Part shown: positions 1 through 64,000 of the stretch, in pieces
Numbering within the stretch: position 1 is the first letter of the stretch
How the letters are laid out: every line of letters starts with the position of its first letter
From: Stenotrophobium rhamnosiphilum
GTDB taxonomy: Bacteria; Pseudomonadota; Gammaproteobacteria; Nevskiales; Nevskiaceae
Assembly: GCF_003052265.1 (NCBI RefSeq)
Contig: NZ_QANS01000007.1
Location: 124,001 to 188,000 of the forward strand
Direction: 5' to 3'
Length of the DNA: 64,000 nucleotides
The notes under the pieces: model-generated
What the model saw: only the letters and a program-made list of their open reading frames with translations
Databases searched by the model: none
Told to the model about the DNA's origin: nothing
Translations under genes and position numbers: made by a program

Positions 1-1
1 G

Positions 2-580
2 GCGTGTGGTGATCGTGATGTCGGCATGGTGGTTGGCAACGCTGCGTACAACCCTGCGGGTGCATTCACTGATCTGTCTCGTTCAGATCTCATGCGCACG
101 CTCGACGTGAATAACCGCGCTAACCTGCTGCTGGCTCATGCCTTCCTGCCGCGCTTCAAGAAGCGTAACCGTGGCGCATTCGTGCTGGTGAGTTCAGTTG
201 AAGCCTTCACCGGCATGCCGTACTCGGCTGCCTATTCGGCAAGCAAGGCTTATGTGCTTTCTCTGGGCGAAGCGCTGTGGGGTGAATTCAGTGGTAGCGG
301 CGTTGATGTGTTGACCGTGGTGCCCGGGCCCACCGATACGCCGCTGCTGGCAAGTCGAAAGCTCAAGATCAAGGGCATGCCGGCCCGCGACGTCACCGAG
401 ATTGGCCTCGATCATCTCGGCAAGGGCCCCAGCGTAGTGCCGGGTGCACTCAATCGCTGGAGCTTCCGTCTGCTGCGACGTTTGCCGCGGCGCTGGATCG
501 TGAAGGCTACTGGCGGGGCGATGAAAAAGATCGTCGCGGATATGCGCGCAGATAAAAATAATTCGGAGACTGGTAAATGA
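2..580 (+). CDS. Short-chain dehydrogenase/reductase, 5' end outside window
   Basis: The reading frame is open from base 2, so the gene begins before the window and the first ATG at 26 is internal. The visible part starts at the NNAG-like region (GNAAYNPAG) and carries the catalytic Ser in VSSVEAF and the YSASK motif (Tyr-x3-Lys), followed by the PGPTDTP loop after the active site. The N-terminal Rossmann Gly motif is missing because of the window edge. The family reduces or oxidises carbonyl/hydroxyl groups with NAD(P)H. Its stop overlaps the start of the sulfotransferase gene in an ATGA at 577-580, so the two are translationally coupled and may act on the same hydroxylated lipid-like substrate (inference). 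Confidence 0.9.
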   Translation, partial: ACGDRDVGMVVGNAAYNPAGAFTDLSRSDLMRTLDVNNRANLLLAHAFLPRFKKRNRGAFVLVSSVEAFTGMPYSAAYSASKAYVLSLGEALWGEFSGSGVDVLTVVPGPTDTPLLASRKLKIKGMPARDVTEIGLDHLGKGPSVVPGALNRWSFRLLRRLPRRWIVKATGGAMKKIVADMRADKNNSETGK

Positions 581-1719
581 ATGCAGAACAACTAATCGAG
601 AAAGCACGCAAGACCACCGAGCTCTCTGACCTCGGTGAACTCAAGGCGCTCGAAGGTTTGGAAGTGTTGGTGAAAGCGGCCAACGAAGAAGCGCAGTTGT
701 CACCTGCAGGCGGTATGCGCTTTGGCGAAAACCTCTACACGATTCTGTGCAACCGCCTGCGCATGGTGGATTACCTAAAGAAGAAACCTGAACTGCTGCA
801 GCGTCCAGTCGAAAAACCAATGTTCGTCTTCGGCCTCCCACGCACCGGCACCACGCTTACGATTAATTTGTTGAGCGCAGACCCGATGCGTCGCTGTCTC
901 TTGCGCTGGGAAGCGTTGAATCCCGCGCCTCCAGCGAAGAAGGGTGAACTCTCTACCGATCTACGTTGCGGCGCCCAGCGACAGCTACTCAGCATGATGT
1001 TGCAAATCGCGCCACAGATCGCAGCGGCGCATTTAGAAGAAGCCGACAGTCCAACCGAATGCCAGTACGCGATGCAGCTTTCTTTCTGCGCAGAAATTTT
1101 CGACTCAATCGTCCATGTGCCGAGTTATCACGACTGGCTGATGGGCACGAGCTATCGCCATGCTTTTGAGTTTCACAAGCAGTTGCTGCAAATGCTTCAA
1201 GAAAACAATGGCGGCCGTTGGACGCTGAAGAATCCTTGGCATCCGTTGTTCCTCAATGACCTAACTGCGGTATATCCGGACGCGCAGCTGGTGATGACGC
1301 ATCGCGATCCAGTGGAAGTAGTCGGTTCCGCCTGCGGCCTGCTGAACCTGGTGCGACCGATGTATAGCGACAAAGTCGACAAGCGCGAGATTGCGAAAGT
1401 GTTGCTGGATACCTTCGATGTGATGATCGAACGCCAGAACGCTTATCGCGCAAAGCATGGCGAGAAGTCGATTTATGACATTCAGTATTTAGAACAGCTA
1501 CGCGATCCTGTTGGCACGATGCGTAAGCTCTACAAACACTTCGACGAACCGTTTACGCCTGCGGCTGAAGAGCGGATGACGAAGTTGATGACTGAGAATC
1601 CTAAGGATAAGCATGGCAAGCATGTTTATTCCTTAGAGGAGTTTGGGTTAACGGCTGAGGGGGTGCGTAAACATTTTCGGGATTATTCGGAGAGGTTTTC
1701 CATCCAAACCAAATCTTAG
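577..1719 (+). CDS. Sulfotransferase family protein (PAPS-dependent type)
   Basis: A 380-residue protein. FGLPRTGTT at residues 85-93 is the 5'-phosphosulfate binding loop of the sulfotransferase fold, and THRDPVEVVGSACGL is the 3'-phosphate binding Arg/Ser motif. The family transfers the sulfonate of PAPS to a hydroxyl group. No signal peptide or membrane segment is seen, so it is cytoplasmic. The start is fixed by an ATGA overlap with the SDR gene upstream. The acceptor cannot be read from the sequence. PAPS could come from the cysC-sat operon at 38.7-40.6 kb. Some members of this family are annotated as sulfotransferases without tested activity. Confidence 0.88.
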   Translation: MNAEQLIEKARKTTELSDLGELKALEGLEVLVKAANEEAQLSPAGGMRFGENLYTILCNRLRMVDYLKKKPELLQRPVEKPMFVFGLPRTGTTLTINLLSADPMRRCLLRWEALNPAPPAKKGELSTDLRCGAQRQLLSMMLQIAPQIAAAHLEEADSPTECQYAMQLSFCAEIFDSIVHVPSYHDWLMGTSYRHAFEFHKQLLQMLQENNGGRWTLKNPWHPLFLNDLTAVYPDAQLVMTHRDPVEVVGSACGLLNLVRPMYSDKVDKREIAKVLLDTFDVMIERQNAYRAKHGEKSIYDIQYLEQLRDPVGTMRKLYKHFDEPFTPAAEERMTKLMTENPKDKHGKHVYSLEEFGLTAEGVRKHFRDYSERFSIQTKS

Positions 1720-1721
1720 GC

Positions 1722-1799
1722 CGTCATTCCCGCGCAGGCGGGAATGACAAGCGATGAGTTTTTGTTGGGTGGGTTTCGCTGCGCTCTACCCACCCTACG
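1722..1799. repeat. Two palindromic repeats side by side (ATTCCC type and GGTGGGT type)
   Basis: Bases 1724-1749 form a short palindrome around ATTCCCGCGCAGGCGGGAAT. Bases 1767-1799 are a half copy of the family seen at 41618 and 44291 (GGGTGGGTTTCGCTGCGC, then ACCCACCCTAC). They lie between the convergent sulfotransferase and LVIVD genes and may end transcription from both sides. Confidence 0.85.
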
Positions 1800-1823
1800 G
1801 TTCAGGCGCGGATTTTATCCAAA

Positions 1824-3218
1824 TCACCAAGCCCCATTCGTAACCTTCACCACATAAAACCCACTATTCGGATCGGTGAACCAAATCTCTTTGCGCTCTG
1901 GCACAAACGATGGACTCGACACTGCGCCGCTGCTTTTTACTGTCGGCGGATTGAAGTAAGCCACTTCACGCGGTTTGTGTGGGTCTCGGATGTCGAAGAT
2001 GCGGAGGCCGGACAAGATCATGGTGCATGCAGCGATGTCGGGATTTACGCGGGTGGGGACGTTGCAGTAATGGCCTGCGTAACCGCCGACGATGTTATTC
2101 GCTTCGGGATCGTTGGCAACGATGGCGCGGTTCTTGGGCTCATGCACTTCTAGACGAATGTCGGAAATGACGGCGGGCTTTGTTTCGTCGCTGATATCAA
2201 TGATGCGTGCGGCGCCGACGGTTGGGCCGTTGATTGCTGGAATGTCAGGAATATCGCCGACTGAAAATTCGTCGATCTCCAACAAATAAGGTTTGCCGTT
2301 GCGACTGAACGGAATCGCGTTCTGCGGAATGCTTCTATTGGGCCAGTTGAGTCTTGAGACTTCACGCACCTGTGGATTCGGTTTGCGCGCTTGAATGTCA
2401 GACACGTCGAGAATGATCAGGCCCGTGTTGGCGCCGTAGCCGGATGCAAGATAGGCGCGGTTGCCGTCGTCGCTGATTGAGAGGCCATGTGATTGGTAGG
2501 GCGTGACGAGGATGGTGGATGTTTGTGATGGTTTTGATATGTCGACGGCGGTGAGTGTTGGCGTGCCGGTTGATGATGAGTAGAACGTTTTTCCATCAGG
2601 TGCCATGCCGCTTTCGTGACCGAACACGCCGACCAATGCAGAAGACCGAAGTTGTGGATCGCGGCAATCTTCGGAGATGTCATACACATCTACAAAGCCG
2701 GGCGCGAGTACGAGATTGCCCATCACCGCGGCGAGTAGGCCGGCTTCTTGCGACACGACGAGTGATTCATGCGGCGACAACATCGCCAGTGATTGCAGGC
2801 GCTTGGTCACGACGGGATGCGCTGGATCGCTCATGTCGATCACGTTGACGCCAAGGCTCTCGTTAAGGATGTTGCTGGGAAACAAAGTGGTGGTGTCGTA
2901 ATACGCGCATTCGCGGCCGGACTTATCGACGTAGCGCTGTACTTTGTAGCCTGCAACCGGTGTGTCTGGATTCGGAACCGTGAAGGAGCCGACCAGTTCG
3001 GTATTGCAGGTATAGCCCTGCGCTGCGCGGCCGCTGGCGCGTTCTTCTGCGGTGGTACGTCCTTGCATGCCGGTTTCTGGTCGAGAGCCGGGGCCGCAGA
3101 CTGCTTTGGGTGTTGTGAGATCAGAGGATGAGGGCGCGTCGCTGCGACTGCATGCGGCCAGCGTGATCACGAGTAGCACGGCAGAACCCGCGCACCAGAA
3201 ATTTCTTGTGACAGCCAT
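1824..3218 (-). CDS. LVIVD-repeat beta-propeller lipoprotein
   Basis: A 464-residue protein with a lipoprotein signal (hydrophobic stretch ending LAACS, Cys about residue 23). The body repeats blocks of the form vDvSDP..P (VIDMSDPAHPV, VYDISEDCRDP, ILDVSDIQ, IIDISDETKP, IFDIRDPHKP), the hallmark of LVIVD-repeat propellers exposed at the cell surface or in the periplasm. A good Shine-Dalgarno (GGGGGAGAG) precedes the ATG. It lies 36 bp downstream of the DUF305 gene on the same strand, so both are probably cotranscribed. No enzymatic function can be assigned. Confidence 0.85.
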   Translation of the reverse strand: MAVTRNFWCAGSAVLLVITLAACSRSDAPSSSDLTTPKAVCGPGSRPETGMQGRTTAEERASGRAAQGYTCNTELVGSFTVPNPDTPVAGYKVQRYVDKSGRECAYYDTTTLFPSNILNESLGVNVIDMSDPAHPVVTKRLQSLAMLSPHESLVVSQEAGLLAAVMGNLVLAPGFVDVYDISEDCRDPQLRSSALVGVFGHESGMAPDGKTFYSSSTGTPTLTAVDISKPSQTSTILVTPYQSHGLSISDDGNRAYLASGYGANTGLIILDVSDIQARKPNPQVREVSRLNWPNRSIPQNAIPFSRNGKPYLLEIDEFSVGDIPDIPAINGPTVGAARIIDISDETKPAVISDIRLEVHEPKNRAIVANDPEANNIVGGYAGHYCNVPTRVNPDIAACTMILSGLRIFDIRDPHKPREVAYFNPPTVKSSGAVSSPSFVPERKEIWFTDPNSGFYVVKVTNGAW

Positions 3219-3254
3219 GAATTCTCTCCCCCATATTTTTATGCCGTTGTTTAT

Positions 3255-3935
3255 TTAATGCGGCTTTGCTGCCAGTGCATTAATCATTCTCTTAATGAGG
3301 CCAATCTCTTCGGATTGATCCATCGCGATACGGACAGCAAGGTTGCGTACAGCAGGAAGCTTTGACTGCGCCGCGGCGAACTTCGCCATTGGCAAACTGC
3401 CTTCGTGATGTACGAGCATCAGATTTAAAAAAAGCTCGTCGCGCGCACGGCCATCGAGTGTGCGTAGACGATTCATATCTTCACTGGTGGCCAGGCCCAC
3501 CATGCCCGTCTTGGAGTTTTTGCAAGCGAGCAGGTAGCGCGTGAGTTCAGGATCAGGCGCTGTATCGCCAAGTAGCATCCAGTTCATGCTTTGCGATGTG
3601 GACTGCAGCGGTTGTTGCCACAAATTCAACCAGCCGCGCATCTCGCCCATTTCGATCAGCTGACTATTGATGATGGATTTGGCGAGCAGTGGGAGTTGTG
3701 TGGGTCTGCCATCAAGCAGCAGCTGTGACATCCAGATGGCTTGTTGATGATGCGCGTGCATGGACTGTGCAAAGCCAATGTCGATTGCAGTGGCTGTTGT
3801 TGCAGCTTGCGCAGATTTCATCTCGCGCAATTGCTTGTAGGCCACGCCACCGGCAGCGGCGAGCGCCAACACAATGAGGGCTGAGGCGATGATTCGCAGG
3901 GACATAAACGGAGAACGGCTGTTTACATTTGGCAT
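3255..3935 (-). CDS. DUF305 family protein, membrane anchored
   Basis: The protein has one N-terminal hydrophobic segment (IIASALIVLALAAAGGVAY), then a DUF305 (ferritin-like four-helix) domain with the characteristic FAQSMHAHHQQAIWMS near the start and LMLVHHEGSLPMA in the second half, His-rich motifs suited to metal binding. The open frame extends to 4058, overlapping the divergent gene; ATG codons at 3935 and 3905 place the membrane segment close to the N-terminus and are more likely starts. It sits just upstream of the LVIVD gene. Function is unknown; a role in metal handling is inference. Confidence 0.8.
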   Translation of the reverse strand: MPNVNSRSPFMSLRIIASALIVLALAAAGGVAYKQLREMKSAQAATTATAIDIGFAQSMHAHHQQAIWMSQLLLDGRPTQLPLLAKSIINSQLIEMGEMRGWLNLWQQPLQSTSQSMNWMLLGDTAPDPELTRYLLACKNSKTGMVGLATSEDMNRLRTLDGRARDELFLNLMLVHHEGSLPMAKFAAAQSKLPAVRNLAVRIAMDQSEEIGLIKRMINALAAKPH

Positions 3936-4102
3936 CTGTTTTACTTGAAAGCTGTGGATATGCCGCAACGAAGCGGGCGAATGTGCACCTAAGGTCATAA
4001 GCGCGTTCTTATGGGGGTAAGAGGCTGCGAATGACCCTGTTGGAAGCTCGGGGGCCATTTTCCCATTTCTCGGTTGGCGAGACCCCTGTTAAAGTGCCAC
4101 CC

Positions 4103-4852
4103 ATGGGAGAGTTACACAGTACCTTTAAACGGCGGACACATTGGCTTGCTGCACTGCGTGCGGCGGCTTTTGCTGTGCTCGGTGTGATGAGCTTTCAGGC
4201 GCTGGCTGAGCCGCTGACGCTCTATCTTTACAAAGAAAACGGCATGCCCGTTTACTCTGATCGCAAGCCCGCAGCTAACGTCGAATACACCGTGATTCGC
4301 CCCGGTTCTGGTGAGCCACGTTCCTCCGCAGGCATCACGCCGACATCGTTTTCAGATATGTCTGTCACTGCCAATAAAGAAGGCCTGGTGGGTTGGGCCG
4401 CGTCATGCCAAGGCGTGACCAAAGAAGTTTTGGAACAGCGCGCGCAACAATGGCAGGCGATGGTGACCAAGCACGCAAAAGCGCATGGTGTACCGGCTGC
4501 GCTGGTGCGTGCGGTGATGCGTGTTGAGTCCTGCTTCGATCCAAAGGCTGTCTCGCGCGCTGGTGCGCAAGGTTTGATGCAGCTGATGCCAGCAACGGCA
4601 ACACAGATGGGTGTGCGTGACAGCTTTGATGCTGACCAGAATATTGCTGGCGGTGCGCGTTACTTGAGCCATCTACTCGGGCGCTTCAAGAACGATACGC
4701 GTCTTGCAATCGCCGCCTACAACGCTGGCCCTGCGGCTGTCGATTCGTATCGCGGCATTCCGCCATATGCTGAGACTAGAAGCTATGTGCAGCGCGTGAT
4801 CGCGGAGTACCGCGTGAATAGCACGGTTAAAGTGAAGCAATCCAAGAGCTGA
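4103..4852 (+). CDS. Lytic transglycosylase (SLT family) with signal peptide
   Basis: Soluble lytic transglycosylases cleave peptidoglycan to 1,6-anhydro products in the periplasm. The start at 4103 puts a Sec signal (RRTHWLAALRAAAFAVLGVM then ALA-EP) at the N-terminus; the frame is open to 4031 but that part overlaps the divergent DUF305 frame. A short beta-rich segment (LTLYLYKENGMPVYSD, DUF4124-like) precedes the SLT domain. The catalytic Glu is in RAVMRVESCFDP, followed by AGAQGLMQLMPATA and IAAYNAGPAAV, all diagnostic. The protein is 249 residues, short for the family but with a whole catalytic domain. Confidence 0.9.
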   Translation: MGELHSTFKRRTHWLAALRAAAFAVLGVMSFQALAEPLTLYLYKENGMPVYSDRKPAANVEYTVIRPGSGEPRSSAGITPTSFSDMSVTANKEGLVGWAASCQGVTKEVLEQRAQQWQAMVTKHAKAHGVPAALVRAVMRVESCFDPKAVSRAGAQGLMQLMPATATQMGVRDSFDADQNIAGGARYLSHLLGRFKNDTRLAIAAYNAGPAAVDSYRGIPPYAETRSYVQRVIAEYRVNSTVKVKQSKS

Positions 4853-4878
4853 TCGCGCGATTGCTGCATCAATAAAAA

Positions 4879-4911
4879 CGGTGGGTTTCGTTGCACTCTA
4901 CCCACCCTACG
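4879..4911. repeat. Half copy of the GGTGGGT/ACCCACC repeat
   Basis: CGGTGGGTTTCGTTGCACTC followed by TACCCACCCTACG is a single arm of the family found in paired form at 41618 and 44291. It lies between the transglycosylase stop and the next start, and makes an upstream start at 4881 for that gene unlikely. Confidence 0.8.
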
Positions 4912-4934
4912 ATGTTAAGCAGACCAAGGAGGGC

Positions 4935-5354
4935 ATGCATTTGAAAATTCGTCCTCAAGCTTACTTACTCGGACTCTTCATCGTCTTGTCGCTGAGCGGC
5001 TGCGTTAAGGGTTGTTATCAGAGTGACAGCTACGCTTTGACTCAGACGCCTGCGGTTGATCCTTCAGTGCCGACGGTCACGCTCGCCAAATTCCCTTTCA
5101 ATGCCAAGGTTGATGCATCGTGGTGCCAAACCGCGAGCCCTGTGCGTGTTGAACTGTTTGTTGATGTATCCGGTTATGTGCAACGCGTGACCGTGCTTGA
5201 TCCTTGGCCTGATGCCTGTGCGAAGGAATATTTACGCGGCATGAATAATTTCAAATTCGTCGAGTCGCCGCTGACGCAGCCAATAGAGAAATTAATAGTC
5301 AATCTGCAGGTCAGCCGCACGAGCCGCAGGCAGTGCATGAAACTTCAGAATTAG
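4935..5354 (+). CDS. Small lipoprotein with a TonB-C-like domain (tentative)
   Basis: Starting at 4935, after the Shine-Dalgarno AAGGAGGG, the 139-residue product has a lipoprotein signal (LLGLFIVLSLSGC). The rest holds VRVELFVDVSGYVQRVTVL and a later MNNFKFVESPLTQPI, resembling the C-terminal domain of TonB-type energy transducers (Gly-x-Val after a beta strand, then F.P). That resemblance is weak and may only reflect a common small fold. The frame is open to 4881 but the extra part is repeat DNA. Function unknown. Confidence 0.7.
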   Translation: MHLKIRPQAYLLGLFIVLSLSGCVKGCYQSDSYALTQTPAVDPSVPTVTLAKFPFNAKVDASWCQTASPVRVELFVDVSGYVQRVTVLDPWPDACAKEYLRGMNNFKFVESPLTQPIEKLIVNLQVSRTSRRQCMKLQN

Positions 5355-5379
5355 TTTCCGCATCTCGCACGTAGTACTG

Positions 5380-5398
5380 CCTATTCCTAAGGGGTAGG
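5380..5398. promoter_or_regulatory. Near-perfect 19-bp palindrome, candidate operator
   Basis: CCTATTCCTAAGGGGTAGG pairs at seven of nine positions around a central A, and the other two are T/G. It lies 22 bp upstream of the first possible start of the DUF3047 gene. The form (TACCCCT facing TAGGAATA) recalls boxes bound by NarL/LuxR-type helix-turn-helix regulators. The binding protein is unknown. Confidence 0.5.
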
Positions 5399-5420
5399 TT
5401 GCTTTTATTTCTTGTGATCT

Positions 5421-6614
5421 ATGCTCAGGTGGCCACTCCCAATACGGCCACTGCTCATGCCTGTTCGCAATGCTCCCTCGGTGCTCTCTACAACTTTGCG
5501 CTTCATGGGCGCGCGACTGCTGCATCGCTTGCGCGGTGGTGCGTCTAGTCAAGCGGCGGGCGAGCTACAGGCGCAACTCAATCCTGTGGTGGAACAACTC
5601 AGCAAATTCATTCTGCGTTGTGATTGGGTTGAGGTTAAATCTGGCGGCGATATTTGGACGGACAGTGAATTGGATTTAGCACCCGGTGCTCGCATCAGTT
5701 TGTTGGCAGAAGGTTTGGTCTATGTCTCGCGCGCGTTTGATGTCGCCATCACGCCCAAGGTGGGCTTGTGGTTTCGCGTAGGCGACGCGCCGCTAGAGAA
5801 AATTGTTGATACGGGTTTTAGCGTCGTGACGACAAACGGTGGGCGACTCTGTTTTACCTCCAAGCCGCCGGGCGAGTTTGCTGATCAAGTGGGTCGCTTC
5901 GAGAAAGCGTTATCGCGCACGCCGCTCGCAGGTGGTTATCGTGTTGCTGTTATTCAGTGGCGTGAATCTCTGGATGAAAGTCTTGCTGAAGCCGCATTGG
6001 CTGCACCTTCTTTGTTCGCTCCATTGCTGGATCGATTACGCAATCCAGTGTTGCCGCCGAAAGGTTGGAATTATTTGTGGCGCTTGGGGCAGGGCGAAAT
6101 TTATCGGCCGCATAACGATGGCCACGAACTTTGCTGTCACACGCGTGGCGATGTGGGCATCGTGCAGTTTCCCCTTCGTCGACCGCTGACTGCGGACACG
6201 AGCCTGAGTTGGGAATGGTTGGTGGAGCAATTGCCGTCTGCATTGCCCGAACACATTCCACCTACGCACGACTATCTGTCGATTGCAGTTGAGTTTGATA
6301 ACGGATTGGATCTGACGTGGATGTGGAGCTGTGCCTTGCCGGTCGACACCATTTTTCAGTGCCCGCTGCCTTGGTGGGATCAACGCGAAACACACTGGGT
6401 GGTGCGTAGCGGCACGCAGCAGCTGGGTGAATGGCTGAGTGAACGTCGATCGCTGTTGGCCGATTACGAGCGAGCCATTGGTGGTGTGCCGCCGAAGAAT
6501 ATTGTTGCTGTGTGGCTTATTGCTAATACAGCGTTTCAGCGTGGTGAAGGGCGTTGTTTTTATCGTGATATTACGATTTCGGATGCTGAGGGCGTGGTGC
6601 CAGTCAGAGCCTAG
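5421..6614 (+). CDS. DUF3047 family protein
   Basis: A 397-residue protein of which the second half matches the DUF3047 pattern: YLSIAVEFDNGLDLTWMWS, then HWVVRSGTQQLGEWLSERRS, LLADYERAIGGVPP, and a final CFYRDITI. The first half (LNPVVEQLSKFI, WTDSELDLAPGARISLL) looks like a beta-sandwich resembling carbohydrate-binding or PA-IL-type modules, but this is only impression. No signal peptide is obvious. No clear Shine-Dalgarno precedes the ATG at 5421; ATGs at 5457 or 5505 are possible. It stands alone, with a palindrome upstream (5380) and repeats downstream. Confidence 0.7.
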   Translation: MLRWPLPIRPLLMPVRNAPSVLSTTLRFMGARLLHRLRGGASSQAAGELQAQLNPVVEQLSKFILRCDWVEVKSGGDIWTDSELDLAPGARISLLAEGLVYVSRAFDVAITPKVGLWFRVGDAPLEKIVDTGFSVVTTNGGRLCFTSKPPGEFADQVGRFEKALSRTPLAGGYRVAVIQWRESLDESLAEAALAAPSLFAPLLDRLRNPVLPPKGWNYLWRLGQGEIYRPHNDGHELCCHTRGDVGIVQFPLRRPLTADTSLSWEWLVEQLPSALPEHIPPTHDYLSIAVEFDNGLDLTWMWSCALPVDTIFQCPLPWWDQRETHWVVRSGTQQLGEWLSERRSLLADYERAIGGVPPKNIVAVWLIANTAFQRGEGRCFYRDITISDAEGVVPVRA

Positions 6615-6619
6615 CTGTC

Positions 6620-6687
6620 GTAGGGTGCGCCGTGCGCACCAGCAGTTCTTGCCAGGAGCATAAAGCCGTGCGCACGGCGCACCCTAC
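6620..6687. repeat. Inverted repeat GTAGGGTGCGCC...GGCGCACCCTAC
   Basis: A perfect 19-bp inverted repeat: arm 6620-6638 (GTAGGGTGCGCCGTGCGCA) and its complement at 6669-6687, with about 30 bases between. It begins 5 bp after the stop of the DUF3047 gene and could serve as its terminator. Confidence 0.85.
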
Positions 6688-6694
6688 AATTGCC

Positions 6695-6778
6695 GTCATT
6701 CCCGCGTAGGCGGGAATCCAGTTGTCTTGCAACTCTTAGGTCGAGCTAAAACTGGATTCCCGCCTACGCGGGAATGAC
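6695..6778. repeat. 29-bp perfect inverted repeat containing ATTCCC-N8-GGGAAT
   Basis: The arm at 6695-6723 and its exact complement at 6750-6778 each contain ATTCCCGCGTAGGCGGGAAT or its reverse. The 20-bp unit fits the ATTCCC-N8-GGGAAT pattern described for Neisseria dRS3 repeats. A further copy is at 1724-1749. Confidence 0.85.
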
Positions 6779-6849
6779 AAGAAAAACAAAAGATAAAGTC
6801 CCAAGCTTTCGCTAAGCTAGCCCCTGTGGTCTGAATCAGGAGCAGCCCA

Positions 6850-7512
6850 ATGTCACTGGTCATCTACGGTCATCCCTTTTCTTCGTACACACAAAAAGTG
6901 CTGATCGCTTTGTACGAGAACAACACGCAATTTGAATTTCGCTGTGTTGGCGATCCGAATGAGGCGAAGCACACGACGGATTGGTTGAGCCGCTGGTCTC
7001 TACGCAAATTCCCAGTGTTGGTCGATGGTAATCGCAACATCGCCGAGACCAGCATCATCATCGAGTATCTACAGCTCACACATGCAGGCCCGCTACGTTT
7101 GTTGCCTGAAGAGCCGATGGCGGCGTTGGATGTGCGCTTCCTCGATCGTTTCTTCGATCTGCATGTGATGAACATGATGCAGCTTGCTGTGAATGGCGCG
7201 CTGACGGGTGATCCGGTGAAGCGTCAGGAAGGATTGACGCTTGCAACAGAAAAACTTGAGCTTGCTTACGCATGGCTTGAAGAACATCTAACTGGAAAGA
7301 CGTGGGCTGCGGGCGCGGATTTCACACTCGCTGATTGTGCTGCTGCGCCGTCGCTGTTCTATGCAGATTGGACGTATCAAATCCCGGAAAAGTATCCAGT
7401 GCTGAGCGCTTACCGTGCACGCTTGCTGGCGCGTCCGTCTGTTGCGCGTGCAGTGGATGAGGCGCGGCCGTTTCGTGCTTACTTTCCGCTTGGTGCACCC
7501 GATCGGGATTGA
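6850..7512 (+). CDS. Glutathione S-transferase family protein
   Basis: A 220-residue two-domain GST. The thioredoxin-like N-terminal domain has GHPFSSYTQKVLIALYENN, the cis-Pro context KFPVLVDG and the gamma-glutamyl binding ETSIIIEYL at about residues 61-70. The all-helical C-terminal domain contains FTLADCAAAPSLFYADW (N-capping and Asp motif). Ser/Tyr residues in SSYT are candidates for activating the thiol. Such enzymes conjugate or isomerise electrophiles in the cytoplasm. The start follows CAGGAGCAGCCCA. It is monocistronic, closed by the 7533-7598 hairpin. Confidence 0.92.
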   Translation: MSLVIYGHPFSSYTQKVLIALYENNTQFEFRCVGDPNEAKHTTDWLSRWSLRKFPVLVDGNRNIAETSIIIEYLQLTHAGPLRLLPEEPMAALDVRFLDRFFDLHVMNMMQLAVNGALTGDPVKRQEGLTLATEKLELAYAWLEEHLTGKTWAAGADFTLADCAAAPSLFYADWTYQIPEKYPVLSAYRARLLARPSVARAVDEARPFRAYFPLGAPDRD

Positions 7513-7532
7513 GCGAGGTTGCTGGATAAGAT

Positions 7533-7598
7533 CGCGGAAGGCGGGATGCTCCCGCCCTACATACAGTTCCGTAGGGCGGGAGCATCCCGCCTTCCGCG
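7533..7598. repeat. Perfect 28-bp inverted repeat with 10-base loop
   Basis: Bases 7533-7560 (CGCGGAAGGCGGGATGCTCC then CGCCCTAC) are exactly complementary to 7571-7598 around the loop ATACAGTTCC. It follows the GST stop by 20 bp and may act as its terminator, although no T-run follows. No second copy was seen in the window. Confidence 0.85.
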
Positions 7599-7747
7599 TT
7601 TTGGCCTAAGTTGCGGGCCATAAGGCGAGATATTCCATCCCTACGACAAGCTATGCGCCAAATGTCTATCGCCTCGCAGAAGTTGCAGGGATGCCCTGTG
7701 CGCGTCGACCTAAAATCAATACGTACCCAACCGGATGATGACCCCCA

Positions 7748-8731
7748 ATGTTCTCTGCAATCCTGATCAATAAAAACGAAGCTGGCCAAACGGTCGAACT
7801 GACCAAGCTCGACGAAGCGCAGCTGCCTGAAGGCGATGTAACCGTCGACGTCGAATATTCGACGTTGAATTACAAAGAAGGCTTGGCGATTACTGGCAAG
7901 TCGCCGGTTGTTCGCAAGTTCCCGATGGTGCCTGGTATCGACCTCGCTGGCACCGTCAGCGCCAGCTCGAATCCAGACTGGAAAGTCGGCGACAAGGTTG
8001 TGCTCAATGGTTGGGGCGTGGGCGAATCGCATTGGGGTGGTCTGGCGCAGAAAGCACGCGTTAAAGGCGAATGGCTGGTGCCGTTGCCTAAAGCTTTCAG
8101 CAGCCGTCAGGCGATGGCGATTGGCACGGCGGGTTACACCGCTGCGCTTTGCGTTGAAGCGCTGATTGCTCATGGCGTGAAACCAGAGCAGGGCGAAATT
8201 CTGGTCACCGGTTCAACTGGTGGCGTTGGCAGCGTGGCAATCGCGCTGTTGAGCAAGTTGGGTTTCAATGTTGTGGCTGCAACGGGTAAAGCTTCTGAAG
8301 CCGATTACCTCAAGAAGCTCGGCGCAACGTCAGTGATTGATCGCGCTGAACTCGGCGCTGCTGGCAAGCCACTGCAGAAAGAACGTTGGGCTGGTGTTGT
8401 GGATGCCGTTGGCAGCCACACACTCGCGAATGCCTGCGCACAGACCCGTTACGGCGGCGCTGTTGCCGCATGCGGCCTTGCTGGTGGCATGGATCTGCCT
8501 GCTTCGGTTGCCCCTTTCATTCTGCGCGGCGTAACGCTGTTCGGCATTGATAGCGTGATGGCACCTAAGGCGCGTCGCTTGAAAGCATGGGCTCGTTTGG
8601 CCAGCGATATCGACGCAGCAGCGCTCGACTTGATTGCGACGGAAGTAAGTCTTGAACAGAGTGTCGTTGCAGCCGCTGACCTGATTGCAGGCAAGGTGAG
8701 AGGGCGTATTCTGGTGAATGTGAATAAGTAA
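7748..8731 (+). CDS. acuI: AcuI/YhdH-family NADPH-dependent acryloyl-CoA reductase
   Basis: A 327-residue zinc-free medium-chain dehydrogenase. The signature of the YhdH/AcuI branch is visible: [20 protein letters not shown], then PGIDLAGTV, the nucleotide-binding [16 protein letters not shown] and the late [10 protein letters not shown] followed by RGRILV. AcuI reduces acryloyl-CoA to propionyl-CoA with NADPH and protects against toxic acrylates. Zinc-ligand cysteines of alcohol dehydrogenases are absent. It is monocistronic and followed by a strong hairpin at 8754-8787. The true substrate could be another enoyl-CoA or quinone. Confidence 0.88.
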
Positions 8732-8753
8732 GGAGCTGCAAGGGGGCTTGACC

Positions 8754-8787
8754 AAGGCCTGCGCTCCTGGGGAGGAGCGCAGGCCTT
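8754..8787 (+). terminator. Hairpin terminator after acuI
   Basis: AAGGCCTGCGCTCCT and its complement form a perfect 15-bp stem with a GGGG loop, 23 bp past the acuI stop. Only a short T-rich stretch (CTGTTATT) follows, so its strength as an intrinsic terminator is uncertain. Confidence 0.7.
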
Positions 8788-8825
8788 CTGTTATTCCGAG
8801 CTAATTTGTTGATCCGAACCCATTT

Positions 8826-8908
8826 GTCATTCCGAACAACGTGAGGAATCTTGCTTTGGTTTCGGGAACGAGATTTACGGCAAGATTCCTCACTGCGTTC
8901 GGAATGAC
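8826..8908. repeat. GTCATTCCGAAC / GTTCGGAATGAC inverted repeat
   Basis: The outer arms GTCATTCCGAACAACGTGAG and CTCACTGCGTTCGGAATGAC, with inner GGAATCTTGC/GCAAGATTCC, enclose about 20 bp. Copies are at 15228-15311, 36463-36546 and 51640-51718. Confidence 0.88.
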
Positions 8909-8970
8909 AAAGACGTGTAAGCGATTTTCGGTTTATTAAATATCCAGTTTGTGTAACAAGGGTAATTGAA

Positions 8971-10158
8971 ATGAGTGCTGAGAAAGACGTTGTGGCGCAG
9001 CTCGATCTGAGCGATCTCGATAAGTGGGTCGGCAAGCCAGTTGTCTTTGCTGAACTGTGGGACCCTTGCAACGCCACCGATATCCGTCGCTGGGTCATGG
9101 CGATGGATTATCCGAACCCGATCCATTGGGATCACGAGTTCGCACACAAGTCGCGCTTCGGCGGCATCGTTGCTCCGCAATCATTTGCTGTTGCGATGGA
9201 CTATGGTCATGGCTGCCATCCTGCAGGCGTTGGCAAGATTCCAGGAAGCCATCTGATCTTCGGTGGCGAAGAGTGGTGGTTCTTCGGCGCGCCGATTCGT
9301 CCCGGCGACAAGTTATTTCAGAAGCGTCGCTTCGATGGTTACGATGTTAAGGACACCAGCTTTGGTGGGCCAACGGTGTTCTCGCGCGGTGACACAGAAC
9401 ATCGCAATCAGGATGGCGTGTTGGTTGCGCGCGAGCGTGCAACTGCAATTCGTTATCTGATTGAAGAAGCTAACAAGCGTAAGGTTTACGGCAAAGAGAA
9501 AGCGTCTCCAAAGCGTTGGGACAAGCAGGAGCTCGCCGAGCTTCACAAGATTCGTTACGACTGGATCCTGTCCAATCGTGAAGGACGTTCGCCGAAGTTT
9601 GGTGACGTTAAAGTCGGTGACAAGTTGCCGCGTCGCGTGATTGGTCCGCACTCCATCGCAACCTTCGTTACTGAATATCGCTCGTTCCGCCAGAACATCT
9701 GGGGTACTTGGCGTTGGAACGTGCCGGAAGGTCAGGTTGATCCTGCGAAGCAAGACGCTGGTTTTGCTAAAGACATGACCTACGATCACGAAGCACGCAA
9801 GATAGATCCACGCCAAGGTGACGGTTTGTATTACGGCCCTTCAAGCGGCCACGTTAATCTTGAGAAGGCCACCAACATCGGTATGGGCGGCATGTATGGC
9901 TATGGCGCTTCGATGAACGCTTGGCAGATTGATTATGTTTCTTACTGGGCGGGCCACGAAGGTTTTGTCTGGCATTCGAAGACACAATTCCGCAGCCCAG
10001 CGTTTGAAGGCGATATCACCTTCATCGACGGCGAGGTTGTCGACAAGCACGTGAACTCGGCTTACGGCTGCTCGGTTGTCGTGGTTGAAGTGACGATGAG
10101 CACGCAAAGCGGGGAGAAGATTCTCAAGGGCACTGCTGAAATTCAGCTGCCGTACTAA
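8971..10158 (+). CDS. Double hot-dog (FAS1-like/MaoC) dehydratase
   Basis: A 395-residue protein with two hot-dog regions. The N-terminal FAS1-like dehydratase part holds MAMDYPNPIHWDHEFA and FGGIVAPQSFAVAMDYG, then IRPGDKLFQKRRF. The C-terminal part holds KVGDKLPRRVIGPHSIATFV and ends with AFEGDITFIDGEVVDK. Members hydrate enoyl-CoA or dehydrate 3-hydroxyacyl-CoA. The stop overlaps the ATG of the acyl-CoA synthetase by one base (TAATG), so both act together in activating and beta-oxidising an acid. The acid is unknown. The start follows CAAGGGTAATTGAA. Confidence 0.87.
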   Translation: MSAEKDVVAQLDLSDLDKWVGKPVVFAELWDPCNATDIRRWVMAMDYPNPIHWDHEFAHKSRFGGIVAPQSFAVAMDYGHGCHPAGVGKIPGSHLIFGGEEWWFFGAPIRPGDKLFQKRRFDGYDVKDTSFGGPTVFSRGDTEHRNQDGVLVARERATAIRYLIEEANKRKVYGKEKASPKRWDKQELAELHKIRYDWILSNREGRSPKFGDVKVGDKLPRRVIGPHSIATFVTEYRSFRQNIWGTWRWNVPEGQVDPAKQDAGFAKDMTYDHEARKIDPRQGDGLYYGPSSGHVNLEKATNIGMGGMYGYGASMNAWQIDYVSYWAGHEGFVWHSKTQFRSPAFEGDITFIDGEVVDKHVNSAYGCSVVVVEVTMSTQSGEKILKGTAEIQLPY

Positions 10159-11849
10159 TGTCTCAGTCGATCGTCCACGGTATTCCGCTGAAAGACGAGC
10201 CCGGTATGGGCTCGTTGACGATTCCAGGCTATCTGCGCGAAGTCACATCACGCTACGCCAAGAGCGAAGCGGTCGTGATGTATTCGTACGATGGCGTCGA
10301 GCGTTGGACGTACGAGACGCTGTGGCAAAAATCTTTTGAAGTTGCAAAAGCGCTGATTGCTTGCGGTGTCGGCAAGGGCAGTCGCGTTGGCATCATGATG
10401 ACCAATCGTCTTGAGTATCTGTCTGCCTTGTTTGGCACGGGCTTGGCGGGTGGTGTCTCAGTTGCGCTCAGCACGTTTTCAACCTCGGCGGAGCTTGAGC
10501 ATTTGCTCAGCGCGTCTGAAGCTTCTGTTCTGTTGTTTGATGGCCGCGTGCTTAAGAAAGATTTCGGCGCGGTGCTTGCCGATCTTGAACCGCAGATTAA
10601 AACGGCTGCTGCTGGGCAGTTAAAGTCTGCGAAGTTTCCTTCCCTGCGTCATATCGTTCGTTTGGATTCTGTAACGGGCCCAAACGTTGAAGATGATCTG
10701 AAGGCTGCTTGCTTCGAGACATGGAATAGTTTTCTTGCGAAGGGACGCGATGTTCCTGAAACAATCGTTGACGCACTTTCAGCATCAGTAACGCCGACAG
10801 ATGCAGGTGGTTTGTTCTTCTCCTCCGGCACCACGAGTCTGCCGAAAGGAATTCTGCACACCCAACAAGCCTTCGCCATCCAATGGTGGCGCTGGCCGCG
10901 TGTGATGAGCGTTGAAGGCCATGTTCGTAGCTGGACAGGCAACGGATTCTTCTGGTCTGCCAACATCACGATGGTCGTTGGCGTTGCACTCTCGACTGGC
11001 GGCGCAGTAATTATCCAACCCGTGTTTGATCCGGAAGAAGTGCTCACGGTGATACAGAGCGAACGCATCAACTTCTTGATGGGCCGCCCGCACCAATGGG
11101 CGCGTCTGCAAGAGTGCGCTAACTGGAGCACGACCGATCTCAGCAGCCTGCACTACATCACCAACAGCGCACTGATGCTGACGCATCCCACAGTGAAGAC
11201 GGACTGGCGATTGCCAATGACGTTCGGCACCACCGAGACGATGACGGCGGCGACGTCGTATACCGCTAAAACGTCTGACGAACAGTACGCCGGTAGTGCC
11301 GGTGTTCCACTGCCCGGCAATACGCTGAAGGTCATTGATCCAATGACGGGCGTCGTGGTTCCAATTGGCGAACGCGGCGAGCTTTGCATCAAAGGCCCCA
11401 CGTTGATGAAGGGCTACATCGGCAAGAAGCCCGAAGAAGCGTTCGACAGCGAAGGCTATTACCGCACAGGCGATGGCGGCTACGTTGATGAAGTCGGCCG
11501 CCTGTATTGGGAAGGCCGCCTCACCGAAATCATCAAGACCGGCGGCGCGAATATTTCACCGCTAGAAATTGACGCCGTACTCGTTCTCTATCCCGGTGCA
11601 AAACGTGTACAGACCGTTGGCATTCCACATGACACGCTGGGCGAAATGGCCGTCGGCTGCATCGTGCCGCACGACGGCGTACAGATCGCAGAAGATGATC
11701 TGCGTGCATTCCTAAAAGAAAAACTAGCCAGCTTCAAAATCCCACGCCGCTTCTTGATCTTGGATGAAGAAGAGATGGCGGTGACGGGGAATGGCAAGGT
11801 GAAGTCTGATGAACTGCGCAAGCTTGTGGCGGAGCGGCTCAGTGCTTAA
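10158..11849 (+). CDS. Acyl-CoA synthetase (AMP-forming)
   Basis: A 563-residue ANL superfamily enzyme that activates a carboxylic acid as acyl-AMP and then acyl-CoA. The P-loop-like motif is FFSSGTTSLPKGI, the adenine motif TFGTTETMTAATSYT, the hinge YYRTGDGGYVDEVGRLYWEGR, and the catalytic Lys region is VTGNGKVKSDELRK near the C-terminus. GGANISPLEID precedes the small domain. Length is standard. It is coupled to the hot-dog dehydratase by a 1-base overlap. Substrate specificity cannot be read; the neighbourhood suggests an acid with a bulky or cyclic part. Confidence 0.93.
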   Translation: MSQSIVHGIPLKDEPGMGSLTIPGYLREVTSRYAKSEAVVMYSYDGVERWTYETLWQKSFEVAKALIACGVGKGSRVGIMMTNRLEYLSALFGTGLAGGVSVALSTFSTSAELEHLLSASEASVLLFDGRVLKKDFGAVLADLEPQIKTAAAGQLKSAKFPSLRHIVRLDSVTGPNVEDDLKAACFETWNSFLAKGRDVPETIVDALSASVTPTDAGGLFFSSGTTSLPKGILHTQQAFAIQWWRWPRVMSVEGHVRSWTGNGFFWSANITMVVGVALSTGGAVIIQPVFDPEEVLTVIQSERINFLMGRPHQWARLQECANWSTTDLSSLHYITNSALMLTHPTVKTDWRLPMTFGTTETMTAATSYTAKTSDEQYAGSAGVPLPGNTLKVIDPMTGVVVPIGERGELCIKGPTLMKGYIGKKPEEAFDSEGYYRTGDGGYVDEVGRLYWEGRLTEIIKTGGANISPLEIDAVLVLYPGAKRVQTVGIPHDTLGEMAVGCIVPHDGVQIAEDDLRAFLKEKLASFKIPRRFLILDEEEMAVTGNGKVKSDELRKLVAERLSA

Positions 11850-11867
11850 AAAATTCCGCGTCCTGAA

Positions 11868-11947
11868 GTAGGGCGGGTTAGCGCAGCGTAACCCGCCACC
11901 GCCGCGCAAAGAAAAGATGGTGGGTTACGCTGCGCTAACCCACCCTA
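11868..11947. repeat. Paired inverted repeat GTAGGGCGGGTTAGC / GCTAACCCACCCTAC
   Basis: Two arms (GTAGGGCGGGTTAGCGCAGC and a near complement ending TAACCCACCCTAC) surround about 20 bases. It is a variant of the GGTGGGT family and lies between the convergent acyl-CoA synthetase and DUF2277 genes, where it may end transcription from both sides. Confidence 0.85.
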
Positions 11948-11966
11948 CGTTTACTACGTAAGCCCG

Positions 11967-12239
11967 TCACTGCGTGCCAAAGCGCTTCGCTGATAACACT
12001 GCTGCTTTGGCTTTCTCAATTTCACGATCCCTTGGCGGCGCCAAGGTCACAAGCGAGCTGATTAACGTGCGGGCCGCTTCACTAACCTGTTCAACTGCCT
12101 GATTGAATGCCGCTTCGTTGATCTTCGAAGGCTGATTGAATCCACTGAGCTTGCGAACAAACTGCAAGGCAGAAGCGCGTATCTCGTCTTCAGTTGCGGG
12201 TGGATCAAAGTTGTACAGCGTCCGGATATTTCTGCACAT
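11967..12239 (-). CDS. DUF2277 family protein
   Basis: A 90-residue cytoplasmic protein starting MCRNIRTLYNFDPPATEDEI, the DUF2277 signature, followed by ALQFVRKLSGFNQPSKINEA and ending APPRDREIEKAKAA. The function of the family is unknown. Shine-Dalgarno GGAGAG sits before the ATG. It is 21 bp downstream of the small membrane protein gene and probably cotranscribed with it. Confidence 0.88.
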   Translation of the reverse strand: MCRNIRTLYNFDPPATEDEIRASALQFVRKLSGFNQPSKINEAAFNQAVEQVSEAARTLISSLVTLAPPRDREIEKAKAAVLSAKRFGTQ

Positions 12240-12260
12240 GAAATCTCTCCGACTCTTTGG

Positions 12261-12596
12261 CTAGCTTGTGTAGTGCTTGCCCAACAACACACGCCGAATA
12301 TCACCTTGTTCTCTGAATGTTGTGATCAACAAATACATCAACGTGAACACTCCGCCGAATGTTGTGCCGACGGCGCATAGCATTCCAGTTATTTTAGAAG
12401 GCTCACGCCAGAAGACCCAGGCGGTGATGGGGAGTACGTGTAGTAAGAAGTCGGTGTAGAACTGTGCACGCCAGGCGTGGGCGAAGTCGTCGAAGAATAC
12501 TTTGGCGCTATCGAGGCCTAGGGTGTTGATGGCGTGGAAGGTGATTGCGACTAGAAGCAGCCAGCCTATGATCAGAAATCCGCGGAGTAGGTTCAT
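12261..12596 (-). CDS. Small three-helix membrane protein, function unknown
   Basis: A 111-residue protein with three hydrophobic segments: residues 4-25 (LRGFLIIGWLLLVAITFHAI), 50-66 around FLLHVLPITAWVFW, and 70-92 (MLCAVGTTFGGVFTLMYLLI). A short basic C-terminal tail follows (RRVLLGKHYTS). AGGAAA precedes the ATG. I do not recognise the family. It lies directly upstream of the DUF2277 gene on the same strand. Confidence 0.72.
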   Translation of the reverse strand: MNLLRGFLIIGWLLLVAITFHAINTLGLDSAKVFFDDFAHAWRAQFYTDFLLHVLPITAWVFWREPSKITGMLCAVGTTFGGVFTLMYLLITTFREQGDIRRVLLGKHYTS

Positions 12597-12627
12597 GGAT
12601 GTTTCCTATTAAATTGTCGGCTGCGTT

Positions 12628-12660
12628 GCTGGGTTTTGCTTCGCTTCAACCCATCCTACG
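12628..12660. repeat. Half copy of the GGTGGGT-type repeat
   Basis: GCTGGGTTTTGCTTCGCTTC followed by AACCCATCCTACG is one arm of the family. It overlaps the last codons and stop of the nucleotidyltransferase gene (stop at 12646-12648), so the repeat supplies the C-terminal end of that protein. Confidence 0.75.
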
Positions 12661-13242
12661 ATTTTGTAGGCGAGCGTAATCATTCGGGGTATCAATATCC
12701 ATCGCCGCTTCTGGCATTGCGATACTGGTGATTTCTGCTTTGTGTTCTTTCAATAAAGTGCGTGCGCCTTGTGGGCCGCGCAACTGCGCGAGTTCTTCAA
12801 AGTAATGGCGCGGGAACAGGCAAGGTGGGCCCTGTGCTTCGCCAAGATCAGAGACGATGATGCGTTGTGGTGATTGCTGATGCGCATTAATCAAGCGTTG
12901 AAACTGTGCGGCACCAATTAGTGGCATATCTGCGGGACAAACAATCGCGGCGTCGAAGACATTCGCGTCGTTCAGTAAATCACTGAACGCGGTGGCGATG
13001 GATTTGCCCATGCCTTCTTCCCAATCACTGTTGTGAATGAGCCGAGCGTTAATGCCTTTAAGTGCGGCGCTGATCTTTTCTGTGTAGGCGCCGGTGACAA
13101 CAATCAGCGGAGCGCCGGTTTGCAGTGCTGCTTGTGCGGCGTGGCCAATCAAAGTGCTGTCACCTAGTGGTGACAGCAACTTTGGACTGCCGAAGCGGCT
13201 GGAGTTACCAGCCGCTAACAAAACAATGCAGATACGACTCAA
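12646..13242 (-). CDS. MobA-like molybdopterin nucleotidyltransferase (MocA type)
   Basis: A 198-residue NTP transferase: LLAAGNSSRFGSPKLL is the nucleotide-binding Gly-rich loop with its Lys, CPADMPLI holds the metal-binding Asp, and DIDTPNDYARL closes the domain. This form (MocA/YgfJ) transfers CMP to molybdopterin to make the cytosine-dinucleotide cofactor used by the xanthine oxidase family. That fits the molybdenum hydroxylase operon just upstream on the same strand. It starts 6 bp after the PQQ dehydrogenase stop. The exact nucleotide (CMP or GMP) is inference. Confidence 0.85.
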   Translation of the reverse strand: MSRICIVLLAAGNSSRFGSPKLLSPLGDSTLIGHAAQAALQTGAPLIVVTGAYTEKISAALKGINARLIHNSDWEEGMGKSIATAFSDLLNDANVFDAAIVCPADMPLIGAAQFQRLINAHQQSPQRIIVSDLGEAQGPPCLFPRHYFEELAQLRGPQGARTLLKEHKAEITSIAMPEAAMDIDTPNDYARLQNRRMG

Positions 13243-13248
13243 AGAAAC

Positions 13249-15189
13249 TCAGCGCTTGAGACGGTAAGCGACAACGGAGTCACCCGTGGTCGAACCGTAC
13301 ATGGTGTGACCACCTGCAGCGATGACAACGTATTGCTTGCCGCCTTCTTCATAAGTGATCGGCACTGCGGTGCCTGCGGCGGGCAGTGGCGACTGCCACA
13401 ACACTTTGCCGGTCGCGAGATCGAAAGCGCGGATGGCGTTGTCGAGCGTGTAGCCGATGAACACGAGTCCGCCTGCGGTCACGAGCGGGCCACCAGCGCC
13501 TGGCGTGCCGAGGTTGGCGTCGAACAGCGATGCAGGTGGTTTAACCGGCATCATGTTTTCGATGCTGCCGAGTGGCACTTCCCAAACAATTTTCTTCTTC
13601 GCGATATCAACTGCAGTGAGCGTGGCCCATGGTGGTGCTGAGCATGGTGCGCCGAGCGGTGAGAGTAAGGGCTGGATCTGGTAGGCGTAACGTGATCCTT
13701 TCGCGGGGAACATCATCGGTCCGCCGAGTTCAATCGTGTCGCCAGCGCCAGGTGGAACTTTCTCGATCGGTACGAGCGATACGATCGTTGGTACGCGGTT
13801 GGACGGTACAACCATGATGCCGCTCGCCGCATCGTAAGCGCCGCCGCCCCAGTTAGGGCCGCCGCCGACGGAGGGCGAGAAGATCGTGCCCTTCAGGCTT
13901 GGAGGCGTGAAGCTTGGGCCGTAGTTGAGCGCTTCGATTTTGCGTTTGCACAGCCAACGATCAATCGGCGTAAAGCCCCAAGCGTCATCCGGTGAGAAGC
14001 CGTGCTTGACCAGCGTCGGCATGCCGACAGGGAAAGGCTGCGTGGGTGAAAGTACGTCGCCGGCAACAACCCCGGTCTGCGGAACTTTACGTTCTTCAAT
14101 CGGCACCAATGGTTCGCCGGTTGCGCGATTGAAGACGAAGATGAGGCCGGTCTTATTGTTCTGCACCAGCGCAGGCACGGTTGTGCCGTCAGCTTTCTTC
14201 CAATCGATCAACAGCGGCTCAGAAGGTGTGTCGTAGTCGAAGACGTTGTGATGAATGAACTGGAAGTGCCATGCGACCTTGCCGGTCTTGCCATGCAGCG
14301 CAACGATCGACGAGGTGTAGCGATTATCGCCAGCGCGGCCCGCGCCGTAGAAGTCACCCGATGGGCTGGTGGTTGGCAGATAGACGAGGTCGAGTTTGTT
14401 ATCGACAGACATATTTGCCCACACGTTGCCAGCGCCAAAACCTTTGGTGCCATTGGCCCAAGTTTTATACGCAGGATCTTTTTCATCGCGTGGGATCGGA
14501 TCAAACTCCCAGAGGAATTTGCCGGTGCGTGCGTCATAAGCCAATACGCGACCACTCGGCGCGCTGACGCGCTGGTTGTCAGCAACAGCGGAGCCAACAA
14601 CAACAACACCGTTAACGATCGCAGGTCTTGAGCCAGCGACCACTTCGCCCGGCATGATCTGCGGTTCGCTGATTGGCATTTGCACCGAACCTTTCACGCC
14701 AAAGCCTGCACAGGCTTTTCCGTCTTTCGCATCGAAGGCCACCAAGCGATAGCTGGTGGTGCCCATCAGGATGCGTGATTTGCAGTGCGAGCCAGCGGCC
14801 GCTTTTTCATCGACCCAGTGCGAAACGCCGCGGCATTTCTGCATGCCGACTTTGGGATCTTTCGGGTCGAAGATCCAGCGCTGTTTGCCGGTGGCAGGAT
14901 CCAGTGCAATCACACGACGCGTGGTGGTGCAGACCAGAAGATTGCCTTCGATCATTGTTGGCTGATCTTCAAAGGCGATCAGGTTCTTGCCCGCTTTCTT
15001 TGGCGGCGCTTCGCCGGTGTGATACTCCCAAGCCTTTTCGAGCTGCGCCACATTGCTCTTGTTGATCTGCTGGAGCGGCGAGTACTTGGTGCTGAGCTGT
15101 TCTTCCGGGCTGGCTGCGCCCACGCAGAACGTAACGCTTGCGAGCGTTAGCGCCAGAAGCTGGCGGTACATCGGTAGGCGGATGCCCAT
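13249..15189 (-). CDS. PQQ-dependent dehydrogenase with signal peptide
   Basis: A quinoprotein of 646 residues oxidising an alcohol, aldehyde or sugar in the periplasm with PQQ. The start at 15189 follows AGGGGAG; the frame is open to 15219. The signal peptide is MYRQLLALTLASVTFCVGAA. Tryptophan-docking repeats of the eight-bladed propeller are seen (ALDPATGKQRWIFD, YDARTGKFLWEFD, ALHGKTGKVAWHFQ, FDLATGKVLWQSPLP), with NMMPVKPPASLFDANLGTP and GGLVFIG typical of the soluble/membrane glucose-dehydrogenase-like group. No cytochrome c CxxCH motif is present. The gene continues the minus-strand run after XdhC but is separated from it by a 160-bp gap with a repeat. Confidence 0.88.
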   Translation of the reverse strand: MGIRLPMYRQLLALTLASVTFCVGAASPEEQLSTKYSPLQQINKSNVAQLEKAWEYHTGEAPPKKAGKNLIAFEDQPTMIEGNLLVCTTTRRVIALDPATGKQRWIFDPKDPKVGMQKCRGVSHWVDEKAAAGSHCKSRILMGTTSYRLVAFDAKDGKACAGFGVKGSVQMPISEPQIMPGEVVAGSRPAIVNGVVVVGSAVADNQRVSAPSGRVLAYDARTGKFLWEFDPIPRDEKDPAYKTWANGTKGFGAGNVWANMSVDNKLDLVYLPTTSPSGDFYGAGRAGDNRYTSSIVALHGKTGKVAWHFQFIHHNVFDYDTPSEPLLIDWKKADGTTVPALVQNNKTGLIFVFNRATGEPLVPIEERKVPQTGVVAGDVLSPTQPFPVGMPTLVKHGFSPDDAWGFTPIDRWLCKRKIEALNYGPSFTPPSLKGTIFSPSVGGGPNWGGGAYDAASGIMVVPSNRVPTIVSLVPIEKVPPGAGDTIELGGPMMFPAKGSRYAYQIQPLLSPLGAPCSAPPWATLTAVDIAKKKIVWEVPLGSIENMMPVKPPASLFDANLGTPGAGGPLVTAGGLVFIGYTLDNAIRAFDLATGKVLWQSPLPAAGTAVPITYEEGGKQYVVIAAGGHTMYGSTTGDSVVAYRLKR

Positions 15190-15227
15190 GAAGCGATCTC
15201 CCCTTGTTACTTTGGTCATTGGTCTTT

Positions 15228-15311
15228 GTCATTCCGAACATCGTGAGGAATCTCGCTGTTGCTCGTATCTGAGAGCGTTAAGGCAAGATCCCTCGCTACG
15301 CTCGGGATGAC
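15228..15311. repeat. GTCATTCCGAAC-family inverted repeat
   Basis: Same family as 8826-8908: GTCATTCCGAACATCGTGAG and CTCGCTACGCTCGGGATGAC arms, with GGAATCTCGC/GCAAGATCCC inside. It lies between the XdhC gene and the PQQ dehydrogenase gene, upstream of the latter's Shine-Dalgarno, and so may split the operon. Confidence 0.87.
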
Positions 15312-15351
15312 AGAAAATACTTTTGTTACTCGAATTCGAATCAAAACCTTC

Positions 15352-16443
15352 TTAATGAATCGGCCCAGCGCCGTAACTCAAGCGCTCACCCTTACGTCCG
15401 TAAACCGCGCCCTGGATTTCAGCCGCGATCGATAAAGCAATTTCTTCTGGCGTCTCTGAACCGATGTCGAGACCGGCGGGCGCGCATAAAGGTGTACGTG
15501 TGGCGCCAATCGCACTGCGCATTTTCTCTGCGCGAGTGCGTGAACCCACGGCGCCTAAGTAGAGCAGTGGCTGAGAGCGCAAGATGTGCAGGTATTCGAG
15601 ATCGCGTTCGAGGTTGTGTGTCATTACTAGTACGGCAGTGCGCGTATCGAAGCGGAGAAGTTTCTCCATCTTCGCTGCATTAGCGCACAAGAGACTAGCG
15701 CCTGGCGGAATCGCTGAAACAGGTGTGTCGTCGCGATGATCAATCAGTTGCACACTCCAGCCCAGACCGCGCGCCATATTTGCGAGCGCAATAGTTGTCG
15801 TGTTGATGCCGATCAGTACGAGACGGATTGGCGCTTCCAGTTTTTCGACGAGTACTTGTATGCGGCCGTCGCTGGTGCTGACTTCATCAAGACGTGCCGC
15901 ATTGCTGGTCGTGCCTGAGAGTGCTTGTGACAAAACGGCATCGGCGTTGCGAGGATTATTCAGTTCATCAAGAACCAAACGTTCGCTCCACAGCAAGCGA
16001 CGTGGTTGTGGCATGCAACGACCTTCAGCCGCGAAGACCGTCATCAACGTTCCTTGCGTGCGTGTTTGCAAGCAGTGTGCTGCGGCATCAGCAAAGCGCA
16101 GGTCATCGGCGCTCTTCAATGGCTCCAGCAGCACTTCCATTTCACCGCCGCAGCCGAGTTCCATCAATGCGTCGTAGCCATGTTCACGATCGTATTGCAG
16201 CAGTTTGGCTTCGCCAGCAATGATGACTTCGCGTGCGCGCTCAACAATATCTGCTTCAGGACAGCCAGCCGAGATGCCGCGAACGATGCGGCCATCACCA
16301 TGCACGAGCATGCGCGTGCCTGCACGACGGAACACGGAGCCATTGGTGCGCACCAGCGTTGCCAGTGCAGCGCCGCCCGCAAAGCCGCTGCTCTTGAGCT
16401 CATCAAGACCTGCAACAAGATCGGCGAATTCGTGCGAGCTCAT
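15352..16443 (-). CDS. XdhC/CoxI family molybdenum-enzyme maturation protein
   Basis: A 363-residue XdhC protein. The N-terminal XdhC/CoxI domain includes GGAALATLVRTNGSVFRRAG and ISAGCPEADIVERAREVI; the C-terminal Rossmann domain includes LVLIGINTTTIALANMARGL and YLGAVGSRTRAEK, then GLDIGSETPEEIALSIAAEI. XdhC proteins bind molybdenum cofactor and help insert the sulfurated form into hydroxylases. It starts 3 bp after the stop of the large subunit, so it belongs to the same operon. Confidence 0.92.
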   Translation of the reverse strand: MSSHEFADLVAGLDELKSSGFAGGAALATLVRTNGSVFRRAGTRMLVHGDGRIVRGISAGCPEADIVERAREVIIAGEAKLLQYDREHGYDALMELGCGGEMEVLLEPLKSADDLRFADAAAHCLQTRTQGTLMTVFAAEGRCMPQPRRLLWSERLVLDELNNPRNADAVLSQALSGTTSNAARLDEVSTSDGRIQVLVEKLEAPIRLVLIGINTTTIALANMARGLGWSVQLIDHRDDTPVSAIPPGASLLCANAAKMEKLLRFDTRTAVLVMTHNLERDLEYLHILRSQPLLYLGAVGSRTRAEKMRSAIGATRTPLCAPAGLDIGSETPEEIALSIAAEIQGAVYGRKGERLSYGAGPIH

Positions 16444-16446
16444 GGT

Positions 16447-19200
16447 TTATGGAATGCGTTCGCCAACAAGCTTGGCGGTGCCGAAGATACCCATCTTGCA
16501 CTTGCCGAGCAGCTTGTCGCCGTCGATATGTGCTTCGTACTTCAGCGTAATCTTCATCGGCTTGGTTACTTTCAGATCCCACACGAGGTGGTTGCCTTTG
16601 AAGGTGCCGGTGAAGTGCGCCTCGTCCATGTTCATGATGAACACGCCGGTGAGGTTGTTGCCGTCGGTGCTCATACGGCCGGTGAAGGCTTGTGGGCCGA
16701 GTGGCGTCGAGAGCACGAACTTCCAGTTGCCGTCGATCTGCACTGCAGCAGGTGCTGCGATCTGTTCTTGCGGCGCTGATGGCGAGAACACGTTTTGCAC
16801 AGGTGCCACTGTTGGCGTCGTGGCAACAGTTGGTTCTGGTACAGGTGCAACGACAGGCTTAGCGTGCTCGGCAATCTCGGGGCGGCCTTCTATGTGCGCC
16901 AGCAAGCGCGTCGGCGTCATCGGGAATTCAAGTTTGATTTCGCCGAACGGTGCGAGCGCATCAGCAATCGCGTTAACCAATGTTGGAGGGCCGACGATGC
17001 AGCCGCCTTCACCCACGCCACGGAATCCGCCATCTGCCTTCGAAGGCATTGAGGCGTCGTGGTTGTATTCGAAGGTAGGCACGTCAAAGATTGTTGGCAG
17101 CATGTAATCCTTGTACGTCACTGCCGTTGGATTACCGCGTGCGTCGAAGGACACCTGTTCCATCAAGACGCTGCCAATGCCTTGCGCGAGACCACCTGCG
17201 ATCTGGCCTTCAACAACGGAAGGATTGATCATCACGCCGCAGTCTTCGCTCGATACCCAGCGCTTGATCTTGACGAAGCCGGTGTCTGCATCCACTTCAA
17301 CGATGCAGGCATGCGCCGCACTGGTCATTGTGATGGGTGGTGGACGATAGCGGAACTGTACTTCTAGGCCAGCTTCCATGCCTTCAGGCAAACGCTCGGG
17401 TTCGCCGTAAGCGATGTCCGCGAGATCGCGCAGCGTCACGCTCTGTGGTTTGTCGCCAGAGACCGTGATGATGCCTTCGCGCATCGAAATATTTTCTGGC
17501 GTGGTGTTGAGCAGATGCGCGGCTGCTTTCTTGATCTTGTCGACCAGTAACTTGGCTGCACCGATGCATGCACCGCCGCCTGCGACTGCCTGACGGCTGC
17601 CATACGCACCTGAGCCATAGCCTCCGCGTGAGCTGTCGTCTTCATGGATGCTGACGTCATCAAATTTAACGCCGAGTGTTTCAGCAACCACCTGCGCCAT
17701 CGTCGTCTGCGTGCCGTGGCCTTGTGAATGCGTTGAGACGACTGCACTAATCTTGCCGGTAGGCTCGATACGAATGTGTGCGGACTCGCTGATGAGCACG
17801 GCGATGCCGGTGCTGCCTGCGGTTGGCTCGATATACGTTGCAATGCCAAGGCCAAGATACCGGCCCTGTTTGCGTGCTTCAGCTTGCTCGATGCGGAAGG
17901 CAGTGACATCAACTTTCGTCAGCAGCACATCAAGACATTCAGCTGGGCTGATGTCTTCCAGTTCCAATCCCATATTGGTGGTGCAGGGCTGATCTTCTCG
18001 TCTAAGCAGAGTGCGCTTGCGCAGTTCAACCGCGTCGATGCCAAGCTTGCGTGCAGCGCGATCCAGCAGGACTTCGCGCGTCAGCGACTCAATTGCCCAC
18101 GGGCCACGATAAGCCGAGAGACCCACTGTATTTGTGAACCAGCCACGCGAATAGAAATCGAACTTCGGCAGCTTGTGCGCGCCCCAGATAAACATCATCA
18201 CCGCGATGTTGCTGTCTGCGCCTTGCGGATACGCACCGTTGTTGATGCTGTATTCGGCGTGGGAGGCGATGAGATTGCCTTCTTTGTCGAACGCGGCGCG
18301 CAGTTTGATTTCCTGTTCGCGGGCCTGACAGGCGGAGGTGAGGTTTTCGAGACGGTCTTCAATCCACTTCAGCGGACGCTTGAGTAGCATTGATGCAAGC
18401 ACCGTTGCGACTTCTTCACGCCAAGGCTGACCCTTCAGGCCGAATGAACCGCCGACATCTTTGGAGATGACGCGGATTGAGGTCTGCGGCATGCCGAAGG
18501 CCTGCGCGAACCAACGTGCATTCAACTGCGGACCTTGGCAGGAGAGATAGATCGTGAGTTCTTCCGCGCCTTGCGGAGCAGAGACCACGCCACGCGTTTC
18601 CATCGGCGACTGCGCGATGCGTTGGTGCTTGAACTCAACGGTTTCCAGATGTGGCGCGTTGTTGAGTAGTGCTTCGAGTTCTTCGTCTGGATCTTCGGTG
18701 CCGGTTGCGGCAGCGATGTTGGAATCTGTTTGTGGATGGACGAGTGCGCCAGTCTTGGCTTCGTCCATCGTCACCACCGGATCTTCTTCGTCGTAGACGA
18801 CGGTGATAAGACCTGCAGCGTCTTCAGCAATGTAACGATCTTCTGCGATGATAATCGCGATGGGATCACCAACGTAACGTACGCAGTCGATTGCCAGCAC
18901 CGGCACTGGTACGACTGGCGCGGCGAGGAAGAAGCTCAGCATGTCGACTTTGTAGCGCGCCAAATCAGCGGCGATCAGCACGGCATGAACGCCGGGCAGT
19001 TGCTTGGCGACAGACAGATCAATCGATTTGATGTTGCCGCGTGCAATCGGGCTGCGATGGAAGGCGACGTGCAACATGCCGGCCACGCTGACGTCATCAA
19101 CGTAAACACCTTTGCCGGTCAGCAGGCGCGCATCTTCTTTGCGTGGAACACGTTGGCCGATGTAGACGCCCGGTGCTGCTGGAGTTTCAGTCGCACTCAT
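16447..19200 (-). CDS. Molybdopterin-binding large subunit (xanthine dehydrogenase/CoxL family) with C-terminal extension
   Basis: The start at 19200 forms an ATGA overlap with the 2Fe-2S subunit; product 917 residues. The N-terminal a/b hammerhead domain begins GQRVPRKEDARLLTGKG; Mo-cofactor motifs include QGHGTQTTMAQVVAETLG, and the catalytic Glu is E731 in GVGEGGC. The active-site loop at 363-368 reads AYRGPW, neither AYRCSFR (form I CODH) nor AYRGAGR (form II), so CO is unlikely as substrate; hydroxylation of an aromatic, aldehyde or CoA-linked substrate is more likely. From about residue 780 a Pro/Ala/Thr linker leads to a 96-residue beta-rich domain (822-917, about 16450-16737) that also occurs at the end of the alpha/beta hydrolase at 22977-24080. 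Confidence 0.93.
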   Translation of the reverse strand: MSATETPAAPGVYIGQRVPRKEDARLLTGKGVYVDDVSVAGMLHVAFHRSPIARGNIKSIDLSVAKQLPGVHAVLIAADLARYKVDMLSFFLAAPVVPVPVLAIDCVRYVGDPIAIIIAEDRYIAEDAAGLITVVYDEEDPVVTMDEAKTGALVHPQTDSNIAAATGTEDPDEELEALLNNAPHLETVEFKHQRIAQSPMETRGVVSAPQGAEELTIYLSCQGPQLNARWFAQAFGMPQTSIRVISKDVGGSFGLKGQPWREEVATVLASMLLKRPLKWIEDRLENLTSACQAREQEIKLRAAFDKEGNLIASHAEYSINNGAYPQGADSNIAVMMFIWGAHKLPKFDFYSRGWFTNTVGLSAYRGPWAIESLTREVLLDRAARKLGIDAVELRKRTLLRREDQPCTTNMGLELEDISPAECLDVLLTKVDVTAFRIEQAEARKQGRYLGLGIATYIEPTAGSTGIAVLISESAHIRIEPTGKISAVVSTHSQGHGTQTTMAQVVAETLGVKFDDVSIHEDDSSRGGYGSGAYGSRQAVAGGGACIGAAKLLVDKIKKAAAHLLNTTPENISMREGIITVSGDKPQSVTLRDLADIAYGEPERLPEGMEAGLEVQFRYRPPPITMTSAAHACIVEVDADTGFVKIKRWVSSEDCGVMINPSVVEGQIAGGLAQGIGSVLMEQVSFDARGNPTAVTYKDYMLPTIFDVPTFEYNHDASMPSKADGGFRGVGEGGCIVGPPTLVNAIADALAPFGEIKLEFPMTPTRLLAHIEGRPEIAEHAKPVVAPVPEPTVATTPTVAPVQNVFSPSAPQEQIAAPAAVQIDGNWKFVLSTPLGPQAFTGRMSTDGNNLTGVFIMNMDEAHFTGTFKGNHLVWDLKVTKPMKITLKYEAHIDGDKLLGKCKMGIFGTAKLVGERIP

Positions 19201-19670
19201 GCGGCATCTCCGCCGAGTTTCATCGCCGCACGCTTGATGCCTTGATAGCCGGTGCAGCGACAGATGTGTCCGGACATGGCCTGAACGAGCGTGTCGCCGC
19301 TGGGTTTGTTGGCGCAGTTGGTCAATGCAGTGAGCGTCATCACGATGCCTGGCGTGCAGAAACCACATTGCAGCGCGCACTCATCTTTCATCGCTTGCTG
19401 CACGGGATGCAGCGTGCCGTCATCAGCTGCAAGGCCCTCGACGGTGGTGATCTTGCTGCCATCCGCTTGCACCGCAAGCATCAAGCATGAACGCACAGCA
19501 TTACCGTCAACGATGACCGTGCATGCGCCGCAGACGCCGTGTTCGCAGCCCACATGAACGCCGGTGTAACCAGCATCGCCACGAAGGAAATCACTGAGCG
19601 TTAAACGGCCTTCGACTGTCGAGCAGTGTGGGCGGCCGTTGATGGTGAGATTAATTTGGTGCTGGCTCAT
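19197..19670 (-). CDS. 2Fe-2S subunit of molybdenum hydroxylase (CoxS type)
   Basis: A 157-residue electron-transfer subunit with two 2Fe-2S clusters. The plant-ferredoxin-type cluster uses C42, C47, C50 and C62 (GCEHGVCGACTV). The second cluster uses C102, C105, C137 and C139 (QCGFCTPG and ICRCTGYQ). Length is standard. The stop overlaps the start of the large subunit. It is transcribed after the FAD subunit across a 136-bp gap that holds a palindromic repeat. Confidence 0.95.
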   Translation of the reverse strand: MSQHQINLTINGRPHCSTVEGRLTLSDFLRGDAGYTGVHVGCEHGVCGACTVIVDGNAVRSCLMLAVQADGSKITTVEGLAADDGTLHPVQQAMKDECALQCGFCTPGIVMTLTALTNCANKPSGDTLVQAMSGHICRCTGYQGIKRAAMKLGGDAA

Positions 19671-19687
19671 GCGTTTGTCTCTTGTCT

Positions 19688-19781
19688 CCCTCTCCCCACG
19701 GACGTGGGGAGAGGGGCGGGGTGAGGGACTGTTTGAAAGAGGCCCCTCACCCTGGCCCTCTCCCCGCAGGCGGGGAGAGGG
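19688..19781. repeat. CCCTCTCCCC / GGGGAGAGGG repeat inside the hydroxylase operon
   Basis: Two hairpins (CCCTCTCCCCACGGACGTGG with GGAGAGGG; CCCTCTCCCCGCAGGCGGGG with AGAGGG) flank GGCGGGGTGAGGG and GCCCCTCACCC arms. Copies lie at 21689, 39373 and 42971. Here it separates the FAD and 2Fe-2S subunit genes and could alter mRNA stability or subunit ratio. Confidence 0.88.
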
Positions 19782-19806
19782 AACTGCAGATTCTGGTGGC
19801 GTGCAT

Positions 19807-20676
19807 TCATGCGGCAGCCCTCAAATTCAAGGTCTCGCTTAAAGCACTTGCAAAGACACGCTTGCCAACCGTGCGACGATATTCGGCGCTGGCGTGGTGA
19901 TCATCGAATGGCGCGGTATCGGCAATCGCAAGTTCTGCGAGTGCGCGTGGATCCAGCGTGTTGATGGATTGACCGAGTAACGCTGCTTCAACCTGTCGTG
20001 CTTTGATTGGCGTTGGGCCCATGCCAAACCAGGCAATGCCTGCGCGTTCGATGCGCCCGTCTTTTACGGTGAGTGCGCCGGTCAAACCGACGAGTCCAAA
20101 ATCACCGGGGCGCTGTGAAATTTCGCGGAACATCCAGACGGTGCCGCTCTGCCACTCAGGCACATGGATGCCAGTGAGTAGCTCATCCGGTTCCAGCGCT
20201 GTGGCGTAGGGCCCGAAATAAAATTCTTCTGCAGCAATGCGGCGCGTGCCGCGTGTTGACGTCAGTTCAAGCGAGGCGCCGAGTGCAACTGAAGTTGCAG
20301 GCAATTCTGCTGCGGGTTCGCCAAGCGCAATCGATCCACCAATGGTGCCGCGATTGCGCGTCTGATGATGACCAACGTGACGTGTTGCGGTGACGATCAG
20401 TGGCTGCGCTTGTGCGAGCGTTGGATCGGCAATGGCTTCGTTCTGACGCAGGATCGGACCGATGCGCGTAATGCCTGCGTTGCGCGTTACGCCTTTGAGG
20501 GCGGCGATGCGCGTGATGTCGATCAGGATAAAAGGCTGACTCATGCGTAGTGCGAGCAGCGGCATTAGCGTTTGACCGCCAGCAAGTATCGTTGCGCCAC
20601 CGCCAGCTTCACTCAGCAGCTGGCAGGCTTCGGCGATCGACGACGGTGCCAAGTAGTCGAACGGTGCCGGTTTCAC
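19807..20676 (-). CDS. FAD-binding subunit of molybdenum hydroxylase (CoxM type)
   Basis: A 289-residue FAD subunit. The FAD motifs are ATILAGGQTLMPLLALRM near residue 30-47 and TRNRGTIGGSIALGEPAAELP near 106-126; CO-dehydrogenase flavoproteins carry the same two. The start is GTG (20674-20676) and forms a GTGA overlap with the CoxG gene upstream. It passes electrons from the 2Fe-2S clusters to an acceptor. Confidence 0.93.
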   Translation of the reverse strand: MKPAPFDYLAPSSIAEACQLLSEAGGGATILAGGQTLMPLLALRMSQPFILIDITRIAALKGVTRNAGITRIGPILRQNEAIADPTLAQAQPLIVTATRHVGHHQTRNRGTIGGSIALGEPAAELPATSVALGASLELTSTRGTRRIAAEEFYFGPYATALEPDELLTGIHVPEWQSGTVWMFREISQRPGDFGLVGLTGALTVKDGRIERAGIAWFGMGPTPIKARQVEAALLGQSINTLDPRALAELAIADTAPFDDHHASAEYRRTVGKRVFASALSETLNLRAAA

Positions 20677-21410
20677 CGCTTGCCCTCCAACAGACGTGCA
20701 AGCAGGTCGGCGTCGAGTGTGATGTTGGTGGTGCCGGAGCGGCGGCCGAATTCAAAGCCTGCAGCGCCGACAATCAACAGCAGCGTGCCGATCGCAATGC
20801 CCATCCAATCCGAATGTTCTGCGCTGCCGCTGTGGCCGACGAGATAGCCGACGAGTGAAGCGACAACCAATGTGAGCAGCCAAACGATTGGCGAACCGCT
20901 TGCTGCCGATGCCGTACCAGTGGCGCGCGTGCCGCGTGCTTTTGCGGCGCCTGCTGCGACGGGCTCTGGTCCGGCGATGACTTTGCCGAACTGACCAAAG
21001 AAGCGCGCAGCCAATTGTTTGGCAGTGGCGTCCATGATCGGACCGCCGAGTTGTGCAAGGCGACCACTGACAAGCGCATCGACGTCGTACGACAAAATGG
21101 TGATGCCTTCGCCGCCGTCTGAGAGTTTTACTTTGGCAATGCTTTTAACCGAACCCACCGTGCCGCCCTGACCTTCGATGGTCATGGTGTAAGAGTCTGG
21201 TGCGTTGATGTCGGACAGCTCGACGGTGCCGTTGAAGCGTGCGCCGATAGGTCCGATCTTGATCTCAACTGTCGCGACTAATCGCGTGTCAGATTCTTTG
21301 GCGAGTGACTGGCAGCCGGGAATGCAGCGCTTGAGCACTTCGGGATCGTTCAACGCTTCCCAGACCTGCTGTCGCGTTGCGGAAATCTGCTGCTGTCCGT
21401 TCATCTGCAT
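20673..21410 (-). CDS. CoxG-like SRPBCC protein with C-terminal membrane anchor
   Basis: First gene of the hydroxylase operon. The SRPBCC (START-like) domain covers residues 1-150: ATRQQVWEALNDPEVLKRCI, PGCQSL, and the CoxG motif LGGPIMDATAKQLAARFFGQ. After an Ala/Pro linker come hydrophobic segments near 179-196 (IVWLLTLVVASLVGYLVG) and 204-220 (WMGIAIGTLLLIVGAAGF). CoxG is known to anchor CO dehydrogenase to the membrane and link it to quinone. By analogy this protein would tether the hydroxylase to the respiratory chain. Confidence 0.9.
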   Translation of the reverse strand: MQMNGQQQISATRQQVWEALNDPEVLKRCIPGCQSLAKESDTRLVATVEIKIGPIGARFNGTVELSDINAPDSYTMTIEGQGGTVGSVKSIAKVKLSDGGEGITILSYDVDALVSGRLAQLGGPIMDATAKQLAARFFGQFGKVIAGPEPVAAGAAKARGTRATGTASAASGSPIVWLLTLVVASLVGYLVGHSGSAEHSDWMGIAIGTLLLIVGAAGFEFGRRSGTTNITLDADLLARLLEGKR

Positions 21411-21688
21411 GATTCGATATCTCTGCGAATAATCTATTGGGCGGTAATGCGGGCCTGCTCGTGCAGGCGCTAGTCGTTGTTATGGTTCCAATCTCATTGT
21501 CCATGACCTCCGCCATGGAGTCCCGTCTGGTGTTGCCGCGATAGGCAGGCACTCTTGTCCTACCGGGAACTTCGCATTGTGGCGACCATGGAGCGCTTCC
21601 TAAGCTACGGTGCGGAAACTGCGTTTACATCCTGCTTACGCAGTAGCGGAGCTGGGAGTGCATCCCTAGAGGCGCGATATCTCTGACT

Positions 21689-21799
21689 CCCTCTCCCTAC
21701 GAATGTGGGGAGAGGGCTGGGGTGAGGGGTGGTTGGAAAGGGCGCGCCGTTTGCGAATAGCCCCTCACCCTGACCCTCTCCCCGCAAGCGGGGAGAGGG
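21689..21799. repeat. CCCTCTCCC / GGGGAGAGGG paired repeat
   Basis: Same family as 19688-19781, with both hairpins, the GGGTGAGGGG and CCCCTCACCC arms and a middle GCGCGCC. It lies between the divergent CoxG and aldo-keto reductase genes. Confidence 0.88.
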
Positions 21800-21829
21800 A
21801 AACAAGCAAGTTTAAGGAAATGAATATCC

Positions 21830-22882
21830 ATGCAGCTTGATGACTACCGCCTGCTAGGCCGCTCAGGCCTCAGAGTTTCTCCGCTGGCGCTAGGCACCAT
21901 GACCTTCGGCGTGCAGCAGTCATGGGGTTGCGACGCCGCTGAAGCTGAAAAAATCTTAGGCCTTTATGCCGAGAGCGGCGGCAATTCAATCGACACTGCT
22001 AACTTCTACGCCAATGGTGAATCCGAGCGCGTGGTTGGCAAGCTGGTGCGTAATCGACGTAACCGTTTCGTCATCGCCACCAAGTATTCCCTGACGATGA
22101 GCCCGGGCGATCCGAATGCCTGCGGCAATCATCGCAAGAACATGATGCAGTCGGTCGAAGAAAGTTTGCGACGGTTGGAGACGGATCACATTGACCTGTT
22201 GTATCTGCACGCTTGGGATGCGCGCACACCCGTCGAGGAAATCTTGCGCGCCTTCGACGATCTGGTTCGCTCGGGCAAGGTTCAATACATCGGTCTCTCC
22301 AACACGCCCGCATGGCAGGCGTCGCGTATGCAGGCGATTGCTGAACTGCGTGGTTGGAGTCCGCTGGTTGCGCTGCAAATTTCGTATAGCTTGGCGGAAC
22401 GTAGCGGCGAGCGCGACCTGCTGCCAATGGCACGTGAAATGGGCTTGGGCGTTTTGCCGTGGTCGCCATTGGCTGGAGGCGTGCTCTCTGGAAAATACCA
22501 ACAGAAAGATTTGACCTCGGGCGCTGAGCCCAGCAAAGCCAGTGCGCGCAAGGACATGAATGTTTCGAGCGGTCGCCTGAGTGATCACAGTCTTGTTATC
22601 GCGGACGCGGTGAGAAAAGTTGCAGAGGAAATGAACTGCAGCTCAGCGCAGGTTGCGTTGGCTTGGACGCTGCTGAATCCGGCAGTTGCATCGCCCGTTC
22701 TTGGCATTCGCACGCTCGCGCAACTCCAAGATAATCTCGGTGCGCTAGACGTTAATTTCAGGGCCGATCAAATTGCGCAGTTGGATGCAGCAAGCAAGAT
22801 TGACCTAGGCGTTCCACACACCATGCTCGCCTCCGATGTCATGAGCAAAATGTTCGGTGGCGTAAAAGTCGCAAAGAGATAA
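21830..22882 (+). CDS. Aldo/keto reductase
   Basis: A 350-residue (beta/alpha)8 NADPH-dependent oxidoreductase. The catalytic tetrad is visible as Asp in SIDTANFYANGESE with the Tyr following, Lys in VIATKYSLT, and His in LLYLHAWD. The NADPH-binding end reads SPVLGIRTLAQLQDNLGAL. It resembles the large AKR11/13-like bacterial group with broad carbonyl specificity. TTTAAGGAAATGAATATCC supplies the Shine-Dalgarno. It is followed by a repeat and then the alpha/beta hydrolase on the same strand. Confidence 0.93.
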   Translation: MQLDDYRLLGRSGLRVSPLALGTMTFGVQQSWGCDAAEAEKILGLYAESGGNSIDTANFYANGESERVVGKLVRNRRNRFVIATKYSLTMSPGDPNACGNHRKNMMQSVEESLRRLETDHIDLLYLHAWDARTPVEEILRAFDDLVRSGKVQYIGLSNTPAWQASRMQAIAELRGWSPLVALQISYSLAERSGERDLLPMAREMGLGVLPWSPLAGGVLSGKYQQKDLTSGAEPSKASARKDMNVSSGRLSDHSLVIADAVRKVAEEMNCSSAQVALAWTLLNPAVASPVLGIRTLAQLQDNLGALDVNFRADQIAQLDAASKIDLGVPHTMLASDVMSKMFGGVKVAKR

Positions 22883-22883
22883 A

Positions 22884-22965
22884 CGTAGGCTGGGTAGAGC
22901 GAAGCGAAACCCAGCATCTATCAGGTAATAAAAATGCTGGGTTGATAAAGCCAACCCAGCCTACG
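22884..22965. repeat. CGTAGGCTGGGT / ACCCAGCCTACG inverted repeat
   Basis: CGTAGGCTGGGTAGAGCGAA and AACCCAGCCTACG arms, with inner AACCCAGC/GCTGGGTT. It is a variant of the GGTGGGT family and starts right after the reductase stop. Confidence 0.85.
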
Positions 22966-22976
22966 GGGCAGGAATC

Positions 22977-24080
22977 ATGGCGACATACATGTTGGTACAT
23001 GGTGGTGGGCACGGTGGCTGGTGCTATCAATTTGTCGCAAAGATCCTCAGGTCGCATGGCCATGAGGTGTACACGCCAACAATGACCGGTGTTGGCGAGC
23101 GCGAGCATCTGCTCAGTCCGGCGGTCGACATGAATCTGCAGATCACTGACATCGTTAAGGCGATTGAATTCGAAGACCTGCGTGACCTCATTCTTGTTGG
23201 TCACAGCTACGGCGGCATGATCATTACAGGTGTTGCCGATCAAGTGGGTGATCGCATCGCCAATCTGGTTTATCTCGATGCTGCGTATCCAGAAAACGGA
23301 CAGTCACTGGTCGATCATGCTGGCGAGATCATGCTCGCAGCGCGTCAGACCGCGAGGATCGTCAACGGCATTGAACTCATCCTCTTCCCCGGCGATGACC
23401 CGTTGAGTTACTTCGGGGTGACTGAGCCCGATCAGATTGAATGGATGAAGCCCAAGCTCACACCACACCCTTGGAAATGCTTCGACCAGAAACTGGTGCT
23501 GAAGAACGAAGCAGCAGTTCGGAAAATTCCGCAGTCCTTTATTTCATGCAGCTATCGCATGGACGATGACTCCCGCGAAAAGCAAAAGACGCTCTCAGAG
23601 GGACGCTATTGGGAGATTGATACAGGGCATGATCTGATGATTTCAGAGCCGCAGTGGACTGCGGACGCATTAATGGAACTCGCTGGATTGATTGGAAAGG
23701 GAACGGCTACTGTCCCTCATGCTCGACCGACACTTGCACCGGTAGTTGCGCAACCGGCACCGAGTGTGAGTACTGGTCCGGCCACGCTCGAAGGAAAATG
23801 GGCGTTGAAAATGAAGGGTCCCGCAGGACCTGTCGCGGGCACAACAATTTTCGAATCGATCAATGGCGCACTATCCGGAACTCAATCATTCGGACCGGCA
23901 ATGACCAAGCCCATTACTGAAGTCAAAGTAGATGGCGACACGATCATCTGGATCAGCCATATCGACAAGCCGATCAAGATGAAGCTTGAGTTCACCGCTC
24001 AACGCAACGGCGGCGAGATGACTGGAAAGGTGAAGGCTGGTTTTGTCGGAACTTATTCCTTCACCGGAAGAAAAGAATAA
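22977..24080 (+). CDS. Alpha/beta hydrolase with C-terminal beta-rich extension
   Basis: Residues 1-235 are an alpha/beta hydrolase of the MenH/plant esterase-like type: oxyanion motif LVHGGGHGGWCY, nucleophile S77 in VGHSYGGM, acid near the strand-6 region and His in DTGHDLMIS. The start has AGGA in front and follows a repeat. After a Pro/Ala/Thr linker (HARPTLAPVVAQPAPSVSTG) comes a 97-residue domain at 271-367 (23787-24077) beginning LEGKWALKMKGPAGP and containing KPIKMKLEFTA. The same domain ends the molybdenum hydroxylase large subunit. The substrate is unknown; carriage of the same extension suggests a common location or ligand (inference). Confidence 0.88.
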   Translation: MATYMLVHGGGHGGWCYQFVAKILRSHGHEVYTPTMTGVGEREHLLSPAVDMNLQITDIVKAIEFEDLRDLILVGHSYGGMIITGVADQVGDRIANLVYLDAAYPENGQSLVDHAGEIMLAARQTARIVNGIELILFPGDDPLSYFGVTEPDQIEWMKPKLTPHPWKCFDQKLVLKNEAAVRKIPQSFISCSYRMDDDSREKQKTLSEGRYWEIDTGHDLMISEPQWTADALMELAGLIGKGTATVPHARPTLAPVVAQPAPSVSTGPATLEGKWALKMKGPAGPVAGTTIFESINGALSGTQSFGPAMTKPITEVKVDGDTIIWISHIDKPIKMKLEFTAQRNGGEMTGKVKAGFVGTYSFTGRKE

Positions 24081-24083
24081 AAA

Positions 24084-24147
24084 GTAGCCCGGGTGAAACC
24101 CGGGGCTTTTAATTGCAGCAAAAAATCCCGGGTTGCACCCGGGCTAC
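24084..24147. repeat. GTAGCCCGGGTGAAACCCGG inverted repeat
   Basis: Arms GTAGCCCGGGTGAAACCCGG and its near complement ending CCCGGGCTAC enclose an AT-rich middle. It lies between convergent genes and overlaps the stop codon of the dihydrodipicolinate-reductase-like gene (24144-24146). Copies: 36231, 46562 and a half copy at 28008. Confidence 0.88.
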
Positions 24148-25193
24148 GCTGGGCGCACGAGTCCGCGTGGTTGTACAACACCCAACTCAATATGAGTGAG
24201 CACGCCGGGTTTGGCATCGCACACAGCCGGAACAGCGGTGGCACCAAGCAGACCTGTCCAAGGCAGGCCGTGGAACGGTCTGCGTCCATCAGACTCAACG
24301 CCGCCCATCAGTCGCAGTTCCAACGGTGGATCACCGTGAATCACGGCGCGGTAGCAGCTATCGCCGTTGTCCCATTTGGGTTCGACGTTGTCGCCCATCG
24401 TCCAGTAGAAGTGATACACGATCAGTGGCGCGCCTTCGCACCAGCCAGTCCATTCGTAGTGCTGACCAGCAACGGTTCCTTTCTTGATGACGCCGTTGGG
24501 GTAGGGGATATCTTCGGTTGCTGCAGAGACTTCGAGTCTCGTCGTCACCTTCTCGATTTTTTTGCCGAGCCCTTCTGCAAGCGTGTTCATTGATTGCTGG
24601 AAGTGGCGTGGCGCTTCTGGCGAGCGGCTTGGTTTGGCGAGCAATTCAGCCGGATCACGACCGAAGCCCATCACCTCGACATAGATCATCGGGTTTCTAA
24701 GCTTGTCGATCACTTCAATGATTTCGATGCGATCAATACGATTCATCAAACGCGTCAATGTGAGTGGCAGAATGTCTCCCGAGAAACCTGGATGGATGCC
24801 GCAGCCGTGATACGAAGTTCCACCTTCGCGGCAGGCGGCATCAATCTTGTCGAATGCTTCGGCAAACCATTCGTTCGGCAGGAAAGGACCTGCGGGTGAC
24901 ACCACGTTCTTGCCGGAGCGCAGCAGACGACAAACCATGTCGACGTCTTGTCTCTGCGGCGAGAACAGCACGCAGTCAGCATTAAGCGCGATGATCTTTT
25001 CGACATCATTCGTTGCGATCACGCCGGTGGCGGGAAGGCCAACGAGTTCGCCTGCATCCTTGCCCACTTTCTCTGGATTGGTGACGTAGACGCCAACCAG
25101 TTCAATCACCGGGTTCTCAATGAAATGCTTGAGCGCGGTTTTTCCGACTACGCCAGTAGCCCATTGGATCACGCGATATTTTTTCTGCGACAT
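24144..25193 (-). CDS. Dihydrodipicolinate-reductase-like NAD(P)-dependent oxidoreductase
   Basis: A 349-residue protein with an N-terminal Rossmann domain: YRVIQWATGVVGKTALKHFI, with VGVYVTNPEKVGKDAGEL as the second strand, then VLFSPQRQDVD and SGKNVVSPAGPF. This matches the DapB-N-like family often annotated in Actinobacteria and Gammaproteobacteria as dihydrodipicolinate reductase or 2,4-diaminopentanoate dehydrogenase-like. True DapB is shorter (about 270), so a lysine pathway role is unlikely. The gene starts 18 bp after the SDR stop, forming a two-gene operon. The last codons fall inside a palindromic repeat. Confidence 0.82.
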   Translation of the reverse strand: MSQKKYRVIQWATGVVGKTALKHFIENPVIELVGVYVTNPEKVGKDAGELVGLPATGVIATNDVEKIIALNADCVLFSPQRQDVDMVCRLLRSGKNVVSPAGPFLPNEWFAEAFDKIDAACREGGTSYHGCGIHPGFSGDILPLTLTRLMNRIDRIEIIEVIDKLRNPMIYVEVMGFGRDPAELLAKPSRSPEAPRHFQQSMNTLAEGLGKKIEKVTTRLEVSAATEDIPYPNGVIKKGTVAGQHYEWTGWCEGAPLIVYHFYWTMGDNVEPKWDNGDSCYRAVIHGDPPLELRLMGGVESDGRRPFHGLPWTGLLGATAVPAVCDAKPGVLTHIELGVVQPRGLVRPA

Positions 25194-25211
25194 GTTTGTA
25201 GTTCCCGAGAA

Positions 25212-26018
25212 TTAATTCAGCGAGCGGATCTGGCCGCCATCAACGCGATAGTTGGCGCCCGTGATGAAACCGGATAACGGACTGGCGAGCATGCAGGTGA
25301 CGATTGCAAGGTCTTCAGGAATGCCAAGTCGGCCTGCTGGCGGCAATTGAAAGATCTTGTCCGCCGCCATTTTTGTGGTGATTTCTTCGATCGTCAGATT
25401 GTCGTCACCGTAGCGTTTACGCCCAAAACGAATGAGGCCATCGACCATCACTACGCCAGGCGAAACGGTGTTGGCAGTAACGCCGACGCCGTTGAGTGAG
25501 CCGGCGAGACTGACGGTGTAGTTATTCAGCGCTGCTTTGGCGCCGGAATAATCTGCGCCCAGATTGTTGGGTTGCACGGCAACTGCACTAGATACATTAA
25601 TGACGCGCCCAAACTTGTTGGCGACCATCTCAGGTATTGAGAGGCGGCACAGACGAACCGCTGCCAGCGTGTTGGTGTGGTAGTTCGAGATCCAGTCTTC
25701 AATACTGATGTCGGCAGGCTTCTTCGAAGAATTTCCGGTTGAGCTGCCGCCCGCGTTATTGACGAGAATTTCGATATTGCCGCCAAGTGCAGCGATAGCT
25801 TCGGCATGAACTGACGCAGCGCCTTCGTCTGTAGACAAGTCGCCGATGGCAACGCCTGCTGCCTTAATCTCAGCGGCGACCTTTTCAGCGCGTTCACGAT
25901 TTCGACCGTGAACAATCACTGCGCAACCTTCTTGCGCGAGCATGCGGGCAATGCCTTCGCCAATGCCGCTGCTGCTGCCGGTCACGATTGCGCGTCGGCC
26001 CTTGAGTTTGAGATCCAT
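25212..26018 (-). CDS. Short-chain dehydrogenase/reductase
   Basis: A 268-residue SDR with TGSSSGIGEGIA (cofactor loop, residues 13-24), VNNAGG, catalytic Ser in INVSSAVAV, and the YSGAK Tyr/Lys motif. The family oxidises secondary alcohols or reduces ketones. It is the first gene of an operon with the dihydrodipicolinate-reductase-like enzyme. A 26-bp palindrome lies at 26079-26104 upstream, between it and the LuxR-type gene. Confidence 0.92.
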   Translation of the reverse strand: MDLKLKGRRAIVTGSSSGIGEGIARMLAQEGCAVIVHGRNRERAEKVAAEIKAAGVAIGDLSTDEGAASVHAEAIAALGGNIEILVNNAGGSSTGNSSKKPADISIEDWISNYHTNTLAAVRLCRLSIPEMVANKFGRVINVSSAVAVQPNNLGADYSGAKAALNNYTVSLAGSLNGVGVTANTVSPGVVMVDGLIRFGRKRYGDDNLTIEEITTKMAADKIFQLPPAGRLGIPEDLAIVTCMLASPLSGFITGANYRVDGGQIRSLN

Positions 26019-26078
26019 GCTGTCTCCCTGTCTTTATATTTGTGTGTCTCTTTTAAAGATCACACAGGCGGGTGACGT

Positions 26079-26104
26079 GCCATATTCCCATATGGGGACA
26101 TGGC
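26079..26104. promoter_or_regulatory. 26-bp palindrome, candidate operator of the SDR operon
   Basis: The core CCCATATGGG is a perfect palindrome; outward the arms pair again (GCCAT at the left, ATGGC at the right), leaving only two mismatched pairs in 26 bp. It lies 60 bp upstream of the SDR start and just beyond the 3' end of the LuxR-type gene. Binding by that regulator is a reasonable guess, not shown. Confidence 0.6.
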
Positions 26105-26110
26105 GTCGTG

Positions 26111-27241
26111 TTATGCGATCAGCAAGACGCTCCGATGAATGAAGCGCACCAAGTCGGCTTGGCTTCTGGCGCCCATCTTGGCGTAAATCTTTTTGGAATA
26201 GGTTCGAGCGGTTTCCACGGTCAGGCCTAATTCATTTGCCGCTTCAGCAATGCTCATGCCGCGGCCCAATGCCAATGCCAGACGACTTTCACTCGGCAGC
26301 AAGTCAAACAATTGCGCCAATTGTTCGCAGCGGTCGACAGACAGCGCGCTGTCACCATGCACATAAACCACGACCGCTGGCACTGATCTGGCGGAACCGC
26401 TTTCGCGATTCGCGCGTACCAGCAGCATGTCCAGCCAAGGGTCTCGACAGAGCACCACCGCACGTGGGCGCGCTTCAGATGAATTGGCGATGAGCTTTAC
26501 CGCAGCAACGATTTCTCGCGTCTGCTGGCGTGTGTTGGCGACGAGTCTGCCGTCAGTATCTCGACGCAATAGTTTTGAGCGTTTAAGAATGAGTTCTCCT
26601 TGCGCGTCGGTCTCCAGCACACGCGCGTTGGCATCAAGTGCAATCCAACCGTAGTTGAGTCGCTGAATGGCTTCGCTCGCGAGCAGCGCGTTGGTGCGCT
26701 CTCGCTCTAGTGCTACAAAGTTGCGGAGGACACTGCGCAGATACGGCACGAGTGCGCTGAGTAGCGTCTCGTCTTTGCCGGTGAAGTCACCCTTTGTGCG
26801 CGTGGTAATCAGCCAAGCGCTGACGCCACTGGTCTCAGCGACGCGAACCATGCGCATCGCGTTCATGCCGCTGGGTGCCATCACTTCTTTAATGTAAGCG
26901 GCGCTCGCTGGATCATCCTTGCGTAGCAATTCTTTGAGACTGTAAATCCGTCCCTCACGCATCGCGTGATAAGGCGTCGGATCGCGCGCAAAGAAGCTTT
27001 CCTTGTAGAGCTGCTCTACATGCGGTGGTGAGCGCCTGCCGGAATAGAGATGGAACACCGTGTTGGTCGGCATGCCCGGTGGGCGGAAGACGAGGCTCGC
27101 GTAATCAGCAGCGACGCGCTTGCGCAGCAAGTCGAGAAACTTTGTCCAAGGTGGATTCTCAAACGCGCCGTCGAGCAGCGCGAGCAACAGATCGTCCATC
27201 GGTTCGGATTTCGGCATTCCGCTATTTACTAAGGACGCCAA
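26111..27241 (-). CDS. LuxR-type (HTH) transcriptional regulator
   Basis: A 376-residue protein with a C-terminal LuxR-type helix-turn-helix: LLPSESRLALALGRGMSIAE, then AANELGLTVETARTYSKKIY and AKMGARSQADLVRFI, where the second helix matches the family. The N-terminal 300 residues hold no receiver Asp motif and no clear autoinducer domain; they resemble the effector region of single-component regulators of catabolic genes. The start at 27241 overlaps the end of the SDR upstream by 13 bp; ATG 27217 is an alternative. Flanking SDR genes and the palindrome at 26079 suggest local control. Confidence 0.87.
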   Translation of the reverse strand: MASLVNSGMPKSEPMDDLLLALLDGAFENPPWTKFLDLLRKRVAADYASLVFRPPGMPTNTVFHLYSGRRSPPHVEQLYKESFFARDPTPYHAMREGRIYSLKELLRKDDPASAAYIKEVMAPSGMNAMRMVRVAETSGVSAWLITTRTKGDFTGKDETLLSALVPYLRSVLRNFVALERERTNALLASEAIQRLNYGWIALDANARVLETDAQGELILKRSKLLRRDTDGRLVANTRQQTREIVAAVKLIANSSEARPRAVVLCRDPWLDMLLVRANRESGSARSVPAVVVYVHGDSALSVDRCEQLAQLFDLLPSESRLALALGRGMSIAEAANELGLTVETARTYSKKIYAKMGARSQADLVRFIHRSVLLIA

Positions 27242-27990
27242 CCACGAATACGGTTACCTGCATCGCAAAGAATGGTTTCGTTGGTGATGAAGCGTGCATC
27301 GTCAGAGGCGAGGAACAGTGCCAGCTTGGCGATATCGTCCGGCGTGCCATTGAGGTTCAGCATCTGCTGGGCCTGAATGCGCATATGAGTTGCGGCAGAC
27401 ATTTGCATCTTGACTGCTTCCGTTTCCATCACGCCAGGCGCGATGGCGTTGACGCGAATGTTGTCGCTGCCAAAAGCGCCTGCCATCGCAAAGGTCATTG
27501 CGTTCAATGCAGCTTTGGTGACGCCGTAGGCCGTGCCCGGCACATAACTCGCCATCGAGGAGATATTGAGTACGACGCCTTTGGCGGCGGCGAGTGAGGT
27601 GCGTAGGCCTTGTGCGAGTAGCAATGGCGCAACGGTGTTTACAGACAAATAAATCAGCCACTTTTCCTGACTGATATCGACGAGTCCGGTAGCGACTTCA
27701 CCGTAGGCAAGGCCCGCATTATTAATGAGGACATCTAGCTCGGGATAGCGCTTACAGATTTGAACGGTGAAATCCTTGACCTCACGTGCAACAGCGAGGT
27801 CGACAACATAGCTTGAGCAGGTAAAGCCCTGAGATTTCAGTTCGGCAGTAGTTTGCTCTAGTCCGGCTTCATCGACATCCGTTAGAACCAGTGCGGCGCC
27901 TTCTTCTGCAAAACTCTTTGCGAAGGCTTTGCCCATGCCACCGGCTGCACCAGTGATTAGAACGATTCGGTTACTAAAGCGTTTCGTCAT
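27229..27990 (-). CDS. Short-chain dehydrogenase/reductase
   Basis: A 253-residue SDR: ITGAAGGMGKAFA loop (residues 12-24), DVDEAGLEQT after the second strand (Asp suggests NAD), INNAGLAYGEV, catalytic Ser in LNISSMASYV and YGVTK. The C-terminal part has the usual PGVMETEAV and DDARFITNETILCDAG. It is transcribed just before the LuxR-type gene and overlaps it. A short CCCGGG repeat lies upstream. Confidence 0.92.
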   Translation of the reverse strand: MTKRFSNRIVLITGAAGGMGKAFAKSFAEEGAALVLTDVDEAGLEQTTAELKSQGFTCSSYVVDLAVAREVKDFTVQICKRYPELDVLINNAGLAYGEVATGLVDISQEKWLIYLSVNTVAPLLLAQGLRTSLAAAKGVVLNISSMASYVPGTAYGVTKAALNAMTFAMAGAFGSDNIRVNAIAPGVMETEAVKMQMSAATHMRIQAQQMLNLNGTPDDIAKLALFLASDDARFITNETILCDAGNRIRGWRP

Positions 27991-28007
27991 TTCAAACCTC
28001 GGGGCCA

Positions 28008-28028
28008 GTAGCTCGGGTGAAACCCGGG
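28008..28028. repeat. Half copy of the CCCGGG repeat upstream of divergent genes
   Basis: GTAGCTCGGGTGAAACCCGG is one arm of the 24084/46562 family. It lies in the 298-bp region between the SDR (minus) and the E1 alpha gene (plus). The rest of that gap is AT-richer and holds the promoter and palindrome noted at 28233-28260. Confidence 0.75.
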
Positions 28029-28232
28029 AAGCGTTGTATTTATTGGCTGATCTGTTGCCGCCTTTTCAACATTCTATGTTACAGCCGATGACTGTAGCGG
28101 CGGTGCTGATCGGCAGAACTTGTCTGGCAGCGCAATCCTCGCGTAAGCATGTGTACTTTTCGGCAATTTACCCAGTAAAACTAAGGCTCTGTGCGCACGA
28201 TCATAAACATCTTTACATCGGCTGGGTTGTTG

Positions 28233-28260
28233 TAGACAATGAACAGCACTGTTGTATACA
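28233..28260 (+). promoter_or_regulatory. Candidate promoter with a palindrome in the spacer, before the E1 operon
   Basis: TAGACA (28233-28238) and TATACA (28255-28260) are spaced by 16 bp and fit a sigma-70 promoter moderately well. The spacer contains AACAGCACTGTT (28242-28253), two 5-bp arms around CA, placed where a repressor would block RNA polymerase. The E1 alpha start is 29 bp further on. No regulator can be matched to it. Confidence 0.45.
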
Positions 28261-28288
28261 AACACATTAAAAGATTCTGAGGGGATGC

Positions 28289-29263
28289 ATGAATAAATCC
28301 TTCACTCCCGCGACCTTGCTCGAGATTTATCGCAAGGGGCGGCTGATCAATTTGATCGACGAGCGCTTCCGCGGCTTGCTGCGTTCGGGTCGTCTGGCGG
28401 CGGTGTATTACTCGCCGCGCGGTCAGGAGATTCTGGCTGCAGCGATGGGCGTTCATTTGCAGCAGACCGACTATCTGGTGACCACATATCGCGGCATTCA
28501 CGACCAGCTCGCCAAAGGCATTCCTTTGCGTCCGCTGTTCGCTGAGTACTACGCCAAAGCCACCGGTGCCTGCAAAGGCAAGGGCGGCCCCATGCACATC
28601 ACGCATCCGGAAACCGGCGTGATGGTGACCACAGGTATCGTTGGCAGCGGTTTGCCGATTGCTAATGGTTTGGCTTGGGCTTCGCAGCTGAAGAAAGATG
28701 GCCGCGTGACGCTGGTAACTTTTGGCGACGGCGCTTCCAACATCGGTGCCTTCCACGAAGCACTCAATATGGCTTCGTTGTGGAAGCTGCCGGTGATCTT
28801 CCTCTGTCAGAACAATCTGTACGGCGAATCCAGCAAGTACGCGAAGTGCACTGCGGTCGACAACGTCGCTGAGCGCGCTGCGGGTTACAACATGCCCGGC
28901 GTAACCGTGAACGGCAACGATCCTGAAGCGATGTGGCGTGCATCCGGTGAAGCCGTTGCTCGCGCTCGCGCAGGCGAAGGCCCGACTTTGCTCGAAGCCA
29001 AAACCTTCCGCTTCATGGGCCACTACTTTGGTGACCCGGGCGCTTATATTCCTAAAGAAGAATACGACGCTCACTTGGCGCGCGACCCGATGCCAATTGC
29101 TCGCGCTGCCGTGTTGAGCAGTGGTGCAGCGACTGAAGCTGAACTGGCCGCCTACGACGATGAAGTGAACGCGAAGATCGACGACGCGCTGCAGTTTGCA
29201 GCGGACAGTCCGTTCCCGGATGTATCAGAAATCGACATCGACGTTTATGGAGCCGCAGCATGA
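28289..29263 (+). CDS. Thiamine-diphosphate-dependent dehydrogenase E1, alpha subunit
   Basis: A 324-residue E1 alpha of the branched-chain/acetoin/pyruvate dehydrogenase type. The thiamine-diphosphate motif runs from GDG at 146-148 to NN at 175-176 (FGDGASNIGAFHEALN, then FLCQNNLYG). KGKGGPMHITHPETGV is the usual loop before it. It decarboxylates a 2-oxoacid-like substrate (or cleaves acetoin) and passes the acyl group to a lipoyl arm. Shine-Dalgarno GAGGGG. First gene of a seven-gene operon; its stop overlaps the E1 beta start (ATGA). Confidence 0.93.
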   Translation: MNKSFTPATLLEIYRKGRLINLIDERFRGLLRSGRLAAVYYSPRGQEILAAAMGVHLQQTDYLVTTYRGIHDQLAKGIPLRPLFAEYYAKATGACKGKGGPMHITHPETGVMVTTGIVGSGLPIANGLAWASQLKKDGRVTLVTFGDGASNIGAFHEALNMASLWKLPVIFLCQNNLYGESSKYAKCTAVDNVAERAAGYNMPGVTVNGNDPEAMWRASGEAVARARAGEGPTLLEAKTFRFMGHYFGDPGAYIPKEEYDAHLARDPMPIARAAVLSSGAATEAELAAYDDEVNAKIDDALQFAADSPFPDVSEIDIDVYGAAA

Positions 29264-30285
29264 GCGCTGTCATTGATACGGCTGCCAAGCCAGAAGTCAT
29301 TACGTTTACCGAAGCTTTCTCGCGCGCACTGCACGACGCGATGGAGATGGACCCAGCCGTCATCACGCTCGGTGAAGATATCGGCGACGAAGAAGGCGGC
29401 GGCATTTTCAAAGTCACCAAAGGTTTGTCGACCAAATTCGGCACCGACCGTGTAAAGACCACGCCAATTTCCGAGCAGGCCATTGTCGGCGCTGCAATCG
29501 GTGCTTCATTGGCCGGTATGCGCCCGATCGCTGAAATCATGTTGATGAACTTCATCACCGTGCCAATGGATCAGATCGTCAATCACGCGGCCAAGTTGCG
29601 CTTCATGTCTGGCGGTCAGACGCATGTGCCGATCACGATCCGCACGCGCACCGGCGCTGGTGCAGGCACCGGTGGTCAGCACTCCGATATGTTGGAAGCC
29701 TGGTTTGCACACGTTGCAGGCATGAAAGTGGTTGTGCCTTCGACGCCAGCCGATGCCTATGGTTTGTTGCTCGGTTGCATCTTCGACAACGATCCATGTT
29801 TGTTCATTGAAGATCAGCTCACGCGTACGCAGACAGGCCCAGTGCCGGTCAAAGGCGAGATCATCAAACTGGGCAAAGCGCACATTGCTCGCGAAGGCAC
29901 TGATGTTTCCGTGATCGGCTACGGTCGTCCAGTTCGTGATGCCATGGTGTTGGCTGAGAAACTGGCCGCAGAAGGCATCTCAGTTGAAGTGGTCGACCTG
30001 CGTACGGTTTCGCCGCTGGATACCGAAACCGTTCTGAAGTCTGTCGCCAAGACGGGCCGCGCAGTTGTGATTCACGAAGCACCACGCAGCTTCGGTTGTG
30101 GTGCAGAAATCGCCGCACGCATCCAAGAATCGCTTTACAGCGAACTCAAAGCGCCAGTTCTGCGCGTGGCATCACGCGATGTCACCGTGCCGTTCTCGCG
30201 CGTGTTGGAAGCAGCGTACCTATATCAAGCTAGTGGGATTGAAGCCGCTATCCGTCAGACGTTAGAGAAGAGGGCAGCACGATGA
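29260..30285 (+). CDS. E1 component, beta subunit
   Basis: A 341-residue E1 beta: TFTEAFSRALHDAMEMDPAV, LGEDIGDEEGGGIFKVTKGL, TPISEQAIVGAAIGASLAGM, and the transketolase C-terminal domain LRTVSPLDTETVLKSVAKTG with IHEAPRSFGCGAEIAARI. It forms the active site with E1 alpha. Both its ends overlap the neighbouring genes in ATGA, so E1 alpha, E1 beta and the lipoyl protein are made in fixed ratio. Confidence 0.94.
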   Translation: MSAVIDTAAKPEVITFTEAFSRALHDAMEMDPAVITLGEDIGDEEGGGIFKVTKGLSTKFGTDRVKTTPISEQAIVGAAIGASLAGMRPIAEIMLMNFITVPMDQIVNHAAKLRFMSGGQTHVPITIRTRTGAGAGTGGQHSDMLEAWFAHVAGMKVVVPSTPADAYGLLLGCIFDNDPCLFIEDQLTRTQTGPVPVKGEIIKLGKAHIAREGTDVSVIGYGRPVRDAMVLAEKLAAEGISVEVVDLRTVSPLDTETVLKSVAKTGRAVVIHEAPRSFGCGAEIAARIQESLYSELKAPVLRVASRDVTVPFSRVLEAAYLYQASGIEAAIRQTLEKRAAR

Positions 30286-30512
30286 GCACTGAAGTTCGCA
30301 TTCCGCAGATCGGTTTTTCGACGCAGGAAGGCACCCTGACTGAATGGTTAATTGCAGACGGTGGCAAGGTAGAAGCCGGTAAGCCACTCTTCACGCTAGA
30401 GCTGGACAAGTCGGTACAGGAAGTCGAGTCTCCGGCCACTGGCACCTTGAAGATTCATGCCGCTGCTGGCGAGGTCTATCAGGTTGGCGCACTGATCGCA
30501 GAAATTCTCTAA
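30282..30512 (+). CDS. Stand-alone lipoyl-domain protein
   Basis: A 76-residue protein that is only a biotinyl/lipoyl carrier fold. K43 sits in LELDKSVQEVESPATG, the lipoyl form (E-x-D-K...E), not the biotinyl form (AMKM). In ordinary complexes this domain is the N-terminal part of the E2 acyltransferase; here there is no peripheral-subunit binding or catalytic domain after it, and no E2 or E3 gene nearby. It would act as a free carrier between E1 and an acyltransferase elsewhere. Confidence 0.9.
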   Translation: MSTEVRIPQIGFSTQEGTLTEWLIADGGKVEAGKPLFTLELDKSVQEVESPATGTLKIHAAAGEVYQVGALIAEIL

Positions 30513-30526
30513 GAGGAATTACGGCC

Positions 30527-31933
30527 ATGTCGAACGAAACGCAGTGGCCCGATAGTTGGAAAACGCTATCGCACGGTATTCGCAGTGGCCGCTACACCGA
30601 TCCTGCATTTGCAAAGCTTGAATACGAAAAATTGTGGAGTCGCGTGTGGCAAACCGCCGCACGCCTCGATGAAATTCCCAATAAGGGCGACTACACCACT
30701 TACGAGATTGGTGATCAGTCGGTGATTGTGGTGCGTGTTGATGCTGACACCATCAAGGTTTATCACAACGTCTGTCCGCATCGCGCGACTGCACTATCAC
30801 CGGGCGGCACCGGTCATTTTCACAATTGCAAAATCATTTGCCCATTCCACGGCTGGCGCTGGAATTTGTCTGGCCGTAATGAATATGTATTGGAGCGTGG
30901 CGAATTCAAAGATGGCAAGTTGCTGGATAGCGATGTCGCGCTGCGCGAAGTTCATCACGTCATCTATGCTGGTTTTGTCTTTATCAATTTTGATCGCAAT
31001 CCGATTTCATTCGATGAATTCATTGCGCCTGTGCGCGAGTTGATCGACGGCCTCGCAATTGGCGAGATGCACCACTACTGGTGGAAAGCCATTCCGATCG
31101 CCAGCAACTGGAAGGTTGCGCAGGAAGCGTTCTTCGAGGGCTATCACGTTCCAGCCACGCATCCACAGTTGGAGCCGGATGCTGCTGAGATAATTTTTAA
31201 TGGTGAGCCCACTGCCGAGACAGAAGAATCCTTCGCGCATAACAATGTCATCACCGATGCGTTCCCGAACGGCCACGGCCGTTTCTACGCCGGCAAGAAA
31301 ACGCCAATGGCGGGTCACACCAAACTAGGCGGTGATCCAGTCGATGCAATGGCCGCACGTCTCAACCTCTTGGTTGAAGGCATGGATGCGATGGTGTTGA
31401 AGGAAGATGTTGAGATTGTGCGTTCGCTGAAGGGCAAACCAATTCCCGAGGGCTCAAGCCTCGGCGGTGAATACGTCAAGGCGCTATATACAACTGCAGC
31501 GATGCAGAAGCGCCCGATGCCAAAACCGGTGCCGGAAGTTCTTGGCATGTGGGGCGGTGAGATTTTTGTATTCCCTAATCTGATGATTCTGCCGCATGCC
31601 GGTAACGCGATGATTTATCGCGTGCGTCCTGATGCGACCAATCCGGATCATTGCGTCTTTGAAATTTTTTCCACCAAAACTTATCCCGCTGCAGTGACAC
31701 CACCGCGTGCGGAAATGCAGTTGGTGACGGACGAGATGGATCCCACTCAAGTACTGCCGATTCCCCGTCAGGATCTCGGCAACATTCCGCGCATGCAGCG
31801 CGGCTTACATTCAAAGGGCTGCAAGCAAATCTGGCTTGCCAGCGAACAAGAAAAAATGATTCTGAACATGCACCAAGAAATGGATCGCTATCTCGACGCG
31901 CCCAAAGTGACTAGTGGAGCGGCTTCGGTATGA
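30527..31933 (+). CDS. Rieske non-heme iron oxygenase, large subunit
   Basis: A 468-residue ring-hydroxylating oxygenase alpha subunit. The Rieske 2Fe-2S cluster ligands are C83 and H85 (NVCPHRAT) and C105 and H108 (CPFHGWRW). The catalytic iron site begins in AFFEGYHVPATHPQL (two His), as in the family. It hydroxylates or demethylates using O2 and electrons from a reductase, which is not encoded nearby. AGAGGAATTACGGCC gives the Shine-Dalgarno. The stop overlaps the acyl-CoA dehydrogenase start (ATGA). The substrate is unknown. Confidence 0.93.
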   Translation: MSNETQWPDSWKTLSHGIRSGRYTDPAFAKLEYEKLWSRVWQTAARLDEIPNKGDYTTYEIGDQSVIVVRVDADTIKVYHNVCPHRATALSPGGTGHFHNCKIICPFHGWRWNLSGRNEYVLERGEFKDGKLLDSDVALREVHHVIYAGFVFINFDRNPISFDEFIAPVRELIDGLAIGEMHHYWWKAIPIASNWKVAQEAFFEGYHVPATHPQLEPDAAEIIFNGEPTAETEESFAHNNVITDAFPNGHGRFYAGKKTPMAGHTKLGGDPVDAMAARLNLLVEGMDAMVLKEDVEIVRSLKGKPIPEGSSLGGEYVKALYTTAAMQKRPMPKPVPEVLGMWGGEIFVFPNLMILPHAGNAMIYRVRPDATNPDHCVFEIFSTKTYPAAVTPPRAEMQLVTDEMDPTQVLPIPRQDLGNIPRMQRGLHSKGCKQIWLASEQEKMILNMHQEMDRYLDAPKVTSGAASV

Positions 31934-34140
31934 ATTTCGAGCTGTCCGAAGAACAACAGATGATGCGCGAGAGCTTCGCGCGCTTTCTTGATCAAGAGAG
32001 CAGCACGGTGCGCGTGCGCGCAGCCATGCCATCAGGCTTTGATAAGCAGATGTGGAATGGCCTTGCCGAACTCGGCGCGTTCTCTGTTCGCGTGCCGGAA
32101 GAAGCGGGCGGCTTAGGCCTGGGATTGCTCGATGCTGCGCTGCTGATGGAAGAAGCAGGGCGCACATTGGCGTCTGGCCCAGTTGCAGAAACATTGGTCG
32201 CTGCAAGATTGCTCGCGCTATTAGGCGGACAAGCCGAACTGCTTGAACGCGTCACCACCGGCGCTGCCGTTGTCAGCCTCGCGTTCCACGATATTGCACA
32301 GCAACCACGACAGTGGGTTGCAGGTGGCGCTGTTGCAGAAGCCGTTATTGCCCGTGATGGCAAGAACATTCTGTTGCTGAGCGTGCCGGAGTCTGCACGT
32401 GGCGGTGAAGACAATCTGGCATCGACACCAGTCGCTGAGCTCGCGCTCAAAGAATTCCCACGCACCGTTCTTTCAAGCAATGGCGAAGGCCACATTATTT
32501 TCTCGCAGGCTTTAGAAGAGTGGAAGCTTCTGATCGGTGCTGCGCTCGCGGGTCTTGGTCGTGAGTCATTGCGCCTTGCTGCTGCTTACGCCAGTGAGCG
32601 CAAACAATTCGGTCAGTTCATTGGTCAGTTCCAAGCGATCTCGCATCCACTTGCGGATTTGGTCTGCGAAGTAGATGGCGGCAAGTTCCTCGTATGGAAA
32701 GCCATTCGCCATATCGCTGATGGCGCGCCAGAAGCAGGCGCCGCAGTTTCAATCGCAGCATGGTGGAATTCCGAAGCCGCATCACGCGCTGTAGCGCAGG
32801 CGTTGCACACCTTTGGCGGCTACGGCCTCACCACTGAATACGACATCTTCCTCTTCAACCTGCGCGCCAAAGCTTGGCCGCTGGTGTTCGGTGATCCACA
32901 GCGTCTGCTGCAGGAAGCCGGTCGCCGTCTCTACGGTGGCGAGCGCGCAGTGCTCGTGCTGCCAGATGCTGGTGATTGCCCAGTAGATTTTGATTTGGGC
33001 GACGACGCGCGTTCGATCACGAAAGAAATCAACGCATTCTTCGAAAAGAATGTGACGCCAGAAATGCGCGAGAAATTCCATTACAGCTGGGAAGGTTACA
33101 ACCCAGAGATTCATCAAAAACTCGCTGAAGCTGATTTGCTGTTCCCCGGCTTGCCGAAGGACATGGGCGGTCGTGGCTTGAAGACCTACGCCAAGATTGC
33201 GGCGATGGATGCCTTCGAACATCAGGGTTACAACACGCCAGCCGCCAACGTTGCTCAGATGGTGTCACTCATCATCTATCGCTTCGGCACTGACGAACTC
33301 AAGCGCGAAGTGCTGACCAAGTTGATGAAGGGTGAGGCGATTGCCAGCCTCGGTTATTCCGAGCCGGGCTCTGGCTCCGATGTATTCGCTGCACAGTGCA
33401 AGGCCACGCAAGAGCCTGATGGTTCATGGCGCATCGACGGCACCAAGATGTTTACCAGTGGTGCCAATCTCGCCAGCTATGTATTGATGCTGTGCCGCAC
33501 GAATACTGAAGTCGCTAAGCACGCAGGCCTCACCATGTTCATCGTGCCGCTGAAAGCGCAGGGCGTGACGGTGCAACCGGTGCACACCTTCCAGGATGAG
33601 CGCACCAACATCACCTTCTATGACGGCGTCCGCATTCCCGACAGCTGGCGTTTAGGCCCAGTCGATGCCGGTGTCAAAACGATGGCCGCCAGTCTTGAAC
33701 TAGAACACGGTGGCGGCTTCTCCAAAGTGCAGCGTGCCATGCTCAAAGCTGCAGAGCAGATGTGTCGCGAGATTTCTTTCGAAGGCCGCCCACTGATCGA
33801 AGACCGCACCGCGCAGTCGCGCCTCGCACGTTCGACTGCCAACCTCTGGGTTTCGGACATGCTGACCTTCCGCGCGCAGTGGACCATCGCGGAGAAGAAG
33901 CAGAACCTCGGTTACGGCCCAATGGCCAAGATGTTCTCGTCTGAAAAATTCCTCACCGACTCACGCGACTTGCTCGATCTGACTGCGCCATACTCGCTGT
34001 CGAAACGCGCCGGTCCCGCAGGGTTTCTGAATCAGTGCTACCGCCATGCGCAGGGCACCACGATCTACGGCGGCACCAGCGAAGTCCATCGCAGCATGAT
34101 CGCCGAGCGCGGGCTCGGAATGCCGCGCACAAGAGCCTGA
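31930..34140 (+). CDS. Fused double-domain acyl-CoA dehydrogenase
   Basis: A 736-residue protein, twice the normal length, holding two acyl-CoA dehydrogenase units. The first (1-345) starts FELSEEQQMMRESFARFLD and contains RKQFGQFIGQFQAISH and HTFGGYGLTTEYDI. The second (about 360-736) contains LGYSEPGSGSDVFAAQCKAT, MFTSGANLASYV and IYGGTSEVHRSMIAERGLG. The usual catalytic Glu (YEG) is Gly in IYGGTSE; E592 in SLELEHGG falls at the place used by isovaleryl-CoA dehydrogenase. Fused enzymes of this build include mycobacterial FadE34, which acts on steroid side chains, so a bulky CoA ester is a fair guess. Confidence 0.92.
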   Translation: MNFELSEEQQMMRESFARFLDQESSTVRVRAAMPSGFDKQMWNGLAELGAFSVRVPEEAGGLGLGLLDAALLMEEAGRTLASGPVAETLVAARLLALLGGQAELLERVTTGAAVVSLAFHDIAQQPRQWVAGGAVAEAVIARDGKNILLLSVPESARGGEDNLASTPVAELALKEFPRTVLSSNGEGHIIFSQALEEWKLLIGAALAGLGRESLRLAAAYASERKQFGQFIGQFQAISHPLADLVCEVDGGKFLVWKAIRHIADGAPEAGAAVSIAAWWNSEAASRAVAQALHTFGGYGLTTEYDIFLFNLRAKAWPLVFGDPQRLLQEAGRRLYGGERAVLVLPDAGDCPVDFDLGDDARSITKEINAFFEKNVTPEMREKFHYSWEGYNPEIHQKLAEADLLFPGLPKDMGGRGLKTYAKIAAMDAFEHQGYNTPAANVAQMVSLIIYRFGTDELKREVLTKLMKGEAIASLGYSEPGSGSDVFAAQCKATQEPDGSWRIDGTKMFTSGANLASYVLMLCRTNTEVAKHAGLTMFIVPLKAQGVTVQPVHTFQDERTNITFYDGVRIPDSWRLGPVDAGVKTMAASLELEHGGGFSKVQRAMLKAAEQMCREISFEGRPLIEDRTAQSRLARSTANLWVSDMLTFRAQWTIAEKKQNLGYGPMAKMFSSEKFLTDSRDLLDLTAPYSLSKRAGPAGFLNQCYRHAQGTTIYGGTSEVHRSMIAERGLGMPRTRA

Positions 34141-34147
34141 GAAAGCC

Positions 34148-34954
34148 ATGACCGACGCTCCACATCTGTTAACCGAAGAAAAAGGCGCGATCCTGATCGC
34201 GACACTCAACCGTCCTGAAAAACTCAACGCACTGAGCGGTGAGTTGATGGGCCTGTTCGAAAAAGCACTGCATCATTTCCGCGATACGCCAGAACTCAAG
34301 GTGATGTTGATTCGCGCTAATGGCCGATTCTTCTGCACTGGCGCTGATCTTCGTGGTGGTGATTCACGTCCGCAAACGACACCGACGGCTTCGAGCATCC
34401 GCGAGAACCATCGTCTGCGCTTACATGGCATGCATCGTATTTATGATGAGATGGAATCCATCGAAAAGCCCATCGTTGTTGCGCACCACGCAACCTGCAT
34501 GGGTGGTGGTTTGGAACTCTCGCTGTCCTGCGATTTCCGTCTCGCAGCCAAGAGCGCGCGTTACGCATTTCCTGAAGGCAAGTTTGGCGTGATCCCGGCG
34601 TCGAATGGCGTGAGTCGTTTGTCACGCATGATTGGCACGCATTGGACGCGTTATCTGATCATGGCCAACCTGCCAGTCGATGCAGACCGCGCGCTGATCA
34701 TGGGTCTGGTGCATGAAGTGTATCCAGACGAAACCTTCGCAGAGGACGCGATGAAATTCTGCGAGCACCTTGCTCAGCAGAATGGCGAACAGATGGGCGC
34801 AGCCAAGCTCGCCATCGAACTCGCGCATGACGTTGGACTCGCGCAGGCACGCAACGTAGAGCGTTTAACCAACAGTGCATTGATGCTCAATCCTGCGTAT
34901 CAGGAAGGCATTCGCAAATACGTCGAAGGCATCGGCGGTAAGAAAGACAAGTAG
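34148..34954 (+). CDS. Enoyl-CoA hydratase/isomerase family protein
   Basis: A 268-residue crotonase. Oxyanion-hole motifs are RFFCTGADLRGGD and CMGGGLELSLSCDFRLAA; PEGKFGVIPASNGVSRL follows, with a position occupied by Val/Ile where many hydratases have a catalytic Glu, so isomerase, hydrolase or lyase activity is possible. It starts 7 bp after the acyl-CoA dehydrogenase and would act on the enoyl-CoA formed there. Confidence 0.9.
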   Translation: MTDAPHLLTEEKGAILIATLNRPEKLNALSGELMGLFEKALHHFRDTPELKVMLIRANGRFFCTGADLRGGDSRPQTTPTASSIRENHRLRLHGMHRIYDEMESIEKPIVVAHHATCMGGGLELSLSCDFRLAAKSARYAFPEGKFGVIPASNGVSRLSRMIGTHWTRYLIMANLPVDADRALIMGLVHEVYPDETFAEDAMKFCEHLAQQNGEQMGAAKLAIELAHDVGLAQARNVERLTNSALMLNPAYQEGIRKYVEGIGGKKDK

Positions 34955-34977
34955 TTCAAAAAGATTTTGGAGTATTC

Positions 34978-36225
34978 ATGACGCAAGTAGCACTGACACC
35001 TGCAGTTCCTAAACCAGATCACGTCGTCGATTCGGTGGTCTACGACTTCGATATGTTTGGCGATCCAGGCCTGCTGGCTGATCCGCACGTGCGCATCATG
35101 GATTTAGTGAAGAACGCACCGTCGGTATTCTGGACGCCACGTAACGGTGGTCACTGGATGCTGACCAGCCACGCTGCAAACTTCAACGCCTCACGCGATA
35201 CCGAAACTTTCTCTAGCCAATTTATTCCGCCAGAAAAGCTCGCGATGTTGAAGGCGATGATGCCGCCGGGTTCGCCGCATATCCCGATTGCTGTGCCGAT
35301 CAATCTTGATCCGCCGGATCATGGCAAGTACCGCATGCCCTTGCAGCGTGTGTTCTCGCCTAAGGCGATTGAGATGCTGCGTGAAGACATCCGCACGCTG
35401 GCCCGCGAGCTGCTCAATAAGGTGAAAGCCGATGGCGGCTGCGAATTTGTTGCAGCAGTGGCAGAACCTCTGCCGGTGCAGGTTTTCCTGAAAATGCTCG
35501 GCTTGCCGTTGGAGCGTTCAGACGAATACCGCGAACTCGTGCGCGCCCATCTGGCCGATTCAAATCTTGATCCGCGCAAGATGATCATGAAGATGCAGCG
35601 CGTCGCTGCCAGCATGCGTGACACCATGCTCGAGCGTAAGGAAAATCCGCAGAACGATATTCTCAGCATGCTGTGGAAGATCGAAGTCGACGGCAAGCCG
35701 ACCACGCTTGAAGATATGGAGAACTACGGCGTGTTGTTGTTCATCGCCGGTCTCGATACCGTCATTAACGGCATGGGCCTGGGCGTGCGTCACCTCGCAC
35801 AGCATCCGGAACTACAAGCGCAGTTGCGCAATAATCCAGCCCTCGCCAGCGATGTGACGGAAGAGATGCTGCGCCGCTACACCTTCACCGTGCCGCCACG
35901 CATCATGGCCAAAGACGTTGACTTCATGGGCGTGCAGCTGAAGAAGGGCGACAAGGTCATGCTCTATCTGCCTGCTGCCGATCTCGATGCGAAGGAATAC
36001 AGCAATCCTGATCAGTTCAACCTGAAACGCGAAGGCACACCACACATCGCCTTCAACGCCGGCCCACATCGCTGCCTCGGCTCACATCTGGCACGTGTCG
36101 AACTGCAAGTGCTCTACGAAGAAATGGTGAAGATCATTCCAGAGTTCCGTCTTGATCCAGCAAAGCCAGCGGTGTTCCATGGTGGGCATGTGGTTGGTAT
36201 TCACAGTGTGAATCTGCTCTGGTAA
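34978..36225 (+). CDS. Cytochrome P450
   Basis: A 415-residue soluble bacterial P450. The heme-thiolate Cys is C366 in FNAGPHRCLGSHLARVEL; the I-helix carries FIAGLDTVINGMG with the Thr used for O2 activation; the ExxR motif is in EEMLRRYT, and NLDPPDHGKYRMPLQRVFSP is typical of the class. It hydroxylates a hydrophobic substrate using a ferredoxin and reductase that are not in this operon. It starts 23 bp after the hydratase with TTGGAG as Shine-Dalgarno, and is the last gene of the operon. Confidence 0.93.
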   Translation: MTQVALTPAVPKPDHVVDSVVYDFDMFGDPGLLADPHVRIMDLVKNAPSVFWTPRNGGHWMLTSHAANFNASRDTETFSSQFIPPEKLAMLKAMMPPGSPHIPIAVPINLDPPDHGKYRMPLQRVFSPKAIEMLREDIRTLARELLNKVKADGGCEFVAAVAEPLPVQVFLKMLGLPLERSDEYRELVRAHLADSNLDPRKMIMKMQRVAASMRDTMLERKENPQNDILSMLWKIEVDGKPTTLEDMENYGVLLFIAGLDTVINGMGLGVRHLAQHPELQAQLRNNPALASDVTEEMLRRYTFTVPPRIMAKDVDFMGVQLKKGDKVMLYLPAADLDAKEYSNPDQFNLKREGTPHIAFNAGPHRCLGSHLARVELQVLYEEMVKIIPEFRLDPAKPAVFHGGHVVGIHSVNLLW

Positions 36226-36230
36226 TTCGT

Positions 36231-36298
36231 TGCCCGGGTGAAACCCGGGACGCTCACTCTTTGAATTGGCCCAAAGCCCCGGGTTGCACCCGGGCTAC
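36231..36298. repeat. CCCGGG-type inverted repeat after the P450 gene
   Basis: GCCCGGGTGAAACCCGGG and CCCGGGTTGCACCCGGGCTAC arms. First of three different repeats that fill most of the 367-bp gap 36226-36592; no gene was found there. Confidence 0.87.
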
Positions 36299-36307
36299 AC
36301 TCAGTTT

Positions 36308-36440
36308 GTAGGCTGGGTTGAAGCGTACGAGGGCATGGATGCCCGAGGTAGAGCAACGCAGGAGCAGTTGCCGAGCGAAACCCAGCAACAACTCTAATCG
36401 GCAAGACGCTGGGTTTTGCTTCGCGGCAACCCAGCCTACG
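36308..36440. repeat. GTAGGCTGGGTT-type repeat with an inserted module
   Basis: The outer arms GTAGGCTGGGTTGAAGCG and CGCGGCAACCCAGCCTAC match the 22884 copy, but bases 36327-36375 between them are a 49-bp module (ACGAGGGCATGGATGCCC then ggtagagcaacgcaggagca) that also occurs, reversed, in the different repeat at 58213-58321. Confidence 0.85.
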
Positions 36441-36462
36441 AGCTGATCGCTCCTCGTTTGAT

Positions 36463-36546
36463 GTCATCCCGAACGCAGTGAGGGATCTTGCTTTGGCTCT
36501 AATTGATTAGAGTTACGGCAAGGTCCCTCACTGCGTTCGGGACGAC
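36463..36546. repeat. GTCATCCCGAAC-family inverted repeat
   Basis: Same family as 8826-8908, with GTCATCCCGAACGCAGTGAG and CTCACTGCGTTCGGGACGAC as arms. It lies just upstream of the IclR gene. Confidence 0.87.
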
Positions 36547-36592
36547 ACATCGCTGTTTCCCAAGTGCGTCCGGATGTTGAACAATACCCCGC

Positions 36593-37369
36593 ATGAACTC
36601 GCCGCAATCCGTTTCCCGCGTCATCCAGATTCTGGAAGCCTTGTGCGCCAGTGCAGAGCCCGTGAGCCTCGCGCAACTCAGCCGTGAACTTGAAGCCCCG
36701 AAGAGCAGCCTCGCTGCTCTGTTGCGTGGCCTGGCAGAAGAAGGTTTTGTCGTTTCCACCGAAAGCGTCTATCGCCTCGGGCCACGTGCCTTTGGTTTAG
36801 GCAGCGCCTTGCTCGAAGCGCGGCGCCGTTTTCAATCCTCCGATCTCGTTCGCGATGGCATGCGCCGACTAGCTGAGCGCTCAGATGAAACCGTACTGTG
36901 GGCCGTACGCGACGAAGGTGCAGAGACGCTCACCTATGTCGAAGTCATCGAAAGCCGCAACGCGATTCGCTTCACCGTTCCTGTTGGTGATCGTCGTCCG
37001 CTGTATTGCACCTCAGGTGGGCGCGTGTTGTTGGCTGCTGCGCCGGAGGCTGAGGCTAAGGCATATCTCAAGCGTTTGAAGCCGCAATCACTGACGGCTA
37101 GTACTGAAATTGATAAAGCCAAGCTGACTGCTGAAATCGAGAAAGCGAGAGAGCAGGGTATTTCGCAGACGGTTGATCAGGCAGCGGATGGGGCGGCTGG
37201 TACGGCTGCTGTGATTCGTGATTCGACCGGGGCTGTTATCGGTGCGTTGGTTGTTGCTGCGCCGAGTTCGCGTATTCAGAAGAAGCGTGCAGAGCTTGCA
37301 CGGCTTGTGCGCGAAGAGGCGGATGCTATTTCGGCTAGCTTGGGCTATCGAATGGCTAAACGTAGCTGA
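36593..37369 (+). CDS. IclR family transcriptional regulator
   Basis: A 258-residue regulator. The N-terminal winged helix-turn-helix is SVSRVIQILEALCASAEPVS then LAQLSRELEAPKSSLAALLR; the IclR effector domain has RLGPRAFGLGSALL, then CTSGGRVLLAAAPEAEAKAY and GTAAVIRDSTGAVIGALVVA. Such regulators control catabolic operons and bind small acids. It is next to the P450 operon but on the far side of three repeats; whether it controls that operon is unknown. Confidence 0.93.
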   Translation: MNSPQSVSRVIQILEALCASAEPVSLAQLSRELEAPKSSLAALLRGLAEEGFVVSTESVYRLGPRAFGLGSALLEARRRFQSSDLVRDGMRRLAERSDETVLWAVRDEGAETLTYVEVIESRNAIRFTVPVGDRRPLYCTSGGRVLLAAAPEAEAKAYLKRLKPQSLTASTEIDKAKLTAEIEKAREQGISQTVDQAADGAAGTAAVIRDSTGAVIGALVVAAPSSRIQKKRAELARLVREEADAISASLGYRMAKRS

Positions 37370-37373
37370 TGCC

Positions 37374-37721
37374 GTGAATAGATGGGGAATTCCATATTGG
37401 TTGGAGATGGAAGTTCGGGCCCGAGATAAGAATTGCGTCTATTGCGCTGTGTTAATGATTGAAAGAGCTCCGCGCGGTAGTTCTCGAAAGGCAGTTGCAA
37501 CTTGGGAGCACATCATCAATGACGCGCGAATCATCACCCGAGAGAACATCGCGCTTTGTTGTGCATCATGTAATTCAAGTAAGGGACAAAAGTTTCTGTC
37601 AGTTTGGATCGCTTCGGAAAAATGCATCAAACGTGGCGTTACTGAAGCTACTATTGCACCCATCATTCAACTAGCGCTTAAGGCCGAGATGGATTCTGTT
37701 CGGCTGGAGCGTATGCAGTAA
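37374..37721 (+). CDS. HNH endonuclease-like protein
   Basis: Starting at the GTG 37374, just after the IclR stop, the 115-residue product is MNRWGIPYWLEMEVRARDK and a zinc-ribbon HNH fold: C21 and C24 (CVYC), H46 in ATWEHIIND, and C63/C66 in ALCCASCNSSKG. The longer frame from 37218 would overlap the IclR gene by 150 bp and is unlikely. Lone HNH proteins may nick DNA or serve in restriction or repair. No partner methylase or mobile element is near. GTG start uncertain; ATG at 37407 is an alternative. Confidence 0.8.
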   Translation: MNRWGIPYWLEMEVRARDKNCVYCAVLMIERAPRGSSRKAVATWEHIINDARIITRENIALCCASCNSSKGQKFLSVWIASEKCIKRGVTEATIAPIIQLALKAEMDSVRLERMQ

Positions 37722-37743
37722 ATCAACGCATCAAAGTTCGTAT

Positions 37744-38619
37744 TTACTTGGGCAACAATCCCACAAACGCCGTCAACGCCGGACTTGCCCAGCTACTCTT
37801 AAGCTGCACCCGATAAAGCGGTCTCTGAATACTGAGCCCTTTAATCGGCACAACAGCCAAAGTCTTCGCAGCAACTTCCGTCTTAATCGCAAAAGCAGAG
37901 AGCACAGCAATGCCTGCGCCCGTTGCTACGGTTTGCTTTAGCGCTTCTGTACTCGCCAACGTCATCGACGGCCGCAGCGTGAGTTTCTTCGTCGCAAACG
38001 CACGCTCAGTCACTGCACGGGTACCTGAACCCACTTCGTGCATCAGAATCGGGTACTGCATCATCGTTGCCAACGGCACAGGCGAATGTTTGGTGATGGG
38101 ATGCTTAGGCGCTGCGATCAGCACGAGTTCGTCATTGGCGAAGACGTGATACTCCAGTAGGTCACTGCCGACGATACCTTCAGCAAATCCAATATCAATT
38201 TCACCAGCAATCAGCCGGTTTTCAATCGTGTTGCTGTTCTCCACTTGTAGCGACAATTCCACGCCTGGATATTGCTGGCGATAGTTCGCGAGGATGGCGG
38301 GGAGCAGGTAGCCGCCAATGGTGCGGCTGGCGCCGATGGTGATGCGGCCGCGGATGTGTTTTTGGAGGTCGCCGATGGCTTCTTCGGCCTCAGCTTCGAG
38401 GGCAAACAGGCGATTGGCGTAGCCTTGCAGCAGCTTCCCGGCCTCGGTGATGCGGACGCCTCGGGGCAGGCGGTCAAATAGCGTTACCCCCAGCGTTCGC
38501 TCGAATTCCCCCAGCTGCTTCGATACCGCCGACTGGCTGATATGCAGGCGCTGCGCCCCGCCGCTGATGCTTTTGCAGGAGGCAACTGCATGAAAGATAG
38601 ACAGATGATTGAGGTTCAT
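37744..38619 (-). CDS. LysR family transcriptional regulator
   Basis: A 291-residue LysR protein: helix-turn-helix LSIFHAVASCKSISGGAQRL then HISQSAVSKQLGEFERTLG; co-inducer domain with GASRTIGGYLLPAILANY and GEIDIGFAEG. It is divergent from the cysC-sat operon with a 127-bp shared promoter region holding a strong palindrome (38648-38666), the classic LysR arrangement. It probably controls sulfate activation and its own gene; similarity to CysL-like regulators is likely but not certain. Confidence 0.92.
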   Translation of the reverse strand: MNLNHLSIFHAVASCKSISGGAQRLHISQSAVSKQLGEFERTLGVTLFDRLPRGVRITEAGKLLQGYANRLFALEAEAEEAIGDLQKHIRGRITIGASRTIGGYLLPAILANYRQQYPGVELSLQVENSNTIENRLIAGEIDIGFAEGIVGSDLLEYHVFANDELVLIAAPKHPITKHSPVPLATMMQYPILMHEVGSGTRAVTERAFATKKLTLRPSMTLASTEALKQTVATGAGIAVLSAFAIKTEVAAKTLAVVPIKGLSIQRPLYRVQLKSSWASPALTAFVGLLPK

Positions 38620-38647
38620 CGGGCGTGTTGACCTTTGATATAACTTT

Positions 38648-38666
38648 TATATGCTTTAAGCATATA
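38648..38666. promoter_or_regulatory. Palindrome in the LysR/cysC divergent promoter region
   Basis: TATATGCT-TTA-AGCATATA is an exact 8-bp inverted repeat, fitting the T-N11-A box bound by LysR regulators (centre between ATA and TAT). It is 28 bp from the LysR start and 81 bp before cysC. Nearby AT-rich ATTTTGTATTTTTATTATAG could hold the cysC promoter. Confidence 0.65.
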
Positions 38667-38746
38667 CATTTTGTATTTTTATTATAGGTCGGTTTTCCAT
38701 AGAATCGCGTCCTTATTGTCCGCCGCACGACTAAACGAGCAGAAAC

Positions 38747-39364
38747 ATGACTGAACAGAAAGGCACAAATCTCACCTGGCACGAAGGCGAAGTCACACGC
38801 GCCCAGCGTGGGGAACTGTTGGGCCAGAAGGGCGCAACGATCTGGTTCACCGGCCTCTCCGGTTCGGGCAAGAGCACGGTCGCGGTTGCGCTGGAATCAG
38901 TGCTGCACGCGCAGGGCCGTCTGGTCTATCGCTTGGATGGCGACAACGTGCGCCTCGGCATCAACAAGAACCTCGGCTTCACCGCTGAAGATCGCACCGA
39001 GAACATCCGCCGCATTGGCGAAATCGCCAAGCTGTTCGTTGACACCGGTGTGATCGCGCTGTCCAGCTTCGTTTCGCCTTATCGCGCTGATCGTGATCTC
39101 GTCCGCAAACTGCATCAGGACGCTGGCATGGAGTTCATCGAGGTTTATCTCGATGTACCGCTCGCCGAAGCTGAAAAGCGTGACCCTAAAGGTCTGTACA
39201 AGAAGGCGCGCGCTGGCCTGATCAAGAATTTCACGGGCATCGATGATCCGTATGAAGCGCCTGAAGCCGCTGAGCTGGTTCTGCCTAGCCACGAGATGAC
39301 GCTGCAGCAGGAAGTCGAAGCGCTGCTCAATCTGTTGAAGGCTCGCGGCATCATCCCTGCATAA
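38747..39364 (+). CDS. cysC: Adenylylsulfate (APS) kinase
   Basis: A 205-residue kinase that phosphorylates APS to PAPS. The P-loop is GLSGSGKS (36-43); then VYRLDGDNVRLGINKNLGF and the conserved VSPYRADRDLVR, with IDDPYEAPEAAELVL at the end. Length is standard for a free CysC. It is the first gene of the cysC-sat-DHH operon. PAPS would serve sulfotransferases or PAPS reductase. Confidence 0.97.
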   Translation: MTEQKGTNLTWHEGEVTRAQRGELLGQKGATIWFTGLSGSGKSTVAVALESVLHAQGRLVYRLDGDNVRLGINKNLGFTAEDRTENIRRIGEIAKLFVDTGVIALSSFVSPYRADRDLVRKLHQDAGMEFIEVYLDVPLAEAEKRDPKGLYKKARAGLIKNFTGIDDPYEAPEAAELVLPSHEMTLQQEVEALLNLLKARGIIPA

Positions 39365-39372
39365 ATTGGTCT

Positions 39373-39398
39373 CCCTCTCCCCGCAAGCGGGGAGAGGG
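39373..39398. repeat. Single CCCTCTCCCC hairpin between cysC and sat
   Basis: CCCTCTCCCCGCAAGCGGGG then AGAGGG is one hairpin of the 19688 family, lying in the 69-bp gap between cysC and sat. Confidence 0.85.
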
Positions 39399-39433
39399 AA
39401 ATTTCAAAACAATTGTTTAAACCGAGAACACCC

Positions 39434-40630
39434 ATGATCAAGCCACACGGTTCCGACACGCTGAACCCACTTTATGTTGCTGACGATGCCAAGCGCGCTG
39501 CGCTGGCCAAAGAAGCTGAATCACTGCCTAGCTTGCTGCTGAACTCCGCAGCCGCTGCCAACGCCGTGATGCTCGGCGCTGGTTACTTCAATCCGCTGAA
39601 GGGCTATATGAACCTCGCCGACGCGCTGAGCGTTGCCAAGGATCTGAAGACCAGCGCTGGTTTGTTCTGGCCTGTGCCTATCGTCAACCTCACGAAGGAT
39701 GCGAGCGTTAAAGCGGGCCAGCGCATTGCATTGCGTGACCCTAACGTTGAAGGCAATCCAGTTCTCGCCGTGATGAACGTTGAAGCCGTTGAAGCGGTGA
39801 GTGACGAACAGCTGCAGTTCATGGCCAAGGAAATCTTTGGCAACCTCGACGAGAAGCACCCTGGCGTTAAGACCTTCCTCAGCCTCGGCAACACACTGTT
39901 GTCAGGCCCGATCGAGGTGTTGAGCTACAGCTACTTCCAGAGCGAATTCCCAGAAACCTTCCGCACCGCCGTGCAGATCCGCGAAGAAATTCAGGCGCGT
40001 GGCTGGAAGAAAGTTGTTGCCTTCCAGACGCGTAACCCAATGCACCGCGCGCACGAAGAACTCTGCCGCATGGCGCACGAGCGTCTCGGCACCGATGGCA
40101 TCGTCATTCACATGCTGCTCGGAAAATTGAAGGACGGCGATATTCCTGCTGACGTGCGCGACGCTTGCATCCGCACCATGGTCGACAACTACTTCCCGAA
40201 GAACACCGTGCTGATCAGCGGCTACGGCTTCGACATGATGTACGCCGGCCCGCGTGAAGCAGTGCTGCACGCTGTGTTCCGTCAGAACATGGGCGCGAGC
40301 TACCTCATTGTTGGTCGCGACCACGCTGGCGTGGGCGACTACTACGGTCCGTTCGATGCACAGACGATCTTCGAAACGCGCGTGCCGAAGGGCGCATTGC
40401 AGATCGAAATCTTTGGCGCCGACAACACCGCGTACAGCAAGAAGCTGGATCGCGTGGTGATGATGCGCGAAGCGCCGGATCACACGCCGGAAGATTTCAT
40501 CAATCTCTCAGGCACCAAGGTCCGCGCGATGTTGGGCGCAGGCATTGCACCGCCACCAGAATTCTCGCGTCCTGAAGTCGCAAAGGTTCTGATGAACTAT
40601 TACCAGATCGTTGACGCTGGTAAGGCATAA
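39434..40630 (+). CDS. sat: Sulfate adenylyltransferase (ATP sulfurylase)
   Basis: The start at 39434 (MIKPHGSDTLNPLYV) is preferred over a TTG at 39413. The single-chain Sat of 398 residues joins ATP and sulfate to APS. FQTRNPMHRAHEELCR (about 197-212) is the sulfate/ATP motif, GRDHAGVGDYYGPFDA the second HxGH-like signature, and MREAPDHTPEDFINLSGTKV the end. It is not the CysDN two-subunit form. It lies between cysC and the DHH gene in one operon. Confidence 0.97.
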   Translation: MIKPHGSDTLNPLYVADDAKRAALAKEAESLPSLLLNSAAAANAVMLGAGYFNPLKGYMNLADALSVAKDLKTSAGLFWPVPIVNLTKDASVKAGQRIALRDPNVEGNPVLAVMNVEAVEAVSDEQLQFMAKEIFGNLDEKHPGVKTFLSLGNTLLSGPIEVLSYSYFQSEFPETFRTAVQIREEIQARGWKKVVAFQTRNPMHRAHEELCRMAHERLGTDGIVIHMLLGKLKDGDIPADVRDACIRTMVDNYFPKNTVLISGYGFDMMYAGPREAVLHAVFRQNMGASYLIVGRDHAGVGDYYGPFDAQTIFETRVPKGALQIEIFGADNTAYSKKLDRVVMMREAPDHTPEDFINLSGTKVRAMLGAGIAPPPEFSRPEVAKVLMNYYQIVDAGKA

Positions 40631-40633
40631 GTA

Positions 40634-41602
40634 ATGGCCTTCATCGACGTCTTCAACGGCGACGCTGACGGCATTTGCGCCCTCACACAGCTGCACCTCG
40701 CAGAACCTCGCGAGGCGCAGTTGGTGACAGGCGTGAAGCGCGACATCGATCTGTTGGAGAAGGTTGATGCCAAGGCCGGTGACAAGATCACCGTGCTGGA
40801 TGTTTCACTCGACAAGAATCGCGATGCATTAGTGCGTGCACTCAATGCGGGTGCTGAAGTGTTGTACGTCGATCATCACTTCGCTGGAGAAATTCCCGCG
40901 AGTGACAAACTCACCACGCATATCAATGAAGCGCCTGATGTTTGCACCAGCTTGCTGGTGAATGGCCTGTTGAAGAATCGTTATCTGGCTTGGGCGGTTG
41001 TTGGTGCGTTTGGCGACAACCTCAAGAAGAGTGCAGATACGTTAGCCAAAGGTTTGTCGGTCAGCGAAGCGCAGCTGCGCCAGCTTGAAGACCTTGGCAC
41101 TTATCTCAACTACAACGGCTACGGCGAGAACGTTGAAGATTTGCACTTCGCACCAGACGCGCTGTTCCGTCTGGTGAGTCGCCACGCCAATCCTTTCGAC
41201 TTCATGACTGAAGCGCGTGAGCATTTTGAAAAGCTTGCGGACGGTTACAAGACGGATATGGGCAAGGCGGAATCGACGCCCGTGCAACCTGGCTCCACTG
41301 ATCATGCTGCATTGCTGATTCTTCCCGATGCGCCGTGGGCGCGTCGTGTCAGTGGTGTGTACAGCAATGATCTGGTGAACCTGCATCCGGATCGTGCACA
41401 TGCGGTGCTGACGGAAAAGGTTGGTGGTAGTTATCTGGTCAGCGTGCGTGCGCCACTCAATCGCAAGAAGGGTGCGGATGAGTTGTGCCGTAGTTTCGCT
41501 ACGGGTGGTGGTCGTGCGGCGGCGGCGGGGATTAATGATTTGCCGGCTGATCAGGTTGGTGAGTTTATGCGGCAGTTTCAGCAGAAGTATTCAATCAAAT
41601 AG
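40634..41602 (+). CDS. DHH-family phosphoesterase
   Basis: A 322-residue DHH/DHHA1 protein: motif I VFNGDADGICAL, motif II TVLDVSLDKNRD, the DHH signature VLYVDHHFAGE, and the DHHA1 end CRSFATGGGRAAAAGI. It starts 3 bp after sat. NrnA-type members of this family remove the 3'-phosphate from PAP as well as degrading nanoRNA, so in this operon it could recycle PAP left after sulfotransfer or PAPS reduction in place of CysQ. That is inference from position. Confidence 0.88.
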   Translation: MAFIDVFNGDADGICALTQLHLAEPREAQLVTGVKRDIDLLEKVDAKAGDKITVLDVSLDKNRDALVRALNAGAEVLYVDHHFAGEIPASDKLTTHINEAPDVCTSLLVNGLLKNRYLAWAVVGAFGDNLKKSADTLAKGLSVSEAQLRQLEDLGTYLNYNGYGENVEDLHFAPDALFRLVSRHANPFDFMTEAREHFEKLADGYKTDMGKAESTPVQPGSTDHAALLILPDAPWARRVSGVYSNDLVNLHPDRAHAVLTEKVGGSYLVSVRAPLNRKKGADELCRSFATGGGRAAAAGINDLPADQVGEFMRQFQQKYSIK

Positions 41603-41617
41603 CGGCAACGTAATACC

Positions 41618-41699
41618 GTAGGGTGGGTAGAGCGCAGCGAAACCCACCATTGTTCGTGCGGCCAAGACGGTGGGTTTCGCTACGCTCTCCCCACCCTAC
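41618..41699. repeat. GTAGGGTGGGTAGAGCGCAG paired inverted repeat
   Basis: Type copy of the GGTGGGT family: GTAGGGTGGGTAGAGCGCAG with CGAAACCCACC, and the complement GGTGGGTTTCGCTACGCTCT with ccccaccctac. It lies between the convergent DHH and CaiB genes. Confidence 0.88.
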
Positions 41700-41704
41700 A
41701 CAGT

Positions 41705-42865
41705 TCATCCGGTTTTACGTCTGCACTCCGCCAATACTTCCTCAGTGTGCTCACCCAACTCGGGCGCAGCACCATGCACACGCCCCGGCGTATGCGAGAA
41801 CCACGTCGGCACACCCGGAAATTTCACCGGGCCGTAACAAGAATCCACCGTCTCAAAAAAACCAATCTCGTTGAGATGCTCGTTATTAAAGAGCTCACCC
41901 GGCGTGCGTAGTGGCGCAGCGGGAATGCCGAGGCTTTCAAGCAACGTCAGCCATTCCTGTGTCGTACGCTCTTTGAACGTTTCCGTCAGCAAGCCATAGA
42001 TGCGACCAATCTGCTTGGCGCGCAGCTGCAATGTCTCCATGCCGGGCTCAACCCATGCCGGCTTCACCGCTTCAACAAACTTCGCCCACATCTTGTCGTT
42101 GTAGATCAACGCAGAGACGTGTCCGTCTTTCGTCTTATATGGCTTGCGATTCGGCGACACTGCACGCGGATAAAACGCTTCGCTGAGCGGCGGCGTAAAC
42201 ATCGCGCCATTGGCATGTTCCGCGAGCATGAACGAAGCCATCGTTTCAAACATGCCGACTTCTACTTCCTGACCTTGGCCGCTACGTTCACGATGGAACA
42301 GTGCCATCGTGGTGGCGTAGAGCACGGTGAGTCCGGCGACTTTGTCTGCGGCAATCGTGCCGACGTAATTGGCTTCGCCCGTCAGCATTTGTTGCACGGC
42401 GGTGAGTCCGCACTCCGCTTGAATGGTGTCGTCGTAAGCAGGCAGATCTCTGCTCGGGCCGCGACGGCTGTAGCCGTAAGCGTTGGTGTAGACGATCTTG
42501 GGATTCATTGCGGCGACAGCTGCGTAATCAAAGCCAAGCTTGGCAATGGCCTTTGAACGCATCGAGTGGATGAACACATCTGCGCCTTCAATCAACGTCT
42601 TCAGCGTTGCTTTGCCTTCATCGGTTTGCAGATTAAGGATGACGCTGCGCTTGCCGCGGTTCACGTTGGCGAATACGCCGCCCATCGTCGGCGAAGGGCC
42701 TACCGAGATATAGCGCGTGCCGTCACCATCTGGTGGCTCGATCTTGATCACGTCCGCGCCCATGTCCGCCATGATCTGTGTGCAATAAGGGCCCATGACC
42801 ATAGCCGTCAGATCAATCACCCGCACGCTCGCCATCGGGCCACTTCTTTTGGCAGCACTGCTCAT
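41705..42865 (-). CDS. CaiB/BaiF family CoA transferase (class III)
   Basis: The start at 42865 (after AAAAAGGCGATTT) gives 386 residues. Family features: VRVIDLTAMVMGPYCTQIMA, DMGADVIKIEPPDGDGTR, the catalytic-Asp region around LPAYDDTIQAECGLT, and a GEANYVGTIAADKVAGLT block. It exchanges CoA between carboxylic acids. It is divergent from the acyl-CoA dehydrogenase and belongs by content to the CoA-ester cluster that follows. Substrate unknown. Confidence 0.92.
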   Translation of the reverse strand: MSSAAKRSGPMASVRVIDLTAMVMGPYCTQIMADMGADVIKIEPPDGDGTRYISVGPSPTMGGVFANVNRGKRSVILNLQTDEGKATLKTLIEGADVFIHSMRSKAIAKLGFDYAAVAAMNPKIVYTNAYGYSRRGPSRDLPAYDDTIQAECGLTAVQQMLTGEANYVGTIAADKVAGLTVLYATTMALFHRERSGQGQEVEVGMFETMASFMLAEHANGAMFTPPLSEAFYPRAVSPNRKPYKTKDGHVSALIYNDKMWAKFVEAVKPAWVEPGMETLQLRAKQIGRIYGLLTETFKERTTQEWLTLLESLGIPAAPLRTPGELFNNEHLNEIGFFETVDSCYGPVKFPGVPTWFSHTPGRVHGAAPELGEHTEEVLAECRRKTG

Positions 42866-42970
42866 AAATCGCCTTTTTATCGGTATTCCTTGGTCTGATT
42901 CTTCCATGAAACGCGTGCCGATTCCAGTTTAATGGGCTAATATCGGTACGAATTGGATTTGGCTGTTACG

Positions 42971-43082
42971 CTCCTTCTCCCGGCTTTTGCGGGGAGAAGG
43001 TTGGGATGAGGGGTATTCGGAAAAGGCGCGCCTCTAGCGGATACCCCTCACCCTGGCCCTCTCCCCGCAGGCGGGGAGAGGG
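42971..43082. repeat. CTTCTCCC / CCCTCTCCCC paired repeat
   Basis: Same family as 19688 and 21689: two hairpins around GGATGAGGGGTATTC and GATACCCCTCACCC, with GCGCGCC in the middle as in the 21689 copy. It fills the gap between divergent genes. Confidence 0.87.
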
Positions 43083-43120
43083 AAACAATCTTTAGTCGTT
43101 CACAGAATCGGGTTTGAACC

Positions 43121-44287
43121 ATGAATTTCTCGTTCACAACAGATCAGCAGAACATCCGCGATGCGATCCTCAAGCACTGTTCGCAGTTCTCGCCGGAGTA
43201 CTGGCTAGAGCGTGATCGCGATGGCGTGTTCCCATTCGAATTCAGCAAGTCGATGGCTGATGCAGGTTGGCTCGGCGTGGCGATGCCGGAAACGGTCGGC
43301 GGTGCAGGCTTGGGAATTACTGAAGCCGCAATCATGATGCAGGCCGTCGCAGAAGCAGGCGGCGCGATGACGGCAGCGTCGAGCATTCACGGCCCGGTGT
43401 TCAGCATGCAACCGGTGTCGCTGTTCGGCACTGAAGAGCAGAAGCAGCGAATGATTCCGCCCGTGCTGCGCGGCGAAGATCGCATTTGCTTTGCGGTCAC
43501 CGAACCCAACATCGGACTCGACACCACCAAGCTGAAGACGCGTGCAGAAAAGCGCGAAGGTGGTTATCTCGTTAACGGCGAAAAGATCTGGATTTCGGTT
43601 GCGCAGAACGCCAACAAGATGATGTTGCTTGCACGCACCACGCCATTGGAGAACGTGAAGCGTAAAACGGATGGTTTGTCGCTGTTCTTCACCGATCTTG
43701 ATCGAACAAAGATTGATGTGAAGCTCATTCACAAGATGGGTCGTCACGCTGTCGATTCGAACATGCTCTTCATCAACGATCTCTGGATTCCAGAAGCAGA
43801 TCGCATTGGTGCAGAAGGCGATGGCTTCAAGATTATTCTTCATGGCCTCAATCCAGAACGTATTCTCTTGGGTGCAGAAGCCATCGGTATCGGTCGAGCA
43901 GCGATTCAGCGTGCAGCGCAGTACGCACGCGAGCGCATCGTGTTTGATCGCCCGATTGGCATGAACCAAGGCATCCAACATCCCTTGGCCAAATGCTGGG
44001 CGCAGCTTGAAGCGGCGAACCTGATGGTGATGAAAGCCGCGACCTTGTTCGACAAAGGCGAGGACTGCGGTGTTGAAGCCAACGCAGGTAAATATCTCGC
44101 CGCCGAGTTCGCCTTCGAAGCCTGCCACACCGCGATGCTGACTTTAGGTGGCATGGGCTACGCACAGGAATATCATGTCGAACGCTTGCTGCGTGAAGTA
44201 CTCATTCCGAGAACGGCACCAGTCAGCCCTCACATGATTCTAAATTTTCTTGCAGAGAAAGTTCTGGGTCTTCCGAAATCCTATTAA
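43121..44287 (+). CDS. Acyl-CoA dehydrogenase
   Basis: A 388-residue FAD enzyme of standard length: FSFTTDQQNIRDAILKHCSQ, GWLGVAMPETVGGAGLGIT, ICFAVTEPNIGLDTTKLKTR, YLVNGEKIWISVAQNANK and the end TLGGMGYAQEYHVERLLREV. In place of YEGT it has IPRTAP, so the usual catalytic Glu is absent; E246 in HGLNPERILLG is at the isovaleryl-CoA dehydrogenase position and is the likely base. It makes a 2,3-double bond in an acyl-CoA, probably branched or cyclic. Confidence 0.93.
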   Translation: MNFSFTTDQQNIRDAILKHCSQFSPEYWLERDRDGVFPFEFSKSMADAGWLGVAMPETVGGAGLGITEAAIMMQAVAEAGGAMTAASSIHGPVFSMQPVSLFGTEEQKQRMIPPVLRGEDRICFAVTEPNIGLDTTKLKTRAEKREGGYLVNGEKIWISVAQNANKMMLLARTTPLENVKRKTDGLSLFFTDLDRTKIDVKLIHKMGRHAVDSNMLFINDLWIPEADRIGAEGDGFKIILHGLNPERILLGAEAIGIGRAAIQRAAQYARERIVFDRPIGMNQGIQHPLAKCWAQLEAANLMVMKAATLFDKGEDCGVEANAGKYLAAEFAFEACHTAMLTLGGMGYAQEYHVERLLREVLIPRTAPVSPHMILNFLAEKVLGLPKSY

Positions 44288-44290
44288 TAC

Positions 44291-44373
44291 GTAGGGTGGG
44301 TAGAGCGTAAGCGAAACCCGCCGCAGGCCAAGTTGCAAGAATGGTGGGTTTCGCTGCGCTCTACCCACCCTAC
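44291..44373. repeat. GTAGGGTGGGTAGAGCG paired inverted repeat
   Basis: Close copy of 41618-41699 (GTAGGGTGGGTAGAGCGTAA arm; GGTGGGTTTCGCTGCGCTCT then acccaccctac). It separates the acyl-CoA dehydrogenase and lyase genes, which are otherwise in line. Confidence 0.88.
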
Positions 44374-44400
44374 GTAAAATTAAATATTTAGAGAAAATTC

Positions 44401-45282
44401 ATGAAGCCAGAAATATTCAGCGCCCGCTCATGGCTCTTCGCCCCCGGCGATAGCGAAAAGAAAATGCAGAAGGCAGCAGCCAGTGCTGCTGATATCGCGC
44501 TCTTCGATCTGGAAGATGCCGTCGCCGAAGCAGAGAAGCCAAAAGCACGCGAACTGGTGCTGGCCTTCCTGCAATCGCAGCCTGCTGATCGCTCGCGTTT
44601 GTGGGTGCGTATCAATCCCCTGCAAGAGCGACATGCGTTGGCTGATCTCGCAGCGATCATGCCGGGTCGTCCCGGTGGCATCATGGTGCCGAAGACGCGT
44701 AGCGGTGCCGATCTTGTTGTGCTCGATCACTATCTCTTAGCGCTTGAAGCAGCCAACGGTATTGAACTCGGCAGCACCAAAGTATTTCCACTGGTAACCG
44801 AAACCGCCGAAGGCATGCTGACCACGGGTTCATATGCTGGCGCACCGCGTCTCGTTGCGATGACTTGGGGTGCGGAAGATCTTGCTGACGCACTCGGTGC
44901 AAGCGAGAACAAGAATCCGGATGGCAGTTATGGCTTCACTTACGAACTCGCACGCAGCTTGTGTCTGGTCGGTGCTGCTGCTGCACGTGTCGCGGCTATC
45001 GATACGATTCAAGGCGATTACCGTGATCTTGATACCTTGCGTAAACGCGCTGCGCAATGCCGTCGTGCTGGCTTCCGCGGCATGTTGGCGATTCATCCAG
45101 CGCAGGTGGATGTGATCAACGAGGCGTTCATGCCGACGGCTGATGAGATTACGCAGGCGCAAGAGATTGTCGACTTGTTCGCGGCGAATCCTACGCTTGG
45201 AACGATTGGCTACAAGGGCGGCATGCTGGATCGTCCGTTTCTCGCGCGTGCGCAGCAGTTGTTGAAGCTCGCGGGTCAATAG
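44401..45282 (+). CDS. CitE-like CoA-ester lyase (HpcH/HpaI family)
   Basis: A 293-residue aldolase-type lyase: RSWLFAPGDSEKKMQKAA, ADIALFDLEDAVAEAEKPKA (metal-binding Glu/Asp), RLWVRINPLQERHA, and FPLVTETAEGML with MTWGAEDLADALGA. It cleaves or forms 3-hydroxyacyl-CoA C-C bonds, e.g. citramalyl-CoA or malyl-CoA like esters. Its stop overlaps the GTG start of the next gene by one base. Confidence 0.92.
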   Translation: MKPEIFSARSWLFAPGDSEKKMQKAAASAADIALFDLEDAVAEAEKPKARELVLAFLQSQPADRSRLWVRINPLQERHALADLAAIMPGRPGGIMVPKTRSGADLVVLDHYLLALEAANGIELGSTKVFPLVTETAEGMLTTGSYAGAPRLVAMTWGAEDLADALGASENKNPDGSYGFTYELARSLCLVGAAAARVAAIDTIQGDYRDLDTLRKRAAQCRRAGFRGMLAIHPAQVDVINEAFMPTADEITQAQEIVDLFAANPTLGTIGYKGGMLDRPFLARAQQLLKLAGQ

Positions 45283-46553
45283 TGAGCATCAAGACAGACG
45301 CTGCAGGACTCGACCTCGCCAAATTCCTGAAGCGCGGTGATCGTATCGTTTGGGGCCAAGCCTGCGGCGAGCCACAAACATTAATCGAAGCATTGATCGC
45401 ACAAGCCGAAAGCATCGGCGATCTGTCTGCATTCACAGCAACGAGTTTCTCCGGGTTGCTGACGCCTGAATCCGTCAGCAAGTTCTCACTATCAAGCATG
45501 GGCGCCATTGGCGCCCTGCGTACACTGACTGCCGCAAACTGCCTCAGCATCATCCCAAGCCACGTCAGCCAAATTGGTCCGATGATTGAGCAGGGCATCA
45601 TCGGTTGCGATGTCGCATTCGTGCAGGTGAGTCCGGCAGACGCTGACGGCAATCACAGCTTGGGTCTGATCAGCGATCACATGCAGTCGGCCGTCGCCAA
45701 GGCGCGTGTCGTCATTGCTGAAGTCAATGATCAAGTGCCGTATACCTACGGCGAAAAACTGCCTGCATCGCGTATCGATTGCGCCGTGCATGTTTCGCGC
45801 ATGCCCGTCGAAGTGGCGGCAGCAAAGATCGGCGAAACCGATGAAGCCATCGCGAAGTTCGCCGCTGCGTTTATCGAAGACGGCGCGGTACTGCAGACGG
45901 GTGTTGGTGCAGTGCCCGATGCGATCCTGCGTTTGCTGAGTGATCGCCGTGATCTAGGCGTTCACTCCGGCATGCTCGGTGATGGTCTGGTTGATCTGGT
46001 AGAAGCAGGCGTTGTCACCAACGCACGCAAAGCCATCGATAAGGGCGTCTCCATCAACGGCGCGCTCATCGGCACCAGAAAGCTTTATCAATGGGTAAAC
46101 CGCAATGCGAAAGTCCGCATGTGCGCTGCTTCATATACACATGATGCGGCAGTGCTTGCGCAACTTGATCGACTGGTCACGATCAACTCTGCACTGGAAG
46201 TAGACCTAAGCGGTCAGGTCAACGCGGAGCAAAGTGGCTCACAGTATTTTGGTGGTACCGGTGGTCAGGTCGATTTTGTGCGTGCCGGTACGCGCTCTCG
46301 CGGAGGTCATTCCATTATCGCGCTGCCAGCAACCGCGAAGGGTGGCAGCATCAGCAAGATCGTTACGAAACTGTCGGGCCCGGTGACGACAGCGCGTACC
46401 GAAGTCGACATCATCGTCACTGAGTTTGGCGCCGCCGAACTCAAAGGTCAGTCACTCGCTGAACGCTCACGCCGCCTGATTGCGATTGCGCACCCGAATT
46501 TCCGCGAGGAACTGGATCGCGCCGCGCATGAGATTCGTAAGCGGGGATTCTGA
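45282..46553 (+). CDS. Acetyl-CoA hydrolase/transferase family (4-hydroxybutyrate CoA-transferase-like)
   Basis: A 423-residue family I CoA transferase starting at GTG in TAGTG, coupled to the lyase gene. Features: GDRIVWGQACGEPQTLIEAL, NIPLHV-like IIPSHVSQI, IAEVNDQVPYTYGE, LQTGVGAVPDAILR, LGVHSGMLGDGLVDLVEAGV and SAEQSGSQYFGGTGGQVDFV-like NAEQSGSQYFGGTGGQVDFV, where a Glu near the middle is the usual acyl carrier. It moves CoA between acids or hydrolyses acyl-CoA. The exact acid is unknown. Confidence 0.92.
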   Translation: MSIKTDAAGLDLAKFLKRGDRIVWGQACGEPQTLIEALIAQAESIGDLSAFTATSFSGLLTPESVSKFSLSSMGAIGALRTLTAANCLSIIPSHVSQIGPMIEQGIIGCDVAFVQVSPADADGNHSLGLISDHMQSAVAKARVVIAEVNDQVPYTYGEKLPASRIDCAVHVSRMPVEVAAAKIGETDEAIAKFAAAFIEDGAVLQTGVGAVPDAILRLLSDRRDLGVHSGMLGDGLVDLVEAGVVTNARKAIDKGVSINGALIGTRKLYQWVNRNAKVRMCAASYTHDAAVLAQLDRLVTINSALEVDLSGQVNAEQSGSQYFGGTGGQVDFVRAGTRSRGGHSIIALPATAKGGSISKIVTKLSGPVTTARTEVDIIVTEFGAAELKGQSLAERSRRLIAIAHPNFREELDRAAHEIRKRGF

Positions 46554-46561
46554 GATAATTG

Positions 46562-46631
46562 TGTAGCCCGGGTGCAGCCCGGGGTTTGTGCTGATGGCAA
46601 ATGGAAGATCCCCGGGTTTCACCCGGGCTAC
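46562..46631. repeat. CCCGGG-type inverted repeat
   Basis: GTAGCCCGGGTGCAGCCCGG and its complement ending CCCGGGCTAC. It is directly upstream of the hydratase ATG at 46632, so this gene's leader is repeat DNA. Confidence 0.88.
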
Positions 46632-47420
46632 ATGAATCATGAGATACCTGTGAAAGAAAATCTCAAAGTCGAAATTCTCGGCCACGTTGCCTTGCTAACT
46701 TTCAGCAATCCACCGATCAATTTCGCGACCGTGAGCTTGTTACGTCTGATTGCAGACGAGCTCGAGCGTCTTGATCAAGAATCCGAAATCCGTGCGATTG
46801 TTTTAGCCGCAGAAGGCAAAGTCTTTTGCGCCGGGGCGGATCTGGTCTCAGCCAATGGGTTCGGCGCCAGCACTGCCGATCCACTGCGTGAGTTCTACGA
46901 TCAAGCGATTCGTATCTATACATGCCGCAAGCCGATTGTTGCGGCAGTGCAGGGCGCTGCGATTGGTGCGGGACTTGGTTTGGCAGTTGCTGCGGACTTC
47001 CGTGTCACTGCGCCAGAAGCGAAGTTTTCAGCCAACTTCACCAAGCTTGGTTTTCATCCCGGCTTTGGGCTCACGCATACCTTGCCGCGCTTGATTGGTG
47101 GTCAACGTGCATCGCAGATGTTTTTGACCGCTGAACGCTATAGCGCAGAAGAATGCGCTGCATGGGGTCTCATCGATAAGATCGTTAGTGCAGATCAATT
47201 GCAAGCATCAGCGCTCGCGTTCGCAAAAGAGATTGCCGTCAATGCGCCGCTAGCATTGCTCTCTACGCGTGCAACGCTGCGAGGCAATCTTGTCGAAGAA
47301 GTGAAGGCGCAACTGATCCACGAGCATCAGCAGCAACTATTGTTACAGCCGACTGAAGATTTTGCCGAAGGTGTTCGAGCGAGCGCAGAGCGGCGTCCCG
47401 GAAAATTCAAGGGACGTTAG
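46632..47420 (+). CDS. Enoyl-CoA hydratase/isomerase family protein
   Basis: About 262 residues from ATG 46632 (GTG 46650 also possible); the frame is open to 46572 but that is repeat. Crotonase motifs: GKVFCAGADLVSA, VAAVQGAAIGAGLGLAVAAD, FRVTAPEAKFSANFTKLGF with HPGFGLTHTLPRLIG. Both oxyanion-hole glycines are present; Glu positions of standard hydratases are not clear. It lies downstream of the CoA transferase/hydrolase. Confidence 0.9.
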   Translation: MNHEIPVKENLKVEILGHVALLTFSNPPINFATVSLLRLIADELERLDQESEIRAIVLAAEGKVFCAGADLVSANGFGASTADPLREFYDQAIRIYTCRKPIVAAVQGAAIGAGLGLAVAADFRVTAPEAKFSANFTKLGFHPGFGLTHTLPRLIGGQRASQMFLTAERYSAEECAAWGLIDKIVSADQLQASALAFAKEIAVNAPLALLSTRATLRGNLVEEVKAQLIHEHQQQLLLQPTEDFAEGVRASAERRPGKFKGR

Positions 47421-47582
47421 TTACCTATTCTTCGATTTTTGAAAAATAGATAACTCAGGGCCGCCGGGAGATGGCACCACACATTTACCTTGTGAAGTGC
47501 GTCGGCGGCGTCCAATAAAAAGTATGACAACGAGCCCAGCAAGGGCCAAAAGCGGCAACGCGAGCAGTGGGATTAGTGACAT
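47421..47582 (-). CDS. Small single-span membrane protein (53 residues)
   Basis: The minus-strand frame from ATG 47582 to TAA 47421-47423 encodes 53 residues: MSLIPLLALPLLALAGLVVI, then LFIGRRRRTSQGK and a polar tail (PGGPELSIFQKSKNR). One hydrophobic segment followed by RRRR is the pattern of an N-out/C-in membrane protein. A weak TAGG site precedes the ATG. The stop lies directly against the stop of the convergent hydratase gene, leaving no gap. No family is recognised. The 205 bp upstream (47583-47787) hold no other gene that I can support; only a weak CCTAG/CTAGG hairpin at 47608-47622. Confidence 0.5.
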   Translation of the reverse strand: MSLIPLLALPLLALAGLVVILFIGRRRRTSQGKCVVPSPGGPELSIFQKSKNR

Positions 47583-47787
47583 GTGGGGACCTATAAATTA
47601 TTTGATGCCTAGGAACGCTAGGTTCAAATAAAACATATAGACGACAGGCTAAAACGTCAGTGCGTTGCCCCACATTGGGATCTATAGGTATGCCCAGTGC
47701 ATCCTCCGTCGGTACGCTAGAACACATTATAAATTGCCATCTCCGGGTATATTTAGCGCCATAGATCGTGGCTGAACTGAACTACAC

Positions 47788-49755
47788 ATGGAAAATCCAA
47801 ACCTGAATAAAAAATCCCGACGTGGCTGGAAGATCCTGATCGCATCAGGGTTATTGCTGCTGCTTTTGGTTTTGCTTTGGGATTGGAACTGGTTCAAACC
47901 GCTGGTTGAGTCGCAGGCGTCTGCGAGCTTGGGACGGAAAGTCACCATCGGTCATATGGATGTGGCGCTGTCGCGACAGCCACTGATTGTTCTCGACAAT
48001 ATTGTCATTGCGAATCCATCAGAGTTTCCGACAGACGGTGCCTTCTCAACGATTGCGCAACTGTCGTTGAGAATCGATGCGCGGAAAGGATTACGTGGCT
48101 TGATCAGCTTGCCGGAAATCACCGTCACCGCGCCCAAGGCAGCGCTATTGTCGGGGCCATCCGGAAAGCCGAACTACTTATTCGAATTGCAAAAATCGAA
48201 GGATGAGAAGTCAGGTCCAGCGATTGAAATAGGACAGCTCACGATCACTGATGGTGATGTGCAGTTTGTCGATCCAAAACTTAAATCTAATTTTCGCCTG
48301 AAGATTCACACAGAACCCGCCTCAGAGCGCGCAGAGTCGAAAATTTATATTGATGCTGAAGGAACCTATGCGGCACAAGCAATTACGGGCCGTTTCATCG
48401 GCGGCTCGGTTCTAAGTCTTCGCGATCCAGCGCAGCCCTATCCAGTTGATCTAGTGGTCAAGCATGGCGCAACGGTTGCCACATTGATCGGAACCATCGA
48501 CCGCCCCATCGACTTTGGTGGCGCGAAACTAAAGTTGGATTTTCGCGGTTCCAATCTCGCTGATCTATATCTGTTGACCGGCGTGCCCCTGCCGCCTACA
48601 TCCGCGTATCGACTCACGGGTGGTCTTGATATTAATAAGGGCGGAGTCAAGTTTAAAAACTTCACCGGTATCGTGGGTGATAGTGATATGTCTGGCGATC
48701 TCGCCATTGATTTATTGGCGCAACCACGTCGCAAGATCACCGCGAATGTGGCGTCTAAAAAGCTTGTAATGAAGGATCTCGGTGGCGCGATCGGCGCAAC
48801 GACTACCGAGGCGGGCGATAAAGCAGAAACACCGAAACAGAAAGCTGAGCGTCTCAAGAAAGAAGCCAGCGGCAAAGTTTTACCAGATATTCCCATCAGC
48901 CTGCCGCGCATCCGCGCAGCAGATGTTGATGCGACTTACAAAGCAGCGCGTCTTGAGAGTGCATCAGTTCCTCTGGATGACCTCGATCTACATGTCGTCA
49001 TTGTTGATGGTCAGATGAATTTATCTCCGGTGCGGTTTGGCGTAGGCACAGGCAGCATCAACGCCAACATCATGCTCGACGGCCGACAGGATCTGGTGCA
49101 TGCAATTGCAGATGTCGATTTCCGTAAGCTGGATGTCAGCCACATCCTCAAGAAGATGACGGCGTTTAACGGCGACGGAAAAATCGGCGGTGTCTTGCGT
49201 ATCGACTCTACCGGCAACTCGGTTGCTGACATGCTCGGCCGTGGTGACGGCGAGATGAAACTGTTTATGTCCGGCGGCGATATCAGCGCTTTACTTGTGA
49301 ATCTGATGGGTCTGGATTTAGGCAACTCGCTGCGCGCTGCGCTCGGCATTCCGCGCCGTGCGGAGTTGCATTGCATGGTGGCCGATATGGGATTGAAGCA
49401 AGGGCAGGTGTCCACGCGCACGCTGCTGGTCGATACGACCGAAGCCAACATCATCGGCGGCGGCAGTGTGAATCTTCGCGATGAACTGATTGATTACCGA
49501 CTGAAGACCGAACCCAAGCACATCAACATTGGTTCAGTCGGCACGCCTATCAATATCAAAGGCACGCTGAAGGACCCGAAGATCAGACTCGAAGCCGGTG
49601 CGCTGACCGCCCGTGGCGCTGCCGCGCTCGCCCTTGGCACCTTGTTCACGCCACTCGCAGCGCTGATTCCGACGATACAGCTGGGCTTGGGTGAAGATAA
49701 CGACTGCGGTGCTTTACTCAAGCGCGTGGGCGCGCCGCAGCCCGCTAAAAAATAA
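47788..49755 (+). CDS. AsmA family protein
   Basis: A 655-residue protein with one N-terminal membrane helix (ILIASGLLLLLLVLLWDW) after a basic cytoplasmic start, then a long periplasmic part. The AsmA start motif FKPLVESQASASLGRKVTIG is clear, and the C-terminal half has GDGKIGGVLRIDSTGNSVAD and NIGGGSVNLRDELIDYRLKT-like segments (ANIIGGGSVNLRDELIDYRL), with VGTPINIKGTLKDPKI near the end. Such proteins are bridge-like and are linked to outer-membrane lipid traffic. It stands alone. Confidence 0.92.
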   Translation: MENPNLNKKSRRGWKILIASGLLLLLLVLLWDWNWFKPLVESQASASLGRKVTIGHMDVALSRQPLIVLDNIVIANPSEFPTDGAFSTIAQLSLRIDARKGLRGLISLPEITVTAPKAALLSGPSGKPNYLFELQKSKDEKSGPAIEIGQLTITDGDVQFVDPKLKSNFRLKIHTEPASERAESKIYIDAEGTYAAQAITGRFIGGSVLSLRDPAQPYPVDLVVKHGATVATLIGTIDRPIDFGGAKLKLDFRGSNLADLYLLTGVPLPPTSAYRLTGGLDINKGGVKFKNFTGIVGDSDMSGDLAIDLLAQPRRKITANVASKKLVMKDLGGAIGATTTEAGDKAETPKQKAERLKKEASGKVLPDIPISLPRIRAADVDATYKAARLESASVPLDDLDLHVVIVDGQMNLSPVRFGVGTGSINANIMLDGRQDLVHAIADVDFRKLDVSHILKKMTAFNGDGKIGGVLRIDSTGNSVADMLGRGDGEMKLFMSGGDISALLVNLMGLDLGNSLRAALGIPRRAELHCMVADMGLKQGQVSTRTLLVDTTEANIIGGGSVNLRDELIDYRLKTEPKHINIGSVGTPINIKGTLKDPKIRLEAGALTARGAAALALGTLFTPLAALIPTIQLGLGEDNDCGALLKRVGAPQPAKK

Positions 49756-49772
49756 GCGCAGTCGTTACTGGA

Positions 49773-49961
49773 TTAGAAGCGTGCTTCTGCCTGTACGCCA
49801 AACCAACGCAATGCGCCGTATGAGGCATAGCCGCGTGGTGTTGGTGCGCCGACGTAGCCGTCGCGGAACTGATAAGTCTCGGTGACGTAATCTTGGTTTA
49901 GCAGATTGCGGCCTGAGACGTAGAGCGACAGATAGTTCGACTCCCAACCCACGGCTGCCTT
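49773..49961 (-). pseudogene. 3' remnant of a TonB-dependent receptor gene
   Basis: Reading the minus strand in the frame ending at TAA 49773-49775 gives about 62 residues that match the C-terminal end of TonB-dependent receptors: SNYLSLYVSGRNLLNQDYVT, FRDGYVGAPTPRGYASYGAL and the final RWFGVQAEARF with the terminal Phe of outer-membrane barrels. Upstream an in-frame TAA at 49971-49973 and no barrel sequence follow, so the rest of a 700-plus residue gene has been lost. A longer 107-residue frame in the same place is a different, meaningless reading. The junction lies near 49960. Confidence 0.85.
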
Positions 49962-50102
49962 TATACAAAATTAATGACGAGCACTTTAACGATTTGTGAC
50001 GTGCACGGTACAAAGGTAAATCGAGCCTAAAGCGTACGAGTGATTGATTCCGACAGGCACAATCGACGCCATCAAAAGCCCGACTCATGACAGGGAGATT
50101 CG

Positions 50103-51581
50103 ATGAAGCGGCGCATTACCCGACGTGATTTTATCCAGCAATCCAGCATGGCCGCGATATTGGCGATGACCGGTGGCTTGCCCGGCTGCTCAAGCTCATC
50201 ACCTGTTGGTGCCGACGGCGCTGCACTGCGTGCGCCCAACTCATTGCCTGATCCACTGCGTGCAGCGGGCGTCGCAGATGCAGCGCTGCCGTTTGATCAT
50301 GTGGTTGTAGTGATGATGGAGAATCACTCTTTCGATAACTATTTCGGTATGTTGTCGCAGCGTGGTCAGCCAAAGGCGGATGGCTTTAAGTTAGACGCTC
50401 GCGGCAAACCCACAAATCGCAATCCTGTTGAAGGCGGCTTCCAAAAATCTTTTCATCTGCAAGGCACTTGTCAGCCTGGCCGTGTGACGCAGAACTGGAA
50501 CAGCTCACACATCCAGATCAATGGCGGCAAGATGAATGGCTACGCCAAGACGGCGACGTCGGCGATGGGTTATTGGGATGAAAGCGATATCCCGTTTTAT
50601 TACTCACTCGCAAAAACTTTCTGTGTGGGCGATCGCTGCTTTGCGTCCGCACCTTGCCAGACTTATCCGAATCGCCGCTTTCTCTATTCCGGCACTGCAC
50701 AAGGCACGATTGCGACAGACACCTCCACTAATTTCACCTTGCCCGGGCCTGCGAATGGCACGTTGATGGACAAGATGACAGAGAACGGCGTGAGCTGGCG
50801 CAGCTATTTCACCGATCTTCCTGCGCTCGCCATCGTTCCGCAGAATCTGACCGATCACCCGCTGAATTTCTCGCCTGTTGCGCAGTTCTATGTCGACTGT
50901 GCGCTCGGCACTTTGCCGGCGGTTTCGTTTGTCGATCCGGAATTCAACGCCGTTAGCACGGTGGGTTCGCCGCTGTTCAGTTTCTTGAAAACTGCCAGCA
51001 CCAGCATTCCCGGCTTGCCACAAGATGTGATTGATCTTATCCGCAGTCTCGACAACAAGGTTAATGCGCAAGGTGGATCAGAAGAAAATCCGGATGACAT
51101 TTCTATCGGCGAAAATTTTGTTGCCTCCATCGTTAATGCAGTGATGGCTTCACCGAATTGGGCGCGCACGCTCTTGGTGTGGACGTATGACGAGCACGGC
51201 GGTTACTACGATCACGTGCCGCCTGCTCGCGTGCCTAAGCCCGACGATATTCCACCAAAGCTCAAAGATACGGACATTCAGGGTTCATACGACATCACTG
51301 GCATGCGTGTGCCGACCGTTGTTGTATCGCCTTATAGCAAGCCCAATGCAGTGACCAGCGTGGTGCACGATCACACTTCAATCATTGCGACGATTGCTGC
51401 CAAGTGGAATTTGCCTGCGCTGACGTATCGCGACGCAAACGCCAACACGCTGCTCGACTTTTTGGATTTGGAAAATCCGCCTGCGTTTATTCATCCGCCA
51501 ACTTTGGCGGCACCGTCTGATCTCAAGCTGATTCTTGAAGGATGCCAAGGCTTGCCGCCAGAGCCGGTGATTGAAACTTAG
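50103..51581 (+). CDS. Tat-exported phosphoesterase (phospholipase C/acid phosphatase family)
   Basis: A 492-residue protein with a Tat signal (KRRITRRDFIQQSSM) and a Cys in GGLPGCSSSS that could be lipidated. The phosphoesterase-family domain begins DHVVVVMMENHSFDNYFG (metal/nucleophile region) and ends with VWTYDEHGGYYDHVPP. It cleaves phosphodiesters or phosphomonoesters outside the cytoplasm. Related enzymes are phospholipase C and AcpA. The preceding 140 bp (49962-50102) hold its promoter region, with CAGGGAGATTCG before the ATG; no other gene is seen there. Confidence 0.92.
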   Translation: MKRRITRRDFIQQSSMAAILAMTGGLPGCSSSSPVGADGAALRAPNSLPDPLRAAGVADAALPFDHVVVVMMENHSFDNYFGMLSQRGQPKADGFKLDARGKPTNRNPVEGGFQKSFHLQGTCQPGRVTQNWNSSHIQINGGKMNGYAKTATSAMGYWDESDIPFYYSLAKTFCVGDRCFASAPCQTYPNRRFLYSGTAQGTIATDTSTNFTLPGPANGTLMDKMTENGVSWRSYFTDLPALAIVPQNLTDHPLNFSPVAQFYVDCALGTLPAVSFVDPEFNAVSTVGSPLFSFLKTASTSIPGLPQDVIDLIRSLDNKVNAQGGSEENPDDISIGENFVASIVNAVMASPNWARTLLVWTYDEHGGYYDHVPPARVPKPDDIPPKLKDTDIQGSYDITGMRVPTVVVSPYSKPNAVTSVVHDHTSIIATIAAKWNLPALTYRDANANTLLDFLDLENPPAFIHPPTLAAPSDLKLILEGCQGLPPEPVIET

Positions 51582-51603
51582 TGTTGAGTGATCGCCTATA
51601 TGC

Positions 51604-51635
51604 AAAAGGCCGCCCAAGGGCGGCCTTTTGTTTTT
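51604..51635 (+). terminator. Rho-independent terminator after the phosphoesterase
   Basis: AAAAGGCCGCCC and GGGCGGCCTTTT form a 12-bp stem with an AA loop, followed by GTTTTT. It lies 22 bp past the stop and fits an intrinsic terminator well. Confidence 0.9.
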
Positions 51636-51639
51636 AGTT

Positions 51640-51718
51640 GTCATCCCGATCATCGTGAGGGATCTTGCTTTAGCGAGACTTGAGTTACAGCAAGATTCCT
51701 CGCTGCGCTCGGAATGAC
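51640..51718. repeat. GTCATCCCGA-family inverted repeat
   Basis: Same family as 8826-8908; arms GTCATCCCGATCATCGTGAG and CTCGCTGCGCTCGGAATGAC. Between the convergent phosphoesterase and MFS genes. Confidence 0.87.
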
Positions 51719-51727
51719 ACAGTGTTT

Positions 51728-53056
51728 TTAAGTAATGCTTTCGTCGTCGCGTCTTTCTTCAAGGCTGCGGTTGATACGCAGCGCAAGCAGTGTCGCTGCA
51801 GCACCTGAGAGCAGATACAGGCCAACGTAACCCACGCCAAATTTGGTTGCGAGCATCAACGCGATCAGTGGCGCGAACGCAGCGCCCGTGAGCCAACCGA
51901 GATCAGACGTCAGCACCGCGCCGCTGTAGCGATACCGCGCGGAGAAGCTGGAGTTCACTGCGCCCGCAGCCTGTGCGTGCGAGAAGCCGAGCAATGCGAA
52001 GCCGAGCAGGATGAACATATAGCCGCCCATCGTGCTGCCCGACAGCAACACCGGCGTCCAGCCGCTGTAAACGCCGATCATCACCGCGCCAATCATCAGC
52101 GTGTTGCGGCGACCAATTTTGTCAGCCACTTTGCCGGAGATGATCATGCAAGGGATGGCGAGTGCCGCGCCGATAATTTGCACGAGCAAGAAGTCGGTCA
52201 GCGATTGCTTTGTAAACAACAGTGCCCATGACAGCGGGAACACCGTCACCAGATGGAACAGCGCGTAGCTGGCCAGCGGTGCAAAAGCGCCGAGTGCAAT
52301 GTTGTCGCCTTGCGTGCGAACCAGTTCGCGCAAGGGTGATGGTTCCAGTTCACGCGTCTTCAACAGCTGCGTGAATTCTGGCGTCATTACCAAACGCAGA
52401 CGCGCAAACAAAGTCACGACGTTAATTGAGAAGGCCACATAGAAGGGATAGCGCCAGCCCCAGCTGACGAAATCTTCTGTCGATAGCGCGCTGATCAGGT
52501 AGACGAACAATGCAGACGCAATGATGAAGCCAATCGGCGCGCCAAGCTGCGGAATCATCGCGTACCAACCGCGCTTGTTCTGTGGTGCGTTCAATGCGAG
52601 CAGTGAAGGCAGGCCGTCCCAGCTTCCGCCGAGTGCGATGCCCTGTGCGATGCGGAACAGCGCGAGCAGTACGATGGAGGCATTGCCGAGTTCAGCGTAG
52701 CCCGGCAAGAAGGCGATACCCGCCGTTGCGGTGCCGAGCATGAACAATGCAATCGTGAGTTTGGTGCCGCGTCCGTAGCGTTCGTGAATCACGCGGAAGA
52801 TCAGCGAGCCAATCGGGCGCGAGATAAACGCGAACGAGAAAACGATGAAGGAATACAGCGTGCCCGTCATCGCATCAGCGAATGGGAAGAACACCTGAGG
52901 GAACACCACAACCGAAGCAATGCCGAAGACGAAGAAATCGAAGAATTCGGAAATGCGGCCGATGATCACGCCGATGGCGATTTCGCTGGAACGCACTTTG
53001 ACGGGTTGAGCGTCGGCGGGCGTTTCGGCTGCAGGTGTGTGGTGAGCTGTAGACAT
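51728..53056 (-). CDS. MFS transporter, metabolite:H+ symporter-like
   Basis: A 442-residue protein with about twelve hydrophobic segments. The motif after helix 2 is FISRPIGSLIFRVIHERYGR, and FRIAQGIALGGSWDGLPSLL is the metabolite:H+ symporter signature. Residues 1-25 are a polar N-terminal tail. It imports an organic acid or similar substrate with protons. It is divergent from the oxidase operon and shares its 226-bp upstream region. Confidence 0.9.
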   Translation of the reverse strand: MSTAHHTPAAETPADAQPVKVRSSEIAIGVIIGRISEFFDFFVFGIASVVVFPQVFFPFADAMTGTLYSFIVFSFAFISRPIGSLIFRVIHERYGRGTKLTIALFMLGTATAGIAFLPGYAELGNASIVLLALFRIAQGIALGGSWDGLPSLLALNAPQNKRGWYAMIPQLGAPIGFIIASALFVYLISALSTEDFVSWGWRYPFYVAFSINVVTLFARLRLVMTPEFTQLLKTRELEPSPLRELVRTQGDNIALGAFAPLASYALFHLVTVFPLSWALLFTKQSLTDFLLVQIIGAALAIPCMIISGKVADKIGRRNTLMIGAVMIGVYSGWTPVLLSGSTMGGYMFILLGFALLGFSHAQAAGAVNSSFSARYRYSGAVLTSDLGWLTGAAFAPLIALMLATKFGVGYVGLYLLSGAAATLLALRINRSLEERRDDESIT

Positions 53057-53170
53057 TCAAACTCTCGAGTGACTTTTAATTTCGTCGCAGGCGTGTAGAT
53101 AATGCCAACACGTCATGCAACTACTATAGTGAGACGTCGCCGCATTTCCCAATGCAAGGCTCGGTACTTA

Positions 53171-53283
53171 GGGGGTCCTACAGCCGTAGCCGGGACCATT
53201 CCAGCGCTTACCCTCGCATGGATTGCGGCAACGAGCCATTGGACAAAACGTCCAATCGCGCAATATGCCCGGGGGTCCTATAG
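53171..53283. promoter_or_regulatory. Repeated GGGGGTCCTA(C/T)AG and ATTGGAC palindrome upstream of cyoA
   Basis: GGGGGTCCTACAG at 53171-53183 and GGGGGTCCTATAG at 53271-53283 are 13-bp direct copies 100 bp apart. Between them ATTGGAC-AAAAC-GTCCAAT (53238-53256) is an exact inverted repeat. The second copy reaches the proposed GTG start of cyoA and could also serve as its Shine-Dalgarno. Binding proteins are unknown; RegA or an oxygen regulator is possible. Confidence 0.5.
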
Positions 53284-54404
53284 TGAAAGCCCATCCAAAC
53301 CGACTGTGCGCCATGTTGTTTCGATTCTTGCGCGGCATGTTGTTGCTTTCGCTGGCAGTTTTCCTGGCCGGCTGTAAGTCTGTGGTGCTGTCGCCTTCTG
53401 GCGATATCGCGCAACAGCAGGGCAACCTAGTGATTGTCTCCACTGTTCTGATGCTGCTGATCATCGTTCCGGTGATGATCCTGACGGCTTGGTTCGCCTG
53501 GCGTTATCGCGCTTCGAACACCGAAGCGACCTACGATCCTGACTGGCATCACTCGACCTCGGTGGAGTTGGGCATCTGGGCGGCCCCACTGTTGATCGTG
53601 ATCGCACTCGGCGCCGTGACCTGGATTACCACGCACACGCTTGACCCTTTCCGTCCTCTGGCGCGCATCAGCGCTACGCAGACGCTGGCTAAAGATGTGA
53701 AGCCACTACAAGTGCAAGTTGTCGCACTCGATTGGAAATGGCTGTTCATCTATCCCGACTACGGCATCGCCACGGTCAATGAACTCGCTGCACCAATCGA
53801 CACGCCGATCAATTTCCAGATCACCTCGTCAACGGTGATGAACTCTTTCTATATTCCAGCGCTTGCCGGCCAGATTTACGCCATGCCCGCAATGGAAACC
53901 AAGTTGCACGCGGTCATCAACAAGATCGGCAACTACGAAGGCTTCTCGGCTAACTACAGCGGCGCGGGTTTCTCGGGCATGAAATTCCGCTTCCACGGCA
54001 TGAGCAAAGAAGAGTTCGAAGCTTGGATCCAGAAGAACAAAGACGCAGGCAACAAGCTTGATCGCCCGACGTATCAGGCACTGGAAAAACCTAGCGAGCG
54101 CGAAGCTGTGCGTCGTTACGCGCAGATTGATCCCAAGCTCTACGACGCCATCCTTAATCTCTGCGTTGATCCCAACAAGATGTGTCAGCGCGACATGATG
54201 GCCATCGACGCGAAAGGCGGCCTCGGCTTGGCGGGCGTCTACAACGTGGGTCGTCTGGCTTATGACCGTCCACGCGCGCGTGGCCATGGTGAGTCTGAAG
54301 CTGAACGCGCTTATGTGTTGTCGCTCTGCACGATTGATCGCAGCGCCAACCCGACGTCTTTATCACTGACCGCGCAGCCTTTGAGCGCGGCCGTTATTCG
54401 CTGA
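53283..54404 (+). CDS. cyoA: Quinol oxidase subunit II
   Basis: From GTG 53283 (373 residues); the frame is open to 53223 (TTG), and ATG 53313 is the next choice. A lipoprotein signal (MLLLSLAVFLAGCK), two membrane helices (VSTVLMLLIIVPVMILTAWF and APLLIVIALGAVTWITTHTL) and a cupredoxin domain follow. The CuA ligand motif of cytochrome c oxidases is absent (SANYSGAGFSGMKF instead), so the enzyme takes electrons from quinol. KWLFIYPDYGIATVNEL is the conserved strand. A COX-aromatic-rich tail ends the protein. Confidence 0.93.
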   Translation: MKAHPNRLCAMLFRFLRGMLLLSLAVFLAGCKSVVLSPSGDIAQQQGNLVIVSTVLMLLIIVPVMILTAWFAWRYRASNTEATYDPDWHHSTSVELGIWAAPLLIVIALGAVTWITTHTLDPFRPLARISATQTLAKDVKPLQVQVVALDWKWLFIYPDYGIATVNELAAPIDTPINFQITSSTVMNSFYIPALAGQIYAMPAMETKLHAVINKIGNYEGFSANYSGAGFSGMKFRFHGMSKEEFEAWIQKNKDAGNKLDRPTYQALEKPSEREAVRRYAQIDPKLYDAILNLCVDPNKMCQRDMMAIDAKGGLGLAGVYNVGRLAYDRPRARGHGESEAERAYVLSLCTIDRSANPTSLSLTAQPLSAAVIR

Positions 54405-54440
54405 TCGGCGTAGACCGATCCCGCGCTTCGAGATCTAACG

Positions 54441-56447
54441 ATGCACGAAACGACAAGTAATCTGCAGCAACTTCTTCTCGGCCGTTTGGGCTGGGAGGCG
54501 ATCCCGCTGCACGAGCCCATTCTGCTGATGACGTTTGCGATGGTCGCTGTCGTCGGCCTCGCCGTTGTGGCGTGGATCACCAAGATTGGCAAGTGGAATT
54601 ATCTCTGGACCGAATGGTTCACCAGCATCGATCACAAGAAGATCGGCATCATGTACATCGTGCTGGCCCTCGTGATGTTGATGCGTGGTTTTGCAGATGC
54701 GCTGATGATGCGTCTGCAGCAGGCAATGGCTTTTGGTGACGCTGTTGGTTATCTGCCACCACATCACTACGACCAGATCTTCACCGCTCACGGCGTGATC
54801 ATGATCTTCTTCGTCGCCATGCCGTTGGTAGTGGGCTTGATGAACATCGTGGTGCCATTGCAGATCGGCGCACGCGACGTGGCTTTCCCGTTCTTGAATA
54901 ACTTCAGCTTCTGGATGACCGTGTCTGGCGCTGTGCTGGTGATGATGTCGCTGTTTGTTGGCGAGTTCGCACGCACGGGTTGGTTGGCGTATCCGCCTTT
55001 ATCGGGGATCGCTTACAGTCCCGATGTCGGTGTCGATTACTACATATGGTCGCTACAGCTAGCGGGTATAGGAACCTTACTGTCGGGCATCAACTTCATG
55101 GTCACCATCATCAAGATGCGTGCGCCTGGTATGACGTTGATGAAGATGCCGGTATTCACTTGGACTGCGCTTTGCACCAACGTACTGATCGTCGCCGCGT
55201 TCCCAGTGTTGACCGCTGTGTTGGGTTTGCTGTCGCTGGATCGCTATGCCGGCACCAACTTCTTCACCAATGATTTTGGCGGCAACGCCATGATGTATGT
55301 GAACCTGATTTGGATCTGGGGTCACCCAGAGGTTTACATCCTGATCCTGCCTTTGTTCGGCGTGTTCTCAGAAGTGGTCGCAGCATTCAGCGGTAAAAAA
55401 CTGTTCGGCTATGCGTCGATGGTTTACGCCACGATTGTGATCACGATCCTCGCGTACCTCGTGTGGTTGCATCACTTCTTCACGATGGGCTCAGGCGCGA
55501 GTGTGAACTCGTTCTTCGGCATCACCACGATGATCATCTCGATCCCGACGGGCGCGAAGATGTTCAACTGGTTGTTCACCATGTATCGCGGCCGCATCAA
55601 GTTTGAAGTACCGATGCTGTGGACGATGGGCTTCATGTTCACCTTCGCTATCGGTGGTATGACCGGCGTGTTGCTCGCCGTGCCACCAGCTGACTTCGTG
55701 CTGCACAACTCGCTGTTCCTGATTGCGCACTTCCATAACGTGATCATCGGTGGCGTGTTGTTCGGTGGCTTTGCCGCGATCAACTTCTGGTTCCCTAAAG
55801 CAATAGGCTTCAAGCTCGATGCGTTCTGGGGCAAGGTCTCGTTCTGGTTCTGGATCTCGGGCTTCTGGTTCGCCTTCACGCCGCTCTACATTCTCGGCCT
55901 GATGGGTGTGACGCGTCGTCTCAGCCACTTCGATGATCCGAGTCTGCAGATCTGGTTCATCATCGCTGCCTTCGGCGCCGTGCTGATCCTGTTCGGTATT
56001 CTCGCCATGCTCGTGCAGATCTTCGTCAGCATTCGCAATCGCGAAGCGCTGCGTGATCACACTGGCGATCCATGGGGTGGCCGTACATTGGAGTGGTCGA
56101 CTTCATCGCCACCACCACCGTACAACTTCGCCTTCACGCCGCGCGTGCATGACCTCGATGCATGGTCGGATATGAAGAAGCGTGGCTATGTGCGTCCGAC
56201 CAAGGGCTTCATCGCCATCCACATGCCCAAGAACACCGCGGCCGGTATGGTGCTGGCGGGTCTGGCGACGGTGTTTGGTTTCGCAATGATCTGGCAGATT
56301 TGGTGGTTGGTCATCACCTCGTTCGTGGTGACGGTTGGCGCTGCCATCGTTCACACCTTCAACAATGACCGCGATTACTACATCCCGGCCGAAGAAGTCG
56401 CGCGCATTGAAGATGCACGTACTCAGCAACTCGCAGGGCAGGCTTAA
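54441..56447 (+). CDS. cyoB: Quinol oxidase subunit I
   Basis: A 668-residue heme-copper oxidase core with about 15 helices. Low-spin heme ligand His in IFTAHGVIM; CuB ligands in [11 protein letters not shown] (with the cross-linked Tyr) and WLHHFFTM; heme pair in [12 protein letters not shown]. It reduces O2 to water and pumps protons in the inner membrane. Length and motifs fit CyoB. The gap to cyoA is 36 bp, and to cyoC 2 bp. Confidence 0.97.
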
Positions 56448-56449
56448 TC

Positions 56450-57073
56450 ATGGCGAATACTGCAACTATGAATAATGCTTCGGCTCAGGAGTTTTACCTG
56501 ACCGAAGAGCATCACGTCGAAAACGGCACGATGCTGGGCTTCTGGCTGTATCTGATGAGCGACTGTCTCATCTTCGCTTGCTTGTTCGCGATGTACGGCG
56601 TGCTCGGCGCGAACTACGCCGCAGGCCCGAGCCCGAAAGATCTGTTTGATCTTGAGCTGGTCGCGCTCAACACCTCGATGCTGTTGTTGTCGTCGATCAC
56701 CTATGGCTTCGCGATGCTGGAAATGGCACGCAAGCGCAAGACGGCAACGCTGATGTGGCTCGCCATCACTGGCTGCTTTGGTCTGGCTTTTCTTGGCATT
56801 GAGCTTTACGAGTTTCATCACCTGATTCATGAAGGCGCAGGCCCGCAGCGCAGTGCGTTCTTGTCGGCGTTCTTCACGCTGGTCGGCACGCACGGTCTGC
56901 ACGTCACCTTTGGTTGCATTTGGTTGGTGACGTTGATGGTGCAGTTGCACAAGAACGGCTTCACGACCGTGATGCGCCGCCGTCTCAATTGCCTCAGCTT
57001 GTTCTGGCACTTCCTCGACGTCGTATGGATCGGCGTCTTCACCTTCGTCTATCTGCTGGGAGTGCTGAGATGA
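56450..57073 (+). CDS. cyoC: Quinol oxidase subunit III
   Basis: A 207-residue membrane protein: GFWLYLMSDCLIFACLFAMY, MLLLSSITYGFAMLEMARKR and FTLVGTHGLHVTFGCIWLVT, all CyoC motifs; five helices. It stabilises subunit I. It starts 2 bp after cyoB and overlaps cyoD by ATGA. Confidence 0.95.
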   Translation: MANTATMNNASAQEFYLTEEHHVENGTMLGFWLYLMSDCLIFACLFAMYGVLGANYAAGPSPKDLFDLELVALNTSMLLLSSITYGFAMLEMARKRKTATLMWLAITGCFGLAFLGIELYEFHHLIHEGAGPQRSAFLSAFFTLVGTHGLHVTFGCIWLVTLMVQLHKNGFTTVMRRRLNCLSLFWHFLDVVWIGVFTFVYLLGVLR

Positions 57074-57477
57074 GCGCCGTATCGCATAACCACGATGATC
57101 TAGTCCACGGTCACGATGACCACGGCCATGGTCACGACGAGGGGATGCCGCACGTTACCTTCAAGGGTTACATGACCGGCTTCATCTTGTCCGTCATCCT
57201 CACCGCGATTCCGTTCTGGCTGGTGATGGCAAAAGTAATCCCTGACAACAAAGTCACCGTCGCGATTGTGTTGGGCTTTGCAGTCATACAGGTTCTTGTG
57301 CACATGGTGTACTTCCTCCATCTCGACACGACGTCGGAAGGTGGCTGGAACATGCTGGCGCTGATCTTTACCGCGATGTTGCTGGTGATCATGTTCGCCG
57401 GATCGCTGTGGGTCATGTATCACATGAATGCCAACATGATGCCGGTGTCTGTCGAAGACATGCGGAATATGCCGTAG
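57070..57477 (+). CDS. cyoD: Quinol oxidase subunit IV
   Basis: A 135-residue protein starting at 57070 in the ATGA overlap with cyoC. A His/Asp-rich N-terminus (HNHDDLVHGHDDHGHGHDEG), unusual for CyoD, precedes three helices (MTGFILSVILTAIPFWLVMA, VAIVLGFAVIQVLVHMVYFL, MLALIFTAMLLVIMFAGSLW). It helps assemble the oxidase; the His-rich tail may hold copper (inference). Confidence 0.92.
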   Translation: MSAVSHNHDDLVHGHDDHGHGHDEGMPHVTFKGYMTGFILSVILTAIPFWLVMAKVIPDNKVTVAIVLGFAVIQVLVHMVYFLHLDTTSEGGWNMLALIFTAMLLVIMFAGSLWVMYHMNANMMPVSVEDMRNMP

Positions 57478-57479
57478 CT

Positions 57480-58208
57480 ATGAGCGAGGCGACGAAACGT
57501 TCGTCGCTGGGTTTGGTGCTGGCGTTAGTTTTCGCCAGCGCCGCTTTCCTCAGTTTTATTGCGCTCGGCACCTGGCAAGTTAAACGCCTCGCATGGAAGC
57601 TCGATCTCATCGAGCGTGTCAATCAACGTGTCAACGCTGCGCCCGTCGTGCCACCTGCAAAAGCACAGTGGGCGAGTGTGGGCATTAATGATGAGTACAC
57701 ACACGTTTGCGTCAGTGGCGAATATCGCCACGATCACGAAACTTATGTGCAAGCCGTCACTGTGCGTGGTCCCGGTGATTGGGTGCTGACGCCGCTGCAG
57801 AGCGCAGATGGCACGGTGGTGCTGATCAATCGTGGCTTTGTCACTGCCGAACAAAAATCCCCAACCTCGCGCGACAAGGCTCAAGTCGCGGGTGTGGTTA
57901 AAGTCTGCGGCTTACTGCGCCTGACCGAACCCAGCGGTGGATTCCTGCGGCGTAACGATCCCACCCAAGCACGCTGGTTTTCCCGCGATGTCGTCGCCAT
58001 TGCTGCGACGCAATATTTGCCGATGCAGAACGTCGCTCCGTATTTCATTGATGCTGATGCTGCAGCCAACCCCGGCGGAGTCCCCCTCGGCGGCCTGACC
58101 GTAGTCCGCTTCCATAACAGCCATCTGGTTTATGCCATCACCTGGTATGGCTTGGCTTTGTTGACCTTGGTAGCTGGAGTTGTGGTTGTTCGTTACGGTC
58201 GTCGCTGA
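57480..58208 (+). CDS. SURF1 family oxidase assembly protein
   Basis: A 242-residue protein from ATG 57480, 2 bp after cyoD; the longer frame from 57408 overlaps cyoD. SURF1 build: N-terminal helix LGLVLALVFASAAFLSFIAL with GTWQVKRLAWKLDLI, the loop VQAVTVRGPGDWVLTPLQ, and C-terminal LVYAITWYGLALLTLVAGVV. It helps insert heme into heme-copper oxidases. Its place right after cyoABCD supports this. No cyoE (heme o synthase) is in the operon. Confidence 0.93.
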   Translation: MSEATKRSSLGLVLALVFASAAFLSFIALGTWQVKRLAWKLDLIERVNQRVNAAPVVPPAKAQWASVGINDEYTHVCVSGEYRHDHETYVQAVTVRGPGDWVLTPLQSADGTVVLINRGFVTAEQKSPTSRDKAQVAGVVKVCGLLRLTEPSGGFLRRNDPTQARWFSRDVVAIAATQYLPMQNVAPYFIDADAAANPGGVPLGGLTVVRFHNSHLVYAITWYGLALLTLVAGVVVVRYGRR

Positions 58209-58212
58209 TCAT

Positions 58213-58321
58213 GTAGGAGCGCCTCGGCAATTGCTCCTGCGTTGCTCTACCGAGGGGCATCCATGCCCTCGTCTTAGGCGCGATGGTTTCGGCACCAATC
58301 GCGCCTAAGAGGCGCTCCTAC
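58213..58321. repeat. GTAGGAGCGCC-type repeat with a nested module
   Basis: Outer arms GTAGGAGCGCCTC and AGAGGCGCTCCTAC, a second inner palindrome (TTAGGCGCGAT...ATCGCGCCTAA), and between them, at 58223-58272, the roughly 50-bp module that is also inside the repeat at 36308-36440, in reverse. It separates the oxidase operon from regB. Confidence 0.85.
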
Positions 58322-58360
58322 CGATTCTCAAAGTGGTGCATGGCGCTAAACTACGGCGGT

Positions 58361-59695
58361 ATGACAACCGCCAACCATATTCACCCCTCCATGCGCCGCA
58401 CCCGGCCGATGCTCGACCCGGCTGGCGTCAAGAACATGAAGCAGCTGATCGACCTGCGCTGGATCGCAGTGATCGGCCAGATCATCACCATCGTTTTCAC
58501 GCAGTGGGTGTTTCACATCCCGCTGCCGGTGGAATTGATGATCGGCATTTTGAGTTCGCTGATCGGCCTCAATCTACTGAGCCTGTTCCGTTGGTACACG
58601 CTGCCTAGCGCCAGCAATTTGGAGTTGATGACGGGCTTCTTGATTGACGTCGGCGCGCTCACGGCGCTGCTTTATCTCAGTGGAGGCGCTACCAATCCGT
58701 TCGTGTTTTTGTATCCGCTGCAGTTGGCGCTGGCCGCTGTGCTGTTGGCATCGTGGTCGACGTGGACGCTGGTCGGTATCACCTCCATCTGCTTCGCGGG
58801 CCTCACACGTTTCTATGTGCCGTTGCAGTTGCCTGCCGGTGGCGTAGAGCAGTTGTTCGATCTGCATATCATCGGCATGTGGATTTGTTTTGTGCTCGAT
58901 GCTGTGCTGCTGATCGTGTTCATGAGCCGCATCAATCGTAATCTACGTGAACGCGATGCCAACCTTGCTGGCATGCGTCAGCGCGCGGCAGAAGAAGATC
59001 ACATCGTCCGCATGGGCTTGCTCGCCTCTGGCGCTGCACACGAACTCGGTACGCCGCTGGCAACGCTGGCCGTCACGCTGAATGACTGGCGTCGCATGCC
59101 GCAATTCAAGAATGATCCTGAAATGCTGCAAGAGATCGGCGAGTTGCAGCACGAGTTGGATCGCTGCAAGACCATCGTCAGCGGCATTCTGATGTCTTCC
59201 GGTGAAGCGCGCGGCGGATCAATTGTTGTGACGAACGCATCGGATTTCGTCATTGATCTGGTCCGTGAATGGTCCAGCTCACGTAACTCCAAGGCGCTCA
59301 AGTACGGACGCTTTGCCGGTGAAGATTGCCGTATTGTTTCTGACTCCGCGCTCAAACAGATCATCTCGAATGTTTTGGATAACGCAGCAGAAGTCTCGCC
59401 AGAGTGGGTCAAGCTCACGGCCACGCATGCTGATGGCATGTTCACGATCACCGTGCGCGATCGTGGCCCCGGCTTTACGCCAGAGATTCTTGAAAACCTC
59501 GGCAAGCCCTATCAATCCACCAAAGGCAAAGTCGGCGGCGGTCTCGGCTTGTTCCTGGTGATGAACATCGTACGCAAGCTCGGCGGCAGCATGAGCGCGG
59601 AGAACGGCGAAGAGGGCGGCGCCATCGTGACGCTACAGATGCCGATGGATGCGCTGTCGATGGAGGACGAAGATGTCGGACACATCTGGGTCTGA
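58361..59695 (+). CDS. regB: RegB-type redox sensor histidine kinase
   Basis: A 444-residue kinase from ATG 58361; the frame is open to 58283 but that part is repeat. Six membrane helices, with SGGATNPFVFLYPL (107-120) matching the quinone-binding loop of RegB/PrrB. H227 is the phosphorylation site in GAAHELGTPLAT. C269 in HELDRCKTIVSGIL is at the place of the redox-active Cys of RegB. ATPase boxes: VLDNAAEVSPEW, RDRGPGFTPEIL, GGGLGLFLVMNIV. It overlaps regA by 23 bp. Confidence 0.94.
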   Translation: MTTANHIHPSMRRTRPMLDPAGVKNMKQLIDLRWIAVIGQIITIVFTQWVFHIPLPVELMIGILSSLIGLNLLSLFRWYTLPSASNLELMTGFLIDVGALTALLYLSGGATNPFVFLYPLQLALAAVLLASWSTWTLVGITSICFAGLTRFYVPLQLPAGGVEQLFDLHIIGMWICFVLDAVLLIVFMSRINRNLRERDANLAGMRQRAAEEDHIVRMGLLASGAAHELGTPLATLAVTLNDWRRMPQFKNDPEMLQEIGELQHELDRCKTIVSGILMSSGEARGGSIVVTNASDFVIDLVREWSSSRNSKALKYGRFAGEDCRIVSDSALKQIISNVLDNAAEVSPEWVKLTATHADGMFTITVRDRGPGFTPEILENLGKPYQSTKGKVGGGLGLFLVMNIVRKLGGSMSAENGEEGGAIVTLQMPMDALSMEDEDVGHIWV

Positions 59696-60233
59696 AGACA
59701 TCGAAGATGATCTGCTGCTGATCGTTGAAGACGACGCAGCATTTGCGCGTGCACTGAAACGCTCGTTTGAGCGGCGCGGCGACTATCGCGTGCTGCACGC
59801 CAGCAGCATTGAAGAAGCCAAAGAGATTCTGAAAACGGAATCGCCTGAGCGCGCCGTGGTCGATCTCAAGCTGGGTGTGCAATCGGGCCTGAACGTCGTG
59901 CAACTCTTGCACGAACACGATCCGGAAATGCTGATCGTGGTGCTCACTGGTTTTGCCAGCATCGTGACTGCCGTTGAGGCGATTAAGCTTGGCGCCTGCA
60001 ACTATCTGGTCAAGCCATCGAACACCGATGACATCGACGCAGCGTTTACCCGCAACACCGGCGATGTCGATGCGCCAGTGGCAGGGCGCCCAACGTCAAT
60101 CAAGACGCTGGAGTGGGAACGTATTCATGAAGTGCTGACGGAGACCAACTTCAACGTCTCCGAAACCGCACGCCGCCTCGGCATGCACCGCCGCACGCTA
60201 GCCCGCAAACTCGCCAAGCGCGGAGTGTCGTAA
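59673..60233 (+). CDS. regA: RegA-type response regulator
   Basis: A 186-residue regulator starting at 59673 inside the end of regB with GGAGGA in front. Receiver: LLIVEDDAAFARALKRSF, phospho-Asp D64 in AVVDLKLGVQSG, Thr in VVLTGFAS and Lys in YLVKPS. The C-terminal Fis-type helix-turn-helix NVSETARRLGMHRRTLARKL is almost unvaried in the RegA/PrrA/ActR family. It controls respiration genes by redox state, and the oxidase next door is its likely target. Confidence 0.95.
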   Translation: MSDTSGSEDIEDDLLLIVEDDAAFARALKRSFERRGDYRVLHASSIEEAKEILKTESPERAVVDLKLGVQSGLNVVQLLHEHDPEMLIVVLTGFASIVTAVEAIKLGACNYLVKPSNTDDIDAAFTRNTGDVDAPVAGRPTSIKTLEWERIHEVLTETNFNVSETARRLGMHRRTLARKLAKRGVS

Positions 60234-60253
60234 TCACGCAACAGAGAACAGGC

Positions 60254-61729
60254 ATGACCAAACGCAATGACGCGCCATCCAATCCTGATCGCCGCAAGCT
60301 GATCACTTCTGCCGCTGCTGTTTTGAGCGTTGCTGCTTTGCAGACGCCTACGGCAGAAGCCAAAAGCAAAAGCGGCGGCACGCAAACGGGTTCTGTAGAT
60401 GTCATTGTTGTTGGCGCAGGTTTGTCTGGATTGACGTCAGCGCGCGAGCTGGTGAAGAAAGGCAAGTCAGTGGTCGTGCTGGAAGCGCGTGATCGTGTTG
60501 GTGGCCGCACGTGGACAACTGCGGTGGGCGCGCGCCGTTACGATCTCGGTGGCCAGTTTGTTGGCCCCACGCAAGATCGCATCCGCGCAATGGCCAAGGA
60601 ATTTGGCCTCGAAATAAAACCCGTGTTCAGCGACGCCAAACACATTTGGGAACTGGGCGATGAACGTGTCGAGTTCGAAGGCAGTGTGCCGGCCTTGTCT
60701 TTGCTACAGAAACTGGATCTCGGCCACATCATCAACAAGATGAATGCTCTGGCCAAACGCGTTGGCCCGACGACACCATGGGCGGTATCCGATGCAGCAG
60801 AGCTGGATGCAATCACGCTCGCGCAATGGGTCAAGGAAAACAGCTATAAAAAATCATCACGTGACTTCGCCAAAGTGATGACGCGCGCTGTTCTGGGCGT
60901 GGATCCGGATGAGATCTCTGTTTTGCTCTGGTCTTATTACGTTGCGCAGGGCGATAACATCGAGATGCTCATCGGTGGTCGTGGTGGTGCGCAGGACAGC
61001 GTGATTGAAGGCGGCTCGCAGCAGTTGTCGCTGCGCATGGCGAAAGACCTTGGCGCAGCAGTGAAGTTGTCACAACCTGTGCGCCGCGTGATGCATGATG
61101 CGGCGGGCGTGACGGTCGAGACTGATCACGGTAACTGGCGCGGACGTTATGTGGTGATGGCAATCCCGCCGGCGATGAACACGGCGATTACGTTTACGCC
61201 ATCACTGACCGGTGATCGGCGTGATCTGGAAACGCGCGCACCGATGGGCCGCTACGCCAAGGTTGTCATCACCTACGAAAAACCGTTCTGGCGTGAGCTT
61301 GGATATGCAGGAGATGTTGGCAGCTTGCGCGGCCCGGTTGTTGCCAGTTATGACGACAGCTCCAATGAAGGCCCCGCGCTGCTTGGGTTCGTCGGTGGTG
61401 ATGATGAACGCCTGTGGCGCAAACTCTCCGCGCCCGCACGCAAAGCGGCAGTGCTCGAATGCTTCGCGCGCTGGTTTGGTTCTGAAGCGTTGAAGCCACT
61501 GGCCTACGAAGAAAAAGATTGGACGGTGGATGAGTGGACCTTCGGTGGCCCCACCATTGCCTTGCCACCTGGCGTGCTCAGTCGATACGGCGCTGCATTG
61601 CGTCAGCCTATCGGCCGCATCCACTGGGCTGGCACCGAAGCCGCGCAGCGTTGGACCGGCTATATGGATGGTGCAATACGTGCAGGCGAACAGGCTGCAG
61701 CAGATCTGCTTACGCGGCTTACGAAATAA
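60254..61729 (+). CDS. Flavin monoamine oxidase family protein, Tat signal
   Basis: A 491-residue FAD amine oxidase. A Tat-like signal (PDRRKLITSAAAVLSVAALQ) leads it across the membrane. FAD binding: VDVIVVGAGLSGLTSARELV, VLEARDRVGGRTWTT and GGQFVGPTQDRI; C-terminal IHWAGTEAAQRWTGYMDGAI is the family end. It oxidises amines (or a related donor) to imines with H2O2. It is 15 bp from the isochorismatase-like gene, so both may share a transcript. Confidence 0.92.
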   Translation: MTKRNDAPSNPDRRKLITSAAAVLSVAALQTPTAEAKSKSGGTQTGSVDVIVVGAGLSGLTSARELVKKGKSVVVLEARDRVGGRTWTTAVGARRYDLGGQFVGPTQDRIRAMAKEFGLEIKPVFSDAKHIWELGDERVEFEGSVPALSLLQKLDLGHIINKMNALAKRVGPTTPWAVSDAAELDAITLAQWVKENSYKKSSRDFAKVMTRAVLGVDPDEISVLLWSYYVAQGDNIEMLIGGRGGAQDSVIEGGSQQLSLRMAKDLGAAVKLSQPVRRVMHDAAGVTVETDHGNWRGRYVVMAIPPAMNTAITFTPSLTGDRRDLETRAPMGRYAKVVITYEKPFWRELGYAGDVGSLRGPVVASYDDSSNEGPALLGFVGGDDERLWRKLSAPARKAAVLECFARWFGSEALKPLAYEEKDWTVDEWTFGGPTIALPPGVLSRYGAALRQPIGRIHWAGTEAAQRWTGYMDGAIRAGEQAAADLLTRLTK

Positions 61730-61743
61730 CGGCAGGAATCTTC

Positions 61744-62307
61744 ATGGCTCTGACCACGCTGGACGCCAAGACTGCACTGATCGTGATTGATTTGCAGAAC
61801 GGTGTCGTCGCTATGCCAACGGTCACACCAGCGGCGGAGATCGTGCAGCGTTGCAGCGATCTGGCGAGTGCATTTCGTCGTCATCGCTTGCCAGTGATGT
61901 TGGTGAATGTGGTGGCGGGTGTATCTGGACGTACAGATCAGACGCGCAGCACGGCATCGCGCCCGGATGATTGGGCGCAGATCGTGCCAGAGCTGCATCA
62001 GCAGCCAGAAGATCACGTTGTCAGCAAACGCAGTTGGGGCGCGTTCAGCAGCACTGATTTGCAGGCGCAGTTGCAAGCGCAAGGTGTCACGCAAGTTGTG
62101 ATCTGTGGCATCGCGACCAGCATTGGCGTGGAGTCCACCGCGCGCCACGCTTACGAGTTGGGCTTCAACGTAACGCTGGCAGTCGATGCGATGACGGATA
62201 CGCACGCCGACTCGCACGTCAACAGCATCACGCGCATCTTCCCGCGACTCGGTGAATGCGGCAGCACACAAGAGATCATCGAGCTACTCGATCGCACGCG
62301 CGCATGA
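61744..62307 (+). CDS. Isochorismatase-like hydrolase with Gly at the Cys position
   Basis: A 187-residue protein from ATG 61744 (AGGAATCTTC before it); the longer frame from 61534 runs inside the amine oxidase gene. D16 in LIVIDLQNG and K95 in VVSKRSWGAF are conserved. The third residue of the usual Cys-Asp-Lys triad is G128 in CGIATSIGVESTARHA, as in EntB/PhzD-type isochorismatases rather than amidohydrolases. It may hydrolyse an enol ether or lack hydrolase activity. It overlaps nothing; the next gene starts 7 bp on. Confidence 0.9.
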   Translation: MALTTLDAKTALIVIDLQNGVVAMPTVTPAAEIVQRCSDLASAFRRHRLPVMLVNVVAGVSGRTDQTRSTASRPDDWAQIVPELHQQPEDHVVSKRSWGAFSSTDLQAQLQAQGVTQVVICGIATSIGVESTARHAYELGFNVTLAVDAMTDTHADSHVNSITRIFPRLGECGSTQEIIELLDRTRA

Positions 62308-62314
62308 GCGCGCG

Positions 62315-63580
62315 ATGAGCGGCATCTTCCGATCGCTATCCATTCCTAACTATCGCGTATGGGCGATAGGATCCAGCGTGTCCAACATCGGCACCTGGAT
62401 GCAGCGCACGGCGCAGGACTGGCTGGTGCTGACGCAACTCACCAATCAAAACGCGACCGCCGTCGGTATCGTGATCGCGCTGCAGTTCGGGCCGCAGTTG
62501 CTGATGCTGCCTTTGAGTGGATCGACGGCAGATCATGTTGATCGACGCAAACTTCTGATCGCGACGCAGGTGCTGATGGGTTTACTCGCACTAGGTCTTG
62601 GTTTGCTCACCGTCACGGGTCTTGTGCAGCTCTGACACGTTTACTGTTTTGCCTTCGGACTTGGCTGCGTCGCGGCGTTTGATGCGCCAGCGCGTCAGAC
62701 CTTTGTCTCAGAGTTGGTGGGCGAAGAGGATTTGTCGAATGCAGTGGCGCTCAACTCTGCATCCTTCAACGCTGCGAGACTCATCGGCCCCGCGATTGCA
62801 GGTGCGTTGATTACTCTGATCGGCACGGGCTGGGTGTTTCTGCTCAACGCGGCATCGTTTGCTGCTGTGTTGTATTCAATGAGCTTGCTGCGCACGAGTG
62901 AGTTACACCTGCGTGAGCGCACGGCCATGAAGCGCAGCGCGCTCGCGGATGGGTTTCGTTATGTCTGGGCGCGGCCTGATCTCAAAGCGATACTGTTCAT
63001 GTTGTTTCTGATCGGCACTTTCGGGCTTAACTTTTCGATCTACATTTCAACGATGGCGGTCGGCGTCTTTCACGCTGGCGCGCATGAGTTCGGGCTGCTG
63101 ACATCAATCATGGCGATTGGCTCTGTTGCTGGCGCGCTGCTCTCGGCCAAGCGTTTGCAGCCACGCATGACTTTATTGTTCACAGCCGCAGCATTGTTTG
63201 GTGTTGGCTTTGTGTTTGCCGCGATCATGCCGAACTACTGGATGTTCGGTCTGGCGCTGATCGTCATCGGTGCCTACGCGCAAACATTCACGACGACCGC
63301 CAATGGCGTAATGCAATTATCTACAGACCCAGATATGCGTGGTCGCGTGATGGCGATCTTCCTTGCCGTGGCTTTAGGCGGCGCGCCAATGGGCGCTCCT
63401 ATCGTCGGTTACGTGGCAGACACATTTGGTCCGCGATGGGCCTTGGCGGTGGGGGCAGCAGCAGGATTTGGCGCAGCGCTCATCGGTTTGCGCTATCTAA
63501 TCGTGCATCGCCATTTGCGCATGCGTTTTGAAGCAGGACGTCTCAGCGTCAGCATGGACAAGGACGTTACTTCGAAATGA
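62315..63580 (+). pseudogene. MFS transporter interrupted by an in-frame TGA
   Basis: A full MFS_3-type (EntS-like) exporter of about 420 codons lies in one frame from ATG 62315 to 63580, but codon TGA at 62633-62635 stops it after about 106 residues. Sequence on both sides fits without a shift: ...VTGLVQL-stop-HVYCFAFGLGCVAAF, where the family has Trp before HVY; TGG to TGA is one base change. The first part holds NIGTWMQRTAQDWLVLTQLT and the motif GSTADHVDRRKLLI; the second has LVGEEDLSNAVALNSASFNA. A fragment could restart at 62714. Either a real nonsense mutation, a recent loss, or a sequencing error. Confidence 0.88.
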
Positions 63581-63656
63581 AGCAGGCGACTCTGTTTCGG
63601 CTCAGCGTTTTTTTCTAAGCTGACGTCGTTGTCAGGCTTGCTCGCTCGTTTGGTGC

Positions 63657-64000
63657 TCATGCGGCTTGTAGCTCGTACTTCTTCGTCTTTGCTACCAGCG
63701 TGTTCATCTCTTTGAGCAGATCACGATTGTCGTGATCCCAAGGATGAAAGCCGGGGCGCATATAACTCAGCCACGGCAACGCGAGTTTCGGCAGCAGAGC
63801 TGGCGAGATCAGCATGAATTTTGCGAACGCGCCGAAATCTTTCCAGCTACGTGGATGCGAGTCTGCTTTGAGCATGCGCTGCTGGTAGTAGAGCACCAGC
63901 GACAGAAATCCGAGCGTGGTGATGACTAAGCTCGTATTGCGCAGCGCATAGGCTTTGATGCCGCGACCCATCACAGCCTCGTAGACATCAAACGCAACCG
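63657..64000 (-). CDS. COG3687-type predicted metal-dependent hydrolase, 5' end outside window
   Basis: The minus-strand frame is open to the window edge, and codons before the GTG at 63974 read VAFDVYEAVMGRGIKAYALR, so the gene starts beyond 64000. The visible part has one hydrophobic helix (LVITTLGFLSLVLYYQQRML) and the family end PWLSYMRPGFHPWDHDNRDL. The family (PF10118-like) is called a metal-dependent hydrolase; its chemistry is not known. Convergent with the broken MFS gene; the 76-bp gap holds CTCAGCGTTTTTTT but no clear terminator. Confidence 0.85.
   Translation of the reverse strand, partial: VAFDVYEAVMGRGIKAYALRNTSLVITTLGFLSLVLYYQQRMLKADSHPRSWKDFGAFAKFMLISPALLPKLALPWLSYMRPGFHPWDHDNRDLLKEMNTLVAKTKKYELQAA

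Follow-up and report, generated by a model that had tools for sequence, protein, structure and literature searches.

A mobile C-terminal domain with a predicted barrel fold is shared by unrelated enzymes of a catabolic island in Stenotrophobium rhamnosiphilum

Two unrelated enzymes encoded within a 64,000-nucleotide stretch of the S. rhamnosiphilum genome (the window) end in the same domain of ~97 amino acids, which we name DX. Judged from its sequence, DX is a real accessory domain that is absent from the curated libraries searched. It is also mobile, having been joined repeatedly to different enzymes of one catabolic island and kept as a separate protein as well.

The first carrier is the large subunit of a molybdenum hydroxylase of the CO dehydrogenase/xanthine oxidase family (positions 16447–19200, minus strand; 917 residues from the ATG at 19200), which matches the Pfam models Ald_Xan_dh_C, MoCoBD_1 and MoCoBD_2 and is the sole MoCoBD_2 match of its own genome at E 0.001. 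Its enzyme body is followed by a Pro/Ala/Thr-rich linker (16744–16902, minus strand), delimited by the end of the family profile and by linker identity among six orthologs, and then by DX copy 1 (16453–16743, minus strand). The second carrier is an alpha/beta hydrolase of 367 residues (22977–24080, plus strand; Abhydrolase_6, 2.5e-18) in which a Pro/Ala-rich linker evident in the translation (23694–23780, plus strand) leads into DX copy 2 (23781–24077, plus strand). The first-pass annotation had proposed that one domain ends both proteins and had placed it correctly; DX spans residues 820–916 of the large subunit and 269–367 of the hydrolase, and the Pro/Ala/Thr-rich linkers it described are present in both translations. 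Comparison of the two copies by BLASTP gives 43.9 bits (E 4e-12, 27% identity over 96 positions), and their Smith-Waterman score is 108, against 51 for the best of 5000 shuffles. An HMM trained only on standalone DX proteins, taken from 18 genomes of the same phylum outside the organism's own class, was run at a reporting limit of E 1 on the 486 stop-to-stop window ORFs of at least 60 amino acids and matched exactly two of them, the large subunit (domain E 1.9e-23) and the hydrolase (1.5e-19). These three results bear out the proposal of a shared domain and rule out chance likeness of the two protein ends.

The further claim that neither parent family normally ends in this way also holds. The CO-dehydrogenase large-subunit profile has its last matched residue at 826 of the 977-residue ORF, a molybdenum hydroxylase ortholog that is 73% identical (in genome G008) has a clean stop ahead of the linker and DX, and alignments to five hydrolase homologs (35–41% identity) cover the hydrolase part only, with no DX match found in the genomes of those five. 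The extension is nonetheless common inside one molybdenum hydroxylase ortholog group, with nine places in the organism's own family. Among six of these orthologs, identity is 60–87% in DX, 19–55% in the linker and 74–86% in the enzyme body, and dN/dS is higher in DX (0.14–0.81) than in the enzyme bodies (0.05–0.45).

The molybdenum hydroxylase genes also include a [2Fe-2S] small subunit (19197–19670, minus strand; Fer2_2, Fer2), an FAD-binding medium subunit (19807–20676, minus strand; FAD_binding_5, CO_deh_flav_C), an XdhC/CoxI-type maturation factor (15352–16443, minus strand; XdhC_C, XdhC_CoxI) and a CoxG-like protein with hydrophobic C-terminal stretches (20673–21410, minus strand; COXG, 2.8e-34). 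CoxG (PF06240) resembles DX as a small accessory protein of molybdenum hydroxylases that occurs as a separate gene or as a C-terminal fusion, but the two are distinct in that both stand in the same operon, and no COXG Pfam match was found in six DX members or in the window large subunit. Could DX itself be an adaptor like CoxG, one for membrane attachment or electron transfer that delivers its enzyme to a membrane or quinone? A large subunit in genome G058 (L156), 32% identical to that of the window, has a CoxG domain fused at the same end, and PMC11962113 reports that CoxG-like proteins recruit G3PDH to the membrane and that two archaeal members anchor a dehydrogenase there. However, the alpha/beta hydrolase and DJ-1 carriers of DX need no quinone, and CoxG is present as its own gene beside the DX-bearing molybdenum hydroxylase in the window and in all 10 other loci examined (two of which are duplicates), such that an adaptor role of DX would be doubled. 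We regard this explanation as very improbable.

In the host family, DX is found at 42 places in 12 of 58 genomes. P450s (n=14) and molybdenum hydroxylases (n=9) account for 23 of these places, and the other carriers are two different alpha/beta hydrolases, a DAP-dehydrogenase-like oxidoreductase (DAP_DH_C) and one unnamed protein; DX also exists as a standalone protein in this family. One P450 ortholog presents both arrangements, with DX fused in two loci (the organism's own genome and G1119) and encoded by the next gene in five loci of G027, G1113, G1122 and G1116, at 75–82% identity to the G027 protein; the separate DX of G027 is 105 residues long. Further afield, DX is fused to DJ-1/PfpI on two plasmids (Paenibacillus, Sulfitobacter), while in Streptomyces a DJ-1/PfpI gene is followed directly by DX as a separate gene. 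Stop-to-stop frames were used at L065, L077, L082, L091, L092, L101, L105, L107, L231, L233, L235, L237 and others, and neighbor counts derive partly from tblastn to one checked protein and partly from reading. A phage origin of DX was also considered and rejected, as no match was found in viral contigs (four scans with single proteins) or in phage records (one query).

Whether the carriers cluster was a question raised at the outset, and they do, with stronger clustering among relatives than is seen in the window. In G1113, six DX copies lie within 158 kb of an island homologous to that of the window; 16 of 26 window proteins, chosen by us for this comparison, have matches there with an E of 1e-40 or lower, and for 12 of the 16 the identity is 61–78%. 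The PQQ-dependent dehydrogenase of the window island (13249–15219, minus strand; PQQ beta-propeller, 4e-215) has a counterpart of 69% identity that adjoins the molybdenum hydroxylase with DX in G1113, and the aldo/keto reductase encoded between the two DX carriers (21830–22882, plus strand; Pfam scan) has one of 69% identity two genes from a P450 with DX. A DAP-dehydrogenase-like oxidoreductase identified by Pfam scan (24144–25193, minus strand) lacks DX in the window, unlike its remote G1113 homolog (33% identity), and a cytochrome P450 of the window without DX (34978–36225, plus strand) is 47% identical to a DX-carrying P450 elsewhere in the same genome. Among 61 genomes of relatives, a P450 with DX is present in all four that have the DX-bearing molybdenum hydroxylase. 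An alternative explanation of DX is that it aids the folding, solubility or stability of its partner enzyme, fused or in trans, without any ligand. Promiscuous fusion to unrelated enzymes via flexible linkers, the separate DX gene of some loci and the existence of a close molybdenum hydroxylase without DX are all in keeping with this role. However, a general stabilizer would not be expected to show a pathway preference, and both the six-copy island and the concentration of 23 of 42 places on two enzyme types therefore argue against it, making this an unlikely account.

The phylogeny of DX was inferred from 71 rows with an E of 1e-10 or lower, omitting duplicates, rows of fewer than 85 residues, the fragment L102 and the later clusters L224–L246. 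DX copy 2 of the hydrolase groups with the copies carried by P450s (support 97/89), and a common clade of the two window copies is rejected by the AU test (p = 1.4e-5), for which the pair had been fixed by the earlier observation, before the tree. The two copies thus belong to different DX lineages and represent separate captures. The tree and AU test also rule out that the two window genes share DX through recent duplication; the hydrolase row lies on a long branch.

Scans of six DX members gave nothing acceptable in Pfam (best 0.019, to Glu2-Pro, in one member) or NCBIfam (best 0.0049, to grasp_GAK, in one member), and no match to PDB sequences was found at E 10, so a known family under another name is rejected as an identity for DX. 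No earlier description of DX or of such fusions was found in a literature search conducted mostly outside subscription papers; the P450 fusion described in PMC5018878 involves a peroxidase/dioxygenase domain rather than DX. AlphaFold2 predicts DX copy 1 with confidence (mean pLDDT 90.5) as eight consecutive strands that form an avidin/calycin-like barrel, which together with the structural matches supports the fold class of the lipocalin-like barrel proposed previously. The single-sequence model of copy 2 is of low confidence (pLDDT 68.5) and recovers the same kinds of top folds (best Z 11.4). For the DX model, none of the Foldseek matches reached E 0.001 (best 1.3e-3), and for this reason the predicted fold kinship rests on VIA-align Z scores and not on homology.

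The best solved matches of the model are designed beta barrels, a quinohemoprotein amine dehydrogenase barrel and streptavidin/avidin. The barrel of the quinohemoprotein amine dehydrogenase alpha subunit (1jmx_A 179–281; Z 13.8, rmsd 2.0, 93 residues), which we take to be Qn_am_d_aII (PF14930), resembles DX as an accessory barrel that is part of a redox enzyme. The Qn_am_d_aII model matched neither the six DX members in the Pfam scans nor the organism's own genome, and hhalign gave a probability of 1.9% (E 0.025, 27 columns) with only four template rows. Avidins (PF01382) have an eight-stranded barrel like that predicted for DX, with GxW at strand 1, and score Z 11.9–13.7 overall (streptavidin 4jnj: Z 13.7, rmsd 1.4, 89 residues). 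The Avidin model matched none of the six DX members up to E 10, at which program filters drop most hits above 0.1, nor the organism's own genome; in the DX-containing genomes G095 and G234 it matched places other than DX. A single hhalign comparison of the 71-row DX alignment to avidin rows showed weak likeness (probability 21%, E 0.001, 40 columns). Fatty-acid-, retinoid- and bile-acid-binding calycins account for a large part of the Foldseek matches (E 1e-3 to 1e-2; TM-scores to the query 0.54–0.69), and at 123–141 residues they are longer than DX with its 97; no sequence relation to them was found. Calycins are characterized by a GxW close to the beginning of strand 1 and an Arg/Lys in the last strand, and by sequence position DX has both, with weighted conservation over the 71 rows of 100% for G5, 81% for W7 (Y 17%) and 76% for R96 (K 19%).

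With facing assigned by hydrophobic alternation, 10 of 36 inward strand positions are conserved compared to none of 36 outward positions, and the conserved TPxG, TxPM and KxGxxG loops are all at the same end of the predicted barrel. We tentatively favor, at a probability of about 0.4, the hypothesis that DX is an accessory barrel whose cup binds a hydrophobic compound of the pathway on behalf of its partner enzyme, in cis or in trans. The cup would be conserved inside, open at the end bearing the conserved loops, and would keep the compound near the partner's active site; a separate DX would act in trans and a fused DX in cis via its flexible linker. Most of the named carrier families use small organic molecules as substrates, and different enzymes of one route would meet the same kind of molecule, which could explain why they captured DX separately. 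This hypothesis is favored on the basis of homology, mobility, the fused and separate pairs, island clustering, the predicted barrel, the conserved inside, and drift of the linker versus conservation of DX; from these we infer ligand binding and hand-over. The inner conservation is largely of Gly/Trp and could reflect fold stability alone. Also counted against a cup are the molybdenum hydroxylase without DX at 73% identity, the higher dN/dS of DX than of the enzyme bodies, and two contexts that a cup leaves unexplained, namely the M16 peptidase gene that adjoins DX at 10 of the 27 standalone loci inspected and the phosphatidylserine genes that neighbor another group.

The main rival hypothesis is that DX is a docking module by which a metabolon is assembled, each carrier attaching to other carriers, to a standalone DX or to some shared partner. 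Oligomerization is known for avidin-type barrels, which makes homotypic contacts conceivable, and the grouping of carriers in one island, the co-occurrence with P450s in all four relatives, the service of one enzyme by fused or separate DX and the conserved loops at one barrel end would all suit docking. However, the lack of conserved outward strand positions argues against it, as does the descent of the window copies from different lineages. Moreover, DX is found on DJ-1/PfpI in Paenibacillus and standalone in many other bacteria, and a common docking partner would need to be just as widespread. Docking is possible in our judgment, though doubtful.

A further, less probable possibility is that DX serves as a pathway tag. 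One barrel family would have been joined separately to the P450s, the molybdenum hydroxylase, the oxidoreductase and the esterase-type hydrolases of a single catabolic island, giving consecutive enzymes a shared substrate-carrying or assembly module that could also act as a free subunit. Have bacteria marked the enzymes of a single degradative pathway with a shared barrel, be it a carrier or a docking module? The question is made testable by a domain new to the curated libraries searched with a confident fold prediction, and by two natural contrasts: the same P450 with DX fused (two loci) or as the next gene (five loci), and the molybdenum hydroxylase with and without DX. DX is also a small portable module on offer for P450 and molybdenum-hydroxylase biocatalysis.

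Weak DX-like matches at L076–L083 entered neither the tree nor the fusion count. Those at L077–L082 (E 3e-6 to 2e-9) are tails on SelA/DgaE-like PLP enzymes, a family assigned by Pfam or NCBIfam match for L077, L078 and L080 only, and the others are on an FGE-sulfatase protein (L083) and in a YqaJ protein (L076).

BLASTP, Smith-Waterman alignment and an independent HMM bear out the proposal of the first-pass annotation that two unrelated enzymes of this locus end in the same domain, here termed DX. The copies at 16453-16743 (reverse strand) on the large subunit of the molybdenum (Mo) hydroxylase and at 23781-24077 (forward strand) on the alpha/beta hydrolase align by BLASTP at E 4e-12, with 27% identity over 96 positions, and their Smith-Waterman score is 108, against a maximum of 51 in 5000 shuffles. 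The HMM was derived from standalone DX proteins of 18 genomes from the same phylum outside the class of S. rhamnosiphilum, with neither window sequence used, and it matches just two of all 486 stop-to-stop window ORFs of at least 60 aa: the large subunit of the Mo hydroxylase at 1.9e-23 and the hydrolase at 1.5e-19.

DX is roughly 97 residues long. In a weighted set of 71 sequences, G5, G16, G33 and G80 show little or no variation, conservation exceeds 90% at P14, W55, P62 and G75, position 7 is W in 81% and mostly Y otherwise, and position 96 is R in 76% and mostly K otherwise. Pfam, NCBIfam and PDB sequences yielded no acceptable match. AlphaFold2 predicts eight strands from four sequences (mean pLDDT 90.5, pTM 0.77), and the best VIA-align matches to this model are designed beta barrels (Z 14.2), with the quinohemoprotein amine dehydrogenase barrel (Z 13.8), streptavidin (Z 13.7, with 89 residues superposed at rmsd 1.4) and Cap15 (Z 13.2) also resembling it; Foldseek returned no match at E 0.001 or better. 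Comparison of profiles gives avidins a probability of 21% (E 0.001), a weak similarity, and yields no signal for Qn_am_d_aII (probability 1.9%). DX thus has a predicted fold of a known kind, and these comparisons place it in no named family.

When strand faces are set by hydrophobic alternation, entropy below 1.5 is observed at 10 of 36 inward strand positions and at 0 of 36 outward ones. Supposing that the strands follow the meander of the matched folds, one end would hold the loops that come after strands 1, 3, 5 and 7, and the conserved TPxG, TxPM and KxGxxG stretches fall in three of these loops, such that DX may form a cup with a conserved mouth. Six Mo-hydroxylase orthologs are 74-86% identical in their bodies, 19-55% in their linkers and 60-87% in DX; the corresponding values for five P450-DX proteins are 76-92%, 57-83% and 70-97%. 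The dN/dS values of 0.14-0.81 for DX and 0.05-0.45 for the enzyme bodies indicate that DX is under constraint, though weaker than that on the bodies.

What, then, does DX serve? The strongest sign that it serves the adjoining enzyme is that the same pairs occur in fused and separate forms. In S. rhamnosiphilum and G1119, one P450 ortholog carries DX fused (558 and 567 aa, respectively; G numbers denote other genomes and L numbers fetched locus stretches), and DX is the next gene to this ortholog in G027, G1113, G1122 and, twice, G1116. Across this set, the P450 parts share 75-82% identity with the P450 of G027, where the P450 ends in its own stop codon and DX has its own ATG 45 bp downstream; between S. 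rhamnosiphilum and G027, identity is 78% in the P450 part and 61% in DX. Similarly, DJ-1/PfpI is fused to DX in Paenibacillus and directly followed by it in Streptomyces, and a Novosphingobium P450 gene is preceded by a standalone DX.

By our own classification, the 42 places within the family comprise fusions to P450s (14; assigned by Pfam for 6 and by 55-79% BLASTP identity to Pfam-checked P450s for 8), Mo hydroxylases (9; Pfam in 3, BLASTP at 59-77% in the others), Abhydrolase_6 (1, the window hydrolase), Abhydrolase_3 (1) and a DAP_DH_C oxidoreductase (1), together with separate genes immediately downstream of one P450 type (5) or following a P450 and a ferredoxin (1), other standalone copies (4, the start being assumed for that of G033), one fragment, and N-terminal DX on a protein that neither Pfam nor NCBIfam names (4, plus 1 truncated copy). 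Members of a protein family with N-terminal DX (L089, L098, L100, L233 and L237; truncated in L095) extend about 650 aa beyond the domain, and the scanned rows bear no Pfam or NCBIfam name except a PKD at the end of L089. Outside the family, G048, of the same order, has two P450-DX proteins, and DJ-1/PfpI-DX fusions occur on Paenibacillus and Sulfitobacter plasmids. A remnant of a P450-type DX at 5268-5531 of L102 suggests loss of a P450-DX gene in G019.

A tree built from 71 DX sequences puts the hydrolase copy, which sits on a long branch, among the P450 copies (support 97/89) and gathers the Mo-hydroxylase copies in a separate clade (100/100). The AU test rejects grouping the two window copies together (p 1.4e-5) and also grouping the hydrolase copy with the Mo-hydroxylase copies (p 0.004). 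The tree and these rejections indicate two captures rather than one duplication in the window locus. The hydrolase fusion was seen in S. rhamnosiphilum only; a search of 61 genomes found hydrolase homologs of 35-41% identity in five other genomes, none of which has DX. The Mo-hydroxylase fusion occurs in nine genomes of the family, and a 73% identical ortholog in G008 is without linker and DX.

G1113 holds six DX copies inside 158 kb of one 195-kb contig, clustering that uniform placement on 5.6 Mb reproduced 0 times in one million simulations; this genome was chosen after the table was seen, so the simulation is no test across all genomes. When 26 window proteins of our choosing were compared with six fetched G1113 stretches, 16 had matches with E values of 1e-40 or lower, and for 12 of these the identity was 61-78%, including the PQQ dehydrogenase and the aldo/keto reductase (both 69%), the Mo-hydroxylase body (70%), two CoA-transferase-type proteins (71%) and acyl-CoA dehydrogenases (65 and 78%). 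These matches indicate that the window and the G1113 island are the same kind of catabolic cluster. The DAP-dehydrogenase-like gene that is the hydrolase's tail-to-tail neighbour in the window has a remote homolog (33%) carrying DX in G1113. S. rhamnosiphilum has four copies in two close pairs. Clustering is weaker in other genomes: G1119 has two groups of three, and G1122 six copies over four contigs.

Family knowledge suggests that P450, PQQ dehydrogenase, Mo hydroxylase and CoA ligase would, in that order, oxidize one carbon stepwise. We favour the reading that the DX cup holds a hydrophobic compound of the route and offers it to the enzyme that it partners; nearly as likely, DX would dock the enzymes into a metabolon. 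The DX fusion has a parallel in G058, where one frame (L156, 1498-4503; MoCoBD and COXG) encodes a Mo-hydroxylase large subunit with a C-terminal CoxG domain, showing that the end of this subunit to which DX is attached can take other accessory modules too. CoxG is a separate gene in the window and at all 10 other DX-bearing Mo-hydroxylase loci examined, two of which are duplicates. The active-site loop of the window Mo hydroxylase (16447-19380) is AYRGPW; that of CO dehydrogenase is AYRCSFR and that of form II is AYRGAGR, a difference that makes CO dehydrogenase an unlikely identity for this enzyme. CoxG-like proteins are reported as membrane anchors for a dehydrogenase (PMC11962113).

DX is mostly absent even from near relatives, being present in 8 of 61 relatives' genomes (23 places), 12 of 58 in the family (42 places), 1 of 274 in the class (S. 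rhamnosiphilum itself), 33 of 397 in the phylum sample, 17 of 385 in the class of G084 and 5 of 60 relatives of G228. The viral contigs and phage records searched hold no DX. Nine plasmid records carry DX, Streptomyces and Paenibacillus among them; for other phyla, the search covered plasmids only. A named Sphingomonas plasmid in the DX tree suggests that some DX-bearing groups are sphingomonads.

Among the 27 standalone loci that were examined, 10 (L065, L085, L109, L110, L111, L112, L115, L116, L117 and L120), which appear sphingomonad-like, have DX next to a gene for an M16 (pitrilysin-type) peptidase of about 950 aa; identity to the L109 peptidase, which was checked by Pfam, is 46-64%. In L070, L072 and L073, from one genus, standalone DX adjoins phosphatidylserine decarboxylase and synthase-like genes, named by Pfam for L072 and read from sequence for the other two. 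SelA/DgaE-like PLP enzymes in L077-L082, whose C-terminal tails weakly resemble DX (E 3e-6 to 2e-9), are possibly a further fusion type.
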